Source: Tetraselmis striata
Lineage: Eukaryota > Chlorophyta > Chlorodendrophyceae > Chlorodendrales > Chlorodendraceae
NCBI GenBank assembly: GCA_006384855.1
Contig: VCJN01002805.1
Location: 1-64,000, forward strand
Direction of reading: 5' to 3'
Length of the DNA: 64,000 nt
Below the pieces are notes generated by a model that ran no database searches, was not told the DNA's origin, and saw nothing but the letters and a program-made list of their open reading frames with translations. The position numbers and the translations under genes were made by a program. Shown here in pieces: positions 1 through 64,000 of the stretch (within the stretch, counting starts at the first letter, position 1; every line of letters begins with the position of its first letter).

Positions 1-358
1 GCTGCGAAGTTCAAATGCGAAGAGTCGGCAGATAAAGGGATGCATCTAGCACTCCATCTAAGCTTTCTTTCTGCCTCAAACTGCTACTGATGACGCCGGG
101 GCATGGCTCAGAGTCTATCTAAGTTGTGCGTTTAATTAGTTAAAAACATCACGGCTGGCAACCACGCACTCCCAACCTTTTGACGATATAGTGGTCCCGG
201 ACCGGGTTTGGAAAGCATTTCCCTGGACTGGTGTGGCTATTATGCGACATCCTCACGAGTCTAGCTCTGCTCCAACCCGCCGATGCTGGGGCGAATACGC
301 GAGTCCATTCCAACTGATCGGCATCCGCTTTGAGGCGTCTCTTCTGACGCGTCCATTT
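1..358. other. No gene recognised, window edge
   Basis: No convincing coding stretch is visible. The interval lies downstream of the stop codon of the minus-strand secreted-protein gene and probably holds its 3' untranslated region. A long plus-strand open frame over 191-904 is a shadow of that gene. Confidence 0.5.
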
Positions 359-1357
359 TCAGGTGAGCCCGCAATACACAGAGACCTGGTCAGCCCAGTG
401 TTCCTCAAGCTCCTCGCACTCACGGTACATGGTGCAGTCGCCATCATCCTCATCATACTCGACCACCCAGCAGTCGGCAGGAATGCCGGGGAGGTCGCCG
501 ATAATGATTCCCTTGCAGAGGGTCTTGCAGTGCCCCATGGAGCCGTCGTAGCTCTTCCGCCTCCCATCGAAGTTTGTGTACTCGTAGCCTCTCCTCATCT
601 TGAACCTGCCGCTGTAATCCTTGCACCGCATGTTCTTTTGCTGGTCGATCCAGTCCTGCTGATCATCGTCATTAGGGCAGTCCAGCTTGGAATGCGAGTA
701 ACAGTTCGATATGCTGTACAGCACATCGCTCCCAATCTCCTCGTTCGACCACCTGTAGTTGCCGTTGCTGTGCTGGTAGCAGTAGCACTTGCCGCTCTGG
801 GTGTTCTCGACGATGTACATATACCCGTCATCCCGCTTGCAGCGGCTCATGCAGGTGCCCAGATCATCGTACTTGCGCAACCAGCCCCGCCCGCCGCCGC
901 TTGACTTAAGAGTGTAGTGGTGATAAATGTGCACGCAGTCGGCCAAGTCGCCAGCCCGAGTGAGCGAGCGGGCGGCGGAACCGCCACCGTCACTGCTACT
1001 GCTGGCGCTACTGTTACTCTCCTGGCAGTCGCTGACGTCGTGAACCAGGTCATCGTTGGCATCGTTGGACCAGCGGTAGTCGCTGTCTGGTCTCCAGCAA
1101 TAGCAGGTGCCAGTGGCCTGGTTCTCGACCACGTACTTATATCCGCTCGTGCACTGGCTGAGGCAGCCGTCCAAGTCGTCGTGCTTTTCCGACCAGCCCC
1201 TGCCACCGCTCCGAGGCTTGAGGGTCTGCCCGCGGCGGACGATCTCAGCACACCGGCCGGACGCGTGAAGTGCCCTAGACGAGTCGCCAGGCACAGGCAA
1301 GATCACCAGGAGTGCGCCAACAGCCAGCAGGGCCGCTGCAGGAAAAAGAGGGGGCAT
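359..1357 (-). CDS. Secreted Cys-rich protein with three repeats
   Basis: Single-exon frame of 332 residues, function unknown. The first 30 or so residues form a hydrophobic signal peptide (MPPLF...AAALLAVGALLVILP), so the product is probably secreted or in the secretory pathway. Two clear repeats follow, C36-C111 and C141-C219. Each has six cysteines in the same order (C-x28/29-C-x3-C, then C-x-C, then C), a GGRGW motif, a K-x-DDL motif before the C-x3-C pair, a Y-x-V-E-N strand, C-Y-C, and YRWSN. A third, more diverged repeat runs from C245 to C329 and keeps C277-x3-C281, a VVEYD strand and the late Trp and Cys. A Ser/Gly linker (114-131) joins repeats 1 and 2. The pattern resembles PAN/apple-like modules of extracellular proteins, but I cannot assign it to that family. 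Start chosen because the signal peptide begins there. Confidence 0.8.
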   Translation of the reverse strand: MPPLFPAAALLAVGALLVILPVPGDSSRALHASGRCAEIVRRGQTLKPRSGGRGWSEKHDDLDGCLSQCTSGYKYVVENQATGTCYCWRPDSDYRWSNDANDDLVHDVSDCQESNSSASSSSDGGGSAARSLTRAGDLADCVHIYHHYTLKSSGGGRGWLRKYDDLGTCMSRCKRDDGYMYIVENTQSGKCYCYQHSNGNYRWSNEEIGSDVLYSISNCYSHSKLDCPNDDDQQDWIDQQKNMRCKDYSGRFKMRRGYEYTNFDGRRKSYDGSMGHCKTLCKGIIIGDLPGIPADCWVVEYDEDDGDCTMYRECEELEEHWADQVSVYCGLT

Positions 1358-2317
1358 GGCGAATATATATTCCCAGAACCCGCCGCTGTTTGAAAAAGCC
1401 GCGCCGGCCGTGCTATTGACGCAATGGGGGCGAGCTCTGCGTTACTACACCTTCACGCGGGCTCTTCGGCGTCTGGACTGAAGTCTTCCTGGTGCTGCCG
1501 GAAATTTTTATGTGCGAAGAGCGAAGTCTACCCTTGGTGTGGCTGCTTCATCAGCTCGACGACACTTGTGACGCGCCGGGTGGTCAGTGAGGTGCTGGAG
1601 CCTCGCGTGACGACGCACCGGGGCGGGGCGGCTCGCAGGGCGCACGCGCGGAATGACCAGCAGCCCCGGTGCGCGACAGGTGTAGCGTCCGGAATGTTTA
1701 TCGTCGTACTACCAGGGTACTACCAAGTATTAATAAGGGTTTGCAGGTGGGGCGGTTATTTCCGGGCGTAGGTAAAAAATACCAGTACGACTGCGCGCCC
1801 GCACACGGACACGTAATTACACGTAGCAACACTCGCTTCAAAAACATTATTAAATAAAAATAACAGATAGCGCGCTAGGAACAATAATACAAATCCACCA
1901 CAAAAATACTAGCGACTGTGTAGGAGATCAATAAGCACAAGCCGCTTTCAAAAAGCGGCCTCCAACTAATCCTTACCCGTACAGGCACCATTGCGAGACG
2001 GGGTGGATGAGTGATGCGCGTCGGTTGAGAGTCCGGGACAGCCACCGTGTGCGAGGGTGATCCTTGGCCACGTCGTGCAGCTCAGCGTGGCTTCGGCAAC
2101 GGGATGACCGACGAATCTACGCTGCCCGATGGACTCGTAGCGCTAGTGTTATGCAGCACCTACTACATCTGCACACTCACACCTACATCTGTACCGTACC
2201 GCAGGCGGGTGTGCAGCATCACCGGACGACCTGCTGTCACGACCCGAATTAGAAATAGGCTGCCGTAACGCGGATGACAGTGCTGCGCATTTATTGGTGG
2301 CGCAGTCGGGGAGTAAG
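1358..2317. other. Intergenic, no gene recognised
   Basis: Upstream of the secreted-protein gene, so its promoter should lie here. AT-rich between about 1840 and 1930. Nothing else can be supported. Confidence 0.5.
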
Positions 2318-2612
2318 ATTATTGCCCCAACTCGCATTACTCGAATGGGCCGACGCCCAAACGGGTAGGGCGGACCTTTCGTGGTCAGTGCCGGGTATTT
2401 TGATGGCAGTGTTTTAGACGGTGATCCAACAGTGTTGGAAATTCCGTCACTGGCCTTTAATTAGTCTTGCAGAATGCTTCGGCAATTTGCTTGATGACTA
2501 TAACGGAGCGTCGCCTGCCGAGGGCTTTTCGTAACTGGATTGCTGCCTAAACGGCCGTCGTAGAGACGCTGCAAGGGTTTCACTGGTGCCAGTCCTGTCC
2601 CGGGGGCGAAAA
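2318..2612 (+). mobile_element. 5'-truncated LINE 3' tail
   Basis: About 295 bp closely matching, in reverse complement, the end of the LINE at 41.9-44.1 kb. It holds the last codons of the LINE protein (around LLEWADAQ in a shifted frame), the conserved untranslated tail with GACGGCCGT-like and TTTCACTGGTGCCAGTCCTG blocks, and ends in CCCGGGGGCGAAAA. The size and position fit a typical 5'-truncated non-LTR insertion on the plus strand. Confidence 0.8.
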
Positions 2613-2962
2613 AACCATTCTATCACACGCGTACATGAGAACGGATTAGTCGCTACATCACGCCGCGCAGTTTCACGCCGCGCAGTAAACCCCGCGTAAT
2701 ATGAAGTTATTTCAACTTTTTATTGTGGGTGCGGACGTACACGTACTTTGAAGAGCGACGCGTTCTGTAATAAGAACGCACGTGCCATGGCCTTGTTTCG
2801 ATTCAATATCAGACGAAAACAACGGAATCATCACGGATCTAAGACACTTTCCGTGATGATTCTACTGTCATTGCCGGCACCCCAATTTCTACTGTCATTG
2901 CAACAAATAATCTCGTCCTTCAAAGTGCGCCCGCACCGTCGCTGCGTCATACAGCAGGGTAT

Positions 2963-4203
2963 GCTCGTCGTCGCGCAGACAGTATCAGTAGTGACACACA
3001 GCTTGAGTCCGTACTTGGCCGAGGCACCTTCAACGCAACTAGTTCCGCCCGCTGGTATGACTACTTCCTCAACGATGCTCGTGGGTCGGCCAGCTACGCC
3101 GCGGCGGTGCGCGAGGCGTGGGGCCGCCTCCAGGCGGCTATTGCTGGCCGCCTCAGCGACCCGAATGCCCGCGTGATGGAGCGGGAGTCGGAGGCTGCGT
3201 CGGGCTCGCAAAAGGAGCTGACGGCATTTCTAGACCATGCCAACAACTCTCGGCTTCAAAATGAGGCGGTGGTAGCTCTCCTTGTCACATGTAGGGAACG
3301 GACCTTGTTTACCCAGCTCATCGGCGTCGGGCATGTGGACGGTGGCTATCCCCACTGCGCGGACGGTCATGATTCCGCATGAGATGGGGGAGGTCGCTGC
3401 CGAGTACTTCGTTCTGCCTAGCCCATGCATGGCCCTGGTGGTTGGGAGCCAGATCATTCTGCCCTCGATAGAGCACAACCCCGTCAATGGCGACCTCTAT
3501 GGCGACGCGCTCATGAGCCTCCCGGCACCTTGATACGCTCATTGGCGTGTACGTACAGCACGATGCTATCACAAACGCCTTCCGCGATCACTGTGTTCAC
3601 GACATGGGTATCGCCGTACGCCCGGAGGTGGACGACTTGTTCCAGCAGGCAGCGCCTCTCGGCAACACCATACCCAGGGATGAACTCAAGGACCATGTGC
3701 CATACCCAGAGCTCTCCCTTCCGGCGTTCATCGTTGTGACAGGGAGCTATGATTCCCGGAGCTTGAAGCCCAAGCTGCTAGAGTTCAAGGCTATGCGGTG
3801 CGGAGTCAAGTACACTACGGTGCCCTGGGCACGGCTGTGGGCCGGTTTCGGCCCTCCCTGCTCGGCGACATACAACAACGGGAGTTGGCAGTGCGGGATG
3901 CGGCGTGGCACAACGCGGAGCCGGGACAGAAGGGCATTCGAATATGTCGGAGTACACGGGCATGGTCTTCGGCACAATGGGTGAGGTGAGCAAGGGGGTG
4001 TGCCGCACTGTGCGCGGTGTCGCGTGCCTGGCCGCGGATCGGGGTGCCCTCTCATCGTGGGGCACTCAGTACGCCACCACCCGGGCTCACCAGGAGGCCT
4101 TACTCGCAAGAGAATTCCTCGGGCCGGGTCCTGAGCTTGGTGGCGGCTCGAGAGCGCGCTCGCTAGCTCATCGGACGGCGCAGATTTGTCCGCCATCATG
4201 TTG
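2963..4203 (+). pseudogene. Decayed unknown protein-coding gene
   Basis: Coding-like peptides run on the plus strand but jump frame at least three times. The first block (about 2963-3380) reads through SARWYDYFLNDARG and an Ala/Arg-rich helix. The second (3330-3533) contains HEMGEVAAEYFVLPSPCMAL. The third (3540-3830) contains HDMGIAVRPEVDDLFQQ and LKDHVPYPELSLPAFIVV. Two more short blocks run in other frames to about 4203, including LLGDIQQRELAVRDAAWHN. Consecutive, non-overlapping, protein-like blocks suggest one gene of roughly 400 residues broken by indels. I do not recognise the family. Its setting among transposon remnants suggests an old mobile-element or captured gene. Confidence 0.45.
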
Positions 4204-5191
4204 CTGAAGCTGCACAGCACGTCCGTGGATCACCCTCGCACGGATCACGTGCACGCGTGACCCGGACTCTGAACCGTGCGTGCATCACTCATCCATGCAG
4301 GATGCGGGCCGCGTTTAGGCGGCTTGCTGTGTTGATATTTTAGTACTGCTTTATTTAGCGGTGGATTTGTTATTTACTATTTTGTAATTCACTCTAGAGT
4401 AGTGCGCTGCTGTGTCACGCAGGAGGGAAGCTGCTGCGAGTATTGTAGCAGTACCCGGGTACTAGTAGCGACTAGAGGTGGATTTGTTCCTGGCCTTTTT
4501 GTAATTCACACCAGTAGCGACTACAGAGAGAGAGAGAGAAGAGAGAGACCCCGCTCATTCACAGCGCCTCCCAGACTACGGCTGCAAATTCCGGCACCGC
4601 AGTTGGAGGCAAGAGCGCAGTGTAACGTCAACATCTGACCGCACGCGGCGTATTGATGCAACGCGTCGCCAGGCCAAGTCTCCAACCGCCACAGCGGCCC
4701 ACTCCCAATGTGCGGCGGACGTAGGCGACACCGCGGTGATACGAAAATTCGCGAGTGCCCTGCTGGGCCTCTCATGGGGCCGATACCAGCAAGCGGAACT
4801 ATACCCAGCGCCCCCACACAGACGCTGCACGGAGCCCGAATTCCACGCCATATGCCGGGCTTACTAGTACGGGTGCACCGCGGGTGACGGCACCTGAGTG
4901 TGCCACCATGCTCCGGACTGGGCTCAGGCTCGGCGCCATGCTCATGGTGACACATATTGACACATCAGCATCGCAGGCCATCAACTGCGCCAGGCTGCAG
5001 ATTGACGGCATCCAACGGCGCCCGTTGACCCCCCTTTTGACTGCCTCACTTGCCTCTAGCACACGGTATGTATTGAAAAAGAGCCCCCACCACGGCATGG
5101 CATCCAGCGAGGCAGCCGCGTCGGTCGCCGTGTGGCCTACGGCCCGCTGCTTGTGGGGAGGGGCGCGTGACTTGGGGAGGCCGCGCGCTCG
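4204..5191. other. Intergenic, no gene recognised
   Basis: Includes a GA microsatellite at about 4526-4550. Several open frames on both strands overlap over 4520-5100, but none shows a recognisable domain. The end next to 5192 should hold the SnRK2 3' untranslated region. Confidence 0.45.
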
Positions 5192-8076
5192 TCAGTCGTC
5201 CTCAAAGCACTCGTCGATGTGGTCGTCCACGAGGTCGTCGCCAAACTCGTCGTCCAGCGGCGCCGGGCCGCGCCCCTCCGGCTCCACGCGCGCCGCGGCC
5301 ACGATGGCCTTGATGTCGTCCTCGCCCTGCTCGCACGGGTTGGATTGCGGCGGCATGTTGATGCGCGCCTGCAGCCCCGGCGGCAGGTCCTTCGCAAACC
5401 AGGGGTGGTCGATGACGCCCGCGACATTGATGCGCTGCGTGGGGTCGGCCACAAAGATGCGCTGCAGCAGGTCCACGCACTCCTCGCTCAGGCGCAGCGA
5501 GGAGGGGATGGAGTACGTGACGCTCATGATGCGCTGGATGGCCTTGCGGAAGTTGCGCGGGTCGGTGGGGTCCTCGAACGGGTACGCCCCCACCAGCATC
5601 ACGTACAGCGTGACGCCGCACGACCACACGTCCGCGCTCTCGCCCTGCGCAGAACAACACCGCCGCACCGACGCGTCAGCCAACCGGCAGGAGCCGGGCG
5701 CCGCACCCTAACTAGGCCCCTAGCCTTCAAACCCAATGCTCCCGAGGCACTTCAGACTAAAATCCGTATTGCGGCTACAAGCCCTAGATACACACCTGGG
5801 AACCCTAGGGTCCCATCCCTAACCAGGCATCAAACCCTACATGTAATGTCTAGGAACCCTAGGTGCACTAGCGTCCAAACCCCAGGCTCCAAAATCCTAG
5901 ATCGGTTCCAAGCCCTTGCTATCACCATGGCCTCCACTAGTCCTAAGCCGTCACTAACCTGGAACGGAAGATGTACATGCGAGGGCATAGGGCTACACGA
6001 CCGCAGACTGCCTCCGCCCAGGCCTGAGCGTCGCTGTGAGTGGCAAACTTCCGGGGAAACAATGCCACGTATGTGCGCCATAGCTACTAGGGTTTGGCGG
6101 GCACGTATGGGGCATCGCGCTCAGAGTGTGAGCTCGGGAACGGGTACGGATTGTACGGCGCGGGTGGGGGGTGGTGTCATTGCGGGTTGGGACATGACAA
6201 CACGAAGACCTGCTTTACGGAGAGAAAAGAGTGGGCCGCTGTTGCAGACACAGGGCGGGCATGCCACGGCCTTGGAGCTCGGATGATGAGCCAATGAGAT
6301 GCCGGGGATGCGCCGGTGATGACTAATCCTTAGGACTGGCGGGCGCGATATGTGAAGGACGGGCGCACGGGTAATACACTGTCCCACATGATTTCTTGCA
6401 TGTTTTTTGGGCGTTATATAATAGTTTGATTCCTTACTTGGGTTGTTTCTATTGCTCAATACGAGTCGGAAATAGCTCCAACACGAATAAGCATGTAAGC
6501 TGAATGTATTGTGTGGCGAGACCGCTCGTGATGAAGGGTGCACCTGTTGGTGATGGTGCAGCCTGCGTGTAGTCACGTGCACGGGGCACCTGGTGTGCAT
6601 GATGCAAGCACAGCAGTGCTACGTCGGATGGAAATAAAAATGTATATTCGGTGGAGCACGTGAGCGCACGGTTCGCCGCCGAGAATACTTTACTATGACG
6701 CAAGAACAGACGGATCCGCGCGTGCCATTGCGCCGATCATCCACGTGAGCGCAACCCTGGTAATGGTGCACGACATGGGTGTCTCATCGCCTGGCATTTA
6801 GGGTTATAGTGGTCAGCGTTTTAGGGTTAGATATGTTGGTATTAGGGTTTAACCGTACGATATGGAGTGTAGAGTTGGTGGGTCTTATCGCAGCTTTACA
6901 TTGTTAGTGGGTTCAAACCCTAAACCGGGGTCAGGTTGTCGGGCGGAGGGCGGCCTCACCTTGTACTCCTTGCGCTGCAGCACCTCGGGCGCGATGTACG
7001 CGGGCGTGCCCACGGTGGACTTTGGCTGCGAGTGGTGCAGCAGCGACTTGCTGTAGCCAAAGTCGCAGATCTTGACGTCGGGCATGCTGCCGGACGTGGT
7101 CGCCGCCAGCAGCGTGTTCTCCAGCTTCAGGTCTCGGTGGCACACCCCCTGCCGCCGCGCGCCACCGCTCAACCACAGCTGGCGTACAAAGGCCCCACCC
7201 GGCGCACTTGAACAGCGGGCGTTAAAGCCAAGTGCAGCGGTGCTGACCGCCCCCCAAGTACGCTCCGCCACAGTTCAAGCATGAGACAAGCCCCCCCACC
7301 CCCCTCTCACGCTGCATCGCCATGCCGGCACTCAGATGGGCTCCGCGCGACACTTTGTGGTGCATCAGTCAGGCCCTGGCTGGTTAGTGGGAGATCACCC
7401 CACGGGAACGGGCAGAGGAGGAGGGGGGGGGGGGGGGGGGGGGGGGACGCACCGACTTGTGGCAGTAGGAGACCCCCGAGATGAGCTGCTGGAAGTAGTA
7501 GCGCGCGTCCTTCTCGCTGAAGCGCCCCTGCTTGGAGATCTGGTCAAACAGCTCGCCGCCCTCCGCGTACTCCATCACGATGGCCAGGTGCTCCGGCGTC
7601 ACAAACACCTGCCGCGCCGGAGCACAGGGGGGGGGGGGGGGGTCAGGGGCGCGCCCCGCGCAGTGTGCTGCCCAGGATGGCGGCGGCCACGGAGCTCCGG
7701 TGAGCAAACACATACTCAGCTCAGAGGCGGCGGCCAGGGCTCTGCGTACTCCCGTCTTGGCATAGAACCCTGGGGGACTGGGCGAAGCCCACGGAGTATG
7801 GGACGGCCCCACGCAGCTTAACATGCCAGTGTTTCCATCCCGGCATGCCGCGGACTTTCCGGCTTTCCAAATGCGAATGCGGTACCGGACACGCGCGCCC
7901 AGCGCTGGCTGTAATTCGTCGGAAATAACTCCCTCGCGGAGGAGGCGTCACATTCACGTTGACGACCGCCAAAGCGCACGCCGAATTAACGCGGCAGCAC
8001 AGAAACAACCGACCCGATGTGGCGAAACACTTCTGTTCATGTTGGGGCCCCGCAACCTCAAACAAATGGCACAGCC

Positions 8077-8107
<31 letters not shown>

Positions 8108-10449
8108 AAACTGTACCCAAGGGATCCAACCGCCGTGGAGGCATCACAGCGGGGGTGGCCATTGGCAGGGGGCGGCGTTTGCGGGCACGGGCTCAGGTCA
8201 CCGCGCGGAGAGGTGTGGGCAGGGACAGAGGGGGGCCGGGGGGGGTAGGGTAGGGGGGGGGGGGGGGGGGGGGGCTCGCCTCCTTGAAGCGGATGATGTT
8301 TGGGTGGTACAGCGAGCGGTGGTTCAGGATCTCCCGCTCCACGTTCTTGTCCACCTGCCACCCGCCGAGCCAAGGCGCCCCGCCCCGCGTCAGTCACAAA
8401 AAGCCCTTCCCCCGCCCTTTAATTCCTGCCAGCCCCCCCCCCCCCAAGACCCCCCCTCTCTCTCCCGAGCATCCCTAATACCGGTGCGGACGCAGTCTTC
8501 CTAGTAACACAGCGCATAACAAGCCGCCCAACCTGTCAGCAGTATGCCTCATGTGGACATAAGCGCGGGGGAGGGAAGCGCGGGGGGGGGGGGGGGGGGG
8601 GTATGGCGAGTGCTCCTGCGTGGTGCATGCCGCTACTCTAAACGTGAGGCTTTGATGCCGGGGGTTTTTACGGGTATGTCGGCACCCATCAGGGGGGGGG
8701 GGGGGGAGGGGGGGGAATTTGTGCCCACACGGTTGCTGGAGACCCCGTCACCAACTCGCCAAGTGCGCTATGCTTGACCCCCCCCTCCCCCCCCCTCTCT
8801 CCCCTGGCGATGGCAAGCTGCAGCTGCTGGGCCTTGCTTCCGCAGTAAGCGGCACGCGTGGCGCACTCGTGCGTAAGACGGCTCGATATGTCACCCACCA
8901 CGACCCCCGGGGTTTGCTGTCCCCTGCGCCATGATTGTCTCGTGTGTGTGCGTGCGCCATGCGTGCGCAATGCCGGGAGGGAGCAGATGGCGTGCGGAAG
9001 GGCTGCCATCACGGATTCGGCGTTCCTATGTCGGGATTGTTCGTGAAATGTCCGCGCCGGTGTGAGATGCAACGAGTGGATTGGTGGGCCGGCCTCCGGG
9101 GTCGATCCCCGGATGCGGCGGGTGCGATATTTGAGCGATGTTAGCGGCTACTCGGGCGAGAGCCCCGCCCCCCCCCCCCCCCCTCCTTGTGCACCCCACT
9201 CCCGGTGGCGGGGCAGGCGGCAGAAGGGGCGGCGGACGACGCAAAGCAAACGCACCTTGCTTCCGCGCTCGATGAACTTCACCGCCACCATCTCCCCCGT
9301 CGTCTTGTGCTTCATCAGCTTGGCGACGCCAAAGTTCCCGCTGCCAATGTCCTTGACCTGTGTGACCGTGAGCACGGGAGAGGAGCGGGGGGGCGGGGGG
9401 GGGGGGGGGTGGGGGAGCCGCGGCCGCATCAGCGGCAAAGACGGAGTTCACCAGTGGAGGGTGAGGTGGGCGGCGATCGGCGGCGGCCCCCTTTACAGAG
9501 GCTTTGCCCCCACCTCGTCCCATGGACAAAGGGTGATGTTGGAGAAGGGGAGGGGGGGGGGGGGGGGGGTCTGAGCCGCCCTCTGTCGCTGAGCGCCCCC
9601 CCCCCTCTTCCCCCAAACACACACACACACACACACCACCACCCAAATGAGAGCGCGCCTCAGCCGTTCGACAAGTTTCGGAGCGAGAGGAAGGCTGTGA
9701 TGCGAGAGCGGTGGAAGGAGAGGGGAATGAGGAGAGGGGGTGAAGGGGTGGGGGGGGGGGGGGGGGGGTACAACCCTGCCTCCAGCTAGCCGCAAGCCGG
9801 CAAAAGGTGCTGCGGGAGGAGGCGGCTCACAGCGGCCCGCTACAGCCCCCCCTTCCCCGCAGTGTGGGTATGTTAGCACTCCCCCCCCCCCCCCCCCCCC
9901 CTTTTTTTAAAACCCCAAACCCATCCACAGTTGGGGAGCCCCTTGGAATGGCATCCCTTGTGACCGCGCAGCAAACTGTGGTTCCTTGCCGCAGTGGCAA
10001 CTTGGGGCGGGGGGGGGGGGGGGGGGGGGGGCACCCCCAGAGCCTTGCTCTTTACATTGCGCCCAAGTAATAGACATACAGCGACTGGGCTGGTAAATAT
10101 ATCCGTGTCGATAGATAAATATTCAGGTAACGCACCGCCTACTGCTTCGCCGCACCGGGTTGCGGGGCGCCGCTTGGAGCCCAGGCGTTTGGTAAGGGGG
10201 GGGGGGGGGGGGGGGGGGTGCTGGCCCAGACCAGCGCCAGCGGGGGCGAGGTAGTGCGCGGCGGCGGCTTTTTCGCGGGTGATCGGAGGGGCGTCGACGG
10301 AGGGGCTGCGAATTCGCTGAAGGAGCCGCCAACACTACGGCAAATAAAAGGCTGATATCTGCCGCGGGGCTGTGCGGGGCCGCGCCGCGCCCTTCCGGTC
10401 TGGCAGCGCGCGGGCGGCGGGGGCGCACCATGTCATACTGATCCGCCAT
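5192..10449 (-). CDS. SNRK2: SnRK2-type Ser/Thr protein kinase, six exons
   Basis: Exons (transcribed downwards): 10449-10429, 9357-9256, 8354-8280, 7608-7453, 7148-6960, 5644-5192, giving 331 residues, normal for SnRK2. The first exon is only seven codons (MADQYDM). Kinase landmarks: glycine loop G12-S-G-N-F-G17, catalytic K34, HRDLKLEN at 122-129, D147-F-G149, and an activation loop with S158 and S162 in [17 protein letters not shown], matching the phosphorylated loop of plant SnRK2/OST1. After the kinase domain come a short SnRK2-box-like helix ([15 protein letters not shown]) and an acidic tail ending DECFEDD. Family role: osmotic and nutrient stress signalling in cytosol and nucleus. All junctions are phase 0. 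The intron after exon 3 begins with GC, not GT. Introns carry long homopolymers, mostly C on the sense strand. The last intron (5645-6959) holds telomere-like motifs. Confidence 0.93.
6793..6925. repeat. Telomere-like TTTAGGG motif cluster in intron
   Basis: Within the last SnRK2 intron, TTTAGGGTT or TTAGGGTT occurs at about 6798, 6820 and 6839, and the reverse form AAACCCTAAAC at about 6915. Related CCCTAG/CCCTA words are scattered at 5710-5890 of the same intron. The copies are not in tandem, so this is a degenerate interstitial motif cluster, not a telomere. Confidence 0.5.
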
Positions 10450-10965
10450 TGCGTATGGATCCCGCGGACAGCAGGGATGTCAGGGCGATGGAAGTGGGCC
10501 CAGGCCGTGGCGGGCGCGGCGGCGGTGGGCGCGGCAGCGATCGCGCGGTCGCCCCTGCCGGCGCGGCCAGCCGGGCGGCTGCGCAGGGGGTGAATAACTT
10601 AATTTATGGCTTGGAACAGTTGCGACAGGCGGTGGTCGCTACCGGTACCAGTACTGGGGCTGACGGAAACCACGCTGTCAGCACGGCTTCCAGGCGCAAG
10701 CAGGAAGCAGTGAGGCCAGGAAGGGGAGGCGATCTCAGGGGCTCGACTGGCGCTTCGCTTTTGATGCTGCGGCGGGAGAAACGTGAGGTATCGGCAATAA
10801 GATGGCAGTTCGAGCGCAGGCCGGGCGGGCGGAGTGCGGTGGGTCCTCAAGCAAGGCGGCGCGCAGTACGCGGTAGGATGCTGCCCGCGTTGCTGCACGC
10901 CGCCGCCCGACACTTCGTCGTAAATACGCGAGTAAAATGAGAGTAAATAAATAAATCCTCGATGC
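10450..10965. other. Upstream region of the SnRK2 gene
   Basis: Lies 5' of the SnRK2 start codon and should contain its promoter. GC-rich, with a plus-strand frame (10449-10940) that shows no domain and has arginine- and alanine-rich composition expected of non-coding GC-rich DNA. No core promoter motif could be supported. Confidence 0.4.
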
Positions 10966-11265
10966 CGCAACTCGCGATAGCGACTACTCGAATGGGCCAG
11001 CGCCCAAACGGGTAGGGCGGACCTTCCTTGCTGGTCAGCGCCGCGTATTTTGATGATGGCATCAGTGTTTTTGACTACCCGTACCGTGATCGTCCAACAG
11101 TGTTGGAAATTTGATCATCAGCTTTCAATTAGTTTAGCAATTTTCTTTTTGACTAGAACGTAGCGTCGCCAACCGGGGGCTTGCCGTAATTGGATCGCTG
11201 CGTAAAGGAACGGCCGTCGTAGACACTTTAAGCGTTTCACTGTTGCCAGTCCTGTCCCTGGGGCG
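10966..11265 (+). mobile_element. Diverged LINE 3' tail
   Basis: Same block order as the tail at 2318-2612: the segment around CTCGAATGGGCC and CAAACGGGTAGGGCGGACCT, then CCAACAGTGTTGGAAAT, then the tail ending CAGTCCTGTCCCTGGGGCGG followed by an A-rich run. It has more substitutions and small indels than the other copies, so it is an older or different subfamily insertion. Confidence 0.7.
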
Positions 11266-11700
11266 GGAAAACAAACGAATAATCCTAATAATAATAAATA
11301 AGCCGCGCGTTATTTATATTGAGGATCATTGCCTGTGTTTATGGATTATTTAAGGATTATATCGGGAAACTCGAGCCGGAACGAGCTGTATTACGCCTAC
11401 AGGTATCTCATAGTGGTACCTAAAAGTAAAGCAGACAACGTTCTTGGCGGGGTTGCGGCCACGCGTGCGGCACGTGATGGTGCTCCTGCGCCTGCGTCGC
11501 GTCGCTCGCCGGCATGTGTTGCTATGACCCGGGTCATTGGCTGCAAGCGCCCTCGCCGCGCCTGATAGCCTACCCGGGGGCGGGGGTTCCTTAAGTTCCT
11601 GGCAGCTAAGTGACTTCGTGGTTCCCTTGGCTCCTTCTTGGTTCTTGGCCCCCTGTCCTCCTGCTCGACCTTGGTTTCAGGCTTATGTCTCTCTTTTGCT
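11266..11700. other. Intergenic, no gene recognised
   Basis: AT-rich start with TAATAATAATAA next to the LINE tail, then mixed sequence. No coding evidence. Confidence 0.4.
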
Positions 11701-11721
11701 GGCAACCTTTCATAGTTGCTG

Positions 11722-11765
11722 TTAGATCTGTTGTAGTGCGCTTTTGTGAAAGCCCTGATGTAATA
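11722..11765 (-). repeat. Dispersed repeat shared with 35.7 kb
   Basis: About 40 bp around GTAGTGCGCTTTTGTGAAAG are nearly identical to the reverse complement of 35703-35742. The block looks like the end of a retroposon because the copies sit in unrelated flanks and one is followed by AT-rich sequence. The full element boundaries are not visible. Confidence 0.45.
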
Positions 11766-11964
11766 TAACAAACTTCACCGAAAAGTAAAGCAAAGTAAAG
11801 TTCGCCTCGGGACATCGGCCGAAGCCGCCCCAGCACTTGACCACGTGCGCCAACTGCAGTCGTAGGTCTGGCATAGCCCGTAGACAATTGCCTCAGCCGA
11901 ACCGCGAAGGGCTATTGCATCAACCGGGTAAACCCGGGACACGCCGGGCGGATATTGCCGAAAT

Positions 11965-12035
11965 ACATCGGCCAGGAATCGAACCCGGACCTCTCGCATA
12001 CGAGACGACCGCTCAACCGAGCGGACAAGGGATGT
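11965..12035 (-). other. tRNA-like sequence, probably not functional
   Basis: On the minus strand a perfect B-box-like GGTTCGATTCC sits in a five-pair T arm, and a CCGC/GCGG stem with a GG-containing loop sits where the D arm should be. The anticodon arm folds only as TCTCG/CGAGA around a four-base loop, and the acceptor stem has two mismatches. It could be a tRNA pseudogene or the tRNA-derived head of a SINE. Confidence 0.3.
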
Positions 12036-12180
12036 ACCTGTCCGCGCCAAACATGGATGCGCCAATAGTTCACGGCTGGAACCCCCTCCCCCCCCCTCAG
12101 ATATGCATGCCCCACATGTGCGTGTACAACGCCGAGGCGGGTCGTCCTGAGCTACCCGTGCCTGAGGTTTTTCTTTCCGC

Positions 12181-13080
12181 CCATTTTTGACAAGACTGGC
12201 ACCAGTGAAACCCCTGCAGTGTCTCTACAACGGCCGTGTAGGCAGAGATCCAGTGGTTACGGAAAGCCCTGGGTAGGCGACGCTCCGTTATAGTCATCAA
12301 GCAAATTGCCGAAGCATTCCGAAGAAACTATTGATGCCCAGTAGCGGGTCAATAGTGACAATCAGAATTTATAGCACTGTTGGATCACTATCTAAAACAC
12401 TGCCGTCAAAATGCCCGGCATTGACCACGAAAGGTCTGCCCTACCCGTTTGGGCATCGGCCCATTCGAGTAATGCGAGTTGGGGCAAACCCCATCCCGCA
12501 GAGCAAAACACTTCCGGAGTGCGATATACATGTGCAACGAAAAAGGCAATGTGAGGACTACTACAGAGACATTTTCCCATTCCCATCTAGGCCGTCGTGA
12601 TGGGAGGGAGGGACCCCGGCGCCCAAAATAAAGGCATTATTTAATAAGTCCTCGGGTGTCGACGCAATAAATATACTACTCCACACCATATCTCCAATAA
12701 ATCATACACCACGTTGTCTTTGTTAGAAAACCGCCCATTAGTGAAAGCTCCATATGGCCTTGCAGGATTCAGAGTTCCAAAACCCATTGATGGATTGCAT
12801 GTGCCTATATATGCGCAGAGCCCATTCTTTATCCCCAAAGAATTGCTTCACCACGTGCAGCGCAGTAGTAACATCCATGAACTCCGGAACCACCAGCACC
12901 CTCAAATTATTACGGTGATACCCCAGTAGTGCGGGCAATCCACAAACATATGTTCGTCGACAGTCTCAGATTCACTTCCGCCACATGCAAGGCAGTGTTC
13001 AAAGAACCGCTCAGGAATGGCATGAATCCGGGCCAATCGGCGGACAGTGGGAAATACTCGAGTACTTCGGGTTTCCCGGA
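12181..13080 (-). mobile_element. Truncated LINE copy with a diverged internal segment
   Basis: Reading on the minus strand, it matches the 41.9-kb LINE from about 42560 down to its tail. It keeps the coding block with the zinc-knuckle region, a block matching HIAFFVAHV, and the tail ending at ACTGGCACCAG on the plus strand. Between the block equivalent to VPEF and the downstream coding (about 12675-12870) there are roughly 190 bp absent from the other copy, able to encode VVKQFFGDKEWALRIYRHMQ. Stops and shifts make it non-functional. It is either a different subfamily or a copy with an insertion. Confidence 0.75.
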
Positions 13081-13848
13081 CTGGCGGTACTTCGGGGGAT
13101 GAATCGGCTTAAATAGCCAATAGGTCATAGAAACCCAGTTGAATCCCCGCTTAATACAACCCTTCATCCGTCCATGCGCAGCCCTATTATACCGGCGGAA
13201 AATATGATGCTCATCGCTCGTATTAGAGCCTAGCGGGAGCCTAATTACGTATCTACGGCACGCGTACATTTCGCGTACGTGTACAAGCAAGTATACCCAC
13301 ATATTAAAATAATAGTTATTATTTTAGTTACCAGTAGTATCAGTGCTGCGCTCGCCCGTGGAACTCGTCCGGTATAATCCTTGGGTGTCCTTGCTTTACA
13401 CTCCTTTTATGAGCTATACTAAATGTTTTGAAAACCACATATCATATCTATGTGTATTGAAATATATGGGATTTCCCCCTTTCCTCGCCGCTTTCTAGCT
13501 GCAGGTGCGTGCTGCGGAAGCGGTGCGAATTACTGCTTAGTTCAGCAACGGCGGTCGTGAAACGCGAAAATGCGCTTTTTGTACGTCATTGTAATGCCAC
13601 AACCACATAATATATCAGCGGTGCTTGGCTAGCTACCACACGATCTCAGTGCTTTACGCAAAACCTTGTGGACCTTGTATGTGACATGCACGGGTTAATG
13701 CGCGCCAGCACATGCGGGCGAAGTGGAGTGTGGGGCGCGCTCGGGAGGCGGCGGTGTGGATGGGTCGGTGTCGGATATGATGTGGGTGGGCGTACGCGGC
13801 GGCATGGCGACGGCGGTGCCAGCAGCAACATACATATCGCAGCCCACC
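13081..13848. other. Intergenic, no gene recognised
   Basis: AT-rich around 13300-13480, otherwise mixed. The 5' edge of the LINE copy fades out near 13080. No coding evidence; minus-strand frames over 13654-14649 are shadows of the element that follows. Confidence 0.4.
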
Positions 13849-16325
13849 ATGCCCGACGACGAGCCAGATCCACAACATCCCGCGGCTGCTAGCAGCGGCA
13901 AAGCTGCACGCGCAGGGAAGCGGGGCAGGTTTGGTAGCCGTCGGCAAGTGTAGGAGGCCGAGCAGCGCCAGACAGTAGCGGTGGCGGAAGCCGCGGTTGC
14001 TCAGCCGCAAAATGCAAGCGAGTAAGCGGCGGCGGTGAGGACACAACGGACAGCAGCGGAGAACGAATCGTTTTGCAGTAACGCTGACAGGCTCAAAAAA
14101 CGTGTTGAGAAGTTGGACAAGAACGTCGAGCCGGTACAAGTCCAGCTTGAGGCGGAGCGGGTGCGCTCCCGGGCGAAGGACGCGGTCGTAAAGGGATATT
14201 CGTGCGTGGCCGCCGTGCTGGCGGAGGCTGCGCATGCGGAAAAGCTTGCAAAGGCCGCAACTCAACGCGACTCCGCCAAGGCAGCCGTTCGGCGAGCAAA
14301 GAGAGACTTCACCATCGGCAGCGAGGCTTCGATTCGGGCTGGAGCGAAAGCTCGAGCCGCCATTAAGGAGCGGAAGCTGCTGCGAGCCTTCGGCATGATG
14401 AGCCGCCCGAACAAGAACCGCGTCAAGGCCCCACCCGTGCTGATCGGCTCGAAATACCGCCGCTTCAAATGCCTTGAGGTAGCGAAGCTTGCGGACTACC
14501 TCGGCAGCCGCTACGAAGGGGGCGTAGAGGGTGATGCCGTTTTGCAGCTCGTGGATAGAGTATTCGGAAGTTCTCGAAGCCGTGACCCAGCAACGCGCGG
14601 GTTGTACCGCAATATCGAGCGGCACATCGCCAAAGCCATTCGCAACCACTAGTCGGTCGCGCGCGCGTCGTTAATACGAGTGCCATGCAAGGTGACATGG
14701 CGACCTCATCAGCACCTCATCCACGCATTAAGCAAGTAGTGGGTGGAGCAGTGAGGCCGCGAGCATGAGGTGCTGGTGCTGCCATACGGCACGCTCATGT
14801 GCTTGCTACCGAGCAAGAACGATGTGTGGGAGTGAGAGGACCGAGTGGCAAAGCTGGCAAGACTCGAGATGTATAAAGATAGCATGAGGGCCATCATCGA
14901 CATGATGCACGCGCTTGGCATCCGACCATCACAGTTTCCGAAAAACTAGCTGCCGGAAGTCAGAGTCGCCATCACCCGGTTTTGTAGTAAGTTTGATACG
15001 TGTTATTGAGTGATTGTTGTATAAAATTAAGCAAGGCTACAACATGACATTGATCTCTAATTATTCTTGATGTTTCTTTGCAGCTGACGGCACCACGGCC
15101 TTTAAGCATGGACACCAAGGAGCCGTTCTTGCCATCTTGAAGCCCTTGCTCATGAGGGTGGACATGAACGGCTACGTGATGAAGGGTTGGGCAGTGAACA
15201 TCATTCATAATGCTGTGAAAATCATGCTCTACGAAGGACAAGACAAGTATGATCAGTTCATCAACCATATGGAGGCAATGAAGGAACATGCATCTCGTGG
15301 AGATCGCAACACTTCCCGCGGTAACCCGTACGACATTTCGCGATCCGAATACGGTATGAATAATCTGTCCGTACGCGCCGCGTCCCTGCGCGCGGGGTCC
15401 ACGTCGCGCCGCCCAAAGTACCCGCCCGGTACTGCGGGCGGCGAATCATGCATCCACTAGCGCGCCCCCGTCCATCCCACCAGCTCCCGCCCACCCCGTA
15501 GCCCTTCCTCCTGACCCCTTCGAGGACATAGGGCGATCACGGCTGGCTCGGGGCGCGTGTATGTCCCGGTACGGCGGCCGCGAGGTCCACCCTCGCGACT
15601 GCCGTCCGATTGACCACCCCCCATCAAGGATTTTTTTTGCTGACACCATACGCTTTAGGGCCAAAACTGCTCGGATAGAAAGGCATAAATAGTGTACGTT
15701 TTCCCCTAGCTGGTCCGACGGAGTCATCGAGCTACATGGCAAAGAGGTGAAGGTGCAGAGCGGAAGGGGCAAGGCCATCACCAAGGCAGATCTCCTTGCC
15801 CTCAGCGGGCCTGAGGTGAAGAAGATGCTGGAGGTCCGCAAGCTTGTGCTTGATGCCGTGATCCCTGCGCCACATGCTGACAAAGTCAAGATTTTGGCGG
15901 TTTGGGAAAAGTACGACGGCATGTCAGCGGCATGGAGTGCATGCCCCGGCGGCCTCACGGCTGACAGGCTGGCAGCAGCCAACAAGCTGCGGACAGCTAC
16001 GGACATGTTCTTCGCAGTCTTCTTGGACATCGCGACAGCAAATGACATCACTCCGTACATGTATGAAGTTGCATGGCACTTCCCCCGATGGATAGATCTG
16101 CATGGCAACCTTGATGCGTTGCGCACTATGTGCATGGAGCACTGCAGCAAGGAGATCAATAAGGGCTCTCTGAAATGCAGCAACCACCAGCCCCAGTGCC
16201 TGCTTAAGTCCAGCAAGGTGACGCTCTCCGGGACTAGCCAAGTCATGAAGCGCAGCACCTTGATGGCGCACTACCGCACTCGGGGGGAAGAGCAACATCG
16301 ATCAGGTCGGCACGTTGAACCATAA
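13849..16325 (+). pseudogene. Coiled-coil, transposase-like element, copy 1
   Basis: A decayed gene in blocks. From 13849 a frame with two early stops leads into a 205-residue open frame (14035-14652) rich in Lys, Glu, Ala and Arg and predicted to be coiled coil. Next, 14755-14990 reads HEVLVLPYGTLM and an amphipathic helix in the plus frame. An apparent intron (about 14991-15083, GT...TTTCTTTGCAG) joins a block starting ADGTTAFKHGHQGAVLAILK. After roughly 250 non-coding bases, 15720-16325 is open and contains LAVWEKYDGMSAAW, then DITPYMYEVAWHFPRWIDLH and MCMEHCSKEIN. The order (GDG-like strand, helical region, then H-x-P...G...EH) recalls a family of DDE-type transposase-like proteins scattered through invertebrates, fungi and algae. 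That assignment is inference. A homologous copy lies at 21420-22911. Confidence 0.5.
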
Positions 16326-16758
16326 ACGAGTAAGCGACATTAGTAGATAACGGGACATGCAAGGCAACCGCCTCCAGGCAGCGTTGTCTAAGCATTAGGT
16401 CGCGCCGTACAGCGGTGAGGTGCATGCTGTCCTTAGGTCGTCGATGTTGTGCAGCTTGAAGAACGTGTTCATGGCCGAAAGGTAGGGTTGCATCGACTTA
16501 GCCTCAATATGACCCCGCTCACCAATCCATGCGACGTAGCCAACAATAGTAGCAATAGTCGCCTACTCCACGTAGAGCGATGATGTTCTCCGAGTCATCG
16601 TGACACAACTCGGCGAACACAACCAACTTCCCGATGCAGCTCCTGAGAGTCTGGGCGGTGAGGTTGAGGGTGCGTCGTCCCAGCTCGTCCGAGCCGAAGG
16701 CCTCATGTAGACGGGTCCGAAGTGATAGCATAGGTGATAGCTTCGGGCTCGTCAATTA
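16243..16758 (-). pseudogene. Tyrosine recombinase core-binding domain relic
   Basis: On the minus strand three frames carry consecutive pieces. The first reads TLRSCIGKLVVFAELC and continues to a frame change. The second reads YVAWIGERGHIEAKSMQPYL then SAMNTFFKLHNIDDL. The third reads LTAVRRDLMLRQRCLEAVAL. The signature (W...RG...A.S.QPYLSA.N..F..HG/N, followed by a short linker and RR) is that of the N-terminal SAM-like domain of tyrosine recombinases from Crypton, Ngaro or DIRS elements. The catalytic R-H-x-x-R-Y domain is missing: the copy is cut where the coiled-coil element on the other strand ends. Two frameshifts and stops make it inactive. Confidence 0.5.
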
Positions 16759-16964
16759 CGTAAGTACGACGTGTGACAAAAGCGGTAACATGGGGCCGGG
16801 ACATCCGGGAAGGATATTCAGCGGCAATTGTTTGGCTGCCGGCGGCAGTTGCCATGTAGCTGATGGACGGGTCGGACACGGTACGGCGGGGCAAGGTTCA
16901 GGTAGGACGGTCGCCCCGCGCGGCCCTCGCGCTCGTAGCGCGCGAATGAAGGTCAAAGCAGTTG

Positions 16965-17666
16965 TTACCCGTAGAGTAACAATCGAAGGACGGCGCATTG
17001 AAGAAATTGTACGAGAGACGGGTTGAATCGGCAGGTGAAGGTAGTGTAGGTATGGCTGAGCCGCACTCGGCTGTTGCTGCATGGAGCGCCGCACCGAGAA
17101 AGGTCTTTAATGAAATCTGTAGGGTGGAAGGTCCGGTCTAGACACGAGGCGCTCATTCCGACATTGAGCTGCCCCGGTCCGCCGTGCGGCGGCCACCAAA
17201 AGGTGACCTCGTAACCGTTGGCAGCTCCGATGAATAACGCCTCACGCCATCCCTTTTGCGCAGCTTCGCGCCCACGCCCGCGGCCACGCTCGCGACCTGC
17301 GAGTGTCGCCTGCACGAGGGCGGTAGCTGTACCCTTTGAATTGATGGCGACCGTCGCCTCAAAGACTCGGCGTAGTTCCTAGTCGCGCATCATGTCGCCG
17401 AGCACCGTCGAGCCCACGTGCTCCGCCGCGGGCTGGAAATGCTGTGCCCGCAACACGTCTAACACACCCGCATGGTCACCAAGCACACGCTCGTTCAGCC
17501 TCCGGAGGAAGCCTAGGCGAAAACGAAACCCCTTGTCAATGGCCTCGACGTGGTTGCGAGCGAGCGCGAGGTAAGGGCTGAAGCCCTAGTTAGCAGTCGG
17601 AACGTAGGGCAACAATTCGTCGAGAGCCACGAAAAGCGCGGCAGTGTGAGCCCCAAAGTACGTCAT
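16965..17666 (-). pseudogene. Unknown protein remnant, two in-frame stops
   Basis: One continuous minus-strand frame from an ATG at 17666 runs about 230 codons, broken only by two TAG codons (after VPTAN and after DMMRD). Blocks include YFGAHTAALFVALDELLPYV, YLALARNHVEAIDKGFRFRL, FEATVAINSKGTATAL and WREALFIGAANGYEVTFWWP. Such a frame with just two stops is best read as a recently killed gene. No family is recognised. It lies upstream of the tyrosine-recombinase relic on the same strand and could be part of the same element. Confidence 0.45.
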
Positions 17667-20234
17667 CCGATTTGAATTTTGAATTTTGTTACAACTGAAT
17701 AAAGTTTTCGTCTTGACAAGCTGTCGTTACCCATCATTAGGGAAACTCGCATAGCTAGGGTCCGCTAGTTAAGAGAAGGTGCGCACAGCTACGTGGCTAT
17801 GTTCAGTACATGTACTAGTTTTGCATCAGTAGGAAAGTACACTACACTTGAGTCATGCGGGGGTTTACGCGCGTACAAGGGCGCCACCATGTACACGCCG
17901 GCCCGCCCGTAGAAACCCGCGATAACGTGACCACGCCGTATATGCCCATGTTCCAACCGTTCGTTTCCTCCCAAAAGTCGCAGCATGCTCCAGCGCCGCG
18001 CTCCGTCGGCTATGGCCAAGCGGCTAGCCCGCTCGGCGTCGCGCTGCTGAGATCCGTCCCCGCCTCGAGTTGCTGCCAACGGCGTCCCCGGACGTGCTCG
18101 GACTGCGGAGGTGAAGGTGGGAAAAACACCCCCACACCGCTGGTCGTATATATGCTCGCCGGTCTTGTGCATCACACCAGTGCCGGATCGCACATCGCGT
18201 GGCAACCACGTGCCCACGCTCATGGCCGAGATCACCGCCCGAGGGCGGTATATGGGCTCCATGCACGGTTGGATTTATAACAGCCGCCAGCGCGCAAGGC
18301 TGTCCCGAGTACGAGTGTCCTCGTACTCGGCGGGTCGCACCGAAATATAGAAACACGATTTTATTCCGAACAATCCTTGCGAGTAGGCTGCCCCTGTCCG
18401 AATCGTACGTACACCCCCTCCTCACCCGTAGGCGGATCTCGGAGAGGCCGACGCAAGGCCGAGGTCGTACATGAGCTATATTTTTAGCGGCCCCCGTATA
18501 GGGCTGCTGCTGCCCGGAGGCGCCAACGGGCGCTACCGGAACTACGAGTAATATTTGAAAAGGTTCGCCGTAAGGCTCCCCAGTCGTCGCAAGATCCGAT
18601 AATCAGCGATAACCACGCACCCATCCCGCTTAACCCCCTACTTCCGCACCCAGCCGGGCACGGATCTTAGGGGCTACCAGCGCCCACCGCTTGGAAGTGG
18701 GGGCGGTGTCGCCAAACCAGCCGCATCGAGGAATATCCGTTCCCATTGGCCCGCTGCCAGGTGGCGGGCGCCACGTCATCCAAACGTACTTCTCTTAAGC
18801 CGGCAGTCGCCGGCCCTCCCATCTACCTGAGGTAACTGTTCGTCAAGTCATATCGGTCCGTACTAGCGGGACCATAGCGAGCACCTTCCCGGCTAAATAA
18901 TCGAATGTCCTCGTAATCAGGCTGCGCTCTTTGCATTAGCTCAAGCACCGCAAGGTAACATTTTTGTCACCCTACTCGCGAATTTTGATTGACACGGGCG
19001 CTTTGGGCTGGCTCTAGCAAGTCGTGGCGGATTGTGGTTCCCACGCCGCCTGCCGGTTGCCCAATGCAGCGCTACCCGGACGACTCGAAACCATGTGTAC
19101 CCTCTCCATCGACGTCGCGCATGCGCGCCGTCAATTGGGCCAATCAGCGACGAAGTGAGCTCCAATAGCAACGCAGACTGGGCATGCATGTCCGCTAGCT
19201 TGAAGCGACGCGAGTGTCGGCTCGGCCACGGAATATTTGCCTCCACCTGTCATATAATTGTATTACCACGCAAATGTACGGACGAGAATATCACACTCGA
19301 ATGGTGATGAGTCGGGTGATATTTATTTGCATAATATGTGACCTTGCTGCCCGTAAAATGTTACGGGACAGTCAACGCTGTGTAACTCAGCGAAACTGGA
19401 AGAGGGCAGGCTCAACTATTACGGCTTCTTTAACGGCTCCTCGTGATGCCCACGAAGGGGCACAACGACGGGTGCCACAGCGTATCAGTACCGGAATGAT
19501 ATCGCCCGCGAACTATATATGTACGAGAATCATTCAAACGGGCCGCGAGCGGCGCGTCGTCCATGACAAAGCAAACTCCCTCACCCACCCCGAGCTGCAC
19601 ATAGCGCGCTTGCCGCCAGTGCGCGCGGCCATTGCTGCGCATCACGCCCCCCGGAGCGCGAACCCTATAACTTGGTTACACAGAATTGGCGGTGGTCGGG
19701 CAGGTGGTGCCCATTGTGGTCACAGCATATTTCCGCTATAGTACGCGCGGACATTTTAATATCGCGCGCGCGCGGGACACGAGTGTAAAACGCCGCGTCA
19801 GCGAGACGCCCCGCCGAACCTGCTCACCCATTGCAGGGCCATCCTGGCCCGGCCCACCGTGCGCACCAGCTACCCGCTCTCGACCAGCGCCCTTCCAGGG
19901 TAGTGCACCCATAGCGTTGACCGACCTGTAGGTGGGAGCATGGGCGCCGAGGGCGCCTATCTGCCTGCGAGACCGGCACCTCCAGGTGGGTTTGGGTTGG
20001 GTGTGGCTCGCAACCACCCACTCACTCACCCACTCGCTGCCACGGGGATGAACACGCCTCCATCGCCATCCCCGTTCGCGTGGCCGTTTTTCGCCCGTCG
20101 TGTTCCTTAGGACTAGTTGCATGAACGCACACGGGGGTTTGTCGAGTTTATCCTTGTCAAAAAAGTTACAAACGTTCTCATCACTGCCCCTTTGCTGCAC
20201 ATGTGCCGCTCGTCACGTAGGGAGGGCTAGGCTA
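17667..20234. other. Long intergenic region, no gene recognised
   Basis: About 2.5 kb with only short, domain-free frames on either strand. No repeats of the other families in this window were seen. Confidence 0.45.
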
Positions 20235-21325
20235 ATGGCGGCCGTAAATCGGCGGAGCCGCGTCCTAAAGGGCGAGTGCCTAGAGTGCCTGGTGGAGTGC
20301 TTCGAGGAGGCCTACGCCTCGGAGCCGCATCGCTACAAAGAACACCGCCTGCACAACATGCTTCGGCCCTCTCCTAGCCCCGGTGGCGGTCGTGGAGCGG
20401 GCAACGTGGGAGGCGCAGTTCCAATTGGCCGCGTGGAATGAGCTCGGCCGGGACTGGCGGCTCTCGAATGCCGCCAAGTCCTTCAAACTTTGCGGCTTCC
20501 CCTCGGCGCTGCTTGCCAATTGGGTCAACGACATTGTCAAGAAGTGTCGGGAGCCGAGCATGGAGGCGTGGGACCGGGAGTATCCTTCGGTCAGGTACTG
20601 CGAGCGCGGCGACAACGAGAAGTTTGGAGTCGGCCGCCTCGTGCGTGGCTACGTCTTCCTGACAATGCGCGCGATGGAGCTCCTGTTTGAGCAGACGAAG
20701 GTGACCATGTACACCCACATCCCCCACGGGCGTGTGACCAGCGCGAGTATATATGTGCGGTACAAGTTCCAGCAGTAAGTGCTGGAGGAGCGAGAGATCT
20801 ACAGGGATAAGCTACAGGCTGCCAAACGTGGAGCAGCTCATCCAGCAGGCTAACACGTGGGGCTTTCCTGAGCCCGCCATGAGGCCAGGTTGGGGTCAGC
20901 AAGGGCACAGTAAATATTACCTAGTCACTGCCAGGAGGTATCAGCACCCGGCGCTGACGAAGGCTGTGGCCGGCTTCGTGACATATGGGGATCACGCGGC
21001 GTGGCTGGAGAAGCAAGCTAAGGCTTGTGCTCAGCGGGAGGCGCAACAAGAGAGAAGGGCGTTGGAGGAGGACTACCTTGCCAAGCGCAATGAGCGTCTT
21101 CGGATGCTCGTTGTGCCAGGTGGGCGTGAGAGGCTGACTGCCAACGGCAACTATTCCCCCAGTTGCAATCCCATGTTCAATGGGCAGGATAAGGCAGTTG
21201 GCGTTAAATATGCCATGGACATGTCTGAGGTGCCGCCACCAGCTAGGCGAGTGTATGATTATGATGCATGGATGCCAGATTTTTTGGGGCAGTTCAAGAA
21301 GCCGGGGAAAAGGCGGCGTCGCTGA
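20235..21325 (+). pseudogene. Unknown gene split by two frameshifts
   Basis: Three plus-strand blocks in successive frames read as one protein of about 350 residues. Block 1 (20235-20375) includes CLVECFEEAYASEPHRYKEH. Block 2 (20383-20778) includes WNELGRDWRLSNAAKSFKLC and AMELLFEQTKVTMYTHIP. A stop at 20776-20778 is followed in frame by VLEEREIYRDKLQ. Block 3 (20822-21325) includes YLVTARRYQHPALTKAV, a charged helix with RREQQ-like composition (about 21000-21110), and a basic tail GKRRRR. The helix and basic end suggest a nucleic-acid-associated protein, but I do not recognise the family. Its 3' end faces copy 2 of the coiled-coil element only about 100 bp away. Confidence 0.45.
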
Positions 21326-21419
21326 TAGTCACCAGCATGCATAGGCGGCATTCCGGGAGGATGCCGGCATGTGTGTAATTACATTTCCAACCTATTTCTT
21401 TGCCGCACGGGATGTGTTT

Positions 21420-22911
21420 AAGGTGTGCTCTGGGAACTTGAGCTTCAGGCTGGCATGTGTCTGCTCATGCTTCTCTCGCTTTACCTTAGCCACATACCCA
21501 GTGCCCAGACAATCTGCGTAGCCATAACATCACCATCCCTTTTAGTGACATGTAAACACAACGACTACAACAGACATCAAAATATAATTCCAGCATACCT
21601 TCATCACCACAATTGTGCCATTAGTCCTTGTGGCATTGAAGATTCTTGTGGCATCAGGAACTACCTTGATGCTGAGAGACTCCCCGGGTTTGATAAGCCC
21701 CTCCTTCAGCAGTAGCTTGGCACGATGCTGAAGCACCAGCTTGAGATCCAGTGTGCGTGATATCATGTCCTCCGTAGTGCTGAGCCCCACCGCAGCCAGT
21801 TCCTCCCCTTGCCCTTTCAGCATATCCTCCACTGATGGCCACTTGATCATCAAGTTGCCATATGGCAGCACCATCTGCACCAGCTTCTCCATGTCCGCGT
21901 CCCACTTGGAACTGCTGAGGTTGATGAGACGCTGAAAGGCATCTTGAGATAGCTTCAGGTCAGTGTAGACCTGCACAGCGTTGCGCTCTCACATCTTTCT
22001 AATGGCCAGCACGGTACGCCTCTCTGCTGCTTTCAAGTGATGTTTAAACTGCTTAGACTCCAATATGGAGGCCAGCAACTCGGGGTAGTTGGCTAGGAGG
22101 GCGCCTAGGATAAAGCGCGGGGGGGGGGGGGGGGGGGGGGGGCGCTGCTCGCACATCCGTTGGCTGGCCCACTAGCTCCGCCTCCTCCACGATGCCCGCC
22201 TCCTCCCCGTCAGCTCCATGCGCGTCGACATCGCCCTGATGCTGCTGCTGCTCCGCTCTTCGTCATCGCCGGAAGGGGCTCCGAACTGTGCGCCGGGCCC
22301 GCCCTCCGCATACACAGACTGCCAGTTGTCGTCGTCTCCGACTGCGTGGGTGAGCCACGCCTCCAGCTGCTCGGCCTTGCGGCCGATGAACTTGCGCACA
22401 GTCGCTCGGGTCGTCGCCTCCCGCAGCTTGTAGGACAGGCATGCCGGCCGCTCCCTCCCCGGCTTCTGGCCCCCGCCCTCCTCGTCACTGCCGCCGCCTT
22501 CACTGCCAGCTGACTCAGCCTGGCTGCCATTCGACTCAAACATGAGCCGTATCTTGGCTTTTAGGCGCGCTACGTTCTTGTCGCACTTCCGGCGCAGGAT
22601 GTGCGCCTCCACTCGCGCCCTCTCCTCCGCCGCAAGTTGGGACCGCAGCTCCTTCTCCACTTCTTTCTGCCTGTTGACAACCTCCCTCCAGGAACGCTCC
22701 GCCTCCTCCGAGGCCGTCGCTCTCTTCAGCATGTACTTGACCTCTGACTCGAGGTTTTGCAGCTGGGTCGACACACGAGTCGTCGCTGCTGATTTCAGGG
22801 ACGACGGCCCGGCCGGCATGCCGCTGCCGCTGGCACCCGCCCCGCCTCCTCCATCACCACCGGCATCGCCGCGGCTTTCTTAGAATGCCGTTTCTTTGAA
22901 GTGTAGCCCAT
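21420..22911 (-). pseudogene. Coiled-coil, transposase-like element, copy 2
   Basis: Reading downwards: a start at 22911 (MGYTSKKRHSKK), a frame change near 22830, then a 215-residue coiled-coil frame (22819-22172, with LEKE/ERAR heptads and a Ser/Glu/Gly-rich stretch). An intron with a C homopolymer on the sense strand (about 22121-22142) ends CCTAG at 22105, followed by GALLANYPELLASILESKQF. One in-frame TGA lies near 21986 (after AIRKM). The frame then reads KLVQMVLPYGNLMIKWPSVE and LSIKVVPDATRIFNATRTNG, ending at a GT donor at 21598. The VLPYG and D-[GA]-T-x2-F-x5-G motifs match copy 1 at 13849-16325. A further exon may continue to about 21420 (GYVAKVKREKHEQTHASLKL). Related in pattern to DDE-like transposases, which is inference. 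Confidence 0.5.
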
Positions 22912-23702
22912 GGTACCCGGACGGGGGACGGGGGGAGGGGGGCAAAAGACGTGGCTGTTGTAAGCAAAGATTTTATGCAAGCTGCTGTGACATGCCGTGG
23001 AGTGGCAGATATTGCATCCCGACTGCACGCGGCCGCCAGGTCGCCCCTACCGCCTGCGCACCAGCCGCCTCCCGACACCGCATGTACTCCCCCCACACGG
23101 CTTGGCAGAGGTACCTACAAGGTCTCTAGACATAGGTCGGGCACTATGGTGACTGCCAGTACGGCTAGAGGTACTGGAGGGCGCGTACGCGTGCGCGTAC
23201 GTTAGAATGTCCGATTTTCGGGCTCGGAACTGCGCTGTGGTCAACACCTACCGGCTGCGCACTCGGCCGCATGAGGTGCGGATGCCGCCCTTTTTGCCCC
23301 ATTCACACAATGCCGCCCACCCACGCCAAACAGAATCGGAGACGTCTCGGCACCGATCCCACCCGACACGGACCCGATATCGCTAGAGGAGGGGAAGCTG
23401 AGGTCGTAACCGTGGCGGTTTTTTGAGTTGCCCCGATGTTCTCTCGCATTATTGTCGGTTGATGCTACATGGGGTAGGAGGCTGAAAATCCGTCGCGCCG
23501 ACGCAGCGCCCAACGGTTTGGCGCGCGGCGCGAGAACTGCGCTCGGTGCATTCTGGCCATTTCGGCAATCTAGCCCGCCGCCTCCGAGTTACGCCGGCAG
23601 TGTGGCAAGTCCACCACAGTAGCCGGACTGGCAATGGTAGGCGAGGAGGCGTTGGTCTCGGCGGTGACCGAGGCGATGTACGACCGCTAGAACAGCCACC
23701 AC
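22912..23702. other. Intergenic, no gene recognised
   Basis: 5' flank of the coiled-coil element copy 2. No coding evidence. A short alternating GCGTACGCGTGCGCGTACG palindromic run lies near 23175-23200. Confidence 0.4.
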
Positions 23703-24095
23703 ATGCAGGGAGGCTTGAAGCCCGCGACAACGACCTTTCGCGGCGTGCCAGCGGACCGCCTCGTCTCGTTATGCGATATCGACGAGGCACGATTAAATAT
23801 GTGGCACAAGGTCCGCATCACAGCCCGCGGCGGGAGCAAGAAGGTCAGATACATGACCACTTGCAGCGAGGGAGTCGAGTCGGTCGCCGTCCTCTAGGAC
23901 GTGCACGGCGGGATGCTGAAGGTTCGCAATCACAAGCGGCATGCGAAGAAGGCACGGGCTGAGGCACACGCGGAGCTGCACGGGAAGAGGGGAGGGCACG
24001 GTGGGGTCAGGACGACCGACATGGGGGACATCGTGTCCACGTTGTACCCTATGTCCCTAGAAATACGCATCGCACGCATCGTATGCAGGACGTAG
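23703..24095 (+). pseudogene. Unknown protein fragment with one in-frame stop
   Basis: One frame of 130 codons is interrupted by a single TAG at 23895. It includes VPADRLVSLCDIDEARLNMW before the stop and a basic helix (KVRNHKRHAKKARAEAHAEL) after it. Composition looks coding. Family not recognised. Probably another mobile-element remnant. Confidence 0.35.
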
Positions 24096-24699
24096 TACAC
24101 ATCGTCGGATTATTCGACTGGGACCCGGCCACCGACACCATATCTCCTGCAGCGATCCCAGAGCAGTCCAAAAAATACAGATAATTGAATTCATAGACTG
24201 CACTGATCTCAATCATGCCACCGTACACGCTCTCATCCGAGAAAAATACCAACACATGGTGAGCGCCCTACGTCAACAAGTAGGCTAGCAGTGTCCAATT
24301 GAAATCATCCCCGTCACCCTCAGCCGCAACGGCACCAGCATGCACAAACTCACACTACTAGAAGCCATCCATAGCCTCACGGTCCTCCGCCCCAAGAAGC
24401 AACCCCCGGACAAACCCCCTCCGCCTCCCAGCGCCGCCGCAGTCCGCCTATTTAGGAAACTCCAAAGACACGCAATCGGATGGCTACATACTCTCCTCCG
24501 CATATCCCGACAGCCCCTGAAACCTGCCATGTCCAACCCCAGTACCTCCCAAAAAACCATGTACGCACACTCACCGTTAACATAAACGCTTCCGCAGATC
24601 ACCGTACACGACACCCCCGCTACGGCAAGAGGGACCAATATCAAGCGGCATGGCAGGAGGAGGGGCGCGGGCGGAAGGCCGGATATCGGCGTCTGAAAC
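24096..24699. other. Non-coding or fully decayed sequence
   Basis: Short frames with many stops. C-rich on the plus strand and unlike the flanking regions, so it may be a decayed insertion, but nothing can be named. Confidence 0.35.
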
Positions 24700-24850
24700 A
24701 CGGCCGTTAAAATACCCGGCATTGAACCTGCATTGACCACGAAAGGTATGCCTTACATGTACCGTCCATTTGGGCGTCGGCCCATTCGAGGAATGCGAGT
24801 TGGGGCAAGCCCCATCCGGCGGACGAGCAAAATAACATTCCAAGAACTAC
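24700..24850 (-). mobile_element. LINE fragment, coding end only
   Basis: About 150 bp match the junction of coding and tail of the 41.9-kb LINE (the block from TTAAAATACCCGGCATTGA through GGCCCATTCGAGGAATGCGA to the AAGCCCCATCC segment). The distal tail ending CAGTCCTGTCCC is absent, so this copy lacks its 3' end and may have been cut by a later event. Confidence 0.65.
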
Positions 24851-25222
24851 AAAGACCCATACAAAACTAATATAGGCGTACCAGTATGACTTATTATAGC
24901 GATTATATGTGGCAAAATGTGTGGTGTTGTGGCGGATTCATACTTCTTCCGCAAGTTCCACTGTATAGATTGGGCATTTTTGTCTTCAAAGTTTCTAGAT
25001 CACCATACATATCTTAACTTACAACCCCACCGGGGCGCTCGGCACCCCTAGACCAGTCCTAGCTCTAGTGTCAAGGTCGGGCCGGTTGCACCCTCGGGCG
25101 CGAGCCGGTCAATGATGTAACATTGGCACCGCCTCAAAAAAATGGGAATCGCGCGCCGATCCCGTAAAGCGCGCTGTCCGTGACGACACCCCATACACCG
25201 CCAACAATGCACACGGCCCGCC
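24851..25222. other. Flank of the LTR retrotransposon
   Basis: No gene seen. Ends in the CCGCC target duplication at 25218-25222. Confidence 0.5.
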
Positions 25223-25579
25223 TGTAAGTACTCGTGGCAGTACTTAGTGAAACAGGGCTCTTACTCGTAGCGTTTGGCGAATTGAGTTGGTTGCAGAATG
25301 AAATCTCTTACAACATGCTGGTGGCACTGGATATTTATCCTCTAGCGGTCCGACTCGGCACTGCGGACAGGCAACTAGTAGCGCTATCCTGATGATTTAG
25401 GAGTTCTAGCGCGTACTGTATTTATGTTACAAGAAATATTACTGGCTTCTGGTTGTGGCCGTACCAGTAAATAATACGCGTGCTGAAATATCAGCAGTAC
25501 AACAGTACGATTACTTGGCCATAAAACGTCGCAGGTTTGTGGTGTAATATTAGGGTAGTCGCTAGGCGCAACCCTAACA
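25223..25579 (-). repeat. 3' LTR
   Basis: Left copy of the direct repeat, TGTAAGTACTCG to CAACCCTAACA on the plus strand. It is the 3' LTR because the element is transcribed on the minus strand. Confidence 0.95.
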
Positions 25580-25699
25580 TTCCCACCCCTCTGATAAATG
25601 ACGAACTGGAAAGTGTCTGTTCGCGTCGCCGAAGGCCTGGCCCAGATGTCGGTTGGCGGTGGAAGCGTGATATAGCAACCGCAACAGCAGCAGTAGGTG

Positions 25700-27862
25700 T
25701 CAACGCTCCGGGATGGACTCTGGAAAACGTGACGGGTGGCGCGCTCGCAGGTTGGCGTATTCCTTTGAGCGTAGCGTGTCTTGCAGATGTCGGCTCGTCC
25801 TCGCGAAATCGTGTAGCGCCTCGACACGTCGCAGCGCGCTATATGGTTCCCAGCTGTCATGACTTGAGTCGTAGTTCAGCCAACGCACCAGAAAGACGAG
25901 GCAGAGTCCTCGCTTGTACAGATCCTCGCGGCGCTCGATAGAGAAATCGAGCACGCGTTCAACGACGAACTCGTCGACAGGGGGCTCCACACTGGACGGT
26001 ATTGTATCGGGCTGTGCATCTGGGTTGACGCACTGGCGCAGTCGACTGATGTGAAACACATTGTAGCAGTCGAACGTTGGTGGCAGGCGCAGACGATACG
26101 CCTGGCTGGAGATCTTGGCTGTGACCGGGTAGGGGCCGATGTAGCGCTGTCGGAACTTGCGCGCCGGCTGGTTGCGTATGAGCAAGTGCTCCGTTGAGAG
26201 CCAGACTTTGTCTCCTTCTGCGAACTCAACAGGGCTGGTTTTGCGGTTGGCATAGACCTTTTGATATTCATCAGCAAGCTTCAGTTGCTCAGTAATCAAC
26301 TTGTGAATATCTTGAATATTTGCAACTGTGTTGCGTGCATCTTGGTTGGCAGTAGCAATCAGATCAGGTGGTGTCAGTGGCATCATGCCATAAATTGCCT
26401 CAAAAGGGGCATAATGTGTTGCTGAATGGACTGAATTGTTGTAAGAAAATTCAGCAAGAGCCAAATGAGTTAACCAAGAGTCATGTTGCTTGTGAACAAA
26501 CGCACGTAATATTTGCTCAATAGTTCTATGGGTGCGTTCAGTTTGACCGTCAGTTTGCGGGTGATAAGCGCTGGAAATATTTAGCTTAGTTTGCAGAGCT
26601 GTAAACAATGATTTCCAGAACACTGAAGTGAACCTGGGATCTCTGTCAGAGATGATACATCTGCTGAGACCATGGTGTCTGTAAATATTGTCCAAATATA
26701 ATCTGGCCAGCTGTGTCGCATCAATCTTAATATTGCATGGCACAAAATGTGACTGTTTGGTGAATGTATCAACAAACGTAGCAATAGCATCATAGCCATC
26801 CACCTCAGGTAAGTTGGTTATAAAATCCATTGAGATTATCTCCCAAGGCTTGGTTGCCTTGGGCAAGGGAAATAAAGAACCATGAGGCTTGGTGGTAGCT
26901 GCTTTGATTCTAACGCAAGTATCACAGTGTTTGCAGTAATGCTTGACTGTGGTATTCATGCGTGGCCGCCAAAACATACGCAGTATGTTGGCAAGAGTGC
27001 GGGTATGGTTGGGGTGTCCATTACCAACATGATACTCCTCAATGATGAGTTTTCTTAGTTCAGAATCATTGGGTATACAGACCTTATCTGCCATGTAGTA
27101 GAGACCATCAGTCTCATCTTGTCGCACACCGTTGGGGGTGCGTCCATGGCTGTAGGCAACATCAGTGATGTAGGCAGCTTTGATCTTGTTTATTAGCTTG
27201 CTGTCAATCTGCAAGGCGGACATTGCTGACAAATAGTCCTGCATTTGTTCAAGGTCAGCTTCGACCAGCTGGTTTTCATATTCAGTCAATGCATAATGCA
27301 AGTCAGGGCGGCGAGAGAGAGCATCAGCCTCATTGTCAGCGCCTTTGCGATATAATATCTGCAACACAGGCTCATTAGTCTGTGGGTTGACTGCCATGTA
27401 TGGTGAGATTTCATGTAACCATAGGGCATGGCGTCTGCCTAGTCCTTCCTGTGTAGGCAAATGCCTCAATGTGGCATGGTCAGTTATAACTGTAATACGG
27501 CGACTGCCTTCCAAGTAGCAGCGCCATTCTTTCAGAGCACATACCACACCCAAGAGCTCTTGGTCATAGGTGGGATAATTTGTTTGTGCAGCCTGCAATG
27601 TCTTTGCATAATAGCTGCAAGGGTGTAAGTGGCCATGAGCATTAGCCTGGAGCAGAACTGCACCCAAGGCATATTTGCTGGCGTCAGTAGCCACTACAAA
27701 CTCAGCATCTTTGCCGGTGACAGGGCTTGCCAGCACTGGGGACTGGCACAAGGCTTGCTTCAGTTTTACAAATGCAGCTTGGCATTCAACTGTCCAATCA
27801 AATATGTTATCCTTTCTTGTGAGGGCATATAACGGTGCTGCAATAGCAGAATAATTGCGCAC
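25700..27862 (-). CDS. Retrotransposon RNase H, integrase and chromodomain part of pol
   Basis: Open frame of 720 residues, the intact 3' part of pol. RNase H: D60 in VVATDASKYALG, E102, D128. Integrase zinc finger HHCC: H278, H283, C310, C313. Integrase catalytic triad D346 (SMDFIT), D406 (ISDRDPRF) and E442 (QTDGQTERTHR). The last 90 residues form a chromodomain (about 634-690, with LVRWLNYDSSHDSWEP), which in this family targets integration to particular chromatin. The frame begins inside the RT thumb/connection region because of an upstream frame change, so the first ATG is not a natural start. Host consequence: none expected beyond insertion. Confidence 0.93.
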   Translation of the reverse strand: MRNYSAIAAPLYALTRKDNIFDWTVECQAAFVKLKQALCQSPVLASPVTGKDAEFVVATDASKYALGAVLLQANAHGHLHPCSYYAKTLQAAQTNYPTYDQELLGVVCALKEWRCYLEGSRRITVITDHATLRHLPTQEGLGRRHALWLHEISPYMAVNPQTNEPVLQILYRKGADNEADALSRRPDLHYALTEYENQLVEADLEQMQDYLSAMSALQIDSKLINKIKAAYITDVAYSHGRTPNGVRQDETDGLYYMADKVCIPNDSELRKLIIEEYHVGNGHPNHTRTLANILRMFWRPRMNTTVKHYCKHCDTCVRIKAATTKPHGSLFPLPKATKPWEIISMDFITNLPEVDGYDAIATFVDTFTKQSHFVPCNIKIDATQLARLYLDNIYRHHGLSRCIISDRDPRFTSVFWKSLFTALQTKLNISSAYHPQTDGQTERTHRTIEQILRAFVHKQHDSWLTHLALAEFSYNNSVHSATHYAPFEAIYGMMPLTPPDLIATANQDARNTVANIQDIHKLITEQLKLADEYQKVYANRKTSPVEFAEGDKVWLSTEHLLIRNQPARKFRQRYIGPYPVTAKISSQAYRLRLPPTFDCYNVFHISRLRQCVNPDAQPDTIPSSVEPPVDEFVVERVLDFSIERREDLYKRGLCLVFLVRWLNYDSSHDSWEPYSALRRVEALHDFARTSRHLQDTLRSKEYANLRARHPSRFPESIPER

Positions 27863-28867
27863 ATAGCGTCGGTAAAAATTGCAGAAACCAAGATACGTTG
27901 GACATTCTGAACGTTCTTAGGCCTGGGCCAATCCTGAACAGCCTTGATTTTATTAGGCGAGGGTCTTCGGCCAGCGTGTGATACCATATGTCCAAGGTAT
28001 TCTAGTTCATTCTTGGCAAACCAGCATTTCTGTAATCGTAGTCTAATTAGACTCGAGCATAGTAAGAGCTGTGTCCAAATGTTGCAAATGTTCCTCAAGC
28101 GAGTTGCTAAAAATCAAGACATCATCCAGGTATACAAGTATAAAGGTATGCTTGTGTGGCTGGAGTATAGATGTCATCAGGCGTTGAAAAGAGGAGGGAG
28201 CACTGGTGAGTCCAAATGGCATTACTAGCCACTCGAATTGGCCATAGACAGTTCGGAACGCTGTCTTAGGAACATCAGGTGGATTAATCCGGAGTTGGTG
28301 ATAACCTAAGGCGAGATCAAGAGCTGAATAGACAGTAGCACCAGATAGCATATCAAGTAATGCATCAGCAGGTGGAACAGCGAACTCGACCTTTTTGGTG
28401 TACTTATTCAATTGACGGTAGTCAATGCACATGCGCAGACCGCCATTGGCCTTGCGGGCGAAGAGAACAGGAGCTGCATATGGAGAGAAGGACTCTTGTA
28501 TAAACTGTTTCTCAAGAAAAGAATTCAGTTGTGTTCTTAGTTCCTCTAATTCTGCAGGTGATAATCTGTATATTTTTCCTGCAGGAACTTGAGCATCAGG
28601 AACAAGAGGGATCTCATGATCAAGACCAGGGCGTAATTGTGGAAGGTTGTCAAGCGGAGAGCATATTGGTTTATGCTTTCGCAATAAGTTTCTGATCTGA
28701 GCGGTATAAGCTGCAGACTGGTCAGTGTCAATTGCATTTATCTCATCATCAATATCGAGCTCATCACTCTCTTTGGTGGCATTGTATTGTTTAACAATGG
28801 CGCAGAAATAAACTATGTCAGGATCATGCTTGGCAATTTCTCTGGCCATGGCATTAGCATGAACCAT
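27863..28867 (-). pseudogene. Retrotransposon reverse transcriptase, frameshifted
   Basis: The 274-residue frame 28867-28043 holds RT motifs: an ESFSPYAAPV block (about 125-134), RMCIDYRQLN (145-154), SALDLALGYHQ (181-191), MPFGLTSAP (216-224), and the catalytic YLDD at 246-249. It stops at 28043, where coding continues in another frame (ELEYLGHMVS) and shifts again near 27895 into the frame of the RNase H block. The two shifts leave RT unlinked from RNase H. Confidence 0.9.
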
Positions 28868-28908
28868 TCTGACATTAGCCTGGCGGGGCTCTGTTTGGCA
28901 TTGGACTT

Positions 28909-29796
28909 TTAGTCCTGTGGAAAATGTCTACCATCAGCAAGAATAACTCTTACTTTGTTTTGAAGTGGTGTAGTTGGTATTTTATTTTCTTTGACATACT
29001 TGGTGCTGGCAAAGTTCAAAGTAGCACCGCTGTCAACCAGTACGGAAGGTGTTATATTAAATTCAGCACATGTTGGGTGTAATAGCAATAAGTCATGATC
29101 AGACTTGCTGGTAACAAAACATTTTTCTGTCATCATACGTGACTGGTGGGACTTTGTGGCTTTTGGTTTATATTCCTTACCTTGCTGTTCAGCCAGCATG
29201 GTTTTGAGTTCCTCAGTGGTAACGACGTCATTAATTGCCTGGGCTGAACGTTCCTCAACAGTGTAGTCAGCCAGGTAGACATCAACATACCACTCAGTGG
29301 GTCCCATAGGTTCAGTATCAGTCGCTGAACTGGGTGTGTGAAACAGATATGTTCCAGGCGGGTAGCTATGAATTTTCTTATATTTTGAAAGCAGTGGTTT
29401 CCAGGATTGTCCTAATTGTGAGGACCATCTGGGCATAACAATAATACCTCTTGTGTCAAAAGGTGACTCTTGTCTTTGCATCTCAAAATGCTGCAAGATA
29501 GGCAGGGCTGTGTCATCATACACTGGATTGATGAACACAGTTTTACCTTTGATATTTTGTTGCAAAAATGGTTTTTCAGCACTGCAATAATCTGAACAGA
29601 CAGCATCATATGCTGAGGCACAGGCATCAAAAGTGACTGGACCATAGGCATAATTCAGTCTCTTGAATTCTGCTTGGTCAAACACAACAGAGTCAGTTGG
29701 ACATGCATTTGGTTTTGCATATTTGTCAATTTCAGTGTCATTCTTTTGATTATTGTTTTTGGTACGCATTCTGCGCACTCGAGATCTCTTTTGCAT
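28909..29796 (-). pseudogene. Retrotransposon Dam-like methyltransferase domain and protease
   Basis: Frame of 295 residues. Residues about 39-165 resemble the N6-adenine methyltransferase-like (Dam-like) domain of phages and of DIRS and algal retroelements: YGPVTFDACAS (51-61), a Cys/Tyr segment ending YCSAEKPFL, then VFINPVY at 87-93 in the place of the catalytic NPPY/DPPY, and a GIIVMPRW strand (117-124). Residues about 245-290 hold a retropepsin-like protease with the active site D255-S-G in VLVDSGATLNFAS. NPVY in place of NPPY may mean the methyltransferase activity is reduced or lost. The frame ends at 28909, with coding continuing in a shifted frame into RT. Confidence 0.8.
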
Positions 29797-30131
29797 GATA
29801 GTCAGTTTGGCATGCAGTTTAGCATGCGTCTATTTGTCTTTGACATTTTGTCGACATTTTCTCTGCACCCTGTCTCGTCCTCGATGTCGGCAACGAGGTG
29901 TGAATGAGCACAGGAACACCCATGAGCTTCATGCTCAGGTTGTGAGTCGGAGGGGTTCAGTGCCGCGGGAGCGCAATGCTCGACCATATCGACATCTGTA
30001 TCCTCGATCTCATGCAGGGGCTGAGCAGGCAGTTTAGCAGTGCATGCATGTTTGCATGGACTCGGCGACATGTCAGTGTCAATTGTCTCAATTACATTGA
30101 GAGGCACAGGTTGGCATGTCGCCCAACACCG

Positions 30132-31179
30132 TCATTTGTTTTTATGTAAGTCGATCTTGTCGACTTGCTTGGCTAGCTTGTTAGCTGCCACTTTGGCTTT
30201 GAACTGTTCTTTGTCATGTTCAGACGCATGGCGGCATTCATAAATTGAGTGGCCTTTTTTGCCGCATTTGGCGCACTCACCAGAGAAGCGACTCTTTTTT
30301 GGTTGACGACTGGGGAAGCTGCTGTGAGCAGCAGGACGACTTGGGGCAGAGCTGGTTGATGCTCCGTTGTTGCGTGACCACGGGTTTGTGGAGGTTGGCA
30401 TGTGATAACCTGAATACTCCTCGTAGCGACGCTTGTGTTTCTTGATATTGGCTTGCCTCCTTTGGGCAATCTCGACAGCGACGCGGTGCTCCTCGTCGAT
30501 AGCCGAGAGATGTCTGAAAAGTACTTCATGAGTCAAGACAACCTCGTTGTTGTGGTTAGCCATCCTTTGCACCTCGGCTCTCTCGTGCTTGGGAATCGCC
30601 TGCAAAATACGCTGCACTTGCAAGTACTCAGGCACAACGAAAGGTTCATGCAGCAAAGCAAATGCAGCTTGTAGCTTGCGCTGCAAGTCGACGCAGCAAG
30701 TAGCCATCTTGGGGTCGCTCGGCTTGATGCAGATGTTACGCGCATAGTCTCCGACAGTTGTCTGAATGCCGTTGGGGAAAGCGGCCTTGAAAAAAGCTTG
30801 TTTCCAATCTTGATAGTTTGACAAAGTGAGTCAGGACCTCGCAACCCATAACAATGTGAACTTGAAGCTCATGGCTGTTGAGTACAAGTTGGTGGGTGTG
30901 AGCCGCGATAGAATCGGTCTTGAACTGGCGACCGAGCCATGCCTCCGTCTCAGGAACCCAAAGCTTGTTGCGGTCGGAAATCTCCTTGTCGACATTCTCC
31001 AGAAAGGCCTTGACTGCTGGAAAGTCATGAACGTCGGCGAGCTTGTGAGAGATGTTCTGGGTTGGCGCCACAACGCGGGCTTCCAGCATCTTCTTCTCGA
31101 CAATTTGACGCATAGACTGCTCGGCGGGTGGACCACCGGGAGGGTAACCGGCTTGACGGGCGCTCCGGTGCGATGCCAT
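30132..31179 (-). pseudogene. Retrotransposon gag with CCHC knuckle, frameshifted
   Basis: Two abutting frames. The first (31179-30736) starts MASHRSARQAG and reads as the gag N-terminus to about 30830. The second (30824-30132) continues with SNYQDWKQAFFKAAFP, a helical capsid-like region, a basic Ser/Arg-rich linker, and a zinc knuckle CAKCGKKGHSIYEC near the C-terminus, typical of nucleocapsid. A one-base change near 30825 joins them. A programmed shift is possible, but the site (CACTTTGTCAAAC) is not a classic slippery sequence and lies mid-gag, so a mutation or read error is more likely. Confidence 0.85.
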
Positions 31180-31334
31180 GGCGACACAGAATTTCGGAGA
31201 AAGGTTGAAGGGTACAGAATCGTTACCAAGGGTCGATAGGACCTGCGAAATCGCGAATGTATCGTCGTGCGTGCGAGAGCAGGTCGCGGTGGGTCGGCAG
31301 GTGGAGATGGATCGTAACAGGAAGCCGAAACCAG

Positions 31335-31691
31335 TGTAAGTACTCGTGGCAGTACTTAGTGAAACAGGGCTCTTACTCGTAGCGTTTGGCGAATTGAGTT
31401 GGTTGCAGAATGTAATCTCTTACAACATGCTGGTGGCACTGGATATTTATCCTATAGCGGTCCGACTCGGCACCGCGGACAGGCAACTAGTAGCGCTATC
31501 CTGATGATTTAGGAGTTCTAGCGCGTACTGTATTTATGTTACAAGAAATATTACTGGCTTCTGGTTGTGGCCGTACCAGTAAATAATACGGGTGCTGAAA
31601 TATCAGCAGTACAACAGTATGATTACTTGGCCATAAAACGTCGCAGGTTTGTGGTGTAATATTAGGGTAGTCGCTAGGCGCAACCCTAACA
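31335..31691 (-). repeat. 5' LTR
   Basis: Right copy of the 357-bp repeat, TG to CA, followed by CCGCC at 31692-31696 that matches the left flank. It is the promoter LTR for minus-strand transcription. Confidence 0.95.
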
Positions 31692-31854
31692 CCGCCCGAC
31701 GCGACGTTGCACGGGGCTTGAGGGGAGATAGGTGCGACGGCGTGCGTGGCGGGCTGCTGAATGCTCGGCTAGCTATGTAGCAGCTCGCTGTGTCGGTGCG
31801 GCGGCCACTGTGCGGAAACGCATGTTTTCGAGTTTTTAAATGGCAGTCGGTCAG

Positions 31855-32112
31855 CATGGCGCGCGGGAGCTACACCAAGCTCCGCACCAAGCACACGGCC
31901 CAAACTCTCATCGAGGAGGCCAAAACTATGAAGCAACGTGGCAAGTTCAACAAGCATCACGGGCAATCGATGCTTTTTCTTGCCGAGGACCACGGCATTC
32001 CCCGGGGCGCAGCTTCAGCGGGTGGGTGAAGGAGGTGGAGAATGAGGCAGTTGGCAAGCCGAGCCGCCGGCGTTGTTGGAACCGCCCCCGGCGGGGCAGC
32101 AAACCGCCGTGA
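31855..32112 (+). pseudogene. HTH-like N-terminal fragment of a transposase
   Basis: From an ATG at 31855 the frame reads KLRTKHTAQTLIEEAKTMKQ and HHGQSMLFLAEDHGIP, then shifts near 32015 into GWVKEVENEAVGKPSRRRC and stops. The helical, basic pattern ending in a GWVK-type recognition segment recalls helix-turn-helix domains at the start of pogo or Tc1-like transposases. No catalytic domain follows. The LTR retrotransposon ends only 163 bp upstream. Confidence 0.3.
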
Positions 32113-34496
32113 GAAGGCACTTTAACCGTATACTGCCTAGTATGTCTTCGTCCCGGTGGCTGCTCGGGGCCGGACGGCCTGCGTAGTAGACTGGACGCGA
32201 CGGCCGGGGTGGGTAGGTCAAATGGCCCAATCTAAAAAAGCCGGCCGGGTCCCGCGGAATTTGACGTCCCGGCCACCGCGCGGCTACTACCCACTCACCG
32301 CCACCACATCACCAAATGACTGACCACCGCCGGGAGGGCTGGAGTAGGTCTTGATCTAGCCATGGTAACAGTGTTGGGGTCGCTGAGCCTTTCCAAGTTG
32401 GCGCCAATAGGCTCCCAACACTGACCCAATCCATCCAGTTTACTCGCTACCACACCTCTCCACATAAGTCCGAGGCCCCTTTATTTCTCGCCGAATCTGA
32501 GCTTTTCAATAGTACGACATCTGAATCTAGGGTTTATGACCTGAAATCCTGGACTGTTGCACATTTATGCTCAGCCTATATCACCATAGGGTGTAAGCAA
32601 CCCCCTTGGCCCTAACAAGGGTCCTACACTAGTGGCAGTTGCGCCACGCTAAGCGTTTCAAGTATTCTCACAACAACATGGGTTGGTGCCCCGCACGTCC
32701 CGCCGCTCATGCATAGACCATTGCATGTTGGGATGGTCATAGGTGGGAAGTGAAACATGTCAGCAAAGAGGCTAAGTTATTTTTGGTTGGGGTGGGGCGA
32801 TATATCCGCGTGCGCCCGTGCACGATGTGGCGTGAAACCATCGCAACTGCAGTGATGTAGTGTGGTGCATCTCTCAAACTCGTAGTATCGCTCAGTGCGT
32901 TGCGAGGAAACCTCTGACAATTTTCCTACAAATATCACTAAGATCTACGAGCGGCAGCACGGTCGTCCGAGGTCATCTAGGCACTTTTCAAGTTTTTAGA
33001 AATAATATGTCGAATCTGACGTCTGTGTCAGCGTGTGGTCATCTCGTTGGCGTGAAACTTTACGCCAAGTAGATCTCAAAACTTGATACACAGTGGCGGG
33101 ACAGTGTGCTGTGTGTATTCGTGCACGGACCATTCATACTTGGCACATGCCCCCCTTGAGCGATGCTCAAGGCCGTCATGTCGTATCTCCCATTTCACAG
33201 TATTATTTCCACCAGCATCGACGCATTAAGTAAGGTACACGCCATTGCCGTCTCACTGGGCACAGCAACATGGCGCGCTATGGGCAAACGGCCATGCACT
33301 ACTATAGAAAAGCTTTGGCCTACGGCAAGGAGGCCGCGAGAACCCTCTCCCGCATGCGCGTGCAACGATCACAACCGCATTTTGTCCATGATTATTTTGC
33401 CCATAAACCATCGTCGTCGACACATAGGGTTTGGTCCAGGTCGTAAATGACCTAATTTCAATGCCCTACGTGAATGGTGGATAGTGATCATACCAAGGGT
33501 GGTGTGGTATGAGTAAGGGGGCAGTGGTGCCCCATGCCTATTTATGCACACAAGTGGCGCAATTTGTGGTAGTGTTGAAGCGCTAGCGCCATAAGCCTTG
33601 TTTTTACCCAAATGAAAGTGTTGACGGCAACGACTACCGCGTGGCAATATGGGGTGTATCACGCTATCGCGGCATTTCCCCCCAGCCGTACGACCCTGAG
33701 TAATATGCATGCACCCACGCAAGGTCTCAGTGTAGCCGCGCATGTGCATGTGGATCAAATTTGCAAAGCCAATACTTTATGTGGAGGGGTGTATATAAGT
33801 CATGATTTACATCGGGGCGCGGTCAGCGTGGGGGCTGCACTCAACTACTGGGCCAAGGCCTTCATCCCCGTGTTATATATGTACCCGCGCACGCGAGAGG
33901 TTGATTTAATAATGCATGAGAGGTTTCCCTAGCCACCATTTCACACTCGCTGAACCATTTGCAAAACCGAACACACCCCCGTATGTGATGCTCCAGACAA
34001 ACGGAGCATGTCCACCATTGGGATTCTGCAAACACGGCATCTGCGAGTTGGGACAAAAACAACATTTTCCGGATAAACAACGCTGAAATTAAAGTTTACT
34101 CGGACAAATGTGGATTATTACACTTAAGAATAGCGGACCGATATTATTGTACGTGACGGGCCGCCGCGCGCGCGTGGCACCAGCAATCGGCAAGCCATCG
34201 TCGAGCATCTCGCACAACGAGCGCACCATCAGCCTCGCGGCAGGAAGGAGGCAGCATGGTCAGCATCTGCCACAAAGCACTGCCAACGAGCCCGCTCGCC
34301 ACCGTTGCGTGGCTGGTACCCTTCGGACTTCGGAGCAGCGGGATGGGCCACATCCTGGCAGTTGCACCAATGTCCCTGGCTGCGTATTGGAAGCGCATGA
34401 TCTTCGCCGCACAGATGCGATCGGCATCACCTCATCACCCGCCGTTAGTATGTTTCCTCCATTGCCGCCTGGCATGCCGCCGCTGCAGCCTCGCGG
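32113..34496. other. Long intergenic region, no gene recognised
   Basis: Mixed composition with short frames only. A coding-like stretch on plus around 33270-33440 (YGQTAMHYYRKALAYGKEAA) has no recognisable domain. No repeat shared with other parts of the window was seen. Confidence 0.4.
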
Positions 34497-35060
34497 TTAG
34501 CGGTCTGTTGCGTGGTATGTAGCTGCCGCGAGTATAGCGTCCGTTGTCCCCCCACTCGGACTCTCGCCCTTCTTGTCGCGAGTGAGACCAAGGGTTTTAG
34601 GATGGAACCCCAAGTCTTGTTGCAAGGTGCAGCGATGCTCCTTCGAAACCTTTATCATCTTCTCCACCTCCTCGACGAGGCCACGCTTGGCATACTTGAA
34701 GGCTGTCCGATAGTCTCGTGCCTTGCGTGCAAACTTGCGGCAGCGGAAGGGTTGTCAGGACGGTCTCGTGACTCAAAGCCTTGTCGTTGTTGGCGTGAAG
34801 ATGCTTGAATGACCTTGCAGTCATCCACTTTCGGAAAATATCTTATTGGCTACCCCCCAACAATATATTTCACGCCTTTGCCACCAAGCTACGGGTGACC
34901 TTTGGGACTCATGAGCAAATTGTGCCCCCGTTCCATGATGAGCTCCTCAAGGGCGCCCTTTTCGTTCCGGAAGTCCTCACACGCATCTATTTTTTATCTG
35001 GCGTGAAGTAGGGTCCGCCCATTATCATGCCGGAGCCACCAACAAATGCTCGAGACCCTT
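34497..35060 (-). pseudogene. DDE transposase C-terminal relic (Tc1/IS630-like)
   Basis: Reading downwards in three frames: EDFRNEKGALEELIMERGHN and LLMSPKGHP (about 34985-34900), then a degraded GGKGVKYIVGG where family members have the catalytic E-x3-W block, then KHLHANNDKALSHETVL (about 34820-34760), and finally RKFARKARDYRTAFKYAKRG and EEVEKMIKVSKEHRC, ending at a stop at 34497-34499. The order (RGH, then S/LPKxHPEL, E-xx-W, K-x-R, L...P...RKFARK.RDYR.AY.R) is that of the C-terminal half of a DDE-superfamily transposase common in fungi, oomycetes and algae. At least two shifts, and the catalytic Glu is not preserved. Confidence 0.65.
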
Positions 35061-35339
35061 GCTTGGGTCGACTTGAGCCTTCCCTCTTGCCACCGCGGTC
35101 GGGCATGTTGGCGGGGCTGAGTGAGTGGCCGGCAGGGTGGTCGCTGAGTGAGTGTGCCGAGTTTGCCGGGATGCTGGCGACATGCGGTTATCCGCGGCAT
35201 CCGCGCGCTTCGCGCGCGCGCGGTTGATCGAATTGCTCCGCGGTTGGCCTCAGCTCCGCGTGCAGCGCGGAATAAAACAAGTATTTAAGTCGTTGCTGGG
35301 CTCAGAAAACTCTAGATTCAGCTTTGAAATAATTCACTC

Positions 35340-35425
35340 GCTGGATTTTCTTCTGGATTTCCTTCTGGATTTCTGTGTGCATTTCTTGAATGTTGCGTCT
35401 AGCTCATGTAATCAAATAATTCACT
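35340..35425 (+). repeat. Repeat shared in inverted form with 38.3 kb
   Basis: A block with three TTCTGGATTT words followed by CATTTCTTGAATGTTGCGTC and CATGTAATCA matches the reverse complement of 38262-38323. The two copies flank the Aurora-like kinase gene in opposite orientation. Confidence 0.5.
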
Positions 35426-35702
35426 CCCCAATGAGACCACCAAAGCATACGATCCGGCAGCAAAACTGACACGCAGGTCAGGAGGGCCAAGATTTTTGCC
35501 ACGCCTAAAATTATGGTTAGGGCAGTCTGAAAACTTAAACCCTATCAAAAACCTACGAAGCCTAATCTGCATTTCTACTAAACCCTAGGATTTTTCAAAG
35601 TGTAATGAATGAAAATATATTGAAATTGCTCCTGCGGTCCTGCCATAAAATCAAAAATTTATATATGTACAATATAAATTCTTACAGGCATTTTCTTTAA
35701 TT

Positions 35703-35742
35703 ACATAAGGGCTTTCACAAAAGCGCACTACAAACAGAACTA
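35703..35742 (+). repeat. Dispersed repeat shared with 11.7 kb
   Basis: GGGCTTTCACAAAAGCGCAC with flanks recurs as the reverse complement at 11722-11765. The AT-rich sequence before it and ACAGGCATTT on both sides suggest an old retroposon end. Confidence 0.45.
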
Positions 35743-36129
35743 ACTTACAGGCATTTCGTCATCCATAAAAAAACGGCATCATCCGCCCTGCTGCCACCAA
35801 ACCCTCGAATATCTGCCCTCCAACGGCCCATCGTCGCGCTCCGCCGTGCATGCAGGGTGGTGATCCGCCAGCCAGGGCAGGGCCCGCGCCGCCGGCCCGT
35901 CCACCACTCCACTATTGACAGCCAGCTCATTTGCAGTTGCAAGTTGCAAGCTCATTCCAAGATCCACGCAGGCGGCGACCCCTGGCTCTGAAACCCGCCT
36001 GCGCCTACTGAGGTGGACGTTGATGCGAGCACGGGGGTAAACCCTTTGCACCACTGCGCAAACTACCAGTACCTTCCCGCCCTCCGCGGCAGTGGCCCAC
36101 CGCCCATCACCGCCCACCCCGGCATCACG
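35743..36129. other. Upstream region of the Aurora-like kinase gene
   Basis: Open plus-strand frame continues upstream of the chosen ATG to 36013, but only from a GTG. The 5' untranslated region and promoter are expected here; no core motif is evident. Confidence 0.4.
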
Positions 36130-37776
36130 ATGGAGGCCGCCGGCAGCAGCGGCGCCACGCCAAAGGATATAGATTACGGCAGCATAACAGACTTTGTGAA
36201 CATGGTGGAGCTGTACCGGGGGCGCCACTCGGTGGTGTGGCGCTGCACGTGCAAACGGAGCCGGCAGCCGCTGGTGGTAAAGGGATACGTGAAGGAGAAG
36301 ATGCGGGAGAGGCATTATGGGCAGGTGGCTCGCGAGGTGGTGCTGATGCAAAAGTGCCGGCCCGCCGGGATCGTGCGCTTTGCGGGATCCTTCGAGGACG
36401 ACCGCGTGATATACATAGTGCAGGAGGACTGCAGCAAGGGCGACCTGTTCCAGCTCATGAACGCATGTGGAGGGCGGATGGCGGAGAAGGACGTGGTGCG
36501 CAAGGTGATCACGCCGCTGCTGCAGAGTCTGGAGGTGCTACACGAGATTAATGTACTGCACCGAGATATCAAGCCGGAGAACATTTTCTTCGCCACCGAC
36601 GGCACCATGCGCCTCGGCGACTTCGGCCTCGCCATCTGCACGAACTCCGAGCGGCCGAAGTCCCGCGTCGGCACCCTGGACTACATGGTGCTACCTCCCC
36701 CCCCTCCCCCTCCCCCGCCGGTCTCTCTCCACGCCGCACCGCACAGCACTGCAGCAACTCATCGTCCCGCCTGCTCGCCCCGCCATCCCCCAAACCCTCC
36801 CTCCTCGTACCCCCCGCGCCAACCTCCCACCCCGGACCGCCTTCCACTCCCAACTCGTGCACATCCCAACCTCTCCACCTCCTCCGAGAGCTCATACATT
36901 TCCGTCCCCCACCCGCTCCGATTCTCATGTGTATTCCGGGTTTTGTGGGGTTAGGTTGTGTGTACCCTTGCGGCTCACACCATCCGTTTCGGCGCAGGGA
37001 AGGAGAGGGAAAGGGCACTCTGGGCACCGCCATTTATGTTCGCACAACACCCATGGTACCCGGTGTTGCTTGATGGCTCGGCCTGTGGCCCCGGCATGGC
37101 AACGTCAGTGGCCTGGGATTAAATGCACATTTCAAGCGGTGCGCTGTTTTATCACATTGACCGTCACCCCTGCGATGCCTCGCCAATGTACCACGTCGGG
37201 GGACAGAGAGCGGGAAGCGAGAGGCGTGCGCATCATCGCTGTGCGTGCATGCTGTCTCTCACCCGTTTCCCCTCCCCGGCATGGCCGCAGGCGCCCGAGG
37301 TGATCTCGCTCCCCAACCACGAGGAGCGCGAGGCGGTGGAGAAGAAGCACGGGATGCAGAATGTGTCATACTACAACGCCAAGGTCGACATCTGGTCGGT
37401 GGGCATCCTGGCGTACGAGCTGATCGTGGGGCGGCCGCCCTTCGAGGTGGAGGGGGAGCGCGAGACGGCGCTGCGCATCATGTTTGACGAGAACATCGAG
37501 TTCCCGAACGGCATGAGCGAGCAGAGCATCCACTTCATCAGGCTCGCGCTCACCAAGTCGGCCAGCAAGCGCCCGAGCGCGACGCAGATGCTGGCGCACC
37601 CCTGGGTGGTGCCCTACTCCGGGGCGGCCGCCGCGGACCGCGGCAACACCTCGAACGAGGTGGAATGGAGCGGCGCCGCCGCGCCGGAGGCGTCCAGCCC
37701 CTCAAAGACGCGGAGCATGCGCCCGTCCATGGGCAAGCTGAAGAGCTTCTTCAGCAACAAGTTTGGGAACAAGTAG
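36130..37776 (+). CDS. Aurora/CALK-like Ser/Thr protein kinase, two exons
   Basis: Exons 36130-36687 and 37291-37776 encode 347 residues; the junction M|APE is phase 0 with GT...GCAG. Landmarks: K51 in LVVKGY, E69 (AREVV), H144-R-D-I-K-P-E-N151, D164-F-G166, and a short activation segment ending GTLDYMAPEVI, followed by DIWSVGILAYELIVGRPPFE. The GTLDYM/L-APE or PPE signature and the LYRG start are those of Aurora kinases and the Chlamydomonas Aurora-like kinase (CALK) group, which acts in mitosis or in flagellar signalling. The glycine loop is degenerate (YRGRHSVVW). The C-terminus (about 285-347) is Ser/Ala-rich with a basic end (SFFSNKFGNK). Start chosen for its good context (ACGATGG). The intron begins with GTGCTACCT and a C-rich run. 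TGTAA near 37972 could be an algal poly(A) signal. Confidence 0.88.
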
Positions 37777-39409
37777 AACCCCCCCCCCCCCCCTGGTCCC
37801 TTAGCCCCCCCGCAACACTCTCCGCGACCCTGTGCTATCGCGCGGCTCGTCTGCACGCCTTGTAGTGCGCCCGGATGCCAGCCAAGGTGGCACACGGCCC
37901 GCTCCGCATTGGGCCCTGCTCTGTTTATTCGAACCGCCCGCGCACGAGTTCAATCGAGACCGGGCAGAGGCACTGTAAGCACGTGCTGAGGAAGCTCAGC
38001 TTTGAGCAGTGAAAGACCCCCCCCCCCCCCCCCCCCCGCTCGCCGGCCAGGCATGGCCCCAGCCGCAATGTGATGTTTTCCGCAGCCATTCTGAGCAGCC
38101 CCGCGTCGCTCCCTCTGCGCGCTGGGTGAATTCCAAATAACATCCGATGCGGGTGCCGACGCGCTTTCCATCAAAACACACTTGAGAGAAAGCGCCCGCC
38201 ACCTGTAGAACCAGACGAATATTCCGCGCACGTGTTGCCCTCCGCAGACACTCAATATGATTACATGTGCTAGCTGCAAAATTCAAGAAATCCATACAGA
38301 AATCCAGAAGAAAATCATGCTACGGGCCACAAGAGGCGGGAACCGCCATGACAGCCACCGATCAGGCATCGCTACCAGCCAGCCGCCGCTCCACGCAGTA
38401 GGGACGCTCTCCCCTGCACACAATCCCGGGCCACTCCAATAGCGGCACTAGGCCGAATGTGATGTGAAGGCGCCGACAGGAAAGGGGCTTCGAAGAGCAC
38501 GAGTAGAGGTCGTGTAGCAAGGAGCGGAAGTGGGGGGGGGGGGGGGGGTCCAACCCAGAACGGGGCGCCATGTGGAGGCGCCAACAGGACAGGAAGGGAG
38601 AGAGTGCTCAACGAGTAGGGAATGGAGAGCCGACCGGGCCAGCACCGACGTAAAACGCCAGTGTTCAGCTCACACTGCTCCTCCGCGGCAGTGGCAGCAC
38701 GGGCGGGGCCAAGACTACCAAGGTGCCACCCGTGTACGATGCCAGCCCCCATCCCCAGCCGCAGACACTCAATACAGTACAAGTATGTACTAACAAGGTG
38801 GCATCAGGCACCTCCCAAGCAGCGCCCTGTTGCCCGTATCTTGTCGGTGTGTCAGGACCCTTACGCCTAATTCACAGTGCAAACATTGTAGGGGGGAGCC
38901 AATCGAGAGATGAGATGGAGTGGTCTTGTGTCACGCGAGTGCCGGCGGCTGCGAGCTTGCATCCCAGAGAAAAGTTGCGGGGGGGGGGGGGGGGGGGGGG
39001 ACGATGGACTTTTAGTGCCACCTGGAAACTGTAATACTCATCTTCGCCATGACATGGCTGATAAGGTCCGCGGTCACAGGGCGTGGCGGCAGGGGCAGGT
39101 ACATATATTGGTACGTTACCCCCGCCATATGTCTCATCGCCACAACTATCCCCGCCTAATCTCTGCTGCCTTTACCCCGATCGAGGGCAGCGCGGTCGCA
39201 TTTCCGCACTTTCCCGTGATCGGACACCGACAGCAGCAGGGGCAGGGGGCAGGGGCAGATGCATCGCAGACACGCCGCTGTGAACAGATGGGGAATCGGG
39301 GTTGAAGCATGCTTTCAGCACTGGCCGGTGCCGTTCCGGGTGGGTCCGCCGCCCCTGTGGCTAGTACTCAGCAGCGGAGGCGGCGGCGGCGATGGACGGC
39401 GCGCAGAGT
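37777..39409. other. Intergenic between convergent kinase and QCR7 genes
   Basis: Contains homopolymers (C at 37780-37793 and 38020-38038, G at 38532-38549 and 38980-39000) and the inverted repeat copy at 38262-38323. No convincing coding frame. Confidence 0.5.
38262..38323 (-). repeat. Inverted copy of the 35.34-kb repeat
   Basis: TGATTACATGTGCTAGCTGC, then AAGAAATCCATACAGAAATC and CAGAAGAAAATCATGC, is the reverse complement of the 35340-35425 block with a deletion of one of the three TTCTGGATTT words. Confidence 0.5.
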
Positions 39410-41116
39410 CTAGGGGATGGAGCGGTCGTATGTCTTCTCGGTGCCGAGCGCAGCCCTCTCCGAGTTCTCCAGCTTGATCTGGTCCAAGTAGGGCTGACGG
39501 TGGCAAGCGCGGGAGAAGGGGGGGGGGGGGGGGGGGTGATTAGCCTCGGCGCTGGTGGCGGGGTTATACGATCGATGAGGTGATAATTGAGGATGTGATG
39601 TCATCGTAGACGCCGCAGCAGACAGCGGGACACGCAGCTAGCGAACAGAGATTCCGACGGGGCGGGTGGCAGGCATGCTGGGAGGGGGGAGGGGGAGGGG
39701 GGGGGGGGGGGGGGGGGGGACCCCACCGTGAGGTAGAACTGCAGCGGGGTCTGCTTGGCCTGCATCTCCGCCGGCAGGTACTGCTTCTTGGAGCTCAGGT
39801 CGATGGCGCGCTTGATGCGCTGGTTGCGCAGGTCCACCTCCTCCTGGGGGCACCGCTCCAGCGCGTTCTTGATGTCCTGCGGGGCGGCGGCGGCGGGCAT
39901 GGCGCGGGTGCGCGCCAGTTAATAGGCTTGGCGGGTCGCGATTGTAATGACTACTTTTGCGCCACCGACTCGGATCCTCCGTGCTATACTCGTGGCGCAT
40001 TCTGACAGATGGCCACAAAATTCAGGTGCTCTCTTCACGAGGGGGTAAGGAACATTTTAAATAGGTAGTTGTGAGCCCACCACAGTGGCAATATATGTAT
40101 AGACGGATGGATGGATGGATGGGTGTGTGTAGCAGGGTTGCGCTGAAGCACCCCCTGGAGGTATTCAGTTCAGGCTGAATTGAATTCCCCTGAATTCAGG
40201 GCATGAATTCAGCTGAAAGACTTCAGCCTGAATTCATGCCATGAATTCAGGTCCTGAACTCAGCCTGAAGCCTGTCAAGTTCAGGCATGCAGGTCTTCAG
40301 GCTGGACTTCAAAGGGACTTCAGGTAGGGGGTATTCAGGCCATTTCCGGGAGGTGCTCAGGCTGAACTGAGTCGAGCTGAAATTGGGACTCAAGGCTTAA
40401 GTACCCTGAACTGAAGGCCCTGCAGCGCATCACTGGTATGTACATATACTGTAGAATCAAATACAGTCCGCGGGGCCCAAAAAATAATGAATGGCTTTGC
40501 CCCTTCGCGACGGAGTATTCGTGCTATATTCTGTCTTGTTTCCCCGTTTTAATTGTTTTTCCTCTTCGCAGGGGGGTCAAAAACGTTAGTTATCCGCAGA
40601 CCGTTTGTGTTTGTACGGTATCGCCATGTGTAGGTATAGTGTAGGTGTGTGGAAATGGAGGGGAGGGGGGGGGGAGGGGGGGGGGAGGGCACCCCGGTGG
40701 ACAGCGGGTCCAACAGGTCGTCATAGCGCAGCCCGTACTTCTTGAGCTCCGTTGCGACCACCCTCTGGAAACAAAGGGGGCAGCGCGAGCGCGTCAGTGA
40801 AGTCAGAAGAGGAGCCGCCTCGCTGCTGTGGTTAGGAGCTGATCCCTCCCGCCCCCCTCTCCCTCGGGGGACTCCGCCAGGCGCCGCGGGTCTCACCTGG
40901 TGGCTGCGCCCCATCCACTCCAGGACGGGCATGAACATCTTGGTGAGCTGCAGAGGCCGAGCAGAGGGGGTGGGGGGGGTCAGCCGCAGCACGCATCAGC
41001 TCTGTTTCGCGGCAGGTCATTGGTGGTCATAGTGATGGTGGTGAGCGGAGCCAAGCAATGGCAAGTATCCTGGGCGGGGCGGGGCGGGGTGGGCCGGCAC
41101 TCACAGCGCTCGTCAT
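39410..41116 (-). CDS. QCR7: Cytochrome bc1 complex subunit 7, five exons
   Basis: Exons 41116-41105, 40947-40897, 40764-40693, 39876-39727, 39493-39410 give 122 residues, the normal size of QCR7 (UQCRB, 14-kDa subunit) of mitochondrial complex III, where it contacts cytochrome b on the matrix side. Exon 1 has just four codons (MTSA). Family hallmarks: ELKKYGLRYDDLLDPL (residues 26-41), DLRNQRIKRAIDLSSKKQYL (60-79), and QAKQTPLQFYL (84-94), ending KTYDRSIP. All introns use GT-AG and all junctions are phase 0. Intron 3 (39877-40692) carries a CTGAA-rich repeat cluster and a motif shared with the NTF2-like gene. Introns 3 and 4 start with G/C-rich runs, C-rich on the sense strand. The nearest minus-strand neighbour is a LINE, not a respiratory gene. 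Confidence 0.95.
40103..40430. repeat. GGAT microsatellite and CTGAA/TTCAG palindromic word cluster
   Basis: Inside QCR7 intron 3. After five GGAT units (40103-40122), about 290 bp (40145-40430) are packed with TTCAGGCTGAA-, CTGAATTCAG- and TTCAGCCTGAA-like palindromes and half-sites. The block is bounded by GGGTTGCGCTG on the left and CTGCAGCGCATCACTGG on the right, weakly inverted to each other. It looks like one degenerate repeat family or a MITE. Confidence 0.6.
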
Positions 41117-41884
41117 GGCGTCACACGGGTCAAGAGGGAGCCTGGGCAAGCGGCAGGAGCACAGGGTCAGGGACATCCAGTGGCCGGGGACAGAGGGGGC
41201 CAGACCCATAGCATGGCCGCCGCCGCAGCTGCCCCCCCCCCACCCCTCCTCACTGAGATGCACGTTTATCTATATGCCGCGGCACCGGTACCCTGCTGGG
41301 TGTGGCGGTGATTTAGTCACCCCCCCCTCCCCCCGCGACAACCCGGCTACCGTCCGCCGCGTCAGCGTGCCCTGCTGCTGCTGCTGCTGCTGCTGCCGTC
41401 TCGCGTTTAGGTTGTTCTGCCTGCCCCGGTGGTACGCGCGCCACCTGACTCGCAAAGGGCGGGCAGGTGCGAGGCCAGGGGCGGCAGGGCAGCAGATGCA
41501 GGTGGTGGTGCGAGCTTCCCAAGCAAGCGGACCCTTGCCGGCCCGCCTGGCCCTGCCCGCCGCCTGGTGCTGCGGGCTGATGAGGGGCAGGGTGGTGGTG
41601 GGAAAGAGGGCGAGGGGTGAGGGGGGCTTTAGGGTTTCCGTCGGGAGTACGAGAGGGGGGAGACCTGTGGGCGTCAGGAGCCGCTGCGGTCAGCGAGGGG
41701 CGCAAAGGCTGTCCGGAGGAGGGCACGGGAGGAACAACGCGGGTTCTGAGAGGCGGATCTCTCCGACAGCTCGGGTGCGGTGCCAGCGGAGGTAGTGCGC
41801 GGGTGGGCGTCGTCGCGTCGCGCGCCGCATCAGCAGCACGCCACGCGGGGACCTGCCAAGGACGAGCACAGCGCAGAAAGGGTT
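41117..41884. other. Upstream region of QCR7
   Basis: Includes a GCT microsatellite (about 41379-41399). A 245-codon plus-strand frame here is Arg/Gly/Pro-rich with no domain and is probably spurious. The QCR7 promoter should lie close to 41117. Confidence 0.45.
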
Positions 41885-44100
41885 TTTCTTTTTCCGCCCC
41901 CGGGACAGGACTGGCACCAGTGAAACCCTTGCAGCGTCTCTACGACGGCCGTTTAGGCAGCAATCCAGTTACGGAAAGCCCTGGGTAGGCGACGCTCCGT
42001 TATAGTCATCAAGCAAATTGCCGAAGCATTTCGCAAGACTAATTGGAGGCCAGTGACGGAATTTCCAACACTGTTGGATCACCGTCTAAAACACTGCCAT
42101 CAAAATACCCGGCACTGACCACGAAAGGTCCGCCCTACCCGTTTGGGCGTCGGCCCATTCGAGTAATGCGAGTTGGGGCAAGCCCCAACCCGCGGAGCAA
42201 AGCATTTCGGGAGTACGATACATGTGCAACAAAAAAGGCAATGTGAGGGAGGGCCTGACGCCATAGCTGGAAAAATTTCCCATTCCCAGTAAAATCCAGG
42301 GCGCCGTGAAGGGAGGGGGGGACCCCGCCCAAAATAAAGGCAGTTAAGTCCTCAGGCGTTGACGCACTAACCTGACTACTAATAAAATCCCTGAACTCCG
42401 GAACTAACAACCCAAAATTATGACGGTGATACCCCCACCGCGGGCACTCCACCAACATATGTTCGATAGTCTCAGATTCACCTCCGCCACATGCAGGGCA
42501 GTGTTCAAGGAACCGCTCAGGCATGGCATGAATCCGGGCCAATCGGCGGGCAGTGGTAAATACTCGGGTGCGTAATTGTATCATAATGTGCAACCCGGCC
42601 ACAACCCCCGCGGGGACACCCACACCGTACTGTGGCAACGGGTTTGACGCATAGGACGCCTGGACATATATACCCCAGGTGTTATTGCGTGCTAACGATA
42701 CCGACGATTCGTAACGCGCCCACACCGATGCCTTTACTAGTTTAGCGGCATCGCGCGCGGCTAGTGACCTCCACTCAAGTGGAAGGTGCGCCCCCTCAGC
42801 TAGCCCTACGTTCGCCCTAGCTAGTCGATCTAACCACCGCACAGTCCCCGACGTCCACGTGTTAGGGCGCGCCCGACTTGGCTGATCTACTAAATGGGTT
42901 ATACATGTATTCAAGTCGGATGCTTTAAGGAACGCCCGAGCCCGTGCCGCAGCGGCCGTAGCCTCTATGGGCGCAATATCCAATTCCCGCATCATCGGTG
43001 CAGTGGCTACCCCAGGGGAGTTTTTACCTACCCCAATGAGGCAACGCAAGCACTGATTGAGTACAGTTTGTAATTTATTTGCGCCGCTAGTTCTATCCAT
43101 GCCCCATACTTCACACCCATAAGTTAAAACCGGCAGTACACAGGTTTTAAAAACCGACACACGCACATTAATAGGGATTATGTCCCGTCCACCGACTAAT
43201 ACCGAATCGAGCGCCTCAATAGCGCGTTTACCCTTCTTAACCCGGTCGTCTACTATGTGTTGCATACCTAAATCCGACTTAATGACCGTACCCAAGTACC
43301 TATATTCATTTACAACCGGTACCCGTTCCCCCCCAAGCTGCCATCGGGCAGCTTGTTCGCGTAACGCGGTCTCGTCGGAATATCGGCCTAATGCCATCAC
43401 CCCACACTTAAGTACCCCAAACCCCATAAAATGATCCTCCGCCCACTGCGAGAAGTGGGCGAACATGGCATGCAGGTTATCGAACGAGCCTGTGATACCA
43501 ACAGCGTCGTCCGCGTATAACTGACCTGGCACCCTTAGTGGTTGCCTTGCCGCTAATGTGTCAGTGCACCCTGGAACATCACATCCTAGATGTTCTACCC
43601 CATCGAATATATCGTTAATAAATATGTTAAATAGGATGGGGGAAGCGGGGCATCCCTGTCGGAGGCCACGCTCTATGGGTATGGGGTCTGATAGTGTTCC
43701 CGGGGCCACCCCTGTCTTGACCCGTACCATACTATCCCTGTATAAAGTTTTAATGAAGGTAAGCATATGACCCGAAACTCCTATGGCTTGTAGTTTTAGG
43801 AATAAAAGCTCATGAGGTACGGTGTCATATGCCTTCCTAAAGTCAATAAAACCCGCGTACGTGGGTAGACCTGCCGCTTGGCGACGAGCCGCGATATCGA
43901 ACAAGCTGGCGACTTGCATGGGGCCCTCCTCATTCCGCATAAAACCCGCTTGCCAACGGCGGATTATCCCTTTAGCTTGGCAGACGTCTTGCAAGCGTTG
44001 GGAAATGATGGTCATAAGGAGTTTCATAGCGCAGAAAGGGTTATCGCATACCCTCATACATCTTTCCAGGGCATTTTTGGGGGTTATTCAGGCAAAGAGG
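41885..44100 (-). mobile_element. 5'-truncated LINE retrotransposon with intact RT frame
   Basis: The longest of five copies in the window. It spans a 640-codon frame starting inside the reverse-transcriptase domain, then a roughly 250-bp tail (42134 to about 41885) shared with the copies at 2.3, 11.0 and 12.2 kb. The 5' end is abrupt near 44100, before an endonuclease or the first RT motifs could be encoded, as in ordinary 5' truncation. Confidence 0.9.
42135..44057 (-). CDS. LINE reverse transcriptase, N-terminally truncated
   Basis: 640 residues without a stop. RT motifs: FIDFRKAYDTV (70-80), GLRQGCPASPILFN (131-144), and YADD at 181-184, the non-LTR form of the catalytic box; then LGGERVPVVNEYRYLGTVI (thumb). 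A Cys-His knuckle CPACGGGESETIEHMLVEC lies near residue 525. Missing: endonuclease and the earliest RT motifs. The intact long frame in a truncated copy suggests a recent insertion. Family typing (possibly an R1- or I-like clade) needs comparison. Confidence 0.92.
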   Translation of the reverse strand: MRVCDNPFCAMKLLMTIISQRLQDVCQAKGIIRRWQAGFMRNEEGPMQVASLFDIAARRQAAGLPTYAGFIDFRKAYDTVPHELLFLKLQAIGVSGHMLTFIKTLYRDSMVRVKTGVAPGTLSDPIPIERGLRQGCPASPILFNIFINDIFDGVEHLGCDVPGCTDTLAARQPLRVPGQLYADDAVGITGSFDNLHAMFAHFSQWAEDHFMGFGVLKCGVMALGRYSDETALREQAARWQLGGERVPVVNEYRYLGTVIKSDLGMQHIVDDRVKKGKRAIEALDSVLVGGRDIIPINVRVSVFKTCVLPVLTYGCEVWGMDRTSGANKLQTVLNQCLRCLIGVGKNSPGVATAPMMRELDIAPIEATAAAARARAFLKASDLNTCITHLVDQPSRARPNTWTSGTVRWLDRLARANVGLAEGAHLPLEWRSLAARDAAKLVKASVWARYESSVSLARNNTWGIYVQASYASNPLPQYGVGVPAGVVAGLHIMIQLRTRVFTTARRLARIHAMPERFLEHCPACGGGESETIEHMLVECPRWGYHRHNFGLLVPEFRDFISSQVSASTPEDLTAFILGGVPPSLHGALDFTGNGKFFQLWRQALPHIAFFVAHVSYSRNALLRGLGLAPTRITRMGRRPNG

Positions 44101-44439
44101 TAGTAATCTTACTGTTTTATCGTATTCGTGCTTTGGCCTCCTCAATCCATTTGGCGACTACATACCGGTACATTTATTTATGAACTCTGTTATCGATGGC
44201 TACGAGGCACGCGGTCCGCGCGCCGCAACATCGCCAGCAGCAGCAGCCTACGGATTACAAGCCAGCAAGCACAAGACGGGCAACTGACGCTGCGATGGTC
44301 ATTGCTGGCCGACCAGAACGAGTACCGGCCACCATCGCTGCCAACGAGTGCACTCACACTTCAAGCAGAGCTGCTAAGCCCCTGCTGAATTGCCGAGCAG
44401 GCTATTCTGTACTCTGAGCCGCCGTCGCTCCCGCTCGCA
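44101..44439. other. Upstream region of the PAI gene
   Basis: Between the LINE 5' end and the PAI start codon. CAGCAGCAG run near 44230. No gene seen; promoter expected. Confidence 0.4.
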
Positions 44440-46634
44440 ATGCCGCCGCCGTTGGCGTACCGCGCCGCCGTTGCACAGCGGCCCGCTCTAACTCGACGGT
44501 GTCGCCACCGGCCAGGGCGCACGGTACCCGCCGTCCTGCCGCCGCCAGCGGGACTGGGTCGCGAGGCGATGGGCGGGCATTGCAGGCGGGAAACAACGGC
44601 GCGCGCCACCAGCCGCAGTGGCGGCGAGACGCTCGTCAAGGCATGCCGCCCCCCCCCCCCCCCCCCCCCCCCCGCCGGCTCAGAAACTGGGCTTAGAGCA
44701 GTGCAAGTCGCCCGAGATGGCGTTAATATTTAAAAGAAGACAATGCATTTTCAAGAAGAATGTTGTTTTTGCTAGTTGTTTATGACAAACTGCCAGGATA
44801 AATCAGAACGACTACTGCAAACATATTCGTGTTGTTACATATCCTTGTCGCAATGATGGGGTAACTTGGGCTTCGTGCGTGGGGCCCGGCAGTGGATGGG
44901 GTGCACCAAGCGGTCCTGGAGGATTTCCTGGAGGCCGGGGCACAAAGTCATGGGCTGACGCTCCCACCTCCCCAAATGGACTGAAGCCGGCATCGTGCAC
45001 GTGCCCCACCCCGGCAGATCTGCGGCGTGGTGAGCCCGGAGGATGCGCAGCTGGCGACCAGCATGGGCGCTGACTTCATCGGTGCGGTCCCCCGCCCCTC
45101 CCCCTCCTTCGTTGCCCCCTAGATAACAACCATTAGGAGCGCAGAATACGCAGTACGCGGAGTCGCCTTGACGGCGAGGGCCCTGAGGGCTGTCCACGCG
45201 CCACCTGCAGGCATGATCGTCTGGCCAAAGGCCAAGCGCTCCGTGAGCGCTGACACCGCGGCACAGATTGCGGAGGTGGCTCACCAGGCGGGCGCACAGG
45301 CGGTGGGCGCCCATGGCCAACCTGCTGAGCCCCCCAGCAGCCATGACGCTTGCAAGGACGATGACGGGTTGCCGCGCTGGGTGCACTCATCGCGGCGGCG
45401 CCCACGTGCAGGTGGGCGTGTTTGTGGATGAGGACGCGGATACCATTGCGCAGCGCTGCGCCGAGGCCGGCATCAAGGTAGCGCAGCTGCATGGCGACGG
45501 CGCTAGGTGCGGCCGGGTGCCCTGCGCCCGCTGGCGATGCCAACCACCCAGAGTTCCTCCAGAGGCTTCCTGCCGACGCCGATGCTGATGCCGATGAGGA
45601 GGCCAATGCCCATGCCCAACCCTGCCCACGTCCATGCCAATGCCGATGCCAATGCTGATGGCGGCATGTCTCCTGCCTTGCTGGTGGGCCGCAGGGCTGC
45701 GCTGCCCGGCCTGCCAGACTCCCTCAAGGTCATCTACGTCATGCACGCGGATGCCAGCGGGGCGGTCCAGACGCCGCCACCGCCCATGTGAGCGCCACCC
45801 CCCACCTTGACAACGGCCGGTTCCCAGAGGTCCCGCACCACGTGCCCCTGACTGACGCGGTCCTCGGTGTCCCGCCCCGTTGACCTGGCGCTGTGGTGAC
45901 CCGATGCCCTCGCAGCGCGGTGGACTGGGTGCTGCTGGATGGGCTCAAGGGCGGGAGCGGCGAGACCTTCGAGTGGACGTCGCTGCGCGTGCCCACGGGT
46001 GGGGCCCAGCCCGCGGCCGCCTGGTGCCCGAGGCCGCCGCTGCCAGCTGCCCATCCTTGCTGACAGCACCGGTTTCCATTGCCCCGGTAGGCGCCTCCAC
46101 GGAGGGGTGGCTCCTCGCAGGCGGCCTTGGGCCCGACAACGTCGCGGAGGCGATCGGCATCGCGCACCCCACCGGCGTGGACGTCTCCTCTGGGGTCGCC
46201 GGCCCTGACGGTGCGTGCCCCAGGGGCGACCGCCCGCGCGCCAAGCGTACCTGTGCCGCTGACCCTCGTACAATCCTTTGCCCCCCCCGGGAGAGGCTGC
46301 CTGTGGTGGGATCAGTACCACCAGGACACGGAATCGGGTTTGCGAGTTACACCAAAAAATATTTACTATTTCGCACCATTGAGTCGGAGATTCACGCTGA
46401 CTTCATGGTGTCTTCACGCTGATTTCGAAATGAATAGTTGTCTCGCAAAGGGGCGGGGGCGTCGAAGTCTGCATTATATAGCGACCATAAAGCGTATTGA
46501 CTGCGGCAGTGATCTGTTTGCCCTCGCTCACTCCCGCCTGGGCCTCCCGCCCTGCTCTGTCGGCAGGTCTGAAGAAAGACGCCGACAAGGTGGAGCGCTT
46601 CATTGGCGGTGCCCGAGGCGCGTGCGGTCGGTAG
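44440..46634 (+). CDS. PAI1: Phosphoribosylanthranilate isomerase, plastid type, eight exons
   Basis: Exons 44440-44640, 45018-45081, 45211-45302, 45412-45506, 45695-45787, 45916-45998, 46091-46210, 46567-46634 give 271 residues with every junction in frame. The enzyme converts N-(5'-phosphoribosyl)anthranilate to the 1-(o-carboxyphenylamino) deoxyribulose phosphate in tryptophan synthesis. Residues 1-65 are rich in Ala, Arg, Pro and Ser, with few acids, as in a plastid transit peptide. The TIM barrel has catalytic C69 in VKICG and D190 in VDWVLLDG, plus MIVWPKAKRSVS, VGVFVDED, QLHGDG, WLLAGGLGPDNV and GVDVSSGV, the phosphate-binding end. The last parts closely follow plant PAI. Intron 1 starts GC (AAG|GCATGC), followed at once by a C homopolymer. 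Confidence 0.93.
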
Positions 46635-48303
46635 GTGGCCATACAGCGGCGCGCGTCAAATTGCTAGCGAGAAACGTGTGAACCTGCGCAGTGGGGTGGG
46701 CAAGGAGGTGAAGGAGGGGCGCAGCAGCGCCGCCGCTTATGATCTGTCTGCCCACCCTCCCAATCCCCTCACCCCATGTGCCGCCCCCATCTCGCCCTTA
46801 TAAATAAGAGAAGGGAGTGCGGCAACAAGGGCGTGATTTTGATTTACATGCATCGCACGCCAAGGATGTCTGTCCAGCATGCTGCGCTGTGGGGCGCCAC
46901 GTACTTTCTGGGCATGGCAAATCATACAGACATGGGCACAGGATGGCTGCTTGGTTGCATGCCGTGATGTGCAGACGCCGACTTCGATCCACCGCCCCCG
47001 CCATTGTAAGGGCGAAACTCGACAGCAAGCGCGCAATATCCATCTGAAAGTAGTCTTTTAACCATAATTATAAGTGTTACTATTAATGCTTGAAATGTTA
47101 TTGTTAATAATGGAATTAAAGAATGGAATGTACACTGAAAAATACTGGTATTCGCGGCCAGTCCGGAGCGCACAAGCACTGCGTCACAGACAACAAGAGC
47201 GCAGCTGCCGCAGCCGAGTGCTGCTGGAGCGCCAAACCGGGTAGAGGAGATCCCGCGCTCTCGCAGTAGCCCTCTCTCTATGGGCAGATCGGGGGGTGGG
47301 GGGGGGGGGGGGGGGGGGGGGGGGCGATGGTGCCGAAAGCTACTGGGAAGGCAGCAGTGCCGCTGTTTGCTCTGGACATGCTGGTGCTACTCCTTGTTGT
47401 GCACATCTGCATGGGCGGCGCTATTTGCATGGACAGTAGACGAGTCCGACAGCCAAGTGGACGTAACGCATGTCCAGGGAGGTGCCATGGAACTTACTAC
47501 ACTGCGCAGCACACCCCATTGCGGTAACAGAGGTATGTAAGAGAAGGCGTGTCGGCGGGCTATACAGAAGAGAGTTGAGCACATGCCTCAGAAGTATAGA
47601 AGGGCGGGTGGGCTGCTGCGACGACCACGGGAACTGGTTGATACCCGTACTGTCATCACCCGCAGTGGTATCCGTGAGCGCTTCGCTGATGAATAGGAAT
47701 TATAGCGGGCATCGCAGCTCTATTAGTCTCTATGATCTACTCCGCCGTCTACAATACAATTTACTCCGACGGTGCGACTGCCCGGCATCGTCAGGCGTCG
47801 GAGCTGCGCCTCAGACATTTCAGTTTTCAAGACACGGGACGAGGTGCGCCGTCGCCGTGGTTCCGGAGCATGGTTTCGAAGCGAAACACTCCGTTTGCGA
47901 CTCGGGCCGCGCGTACCCGCGCGCGAGCGAAACGATGATGAGCCGCCTGTACGAACATATCGGAGATCGCTGAGCGCTCGCCGACGACGATGAGAAGTCG
48001 GGGCTGAATCGGTCGGTACACAGGCCGCCACGTAGTCGACGTTGCAGCTCCATCAAAGGCTGCCACAGAGCAGAGAGGTCTCTTTCCGCATCAAGCGCTC
48101 GGCCCGATACCTTCCCACGAAGCTCCCAAAGGCCAGCAGCACTGCAGTGCTCCCAAAGGCAGACAACACGAGGTCGAAGTTGCACTCGTAGTCCCTTCGA
48201 GCGAAGGAAGTGAACGACCAGCGCGCGCCGAGACCGCCGACCGCCTGTCCCTCCTTAAAAAAGGCCCCACGTGCGAGGCATCGCGACAAAACCACCCGAC
48301 AAC
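46635..48303. other. Intergenic between PAI and the NTF2-like gene
   Basis: Contains a 27-bp G run (about 47298-47324). A small frame from 47327 (MVPKATGKAAVPLFALDMLV, hydrophobic) and overlapping frames at 47820-48185 show no domain. The promoter of the next gene should lie near 48250. Confidence 0.45.
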
Positions 48304-49501
48304 ATGTCTTCCTTGCTTGCTGCCAAGCCCCTTGCGGCCAGAACGGCCAGGAAGTCGACGGCTGCGCAGGCCCGAACCACCGCCTCGGCGCGCCCCCCGA
48401 TTAGGCGGGCGGATGTCGCTACCCCCCACCCTCGGCGGGCGCCTGTCTCATGCCGGTGCGCCTCCGCCCCAAATCAAACACCACTTAAGCAACAAGCAGC
48501 GGCGAGACAGCGTAAAACAATGGCGATACCGGACTCCGCCAGTCGGCTATCGCCCGCTGTTCACAACATCCAGCTCCGATAGTGCCTTGGAAACCGAACT
48601 CACTCCCTGAAGTCTTGCCATGTGGGAAGACGTCGCACTGCAAAGGCTTGTTGGCGGCGCAGCTAGGGGCTGACCCATTGCGCCGACAGACGGCCTCGTC
48701 GTCTGCCGCAGCCCTCGACCTCGCTGAAGGGCGACCTCGCGTGCGTGATTGTGCAGGGCCGTGGAGGCCGAGACCACCCAGGAGAGTGCCAACGGCTGCA
48801 TGTTCCCGGATGAGGACGCGATGCTGGCGGCGCAGGGCTTTGCTATCTCCCCGGAGGCGCTGGTTGCCAAGTCCAAGGTGGTGCCCTGTCTACTCGTTTC
48901 TTGTTTTTGTTTTTGCTTTTACTTCCGGGGGCGGCGGTTCTCCTTTGTAGGTACGAGTACTCGCCCTTGTGTGTACTAGTTTGACATCCCAGGGCATCAT
49001 CCTGCGCGCAGGAGTTCCTGTCGAGCGCCGCGACCGACCCAGCGACGATGGGGGGCTGGCTCGCGGAGGACTTTGAGTTTACGGGCCCTGTGGTCGGCCC
49101 CCTCGGCAAGGAGGAGCTCCTGCGGGCACTCGGAAACTTCGACCTCCTCGTGAGCGCCTCCCCGCTGCTGACACGGGGCTAATTTCGCACGCCTAGCGAA
49201 AGAGAACAACATGCTGCATCACTCGCATGTCGAAGCGTGCGAGTGTCTTTGTCATGTGGATCGAAGGACGTGTTCCGAGTATCTCATTTTTTAATTTTTA
49301 ACCCTTGTTAAGGTGTGCCAGGGGAGGCCTACTACCATAGAATACCCTTAAGTACAATGAAATGCCCAGTGACGCCAGCATGCCGGGTGGTGTGGGAGAG
49401 ACGCCAGAGCCTGCCTGCTGATGGATCATTGATGCCCTCCGTCGATGCTGCGCAGACCGGCTTCCCTGACCTCCAACAAAACTTCCACCACTTCAGGTTC
49501 G

Positions 49502-49532
<31 letters not shown>

Positions 49533-51575
49533 CTCTCCTCCTCCATCTTCTGGGGAACGACCATCAACCAGAAGCCTATCGATGACATGACGACTGCCCA
49601 GCCTCGAGGCGCCATCTGACCACCCCGCGCCCCCGCAGGGCCTGCCCCTTCGAGCCTGGCCGCGTGTGGTTCACCTGGCGCCCCAAGGGCACCAACAGCG
49701 GCAAGATGATGGGCGCCATCGAGCCAACCGGCACCGTGAGCTCCCACATGCACACCCACCCTCCCACCCACACCCACAGCCCTTCGCGCCGCCGCCCCAA
49801 GACCGTCACCAGTGCTGCTGCCCCTCATGCCCCCCACCGCACCTGAGCACCTCTCTGCCCGCCTCTCCACCCTCTGCCCGGCAGTTTTGCCTGATTTGTC
49901 AGCATCGGCCCTTTCGTGGTAGTGGCTGCCTCTCATGCCCTCCACCCGCCCCGCCCGGGTGGTTGCTCCCAGGTGGTGGAGGCACCGCCGCAGACCCACA
50001 GCCTGGTGTTCAACGCGGAGGGCAAAATCGTCAAGCAGACCGTTGGATATGTGCACGACCGGCAGGTTGGCGGCGCCCCCGACACTGCGGAACTGTGTCC
50101 GCCCTCCCGCCCATAGCTCAACCCATCATTCAACCCCCCCCCCCCCCCCCCCTTCCTCTTCATACAGTAACCACAATTTGGGACCGCGGGATATTACCGT
50201 TTTTGAACCCCCTCCTCCTCGCGAAGATGACAGAATAATAGGTTTACCCAAAATATTATTATTATTACTATTATCATTATTATTAGTAGTAGTAGCAGTA
50301 GTAGTAGTAGTAGTAGTACATATATTAATGCTGTTATTATTACTGGGCCAACAGGGGCAGATACAGCGTTTAGTTAGCAAGTAAATATATTCGCGGTGCC
50401 AGTAATATCAGAATACGCCGCGAATATATCACACTGATCATATGACTCATTACAAATGAATTCATTTTTCCCCGTGATAGGCCCGTGAACCCAATTCAAT
50501 ATTACGGTACATGATGGAGTATGGAATGACTTCATATCTGTCGCCTGCTATAGTCTCAGTATCCATCAGCGGACTGACGACAACTCTGAGTGACACCGCC
50601 ACTGCCGCCATGTTCCCATCATGTTTCGCAATTTTCCATATGCATTAATTTTGAATACATGAGCATTACTCGGCTAAACAAACTACAGGGAATTGTTGTT
50701 TTCAGTTTTTTCAAAGATTTCGTTCTATGCCCGTGGTGTATTCTGCTACATTTTCGGATAATTGTAGTTTCTCGATTTACAAGTAGCAGGGGGGGGGGGG
50801 GGGGGGGGGGGGGGTTTATACTGTGCCATTTAATTGCGTTCGCGGGACCTAAACGCAATTAAATGGCACAGTATAATCCCCCCCTCTCCCCCCTCTCTCT
50901 GCTACTTGTAAATCGAGAAACTATAATTATCCGGAAATGCAGCAGAATACACCACGGGCATAGTTAAATGCCATTAAATAAGATGAATTGAAATCAAGTC
51001 ATCTAGCAGCAGCAACGCAGCCATCTGTGTTATATTCGTGATGTCTTATTATATGTTTAAAAGATAAGTATAGTTTCTCACTTTAGGCATCATGGAGGTG
51101 TATGTCGAAACAACGACACACTGTGCCATTTAATTATTGGGTATGCAGATCTGAAAATACTGAATTGTTTTGCAGCCACAAGCTGGAAGATCCGTGTGAT
51201 ATTCTTGGTGTATTGTTCTATATTTTCAGGAAATTGTATTTTTCCTTTCTTTGCGGGGGGTCAAAACGATAATATCGTGCAAATTCAGGGCATGGTTACG
51301 GTATACAGCGATCCAAGAGCTTGTTTTAACGGTACCGCTCAATGTAGACACACCAAAATTTGTTGAGGGCTGTGCAGCGTGCCTGAATCTTTCCCCCGTT
51401 TGTATTGAAGCTGGGCAACACCGGTGGCCTCGGCGGCATCTACGGCCTGCTGTGGGCGATCGGCTCGCCGCTGCCGTTTCCGGAGGCCAACCCCTGGAAG
51501 AAGAGCAAGCGCTACCGTCTCTTCCAGTGGGTCACCCCCTTCCTGAACTCTCTCAGCAGCAAGGAGGGCAAGTGA
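48304..51575 (+). CDS. Plastid-targeted NTF2/SnoaL-like protein, seven exons
   Basis: Exons 48304-48455, 48757-48877, 49012-49149, 49456-49496, 49639-49735, 49973-50065, 51411-51575 total 807 nt, 268 residues. The donor of exon 1 is the least certain (chosen because it fits phase). Residues 1-50 (MSSLLAAKPLAARTARKSTA...) form a typical plastid transit peptide. The mature part reads WLAEDFEFTGPVVGPLGKEE, TGFPDLQQNFHHF, CPFEPGRVWFTWRPKGTNSG, HSLVFNAEGKIVKQTVGYVH and NTGGLGGIYGLLWAIGSPLP, the pattern of an NTF2-like/SnoaL-like fold protein found in many plastid-bearing algae; its function is unknown to me. Intron 6 (50066-51410) is 1.35 kb and holds a TIR-bounded segment with a long hairpin. Intron 4 begins with GTTCG and a run of about 29 C. 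A TGTAA lies about 80 nt after the stop. Confidence 0.88.
50252..50325. repeat. ATT/AGT trinucleotide microsatellite
   Basis: Runs of ATT then AGT/GTA units, imperfect, inside intron 6 of the NTF2-like gene. Confidence 0.85.
50725..50963. repeat. Long hairpin (near-perfect inverted repeat)
   Basis: About 110-bp arms from CTATGCCCGTGGTGTATTCT at 50725 to its complement ending 50963, with a short centre near 50841-50852 (CGCGGGACCTAA). One arm carries a 24-bp G run and the other a shorter C/T-rich run, the main mismatch between arms. It lies within the TIR-bounded segment and would form a stable hairpin in the intron RNA. Confidence 0.85.
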
Positions 51576-53312
51576 AGGAGCGCTGCCTCTCCCTGGCTAG
51601 GCAACAGCGAACAAAGCGGCGGGCGATATCTTGCCAGCGCAGCACACACAGCGATGTAAAGGGGAATTAGTATGCCTACGATGCTGGCGCTTAGTACATC
51701 AGAAGGGAGAAACCCACTGGATAACTCAGAGGGCGCAATGCCTCATACCGAAAAGTGTTAGATAGAAGTAGTATAAATCTGTTTAATCATCAGCTGCCCT
51801 TCCAATGTGTCTGCTGATTGGCTTTGCTGCCGCCATTGCAGTGTGTTTGCTTTTTCATACGACATACGAGGCCTTTATTTGAATGTCAGTGGCGATGCGG
51901 GAGATGCTTGCATATTATCCGGGCTTTGTGCCAGAGGTCAAAAGTGTGCATGCGCGACCTTCATCACCGCCATATGCTATGCTGTACAGGCGATAGCAGC
52001 ACGTCGTACGCTGGTATATACACTGATAGTGGTATTGTCACTGTCCACAGCAGTAGCGGCATTTCCGCCATGAAGGTGCACCTGACCGTCGACATTGAAT
52101 GATAAGATTGAAGGATAAACGAACCGCATCATCACATTGCAGTTGGCGGCACTAGGGACCTGGCATGGGAATTTGTAAGCTCAGTTATATTTAGTGCGCC
52201 GGTCGCCCGGTCCTGCAATCCTACTACCGCAGTTGCTCCGAAACCAATTTTAATCGCCCAACATCACGCAACGACGCCATCGAGCCGCAGTGGTACGCAG
52301 TCGTACGCGCGTCAGACCGGCAATGCTGCGTATCGCTGTCGACAACTTGCTAAGTGCTGAATTATGTGCACGTGTGGTCTTTCTCGACGTCAGGTTGCAT
52401 GGTTCGCGTCGGCGCCCGGCATTATGCATTACAAGCGATGCTGCTGGTTACTCCACTGTGCCGCAAGCGCTCCGAAACCATGGAAGTGCCCCTCGTCGCA
52501 AGTGATGGGGTTTTATTTGTCGACAGGAACGAAGGCCACCTCGCATCAATGTCGTCGGTATATTGCATTTCTGCCTCCTACTATGACCCGGGGCATGTTA
52601 TTCTACATTTAATAAATGCCTTGCCGCTAGAATGCCTTCGTCAATATGTTTGCTGCTGGTTTCGGGGCATTCAGCAGTCGATAACGCTGTCTGGCACTCG
52701 CATGTACCCCCCCCCCCTCGGCGCCAGTAGTGTGCGTGATGGTGTAACCACAGTACCAATAAAAGCATTACATCCCCTAAGAAACCGAACTACTGCTAAT
52801 TGGAACGACATAGTTCGGCATAAACTTGGAAGAGATGGCATACATAATAATCTATCGGGCGGCCGCCACAGTGGCACCGCATCTGCGTCGTTATTGCTGC
52901 CGTCGTGTTGTCGGGCCACTATTGTATAGTGGTTTGGTCATGTTGTGAGTATGGGAGGGGGCGATGAGATAGAAATCCAGAAGGCATATCGGGCGAGAGT
53001 CAACCGATAGTAGTAAGACGTCATGCGCAGGGAATGTAGTGACAATCATACGAGTACGATATGCTACGAGTTAGTACCTATACTATGTGTACGAGTACTA
53101 GTACGAAAACCCTGATACCACGAGTACGCATGCGTTTATTCAGGCATGCAATCGAGTCTGTTTTCTTCCAAAACGAGTGCGGAGGCTGATTACACAGAAG
53201 AAACGCCGGTTTGTGGCTAGGAAGGTTCAGCGACAAAGGGGGTAATGTCCCAGGAGGAGTCTGGAAGGCGGAAACAGACAACGAAAGGGCGCTCCCGATG
53301 GTAACGAGCTGG
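51576..53312. other. Long intergenic region, no gene recognised
   Basis: A 191-codon plus-strand frame (52354-52929) has no recognisable domain and unremarkable composition. Otherwise featureless. Probably non-coding. Confidence 0.4.
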
Positions 53313-53470
53313 AAGATGGCAGATGAGCTGTTGGTTGCTGTCCTATGTAGCTATCCGGCCGGGAGCGCGGGGCTCGCGAGCGCAATAATGGGACAACCCG
53401 TACGGGTACTGAAACTACATGTTACCGATTACTTAAGCGGTTGAAACCACCATCAGACCGTAAGGGTCGC
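53313..53470 (+). repeat. Direct repeat unit, copy A
   Basis: GATGGCAGATGAGCTG, CCGGGAGCGC, GGACAACCCGTA and AAGCGGTTGAAACCACC recur in order at 55503-55640 with indels. Both copies end in the same AGCGGTTGA-ACACCACC-like block. Confidence 0.55.
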
Positions 53471-55502
53471 ACTAGGACAGTAAAACTGTTGGGAAACCCC
53501 ATAAACAGGTTTAATTCATTTCAAACAGGTAATCGAGTATGGTTTTGCCAGTTACACGCGGTTCGCTTACGACTGTGAGCGTGGGCAATCGGCAGGCGTG
53601 CCAACCAGACGAAGGCGGAAGATGTAGAAGGGTCTCGCGCCGAGAGGTTAATGACCACGATCGAGGCGCATGCGCATAACATACGCCAATGATTGGGAGA
53701 TGTTGACGGCGCGAACGTCGGCGCGACATAACCGGACGTGTCGCAAAATCAAGGCGCCGTCTCCCGACGGCGCCATGCAGCAACTGCCGCGCGCCGTGGC
53801 GGCGTGCGACACTAATTGGAAATGTAAGCCATCCAATAGCAACGGGCAGGTTGGCGACGAATGCGGAGCAGAGCGGCACAGAAAGGACGAGTACCAACTG
53901 CGCGCGTGGGCGCGCGAGCGCGCCGCGTACAACCGTGTGAAGTACGGTACGATGTGCGCGACGCGGTGGGAACTTTGCGCATGTGCCGGCGGTGTACTTT
54001 ACGAGGAATGGACACGTGACCCCACGCGACGACAGCGGTGTACGGCCGCTGCCATCACCAGCGGCGGTCATTTCGCCGCCTCGCACAAGGGGTGGCACTT
54101 GAAACTCATAACGCATCGGGGCGCGCGGGCACATGGGCGCGGGCACGCGGGCACGTGCGTGGTCGTGCCGTACCGATTCTCCTGTGTCTTGGGGTCAGTT
54201 GCCGGCGATGTCGCAGAAGACCCGCCGACTCGAGAAGTTGCCGGCGCGGGTCGGTCTCGCATCACGGAGCGTGGTGATTCGGCCGCCGCTATTTATTGCA
54301 CCATCGACGGCTGCCGACCACCTCACAAGTCGGAAACCTACGATGACGTCACGAAATGCATGGAACGCGTTAAGTGGCGGAGCTGCTCCCCGGCGGGCAG
54401 CTCGTGTTGTCAAAGGTGGATGTCGTAACGTCGGGAACGGGTTGGCCGGCGTAGAGGCTTTGCTGGCCTACGACGCCATGTAACGATGTCAGTGATGTCG
54501 GGACGAGGGTGGTAATGAGACGGCCGCCGCTGCTGCACCAGCTACGGCCGCCGAGTTTCCAAACTTGGGGTCGGATAGGGGTAGTACGGTCACCACTAGA
54601 CGTCGAGCACGCCAGGTGGTAGAGATGTTCCCCGCCGGGCAATTGTAGGTTGTCCTGGTCCTTGTGACGACGACGTCGCAGGAGGAAGCGTCGGAGATGC
54701 GCCGGACCGAGCCGCGCATACACTTCCCACTGCAACCACAGCAAACGTTCATGCGGCACGGTTGGGGCGAGGGCAACGAGCCCTCTCAAAACTCAGGCTC
54801 ATGAGCGGCGCCATCCCCGTAACTGACCAAGTACTCAGGTAGTTTCGGAAAACCACCACGTGTATAACGACCTTCGATGCCACGACGCTGTGCTGCGAGC
54901 GCAGGACACGCGGACCGGGTTGAAGTGTTTTGCAAGACGGCAGCGGCCAAGTGGTCATCTTGTACGGTGAACTTTCAAGAAACCCTTCACTTTCCTTTCA
55001 CTTTCCTGACGACACGGGCGTCCTCATCCGTCCGCGCCGATTTGTTGCGGTAGGCGTAGTTGTCGCCCTTGGCAACCGTACGTGACGAGCAGCAGTCATG
55101 GTACCGAGCGCGTCCGCCTCGCTTTATCTCAAGAGTTGACTACTTCGAAAGGGTTTTCCACTGCGGGACACCACGAAAGTCCGTGATGCGACTCGGCTTC
55201 GGGTGTTGAGGTTTAAAGCCCCCAACGGGGGCCCCTAGCTCTAATTCCATACCATGCACGTCATCGCCACCCGAAAACGTCCCAGCTGCAAAGCCAAGGC
55301 AAAAACGGATAACGACTTCGGGCGCACGAGCAAGGAAAACCACACTACCGAGGGGCTGTCAATCGCTGCCGACAGTGTAACGCATGAGCGTGGCACGACG
55401 ACTCACTACCGGGAAAAGGAACATCGGTACGGACTTGATCAACCTCTGCGACCTTCGCGCGCACAAGTACGCGAAAGCCGCTGCCGAAGGCATGATCGCG
55501 CT
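53471..55502. other. Sequence between the two direct repeats
   Basis: A 252-codon plus frame (53670-54428, Cys- and Arg-rich) overlaps a 211-codon minus frame (54146-53511). Neither shows a known domain. About 2 kb flanked by copies A and B, so it may be the body of an unrecognised element. A plus-strand stretch just before copy B reads DLINLCDLRAHKYAKAAAEG. Confidence 0.35.
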
Positions 55503-55640
55503 AGGAGATGGCAGGCGAGCTGCTTATGGCTGTCCTAAGTAGCTCCCCAGCCGGGAGCGCAGTGGGGCAACCCATAAAACGTGATGGTACCGGTAACTTG
55601 AGCGGTTGACACCACCCACTGCGAGATTCAGATGTGACGT
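55503..55640 (+). repeat. Direct repeat unit, copy B
   Basis: Shorter copy of 53313-53470, lacking about 20 bp in the middle. Confidence 0.55.
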
Positions 55641-55745
55641 AAATGTCCCCTACTGGTGACGAACGATGCATACGGGGACGATACGGGACGTACGAGGGAC
55701 GTGGATTTCATACCGAGTAGCGACGACTATCTCGCGCGACGTGTA

Positions 55746-56585
55746 AGGCCTGTATGACACGGGACGTGCTCTACCGGTAGACCGCTCTACCGCCGTAATG
55801 TCTACACGCACAGCGCGCCACGTCGCAAAAAGTGCAATTCGGCCGTAGAGCGGTCACCCCTAGAGCATTAGACCGGTCTAGCATTTCGGCGGTAGGGTGG
55901 CATCGGTAGCTACCGATGCCACCCCCCGCTCTACCGCTCTACCGCTCTATTTTGAACACGGCACCCTGTCGCTGGCGAATCCACCTTCATCGCGCTACCC
56001 CTCGCCCGCCGCTCCATGTAGTCCCACCGAAACTTCGCGCGGGCGGTACACGGACTCCACGCCTCACGGCCATGGCTGCGCGCCCGGAATCGCACCGCAA
56101 GGTGCCACAGGCGGCCGGTCAAGCGGCCAGTCAAGGTGTCTGGATCCTTTCGGGCGCCGTGGGCGCCGGGCGCCATGCCGTTGTCCCAGCGGCACGTCTC
56201 GCCATCCGGTGCGCCCATCGGGGCGCTGCCTCCTAGCATATTTTGACCGGAAGGGCATCGCCCCGCCGGCCTCGCTGACCCGTCTCCATCTGGATCTCAT
56301 GTCGCGGGCGGACAGCGCTCAACCGACTTTAGCCTAGGAGACCGAGCAGCAAGTACGGCTGGTCCTGCGATGCTCGGTACGGCGGTAGCGGCTACTAGTT
56401 TGACCGGTAGAGCTGTTCCTGTGTCATACCGTTTTGAGGGCTCAAAAAGAAACTGAAAAAGTGAAAATACTACACGGTGATTGGCTAGTCGCCGTTTGCT
56501 TTTTGCGACGTGGCGCGCTGTGCGTGTATAAATTACGGCGGTAGAGCGGTCTACCGGTAGAGCACGTCCCGTGTCATACAGGCCT
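55746..56585. mobile_element. MITE-like element with about 90-bp terminal inverted repeats
   Basis: The left end begins AGGCCTGTATGACACGGGAC at 55746 and runs through ACCGGTAGACCGCTCTACCG to GCGCCACGTCGCAAAAAG. The right end (56585 downwards on minus) repeats the same sequence with about four differences. The 840-bp body contains more ACCGGTAGAGC/CTACCGCTCTA words. No transposase is encoded, so it is a non-autonomous DNA transposon. A clear target duplication was not seen. Confidence 0.8.
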
Positions 56586-57215
56586 AAAGTACTATATGAA
56601 TTTCTCGTTCCGATAATTTCATCAAATTATTGATATGCGCACGCGGGCTCGCACGCGGAGCACCCGGACTAAGTACAGGCGGCTGCACGTACTCGCTGCA
56701 CATCGCTGCACATCGCTGCCCAACGCAGGGTCGCTGACGTCGCGGTGCGCCACGGCCCCTGCCAAGGAGTAATCACGATAAGTACTGGAACGGTGCGGCG
56801 GCCGACTCTCGCGAGGCCCGTGCCCGCACAGCATTGGTGCTTAGTTCGCGCGTAGCATCGCGGCACCGCATGCATGTGCCGGGAGTGCCGGGCAAACCGT
56901 GATCGCATGCTGCCGGCATGCGATCATGGCTTGCGCTGCAGTCCCGGCGGAGGTGTGGGCCGGTGTCGCGGAGGCGTTGGGCTAGTGGTTTTATTGCACT
57001 GGCGGGGCATCACTTCGCCGTTGTGGGCGGTGCCCAGCACAAAACTGATCCTGCCTGATTTTCTATACATTTGAGATTCAGGCTTGGGGGGCGGCTAGGG
57101 GACATTCGTGAGGTCTGTCAGAGTTGGAAGCCGCGCCATGTGTTCCCTAGAATCTGTGATGATACTGCGCCTCCCCGGGCTTACCGTTGGGAAATACCCC
57201 TCGCGCCAACCCCCC
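56586..57215. other. Between MITE and palindrome
   Basis: Includes a small perfect-looking palindrome around CGTGATCGCATGCTGCCGGC ATGCGATCATGG (56899-56930). No gene recognised. Confidence 0.4.
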
Positions 57216-57798
57216 TGAGAGTTGAAGTGGATGTAGCCCACCACCGGCAGGAAGCACAGATGCGAGTGTGCGGCTGTCCGCCCTTGGTTCAGCGGTGAGC
57301 GGCGGTGACCGTCAGGCGACCCCGTACTTCATGCGCGTGCCGGGGCGTTACACAATCATCAGCAGTTAGGGCGGCTGCATTTAAACGCGCACCTACAAAC
57401 ACCACCTACCGCCTACCACCTACCGTACCACCTACATCCGCCCACACCTCCGCCCGTCGTGCCGCACAGCGCCGCACAACGTGCCGCACATCGCGCGCAC
57501 ATACGTCGTGCGGCGCGCGCGCGGCACTGCACCGATACATCGTACTACTACTCGCGCTGTGACTATGCAAATAATAAGCGTCAATACACCGGGCTAATGT
57601 TGGGTGTATATCGCCGCTTATCTTTATGTTCACGCACACCTAGCGACAGCAGCAGGTACCCACTCCGCGATCTGTATATCGCAGCAGCGCCGCGACGGTA
57701 CGTACGCGCTTCGCAAGGATATCAATCACACGAGGCGACGAAGCGTCACCAGTTGCACCCTAACCACGTTGCACCCAAACCACCCGGCTCCGCCCACC

Positions 57799-58440
57799 AT
57801 GGCACTCACGATGGTACCCCAGAAAAGGGCCAGGATGGTGGAGCGATGTACACGAACCCAACTAGCATACGCGAGCGTGGAGGAGAACACGCAACAAAAT
57901 AGACTCACCGACGCAGTCAGAAGAGGGGAATACATCCATCTCCCCGGCGGCTGGACTCCCACCAAGTCCAGCAACGCGACCCTCTACCGCTCCATGCGCC
58001 ACGCTTGACACTGGCGCACGTTGCTGGATGTCGGCGCGGACGCGCTCGCCCAGTACAACCTCTTCCTGCTTGACCAACCCGACATGGTCGGGGACATCGC
58101 CGACGCTGATACGCGTCTCCCACACCTCCACGGTTCGGATTCGGTGTGGGTGCAAGGCGCCGAGGACATGCTCGAGATCGCTGCGAAGCAGGCCGCGGTA
58201 CTCGTCGAGAACGATGACGACGGGGCTATGGAGCCTCTCCTCGCTGGGGCCCACGTGAAGCAGTTCCCGCTGTTCCGACTCATGCGGCTGACCGCACTCG
58301 TGGTGCACGAAGCCCTCACCCACACATGGCTTGAGCCGGACAGATTCAGCCGGTTTTGTCCGACATCACAAACGGCATCAGCAAACTGTAGCAAAACTAT
58401 GTCGGTGCAAACTAGGCTGATGTCGGACAGAACCGGCTGA
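57799..58440 (+). pseudogene. Unknown gene in the left palindrome arm
   Basis: From ATG 57799 a single frame of about 213 codons is broken only by a TGA at 58006-58008. It includes NRLTDAVRRGEYIHLPGGWT, LLDVGADALAQYNLFLLDQP, DMVGDIADADTRLPHLHGSD and AEDMLEIAAKQAAVLVENDD. Family not recognised. The last codons cross the palindrome centre. Confidence 0.55.
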
Positions 58441-58451
58441 ATCTGTCCGGC

Positions 58452-58946
58452 TCAAGCCATGTGTGGGTGAGGGCTTCGTGCACCACGCGTGCGGTCAGCC
58501 GCATGAGTTGGAACAGCGGGAACTGCTCCGCGTGGGCCCCAGCCATCATCGTTCTCGACGAGTACCGCGGCATGCTTCGCAGCGATCTCGAGCATGTCCT
58601 CGGCGCCTTGCACCCACACCGAATCCGAACCGTGGAGGTATGGGAGACGCGTATCAGCGTCGGCGATGTCCCCGACCATGTCGGGTTGGTCAAGCAGGAA
58701 GAGCTTGTACTGGGCGAGCGCGTCCGCGCCGACATCCAGCAACGTGTGCCAATGCCAAGCGTGGCGCAGGGAGCGGTAGAGGGCCGGGTTGCTGGACTTG
58801 GTGGGAGTCCAGCCGCCGGGGAGATGGATGTATTCCCCTCTTCTGACCTCGTCGGTGAGTCTATTTTGTAGCGTGTTCTCTTCCACACTCGCGTATGCTC
58901 CACCATCCTGGCCCTTTTTTCCGGGGTGTCATCGTGAGTGCCATGG
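58452..58946 (-). pseudogene. Unknown gene in the right palindrome arm
   Basis: Inverted copy of the gene at 57799-58440. Here the TGA is TGG (RHAWHWHTLLDV), but frame changes near 58890 and 58545 break the N-terminus and the end (the latter where the arm has lost about 20 bp after VENDD). Each copy has its own lesions, so they decayed separately after duplication. Confidence 0.55.
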
Positions 58947-59603
58947 TAGGCGGAGCCGGGTGGTTTGGGTGCAACGTGGTTAGGGTGCAAATGGTGACGC
59001 TTTGTCGCCTCGTGTGATTGATATCCTTGCGAAGCAGGCAGCGTCGCGCGTACGTACCGTCGCGGCGCTGCTGCGATATACAGATCGTGGAGTAGGCACC
59101 TGCTACCGTCGCTAGGTGTGCGTGAACATAAAGATAAGCGGCGATATACACCCGACATTGGCCCGGTGTATTGACGCTTATTTGCTTAGTCGCAGCGCGA
59201 GTAGTAGTACGATCTATCGGTGCAGTGCCGCGCGCGCCCGCACGACGTATGTGCGCGCGATGTGCGGCACGTTGTGCGGCAATCTGCGGCATGTTGTGCG
59301 GCGATGTGCGGCACGTTGTGCGGCGCTGTGCGGCACGACGGGCGGAGGTGTGGGCGGATGTAGGTGGTACGGTAGGTGGTAGGCGGTAGGTGGTGTTCGT
59401 AGGTGCGCGTTTAATTGCAGCCGCCCTAACTGCTGATGATTGTGTAACGCCCCAGCACGCGCATGAAGTACGGGGTCGCCGGACGGTCACCGCCGCTCAC
59501 CGTTGAACCAAGCGCGGACAGCCGCGCACTCGCATCTGTGTTGCCTGCCGGTGGTGGGCTACATCCACCCCAACTCTCAACCCCCGCGCGCGCGGCAGCA
59601 GGC

Positions 59604-62270
59604 ATGCCGGGAATGGGATGGATATCGAGTGTATCGAAGGATGGCGTGTACACATGCAAGCACTGCCGGGGCTGGGTGACGGGCAATAGTGATAAGACGG
59701 CGCGAGAGCGGCACTTCCGGAAATACCCGAACTGTAGCCACTCGAAGCGTGCGGCTAAGTTGCGCCGCAAGACCGCCTTATTACAAGCAGCAACAACAAA
59801 GGCACCAGCAGCAGGGGCGGCAGCAGTAGCAGGGGCGGCAGCAGGAGTAGCAGCAGCCGTCGGAAACGGCCCGCCGGCGCCGGTCTCGGACGACGGCGGC
59901 TCGTCGGAGGACAATGTGATGGGCGTGAGGGAGGACCCCGTTGGCGAAGACGGTATGGACATCGACGCGCCTGCGTGGCGGCCGGCGGGCGTGGAAGCCG
60001 CCGATGAGGGCGTGGTACGGGAAGGCGATCCCGGTGACTTCTACATGAAGGTCATCGCCAAGAAGTTCCGGGGAGTATGGCACTACGGCGTGATAACCGG
60101 CGTCGTTACCGAGTGGGTGTTGGAGGACTACGGCGGGGCGACCTAGTGGCGCGCTGTTTTCGAGGACGGTGACACTGTGGACCTTCTGCGTTCATAGGTG
60201 AGTGGGCCCGGCCTGTGTGCTGGTGGCACCACTCACCTGAGGTTGTATGGAATCACACGCACCCGTACGGTCCGCGTGGCAGGTTGTGGAGGCTATGGCG
60301 GCTGCCCAAGAGCATCCCCCTGTGGATGCGGACGGGGAGACTCGCTTGGTACGTAACCGTCCCTGAAGGCGATGACCAGTCCAGTGAATCCGAAGAGGAG
60401 GGCTGGGGGGGGGGGGGGGGGGGGACGCGGCTGGCGCCGGGTGGACGAGCGATGAGGAGGAGGAGGAGGAGGCGGCGCACCTCCGGGCGTGGGAGTCTGC
60501 TGCTGTGCCGGGGTCCGACACGAATGCCCTCACGTTTGCAGTCATGAAGTGCTCGGCCCAGGTGAAGAGCAAGAATTCCAACAACTCCGCTGACAGCGAC
60601 TGGCAGCTGTTGCATGACATCATGCCCGCCGGCTTCACCTGGGTGGGATGGCCGTGCCACGCAGCCACAAGGCGATGCGGAAGTTCTTGCGGGTACGGCC
60701 GGGATGTCTGCCTGGGTGCGTGCTTGACGCGGCGTGTCTTGGGGTGTCAGGCCCCTCACGCTCCTCGCCTCCCGACGCATGCATGTGCCTGATACATCCA
60801 GATATGTCCGGCACATGTGCCCCGAGGGGTGCGTGGCGTTCAGCGGGGCGCCCGGGAAGGCTGGCGGATGGGCGAACCTCCCCGACCAGCACTGCCCGGA
60901 GTGCAATGCCGGCCGGTTGATCCGAATGCCGCAGTCCCTGAAGCTCACGGCTGCATGGGTTTGGTACGTCATGAGCGTGGCGGACATCATCAAGGGCTGG
61001 TTCCGAGACCCTGTGTGGTACGCTTGCTGGAAGAAGGGGACGGACGTGTCTATCAAGCAACTCCTTCCGCGCATCGTCGGAGGCGGAGCGCCTGAATGAA
61101 GGCGGGCATGGCAGCAGCCTCGCCCCGGGAGACTTCCTCCATGCCGACAACGGGATCTACACACTCGCAGACGATGGCTTCCTGTCGCATCTTCGGACCA
61201 CCCAGTCTGTCACCGGGGCTGAAATCAGGTGTGAGGACATGCCGCCCCACATGCGGACCTCCAGGAGCAACTGGCACCCAGTCGCACTCATTGGCCCCCC
61301 GGAGCCGCCCCACCTGGCTGGGCAAAATACTGTTAGAGGTGCTGGACGAGCTCGCGGTGCTTGGCGAGCAGGGAGTGAGGGTCACCCCCGCAGACAAGGG
61401 GGGGGGGACCGTTCGTGCACAAGGTCTTCCTCGGTATGTGGGTGTGCGACGCCCATGGCAGACGAAAGATCTGTGTGCGGGGGGGCCAAGCCAGCTCAAA
61501 GGTTGCCCTTGGTGCCGTCTGCTGAGCCATGTGGAGTGCCCGGTCGGCACGGTGAAGGTGGCGCCTGCGGGGTATGCAAAGGACGTCCTCCAGAGGGTGG
61601 ATGGCGAAGAGTTGCAGGCTGTGCGCACGGGCGCGAGGTGACTCCTGCTCTCCGGCGACGAGATGCTAGAGCAGATGGGCGTCATCGGCCACATAGAGGA
61701 GGACTTGGCCAAGTCGGACCTCGATGGGGATGAGGACGGCGAACTGAGCCCCGCTGCCCGGCGTGCGTTCAACACAACCCGGCTGGCGGAGGCCAAGCAG
61801 AACACCGGCTACCATGGCGTGTGCCAGGTGCATGTGGTCCTGGGCTTTGTCAGCATGGTCAACCTCTTCCCCCTCGCGCCATGCCACATGTTTTTCTTTG
61901 GCTTGGGAAAGGACTTCTAGAGGAACTTCGTCACCGTGTTGGGCCACGTTGGATTCCGGGCTATGAAGGAGGAAGACCGGCGCCAGGCTTTAGTCTTGAT
62001 ACCCAACAACTTTGAACGTGGATTGCGCCCTTCGTTTGCGGTGTCCAAGAAGTCGAAAGGTACCCCCCCCCCCCCCCCCCCGCCCCCTGGGCGTGGGCGT
62101 GGGCGTGGGTGTGGGCGTGACGGCATTCCCCTTCATGACTGCCGGGTCAGGCAAGGTGACGGTGCAGTCCGGCTGGGTCATGGAGGACAGCTGGCACCAC
62201 ATGGAAACGTTTTCCCTTCTTACCGTGTTGGGGGAGTGGAGTTGGTGGGTATGGGGGATCGAAGTTGAAG
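59604..62270 (+). pseudogene. tnp2/CACTA-like transposase with zinc finger and Tudor-like module
   Basis: Starts 25 bp beyond the palindrome. The first frame (59604-60146) has a BED-like Cys/His cluster (YTCKHCRGWVTG...HFRKYPNCSHSK, residues about 14-50), an Ala/Gly-rich linker, and FRGVWHYGVITGVVTEW; after a TAG the frame goes on WRAVFEDGDTVDLLRS, completing a Tudor/Agenet-like strand pattern. Later blocks in shifting frames follow tnp2-type transposases: WQLLHDIMP (60600), a CPEGC...HCPECNAGRLI finger (about 60815-60920) with WFRDPVWYACW, NGIYTLADDGFLSHL (61150), QLKGCPWCRLLSHVECPVG (61490-61560), and VNLFPLAPCHMFFFGLGKDF (61858-61917), where the family's catalytic D-x-MH is changed. A C run near 62063 may mark an intron. 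Many lesions: inactive. Confidence 0.6.
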
Positions 62271-62460
62271 TGTGTATACGCGCGCGTGTCTGTAGTGTTT
62301 GTACGCGTTTCGGGGAAGAAAGGGCGGGGGCAAAAAGGGTTGGCCGTAACCAACGGACAAAAAGGATTGTAAGGTAATCGAGCCATTGCGACTTCTGGTA
62401 TCTGGATGAATAACATGAACTAGTACGGTGCACCTTTATTGACTATGCCGTTTCGATCAT

Positions 62461-62724
62461 ATGGAATCGCCTCTATGGGAGGCTGTCAGCGACTATATGT
62501 CTGTCGACATGACGACGACCTACTTCGAAGGACTTGAGGTCATTCAGTGTGTACCGTGATACGAGACGCTCGAGGCGAAATTAACTGAGTCGTAGCGTAA
62601 ATCGGCGCAGCAGCACCCGAAATTCACAACGACGAGTGACATCAACGCTTTCGACATTATATGGTTGCACGGCATTCCTGAGATGCTGGGGCAGGTCGGC
62701 TTGAAAGTCGACTCGCTTGCATGA
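62461..62724 (+). pseudogene. Short unknown coding remnant
   Basis: One frame of 87 codons from ATG 62461 with two internal stops: LWEAVSDYMSVDMTTTYFEG, then HPKFTTTSDINAFDIIWLHG and EMLGQVGLKVDSLA. Protein-like composition, family unknown. Confidence 0.3.
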
Positions 62725-63608
62725 CTGGTGTATATCGTGCAACAACGTTGACGATGACAATAAATATGAAAGGGGAAATAATAATCAAATTTTAAATGTC
62801 ATATACATGATAGATAGTCATGTATACCAATTGCGGCACCCACGGCTTTGCGATGCCATAATATCATGCGCTGGCCCTCTGGCCTACTTTGATGTCTTGA
62901 CTCACACTGACACGTATGCGGGGCCAAAATAAGATAATTTAATTAAAGGCGCGCAAAAGGGCAATTCGTGCCGTGGACTTGGCCCCTGGCATTTACTCAG
63001 AACTCAGACAACACGACAACTTGATTCCTAGACCTCCATAAATTAAGCGCACACAATGTGGCCCATCCACCTCGCTCGCTCCGTCGGCACATTAAATCGG
63101 CCGACAGCTACAGGCCACAGAGTGGCGGGCCACAGGTAGCCATTCACGCTATGGCGTGGTACTACTTGATGCCGTCCAGACTCGCAGATATCGCGCCAGC
63201 GTCCATGAGGTCCTGGTCCTCCGCCGGCCACAACCCCGACGCGCTGCTCGCCGGCTGGGCTCGCCGGCCCGGCTGAGGGCTGAGGATGCGCCCGGGTGGG
63301 GAACCCCCCGGAGGGGTGCTGCGGGGGGCATCGCCCGCGGCCTTGCGGCCCGGTCCCGCGCCAAAGCTCATCGACAGCTGCTGCGCCTACGACGATGCGG
63401 TACATGGGAAACGCAGGCGTGCTGGTGAGTCACCGAGTGGGTACGTCGGTGGTCAATACGTCGGTACGTCGGCGGTCGAGTGTGGACGTCGACATGCGGC
63501 GGTGCCTCGGACGGTGACATTGGGGCAAAATCAAAAATATGAAATATGTATTAAAAATGAGTACGAGAGCGCGAGTTGCCGTCTCTTTGCAAGCTGGCAA
63601 GCGCGATG
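62725..63608. other. 3' flank of the terminal gene, no gene recognised
   Basis: AT-rich to about 63000, GC-rich afterwards, with domain-free overlapping frames at 63040-63430. Likely holds the 3' untranslated region of the minus-strand gene at 63609. Confidence 0.4.
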
Positions 63609-63892
63609 CTACGGGCGCTGCGGCTGCTGCACCATAAGCTGCGTCACCTGCTGCTGGATGTCGCCGACCTTAACGAGCTGCTTGGTGACCTTGGCCTCCC
63701 AGCGCGACAGTTTCCTCTGGAACAGGTCCGCCTTGCCGCGCATCACCTGCGCGCGAGCCGGCACTTGTCAGCGCGCCACAGCCCCCGCGATAACCATAGG
63801 ATCTCGCCGCTTGGCCAGCTGAGCCCGACGCGCACCTCGTAGTGGTCGGCGTCTGTGTGCTCCGCCTCGGCGGTCAGGATGCGCTCCGCGTC
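63609..63892 (-). CDS. Last two exons of a coiled-coil protein (partial)
   Basis: Two exons, 63892-63836 and 63746-63609, join in phase 0 (GAG|GTGCGC donor, GCGCAG acceptor) to give DAERILTAEAEHTDADHYE followed by VMRGKADLFQRKLSRWEAKV and a Gln-rich end (QQQVTQLMVQQPQRP, stop at 63609). A CTGCAG acceptor precedes the first. The pattern is amphipathic helix or coiled coil, as in C-terminal tails of kinesins and similar cytoskeletal proteins, but no family is identified. The gene continues beyond the window end. Confidence 0.6.
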
Positions 63893-64000
63893 CTGCAGCG
63901 GCCAGAGAATCGTCGACTCTCGAGTCAAACATCGGAACGAGGCGACTCGGCAGGCAGAATCTCTAGAAATGGCCGACAGCCCCGGCGTGTCGGATGCATG

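Follow-up and report, generated by a model that had tools for sequence, protein, structure and literature searches.

The window analyzed here, a stretch of 64,000 nucleotides from Tetraselmis striata, contains a retrotransposon with long terminal repeats (LTRs) that is encoded on the minus strand. The LTRs are 357 bp long and have TG...CA ends; the 5' LTR is located at 31335..31691 and the 3' LTR at 25223..25579, and their local alignment shows 5 mismatches in 357 positions. The element is flanked by the 5-bp direct repeat GGCGG, a target-site duplication found at 31692..31696 on its 5' side and at 25218..25222 on its 3' side. A putative polypurine tract (25580..25592), purine-rich with one T in 13 positions, precedes the 3' LTR. 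The gag region (30132..31179) was identified from its open reading frames (ORFs), by comparison to gag of the related copy L043 and by a CCHC zinc knuckle, which matched zf-CCHC_3 with an E value of 6.1e-5 in the Pfam search, under the cut-off of that model; its frame changes near 30,820. Gag ends with the stop codon UGA followed by CGG (30129..30134), a putative readthrough site, with pol in the same frame in related copies.

The next ORF comprises 306 amino acids (28909-29829), with an ATG in the same frame at position 29796. It contains the motifs GPVTFDACAS, YCSAEKPFL, VFINPVY and GIIVMPRW in this order, followed by LVDSG, as an initial annotation made from the sequence had described. This annotation had placed the frame correctly, but had not stated that it lies on the minus strand, nor that the copy is frame-broken; the plus-strand translation of 28909-29796 is riddled with stops. 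The Dam-like methyltransferase domain (PF05869 / CAPAM-like), delimited by profile and predicted fold, covers 29245..29712. It includes the motif I region GPVTFDACAS (29614..29643), a putative SAM-binding strand and loop, and motif IV (29518..29529), which reads NPVY where [DNS]PP[YFW] is canonical. A basic stretch, KRSRVRRMRTKNNNQK, is located before the domain (29743..29790) and is a possible nuclear signal or nucleic-acid contact. The domain is followed by the start of the retropepsin, LVDSGATLNF... (28909..29046), which matched RVP_2 at residues 253-295 of the ORF (E 1.4e-4) and is truncated in comparison to L043.

Further downstream, a reverse transcriptase (RT) ORF was found at 28043..28927 (RVT_1, E 2.3e-25). 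The region 25700..27916 encodes RNase H (RH), integrase (INT; H2C2 and rve), SH3_Tf2-1 and a chromodomain according to Pfam, rve alone being under its cut-off. The chromodomain (PF00385, about 25805-25969) is located at the integrase C-terminus and exceeds its cut-off (E 6.8e-8, 32.7 bits). The features of a Ty3/gypsy chromovirus are thus present: LTRs with TG...CA ends and a short target-site duplication, the chromodomain, and the order protease (PR)-RT-RH-INT, which was deduced from the pieces in the window, from the Pfam order in P0003 (family B) and from L043, where all parts lie in one frame of 1534 amino acids. DIRS elements are defined by a tyrosine recombinase and the lack of an aspartic protease; the Pfam scan showed a retropepsin and a DDE integrase in the window element. 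Compared to L043, the window copy has the frame change in gag, lacks a piece of the protease and contains breaks in RT/RNase H, and the spacing from gag to the Dam ORF is one base shorter (302 nt versus 303 nt). The copy is therefore broken. Taken together, the window element is best explained as one decayed member of a Ty3/gypsy chromovirus family with many copies, in which a Dam-like domain forms the beginning of pol.

The Pfam family PF05869 (Dam) matched residues 55-118 of the window ORF with an E value of 1.9e-5. Since the score of 24.9 bits is below the cut-off of 28.1, we call the domain Dam-like and not a curated member of the Dam family. The cut-off is passed by the relatives P0002, P0004 and L036, and PF05869 was detected at E <= 0.1 in 16 of 17 aligned retroelement domains; Pfam matches to PF05869 were absent in L064 at 0.1 and in the whole protein P0005 at E <= 1. 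The window ORF also matched phrog_111, labelled 'DNA methyltransferase' (E 2.1e-4). A methyltransferase fold was predicted by AF2 (pLDDT 82, pTM 0.75), and the viral library contains related folds. Both the profile matches and the predicted fold uphold the proposal that a Ty3 element with a chromodomain carries a Dam-like domain between its gag and its protease; neither a missing profile match nor an unrelated fold was found. In searches against the PDB, phmmer found nothing with the window ORF, and the A1 profile returned only RNA helicase and StAR-related rows with E values of 0.12 or worse, which were rejected. The alignments were built from fragments only, leaving out L040, in which Dam is frame-broken.

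To determine how widespread the domain is, the 224 Mb assembly of the host (2903 contigs) was searched. The host looks photosynthetic, since the assembly contains 63 matches to the chlorophyll a/b-binding family PF00504; this supports in part the mention of green algae in the initial annotation. The pherophorin-type family PF12499 was uninformative about the host, as it gave no match in any control either. The window ORF yielded at least 133 match rows in this genome. In family A, to which the window element belongs, at least 12 rows have an open frame of at least 1500 amino acids and no stops in the match; in the sister family B (56-57% identity), two of five rows have an open frame of 1526 amino acids, among the matches listed. 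L043 (family A, 1534 amino acids) and L044 (family B, 1526 amino acids) encode Dam, PR, RT, RH, INT and chromodomain in a single frame that follows the gag stop. Ty3 polyproteins from other sources, P0004 (1536 amino acids) and P0005 (1630 amino acids), likewise have the domain in front of the protease.

A search with the alignment gave 30 protein matches at E <= 10, all but one of them (29) with E values of 5.2e-8 or better. Many of the 30 resemble, by eye, a second lineage with the order Dam, NUDIX, protease. Such Dam-NUDIX fusions of Ty3 type were observed in L036 (contig C230 of assembly G000, 1480-2451 and 2868-3293), P0008 and P0034. L036 and P0008 contain both Dam and NUDIX by Pfam, with PF00293 over its cut-off in both; the retropepsin follows NUDIX by eye in L036, and in P0034 a protease match follows the NUDIX-like part. 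In the A2 alignment this lineage is represented by L036 and P0008-P0011, leaving out 23 others (P0012-P0034) that are similar by eye and in part truncated.

To avoid selecting elements by their Dam domain, we searched with the protease family PF08284, which gave at least 150 matches, many of them in families A and B. Six loci outside these families were taken from the matches listed, chosen for variety and mostly for long frames. All six carry a Dam-like domain upstream of the protease: L061 with HPPY (family E), L062, L063, L065 and L066 with NPPF (family D), and L064 with HPPW (family F). A Dam match adjoining L065 (contig C1407, 442-aa frame) was already known, so the unbiased count is five of five and not six of six; the five loci represent three families, three of them belonging to family D, and L064 is very divergent. 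It matched the A1 profile in hhalign (E 2.4e-16 over 119 columns), where an RT stretch used as negative control gave E 0.62. The retropepsin motif is DSA in the four family D loci, DSG in families A, B and E, and DNA in L064. The placement between gag and protease had been considered uncommon; with all five unbiased protease loci carrying Dam, the domain looks standard in the Ty3 elements of this genome. Since related elements carry it as well, it appears to be a retained functional part and no accident.

We compared the divergence of the domain with that of other parts of the polyprotein. Between families A and B identity is 63% in the domain, 52% in the protease, 81% in RT and 35% in the 17 codons just before the domain; for the domain dN is 0.34 and dS 2.3, which is near saturation. 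Nine other copies of family A gave domain dN/dS values from 0.32 to 1.09, several of these copies being dead, frame-broken or having few changes, and a purifying signal within the family is not clear from these values. Across seven lineages, identities of Dam and RT-RNase H correlate with a Spearman coefficient of 0.96 (21 non-independent pairs). In both the Dam and the RT tree, B groups with E to the exclusion of A; the RT tree does not resolve the positions of A and P0004. Four old family A copies (L050, L051, L053 and L056) show quite different divergence from L043 in Dam and in RT, which may reflect subfamily recombination or frame-shifted decay.

These data bear on the reading that the resemblance to Dam is due to chance or that a single element picked up the domain recently as a passenger. 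Such a reading could appeal to the single-sequence score below the Pfam cut-off and to the empty phmmer search against the PDB, but it is contradicted by the conservation of position and sequence across six families of the genome (A, B, D, E, F and L036), by the agreement of its divergence with that of RT and by the fairly confident fold model. We consider it highly improbable.

Motif IV of the window domain, NPVY, deviates from the [DNS]PP[YFW] pattern of N6-adenine and N4-cytosine amino-methyltransferases. Canonical NPP[YF] is present in eight of the 17 domains; it persists in P0002, P0004 and L036 as well as in the two families B and D. The other forms are NPVY (family A and P0007, which comes from another source), HPPY or HPPW (three domains), CPPF (one) and NAP[YF] (three). 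The catalytic motif is thus less well kept than the fold. The last residue of motif IV is aromatic in all 17 domains. The proline of the GP before motif I, one cysteine, and both P and W in a PxW located after the next strand are invariant, and the acidic residue of motif I and another proline nearly so.

Pattern searches of the genome yielded 135 sites for NPVY and 36 for NPPY, and none in reversed controls. The 135 NPVY sites are pattern matches, 100 of which were listed and few inspected singly; seven of the 36 NPPY sites are related to family B (five rows of the genome search plus L057 and L060). A further NPPY-pattern match, L059 (contig C1489), was rejected as a decayed B-like fragment, and L058 (contig C397) as an old A-like copy. 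This survey of NPPY against NPVY, which had been proposed for related chromoviruses, shows that sister families keep NPPY or NPPF. The idea that NPVY is a leftover needs to be modified: given its 135 sites, NPVY is what a successful family normally carries and not damage to a single copy. The AU test did not reject a clade of family A and P0007 (p 0.114); NPVY may accordingly be the ancestral form or have had two origins.

The variation of motif IV raises the possibility that the fold is catalytically dead or drifting and has been retained because it serves the particle structurally or by binding nucleic acid, such as by holding cDNA or RNA or serving as a Gag-Pol spacer. This would fit the change of the first motif IV residue between N, H and C, the NPVY of the window family and its higher site count, and the invariance of one cysteine and of the PxW residues. 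The basic stretch would fit as well: in ten sequences looked at, 7-11 of 20 residues before the domain are K or R, and this stretch is unsurpassed in K/R content among all 20-residue windows of the proteins of A, B and P0004; in P0005, richer windows are found further upstream. On the other hand, NPPY or NPPF persists in B, D, P0002, P0004 and L036, and the acidic residue of motif I is nearly invariant. In M.TaqI, the Asn, the backbone of the first Pro and the Tyr of the motif contact the flipped base; by analogy, NPVY would keep all three contact elements, and HPPY, HPPW and CPPF are less likely to be active because the Asn is changed. Catalysis is less sure for the window family than for the NPPY/NPPF families, as judged from the motifs. 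We regard a dead or drifting fold as a serious possibility, though not the probable one.

A Dam-like domain is borne by DIRS-type tyrosine-recombinase retrotransposons (PMC3783388). The window domain is of the same PF05869 type, but its element has LTRs, a DDE integrase and a chromodomain, and the domain lies ahead of the protease. The DIRS-like element L014 of the same genome aligned by hhalign with E 4.9e-13 (31% identity over 131 columns) and has the C-terminal GPTxW in common. The DIRS-like loci L045 and L046 (contigs C1802 and C103 of G000) have RT-RNase H-Dam and, by eye, a tyrosine-recombinase-like frame; another group, L039, L041 and L042, carries NAPF at the corresponding place. The host genome also contains three near-identical 193-aa frames with a phage-type Dam (NPPF; L021, L023 and L025). 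The PF05869-type Dam of a Klebsiella phage (OM687892.1, ORF041) shares the layout YGPF-x-V-D...C...NPPYD with the Ty3 domains (hhalign E 2e-8), but the alignment extends less far on it (84 columns) than on the DIRS-like Dam (131), and the phage protein is free-standing and, by eye, without the HFE and GPTxW of the retroelement group.

A tree with all 17 Ty3 rows constrained to one group passed the AU test (p 0.382), but two changes are required on the unconstrained tree, and one change suffices in only 2% of bootstrap trees; the tree is thus compatible with one or several acquisitions. From these sequences we infer that the Dam domains of retroelements form one lineage, which has passed between elements of the DIRS and Ty3 types. 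By sequence comparison, this group of Ty3 elements has long retained the domain as a module, which is close to the Dam of DIRS.

Other methyltransferases on mobile elements are known. KnitGypsy-Dnmt3, a Gypsy element of a charophyte alga, and SymbioDIRS-Dnmt3 carry a DNA methyltransferase in Pol, and for the DIRS-Dnmt3 elements the authors think that the cDNA is methylated; these enzymes are C5-cytosine methyltransferases, described there as structurally unrelated to Dam (PMC5890265). An algal DNA transposon bears a ParB-methyltransferase accessory gene, predicted to make N4-methylcytosine or N6-methyladenine (PMC12477816). It resembles the window element as an algal mobile element with a methyltransferase, but there the enzyme is a separate gene in a DNA transposon and has a ParB-like domain. 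The accessible part of PMC8885841 contains nothing on Dam in retroelements. Dam in DIRS and C5-methyltransferases in Gypsy and DIRS are therefore already known; for Dam in Ty3/gypsy elements we found no description in the open-access literature, and Repbase or subscription papers may differ.

The best match of the predicted fold among solved structures, found by two programs, is CAPAM/PCIF1, a cap-specific N6-adenosine methyltransferase, with 16% identity and about 155 of the 491 residues of the solved chain aligned. Because this nearest solved enzyme methylates RNA caps, RNA deserves as much consideration as DNA as a candidate substrate. The domain might then act on the capped genomic mRNA (m6Am-like) or on an internal site and affect stability, translation or packaging. 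PF12237 (PCIF1_WW) matched seven of the 17 domains at E <= 0.1 (best 0.0011), the window domain being without such a match, and the A2 profile weakly aligned NPPY...HFE...P..W with human PCIF1 (E 0.28). However, PF05869 matches are stronger and occur in more members, and in the viral library phage N-6-adenine methyltransferases outrank giant-virus PCIF1-like proteins, which start at 1.4e-2. By title, no phage Dam of PF05869 type is among the PDB matches listed, which may be the sole reason why CAPAM leads. The NUDIX fold includes decapping enzymes, and the fusion of the domain to NUDIX in one lineage would suit an RNA substrate, but NUDIX is a broad family. We rate an RNA substrate, which is compatible with the reading we prefer below, as possible but rather doubtful.

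The junction between gag and pol suggests how the domain could be expressed. Gag ends with UGA-CGG in all 12 family A loci that hold this stretch (22 loci were given) and in L044, L057 and L060 of family B, 15 loci in all. In L043, L044 and L057 the next frame is in phase with gag, so that in L043 and L044, as at the window site, an in-frame UGA-CGG lies between gag and pol. Some plant-virus readthrough sites consist of UGA-CGG/CUA with a stem about 8 nt downstream. In L043 the main predicted stem starts 8 nt after the UGA; in L044 pairing starts at 1 nt, with a second helix at 9 nt. The predicted RNA structure downstream of the UGA is modest, with z -2.4 for L043 (5 of 200 shuffles as good) and z -1.5 for L044 (16 of 200). 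Changes just after UGA-CGG were found in L004, L005, L010 and L011 of family A. By analogy with the viral sites, stop-codon readthrough in an LTR retrotransposon is possible. It would not be general, since family D loci have a stop and then an ATG before the Dam frame.

The position of the domain, its predicted fold, its conservation between families and the UGA-CGG in two families are observed. The explanation we prefer is that the domain is a Gag-Pol N6-adenine methyltransferase module that acts in the particle on the element's own nucleic acid, active at least in the NPPY/NPPF families. In families A and B, the ribosome would occasionally read through the UGA at the end of gag. The product, Gag-Dam-PR-RT-RH-IN-chromodomain, would arise in the small quantities typical of an enzyme and would be packaged; with readthrough, Dam would be made only within the Gag-Pol fusion. 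The protease would then release the Dam-like domain inside the particle, where it would bind SAM and methylate adenine N6 of the new cDNA of the element before integration, or of the packaged RNA, presumably to the element's benefit. This explanation is, in our estimate, evenly balanced between right and wrong. A more far-reaching version appears improbable to us: a distinct N6-adenine methyltransferase lineage common to DIRS and Ty3 retroelements, with CAPAM as nearest solved structure, would supply algal Ty3 chromoviruses with an enzyme that they need for replication and that methylates their own RNA or cDNA in the particle, and the NUDIX fusion of one lineage could remove caps or clear N6-methyl-dATP, forming a modify-and-sanitise pair.

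The Dam-like domain of DIRS elements was recognized about two decades ago, and to our knowledge no tested function of it is on record. N6-methyladenine (6mA) has been reported to be common in green algae. Several Ty3 families have retained the same kind of domain, located elsewhere in Pol. This suggests a wider role in retroelement replication for adenine methylation or for nucleic-acid binding by a SAM fold. The natural variants of the motif (NPPY, NPPF, NPVY, HPPY, HPPW, CPPF, NAPY and NAPF) in a photosynthetic host are open to direct tests.
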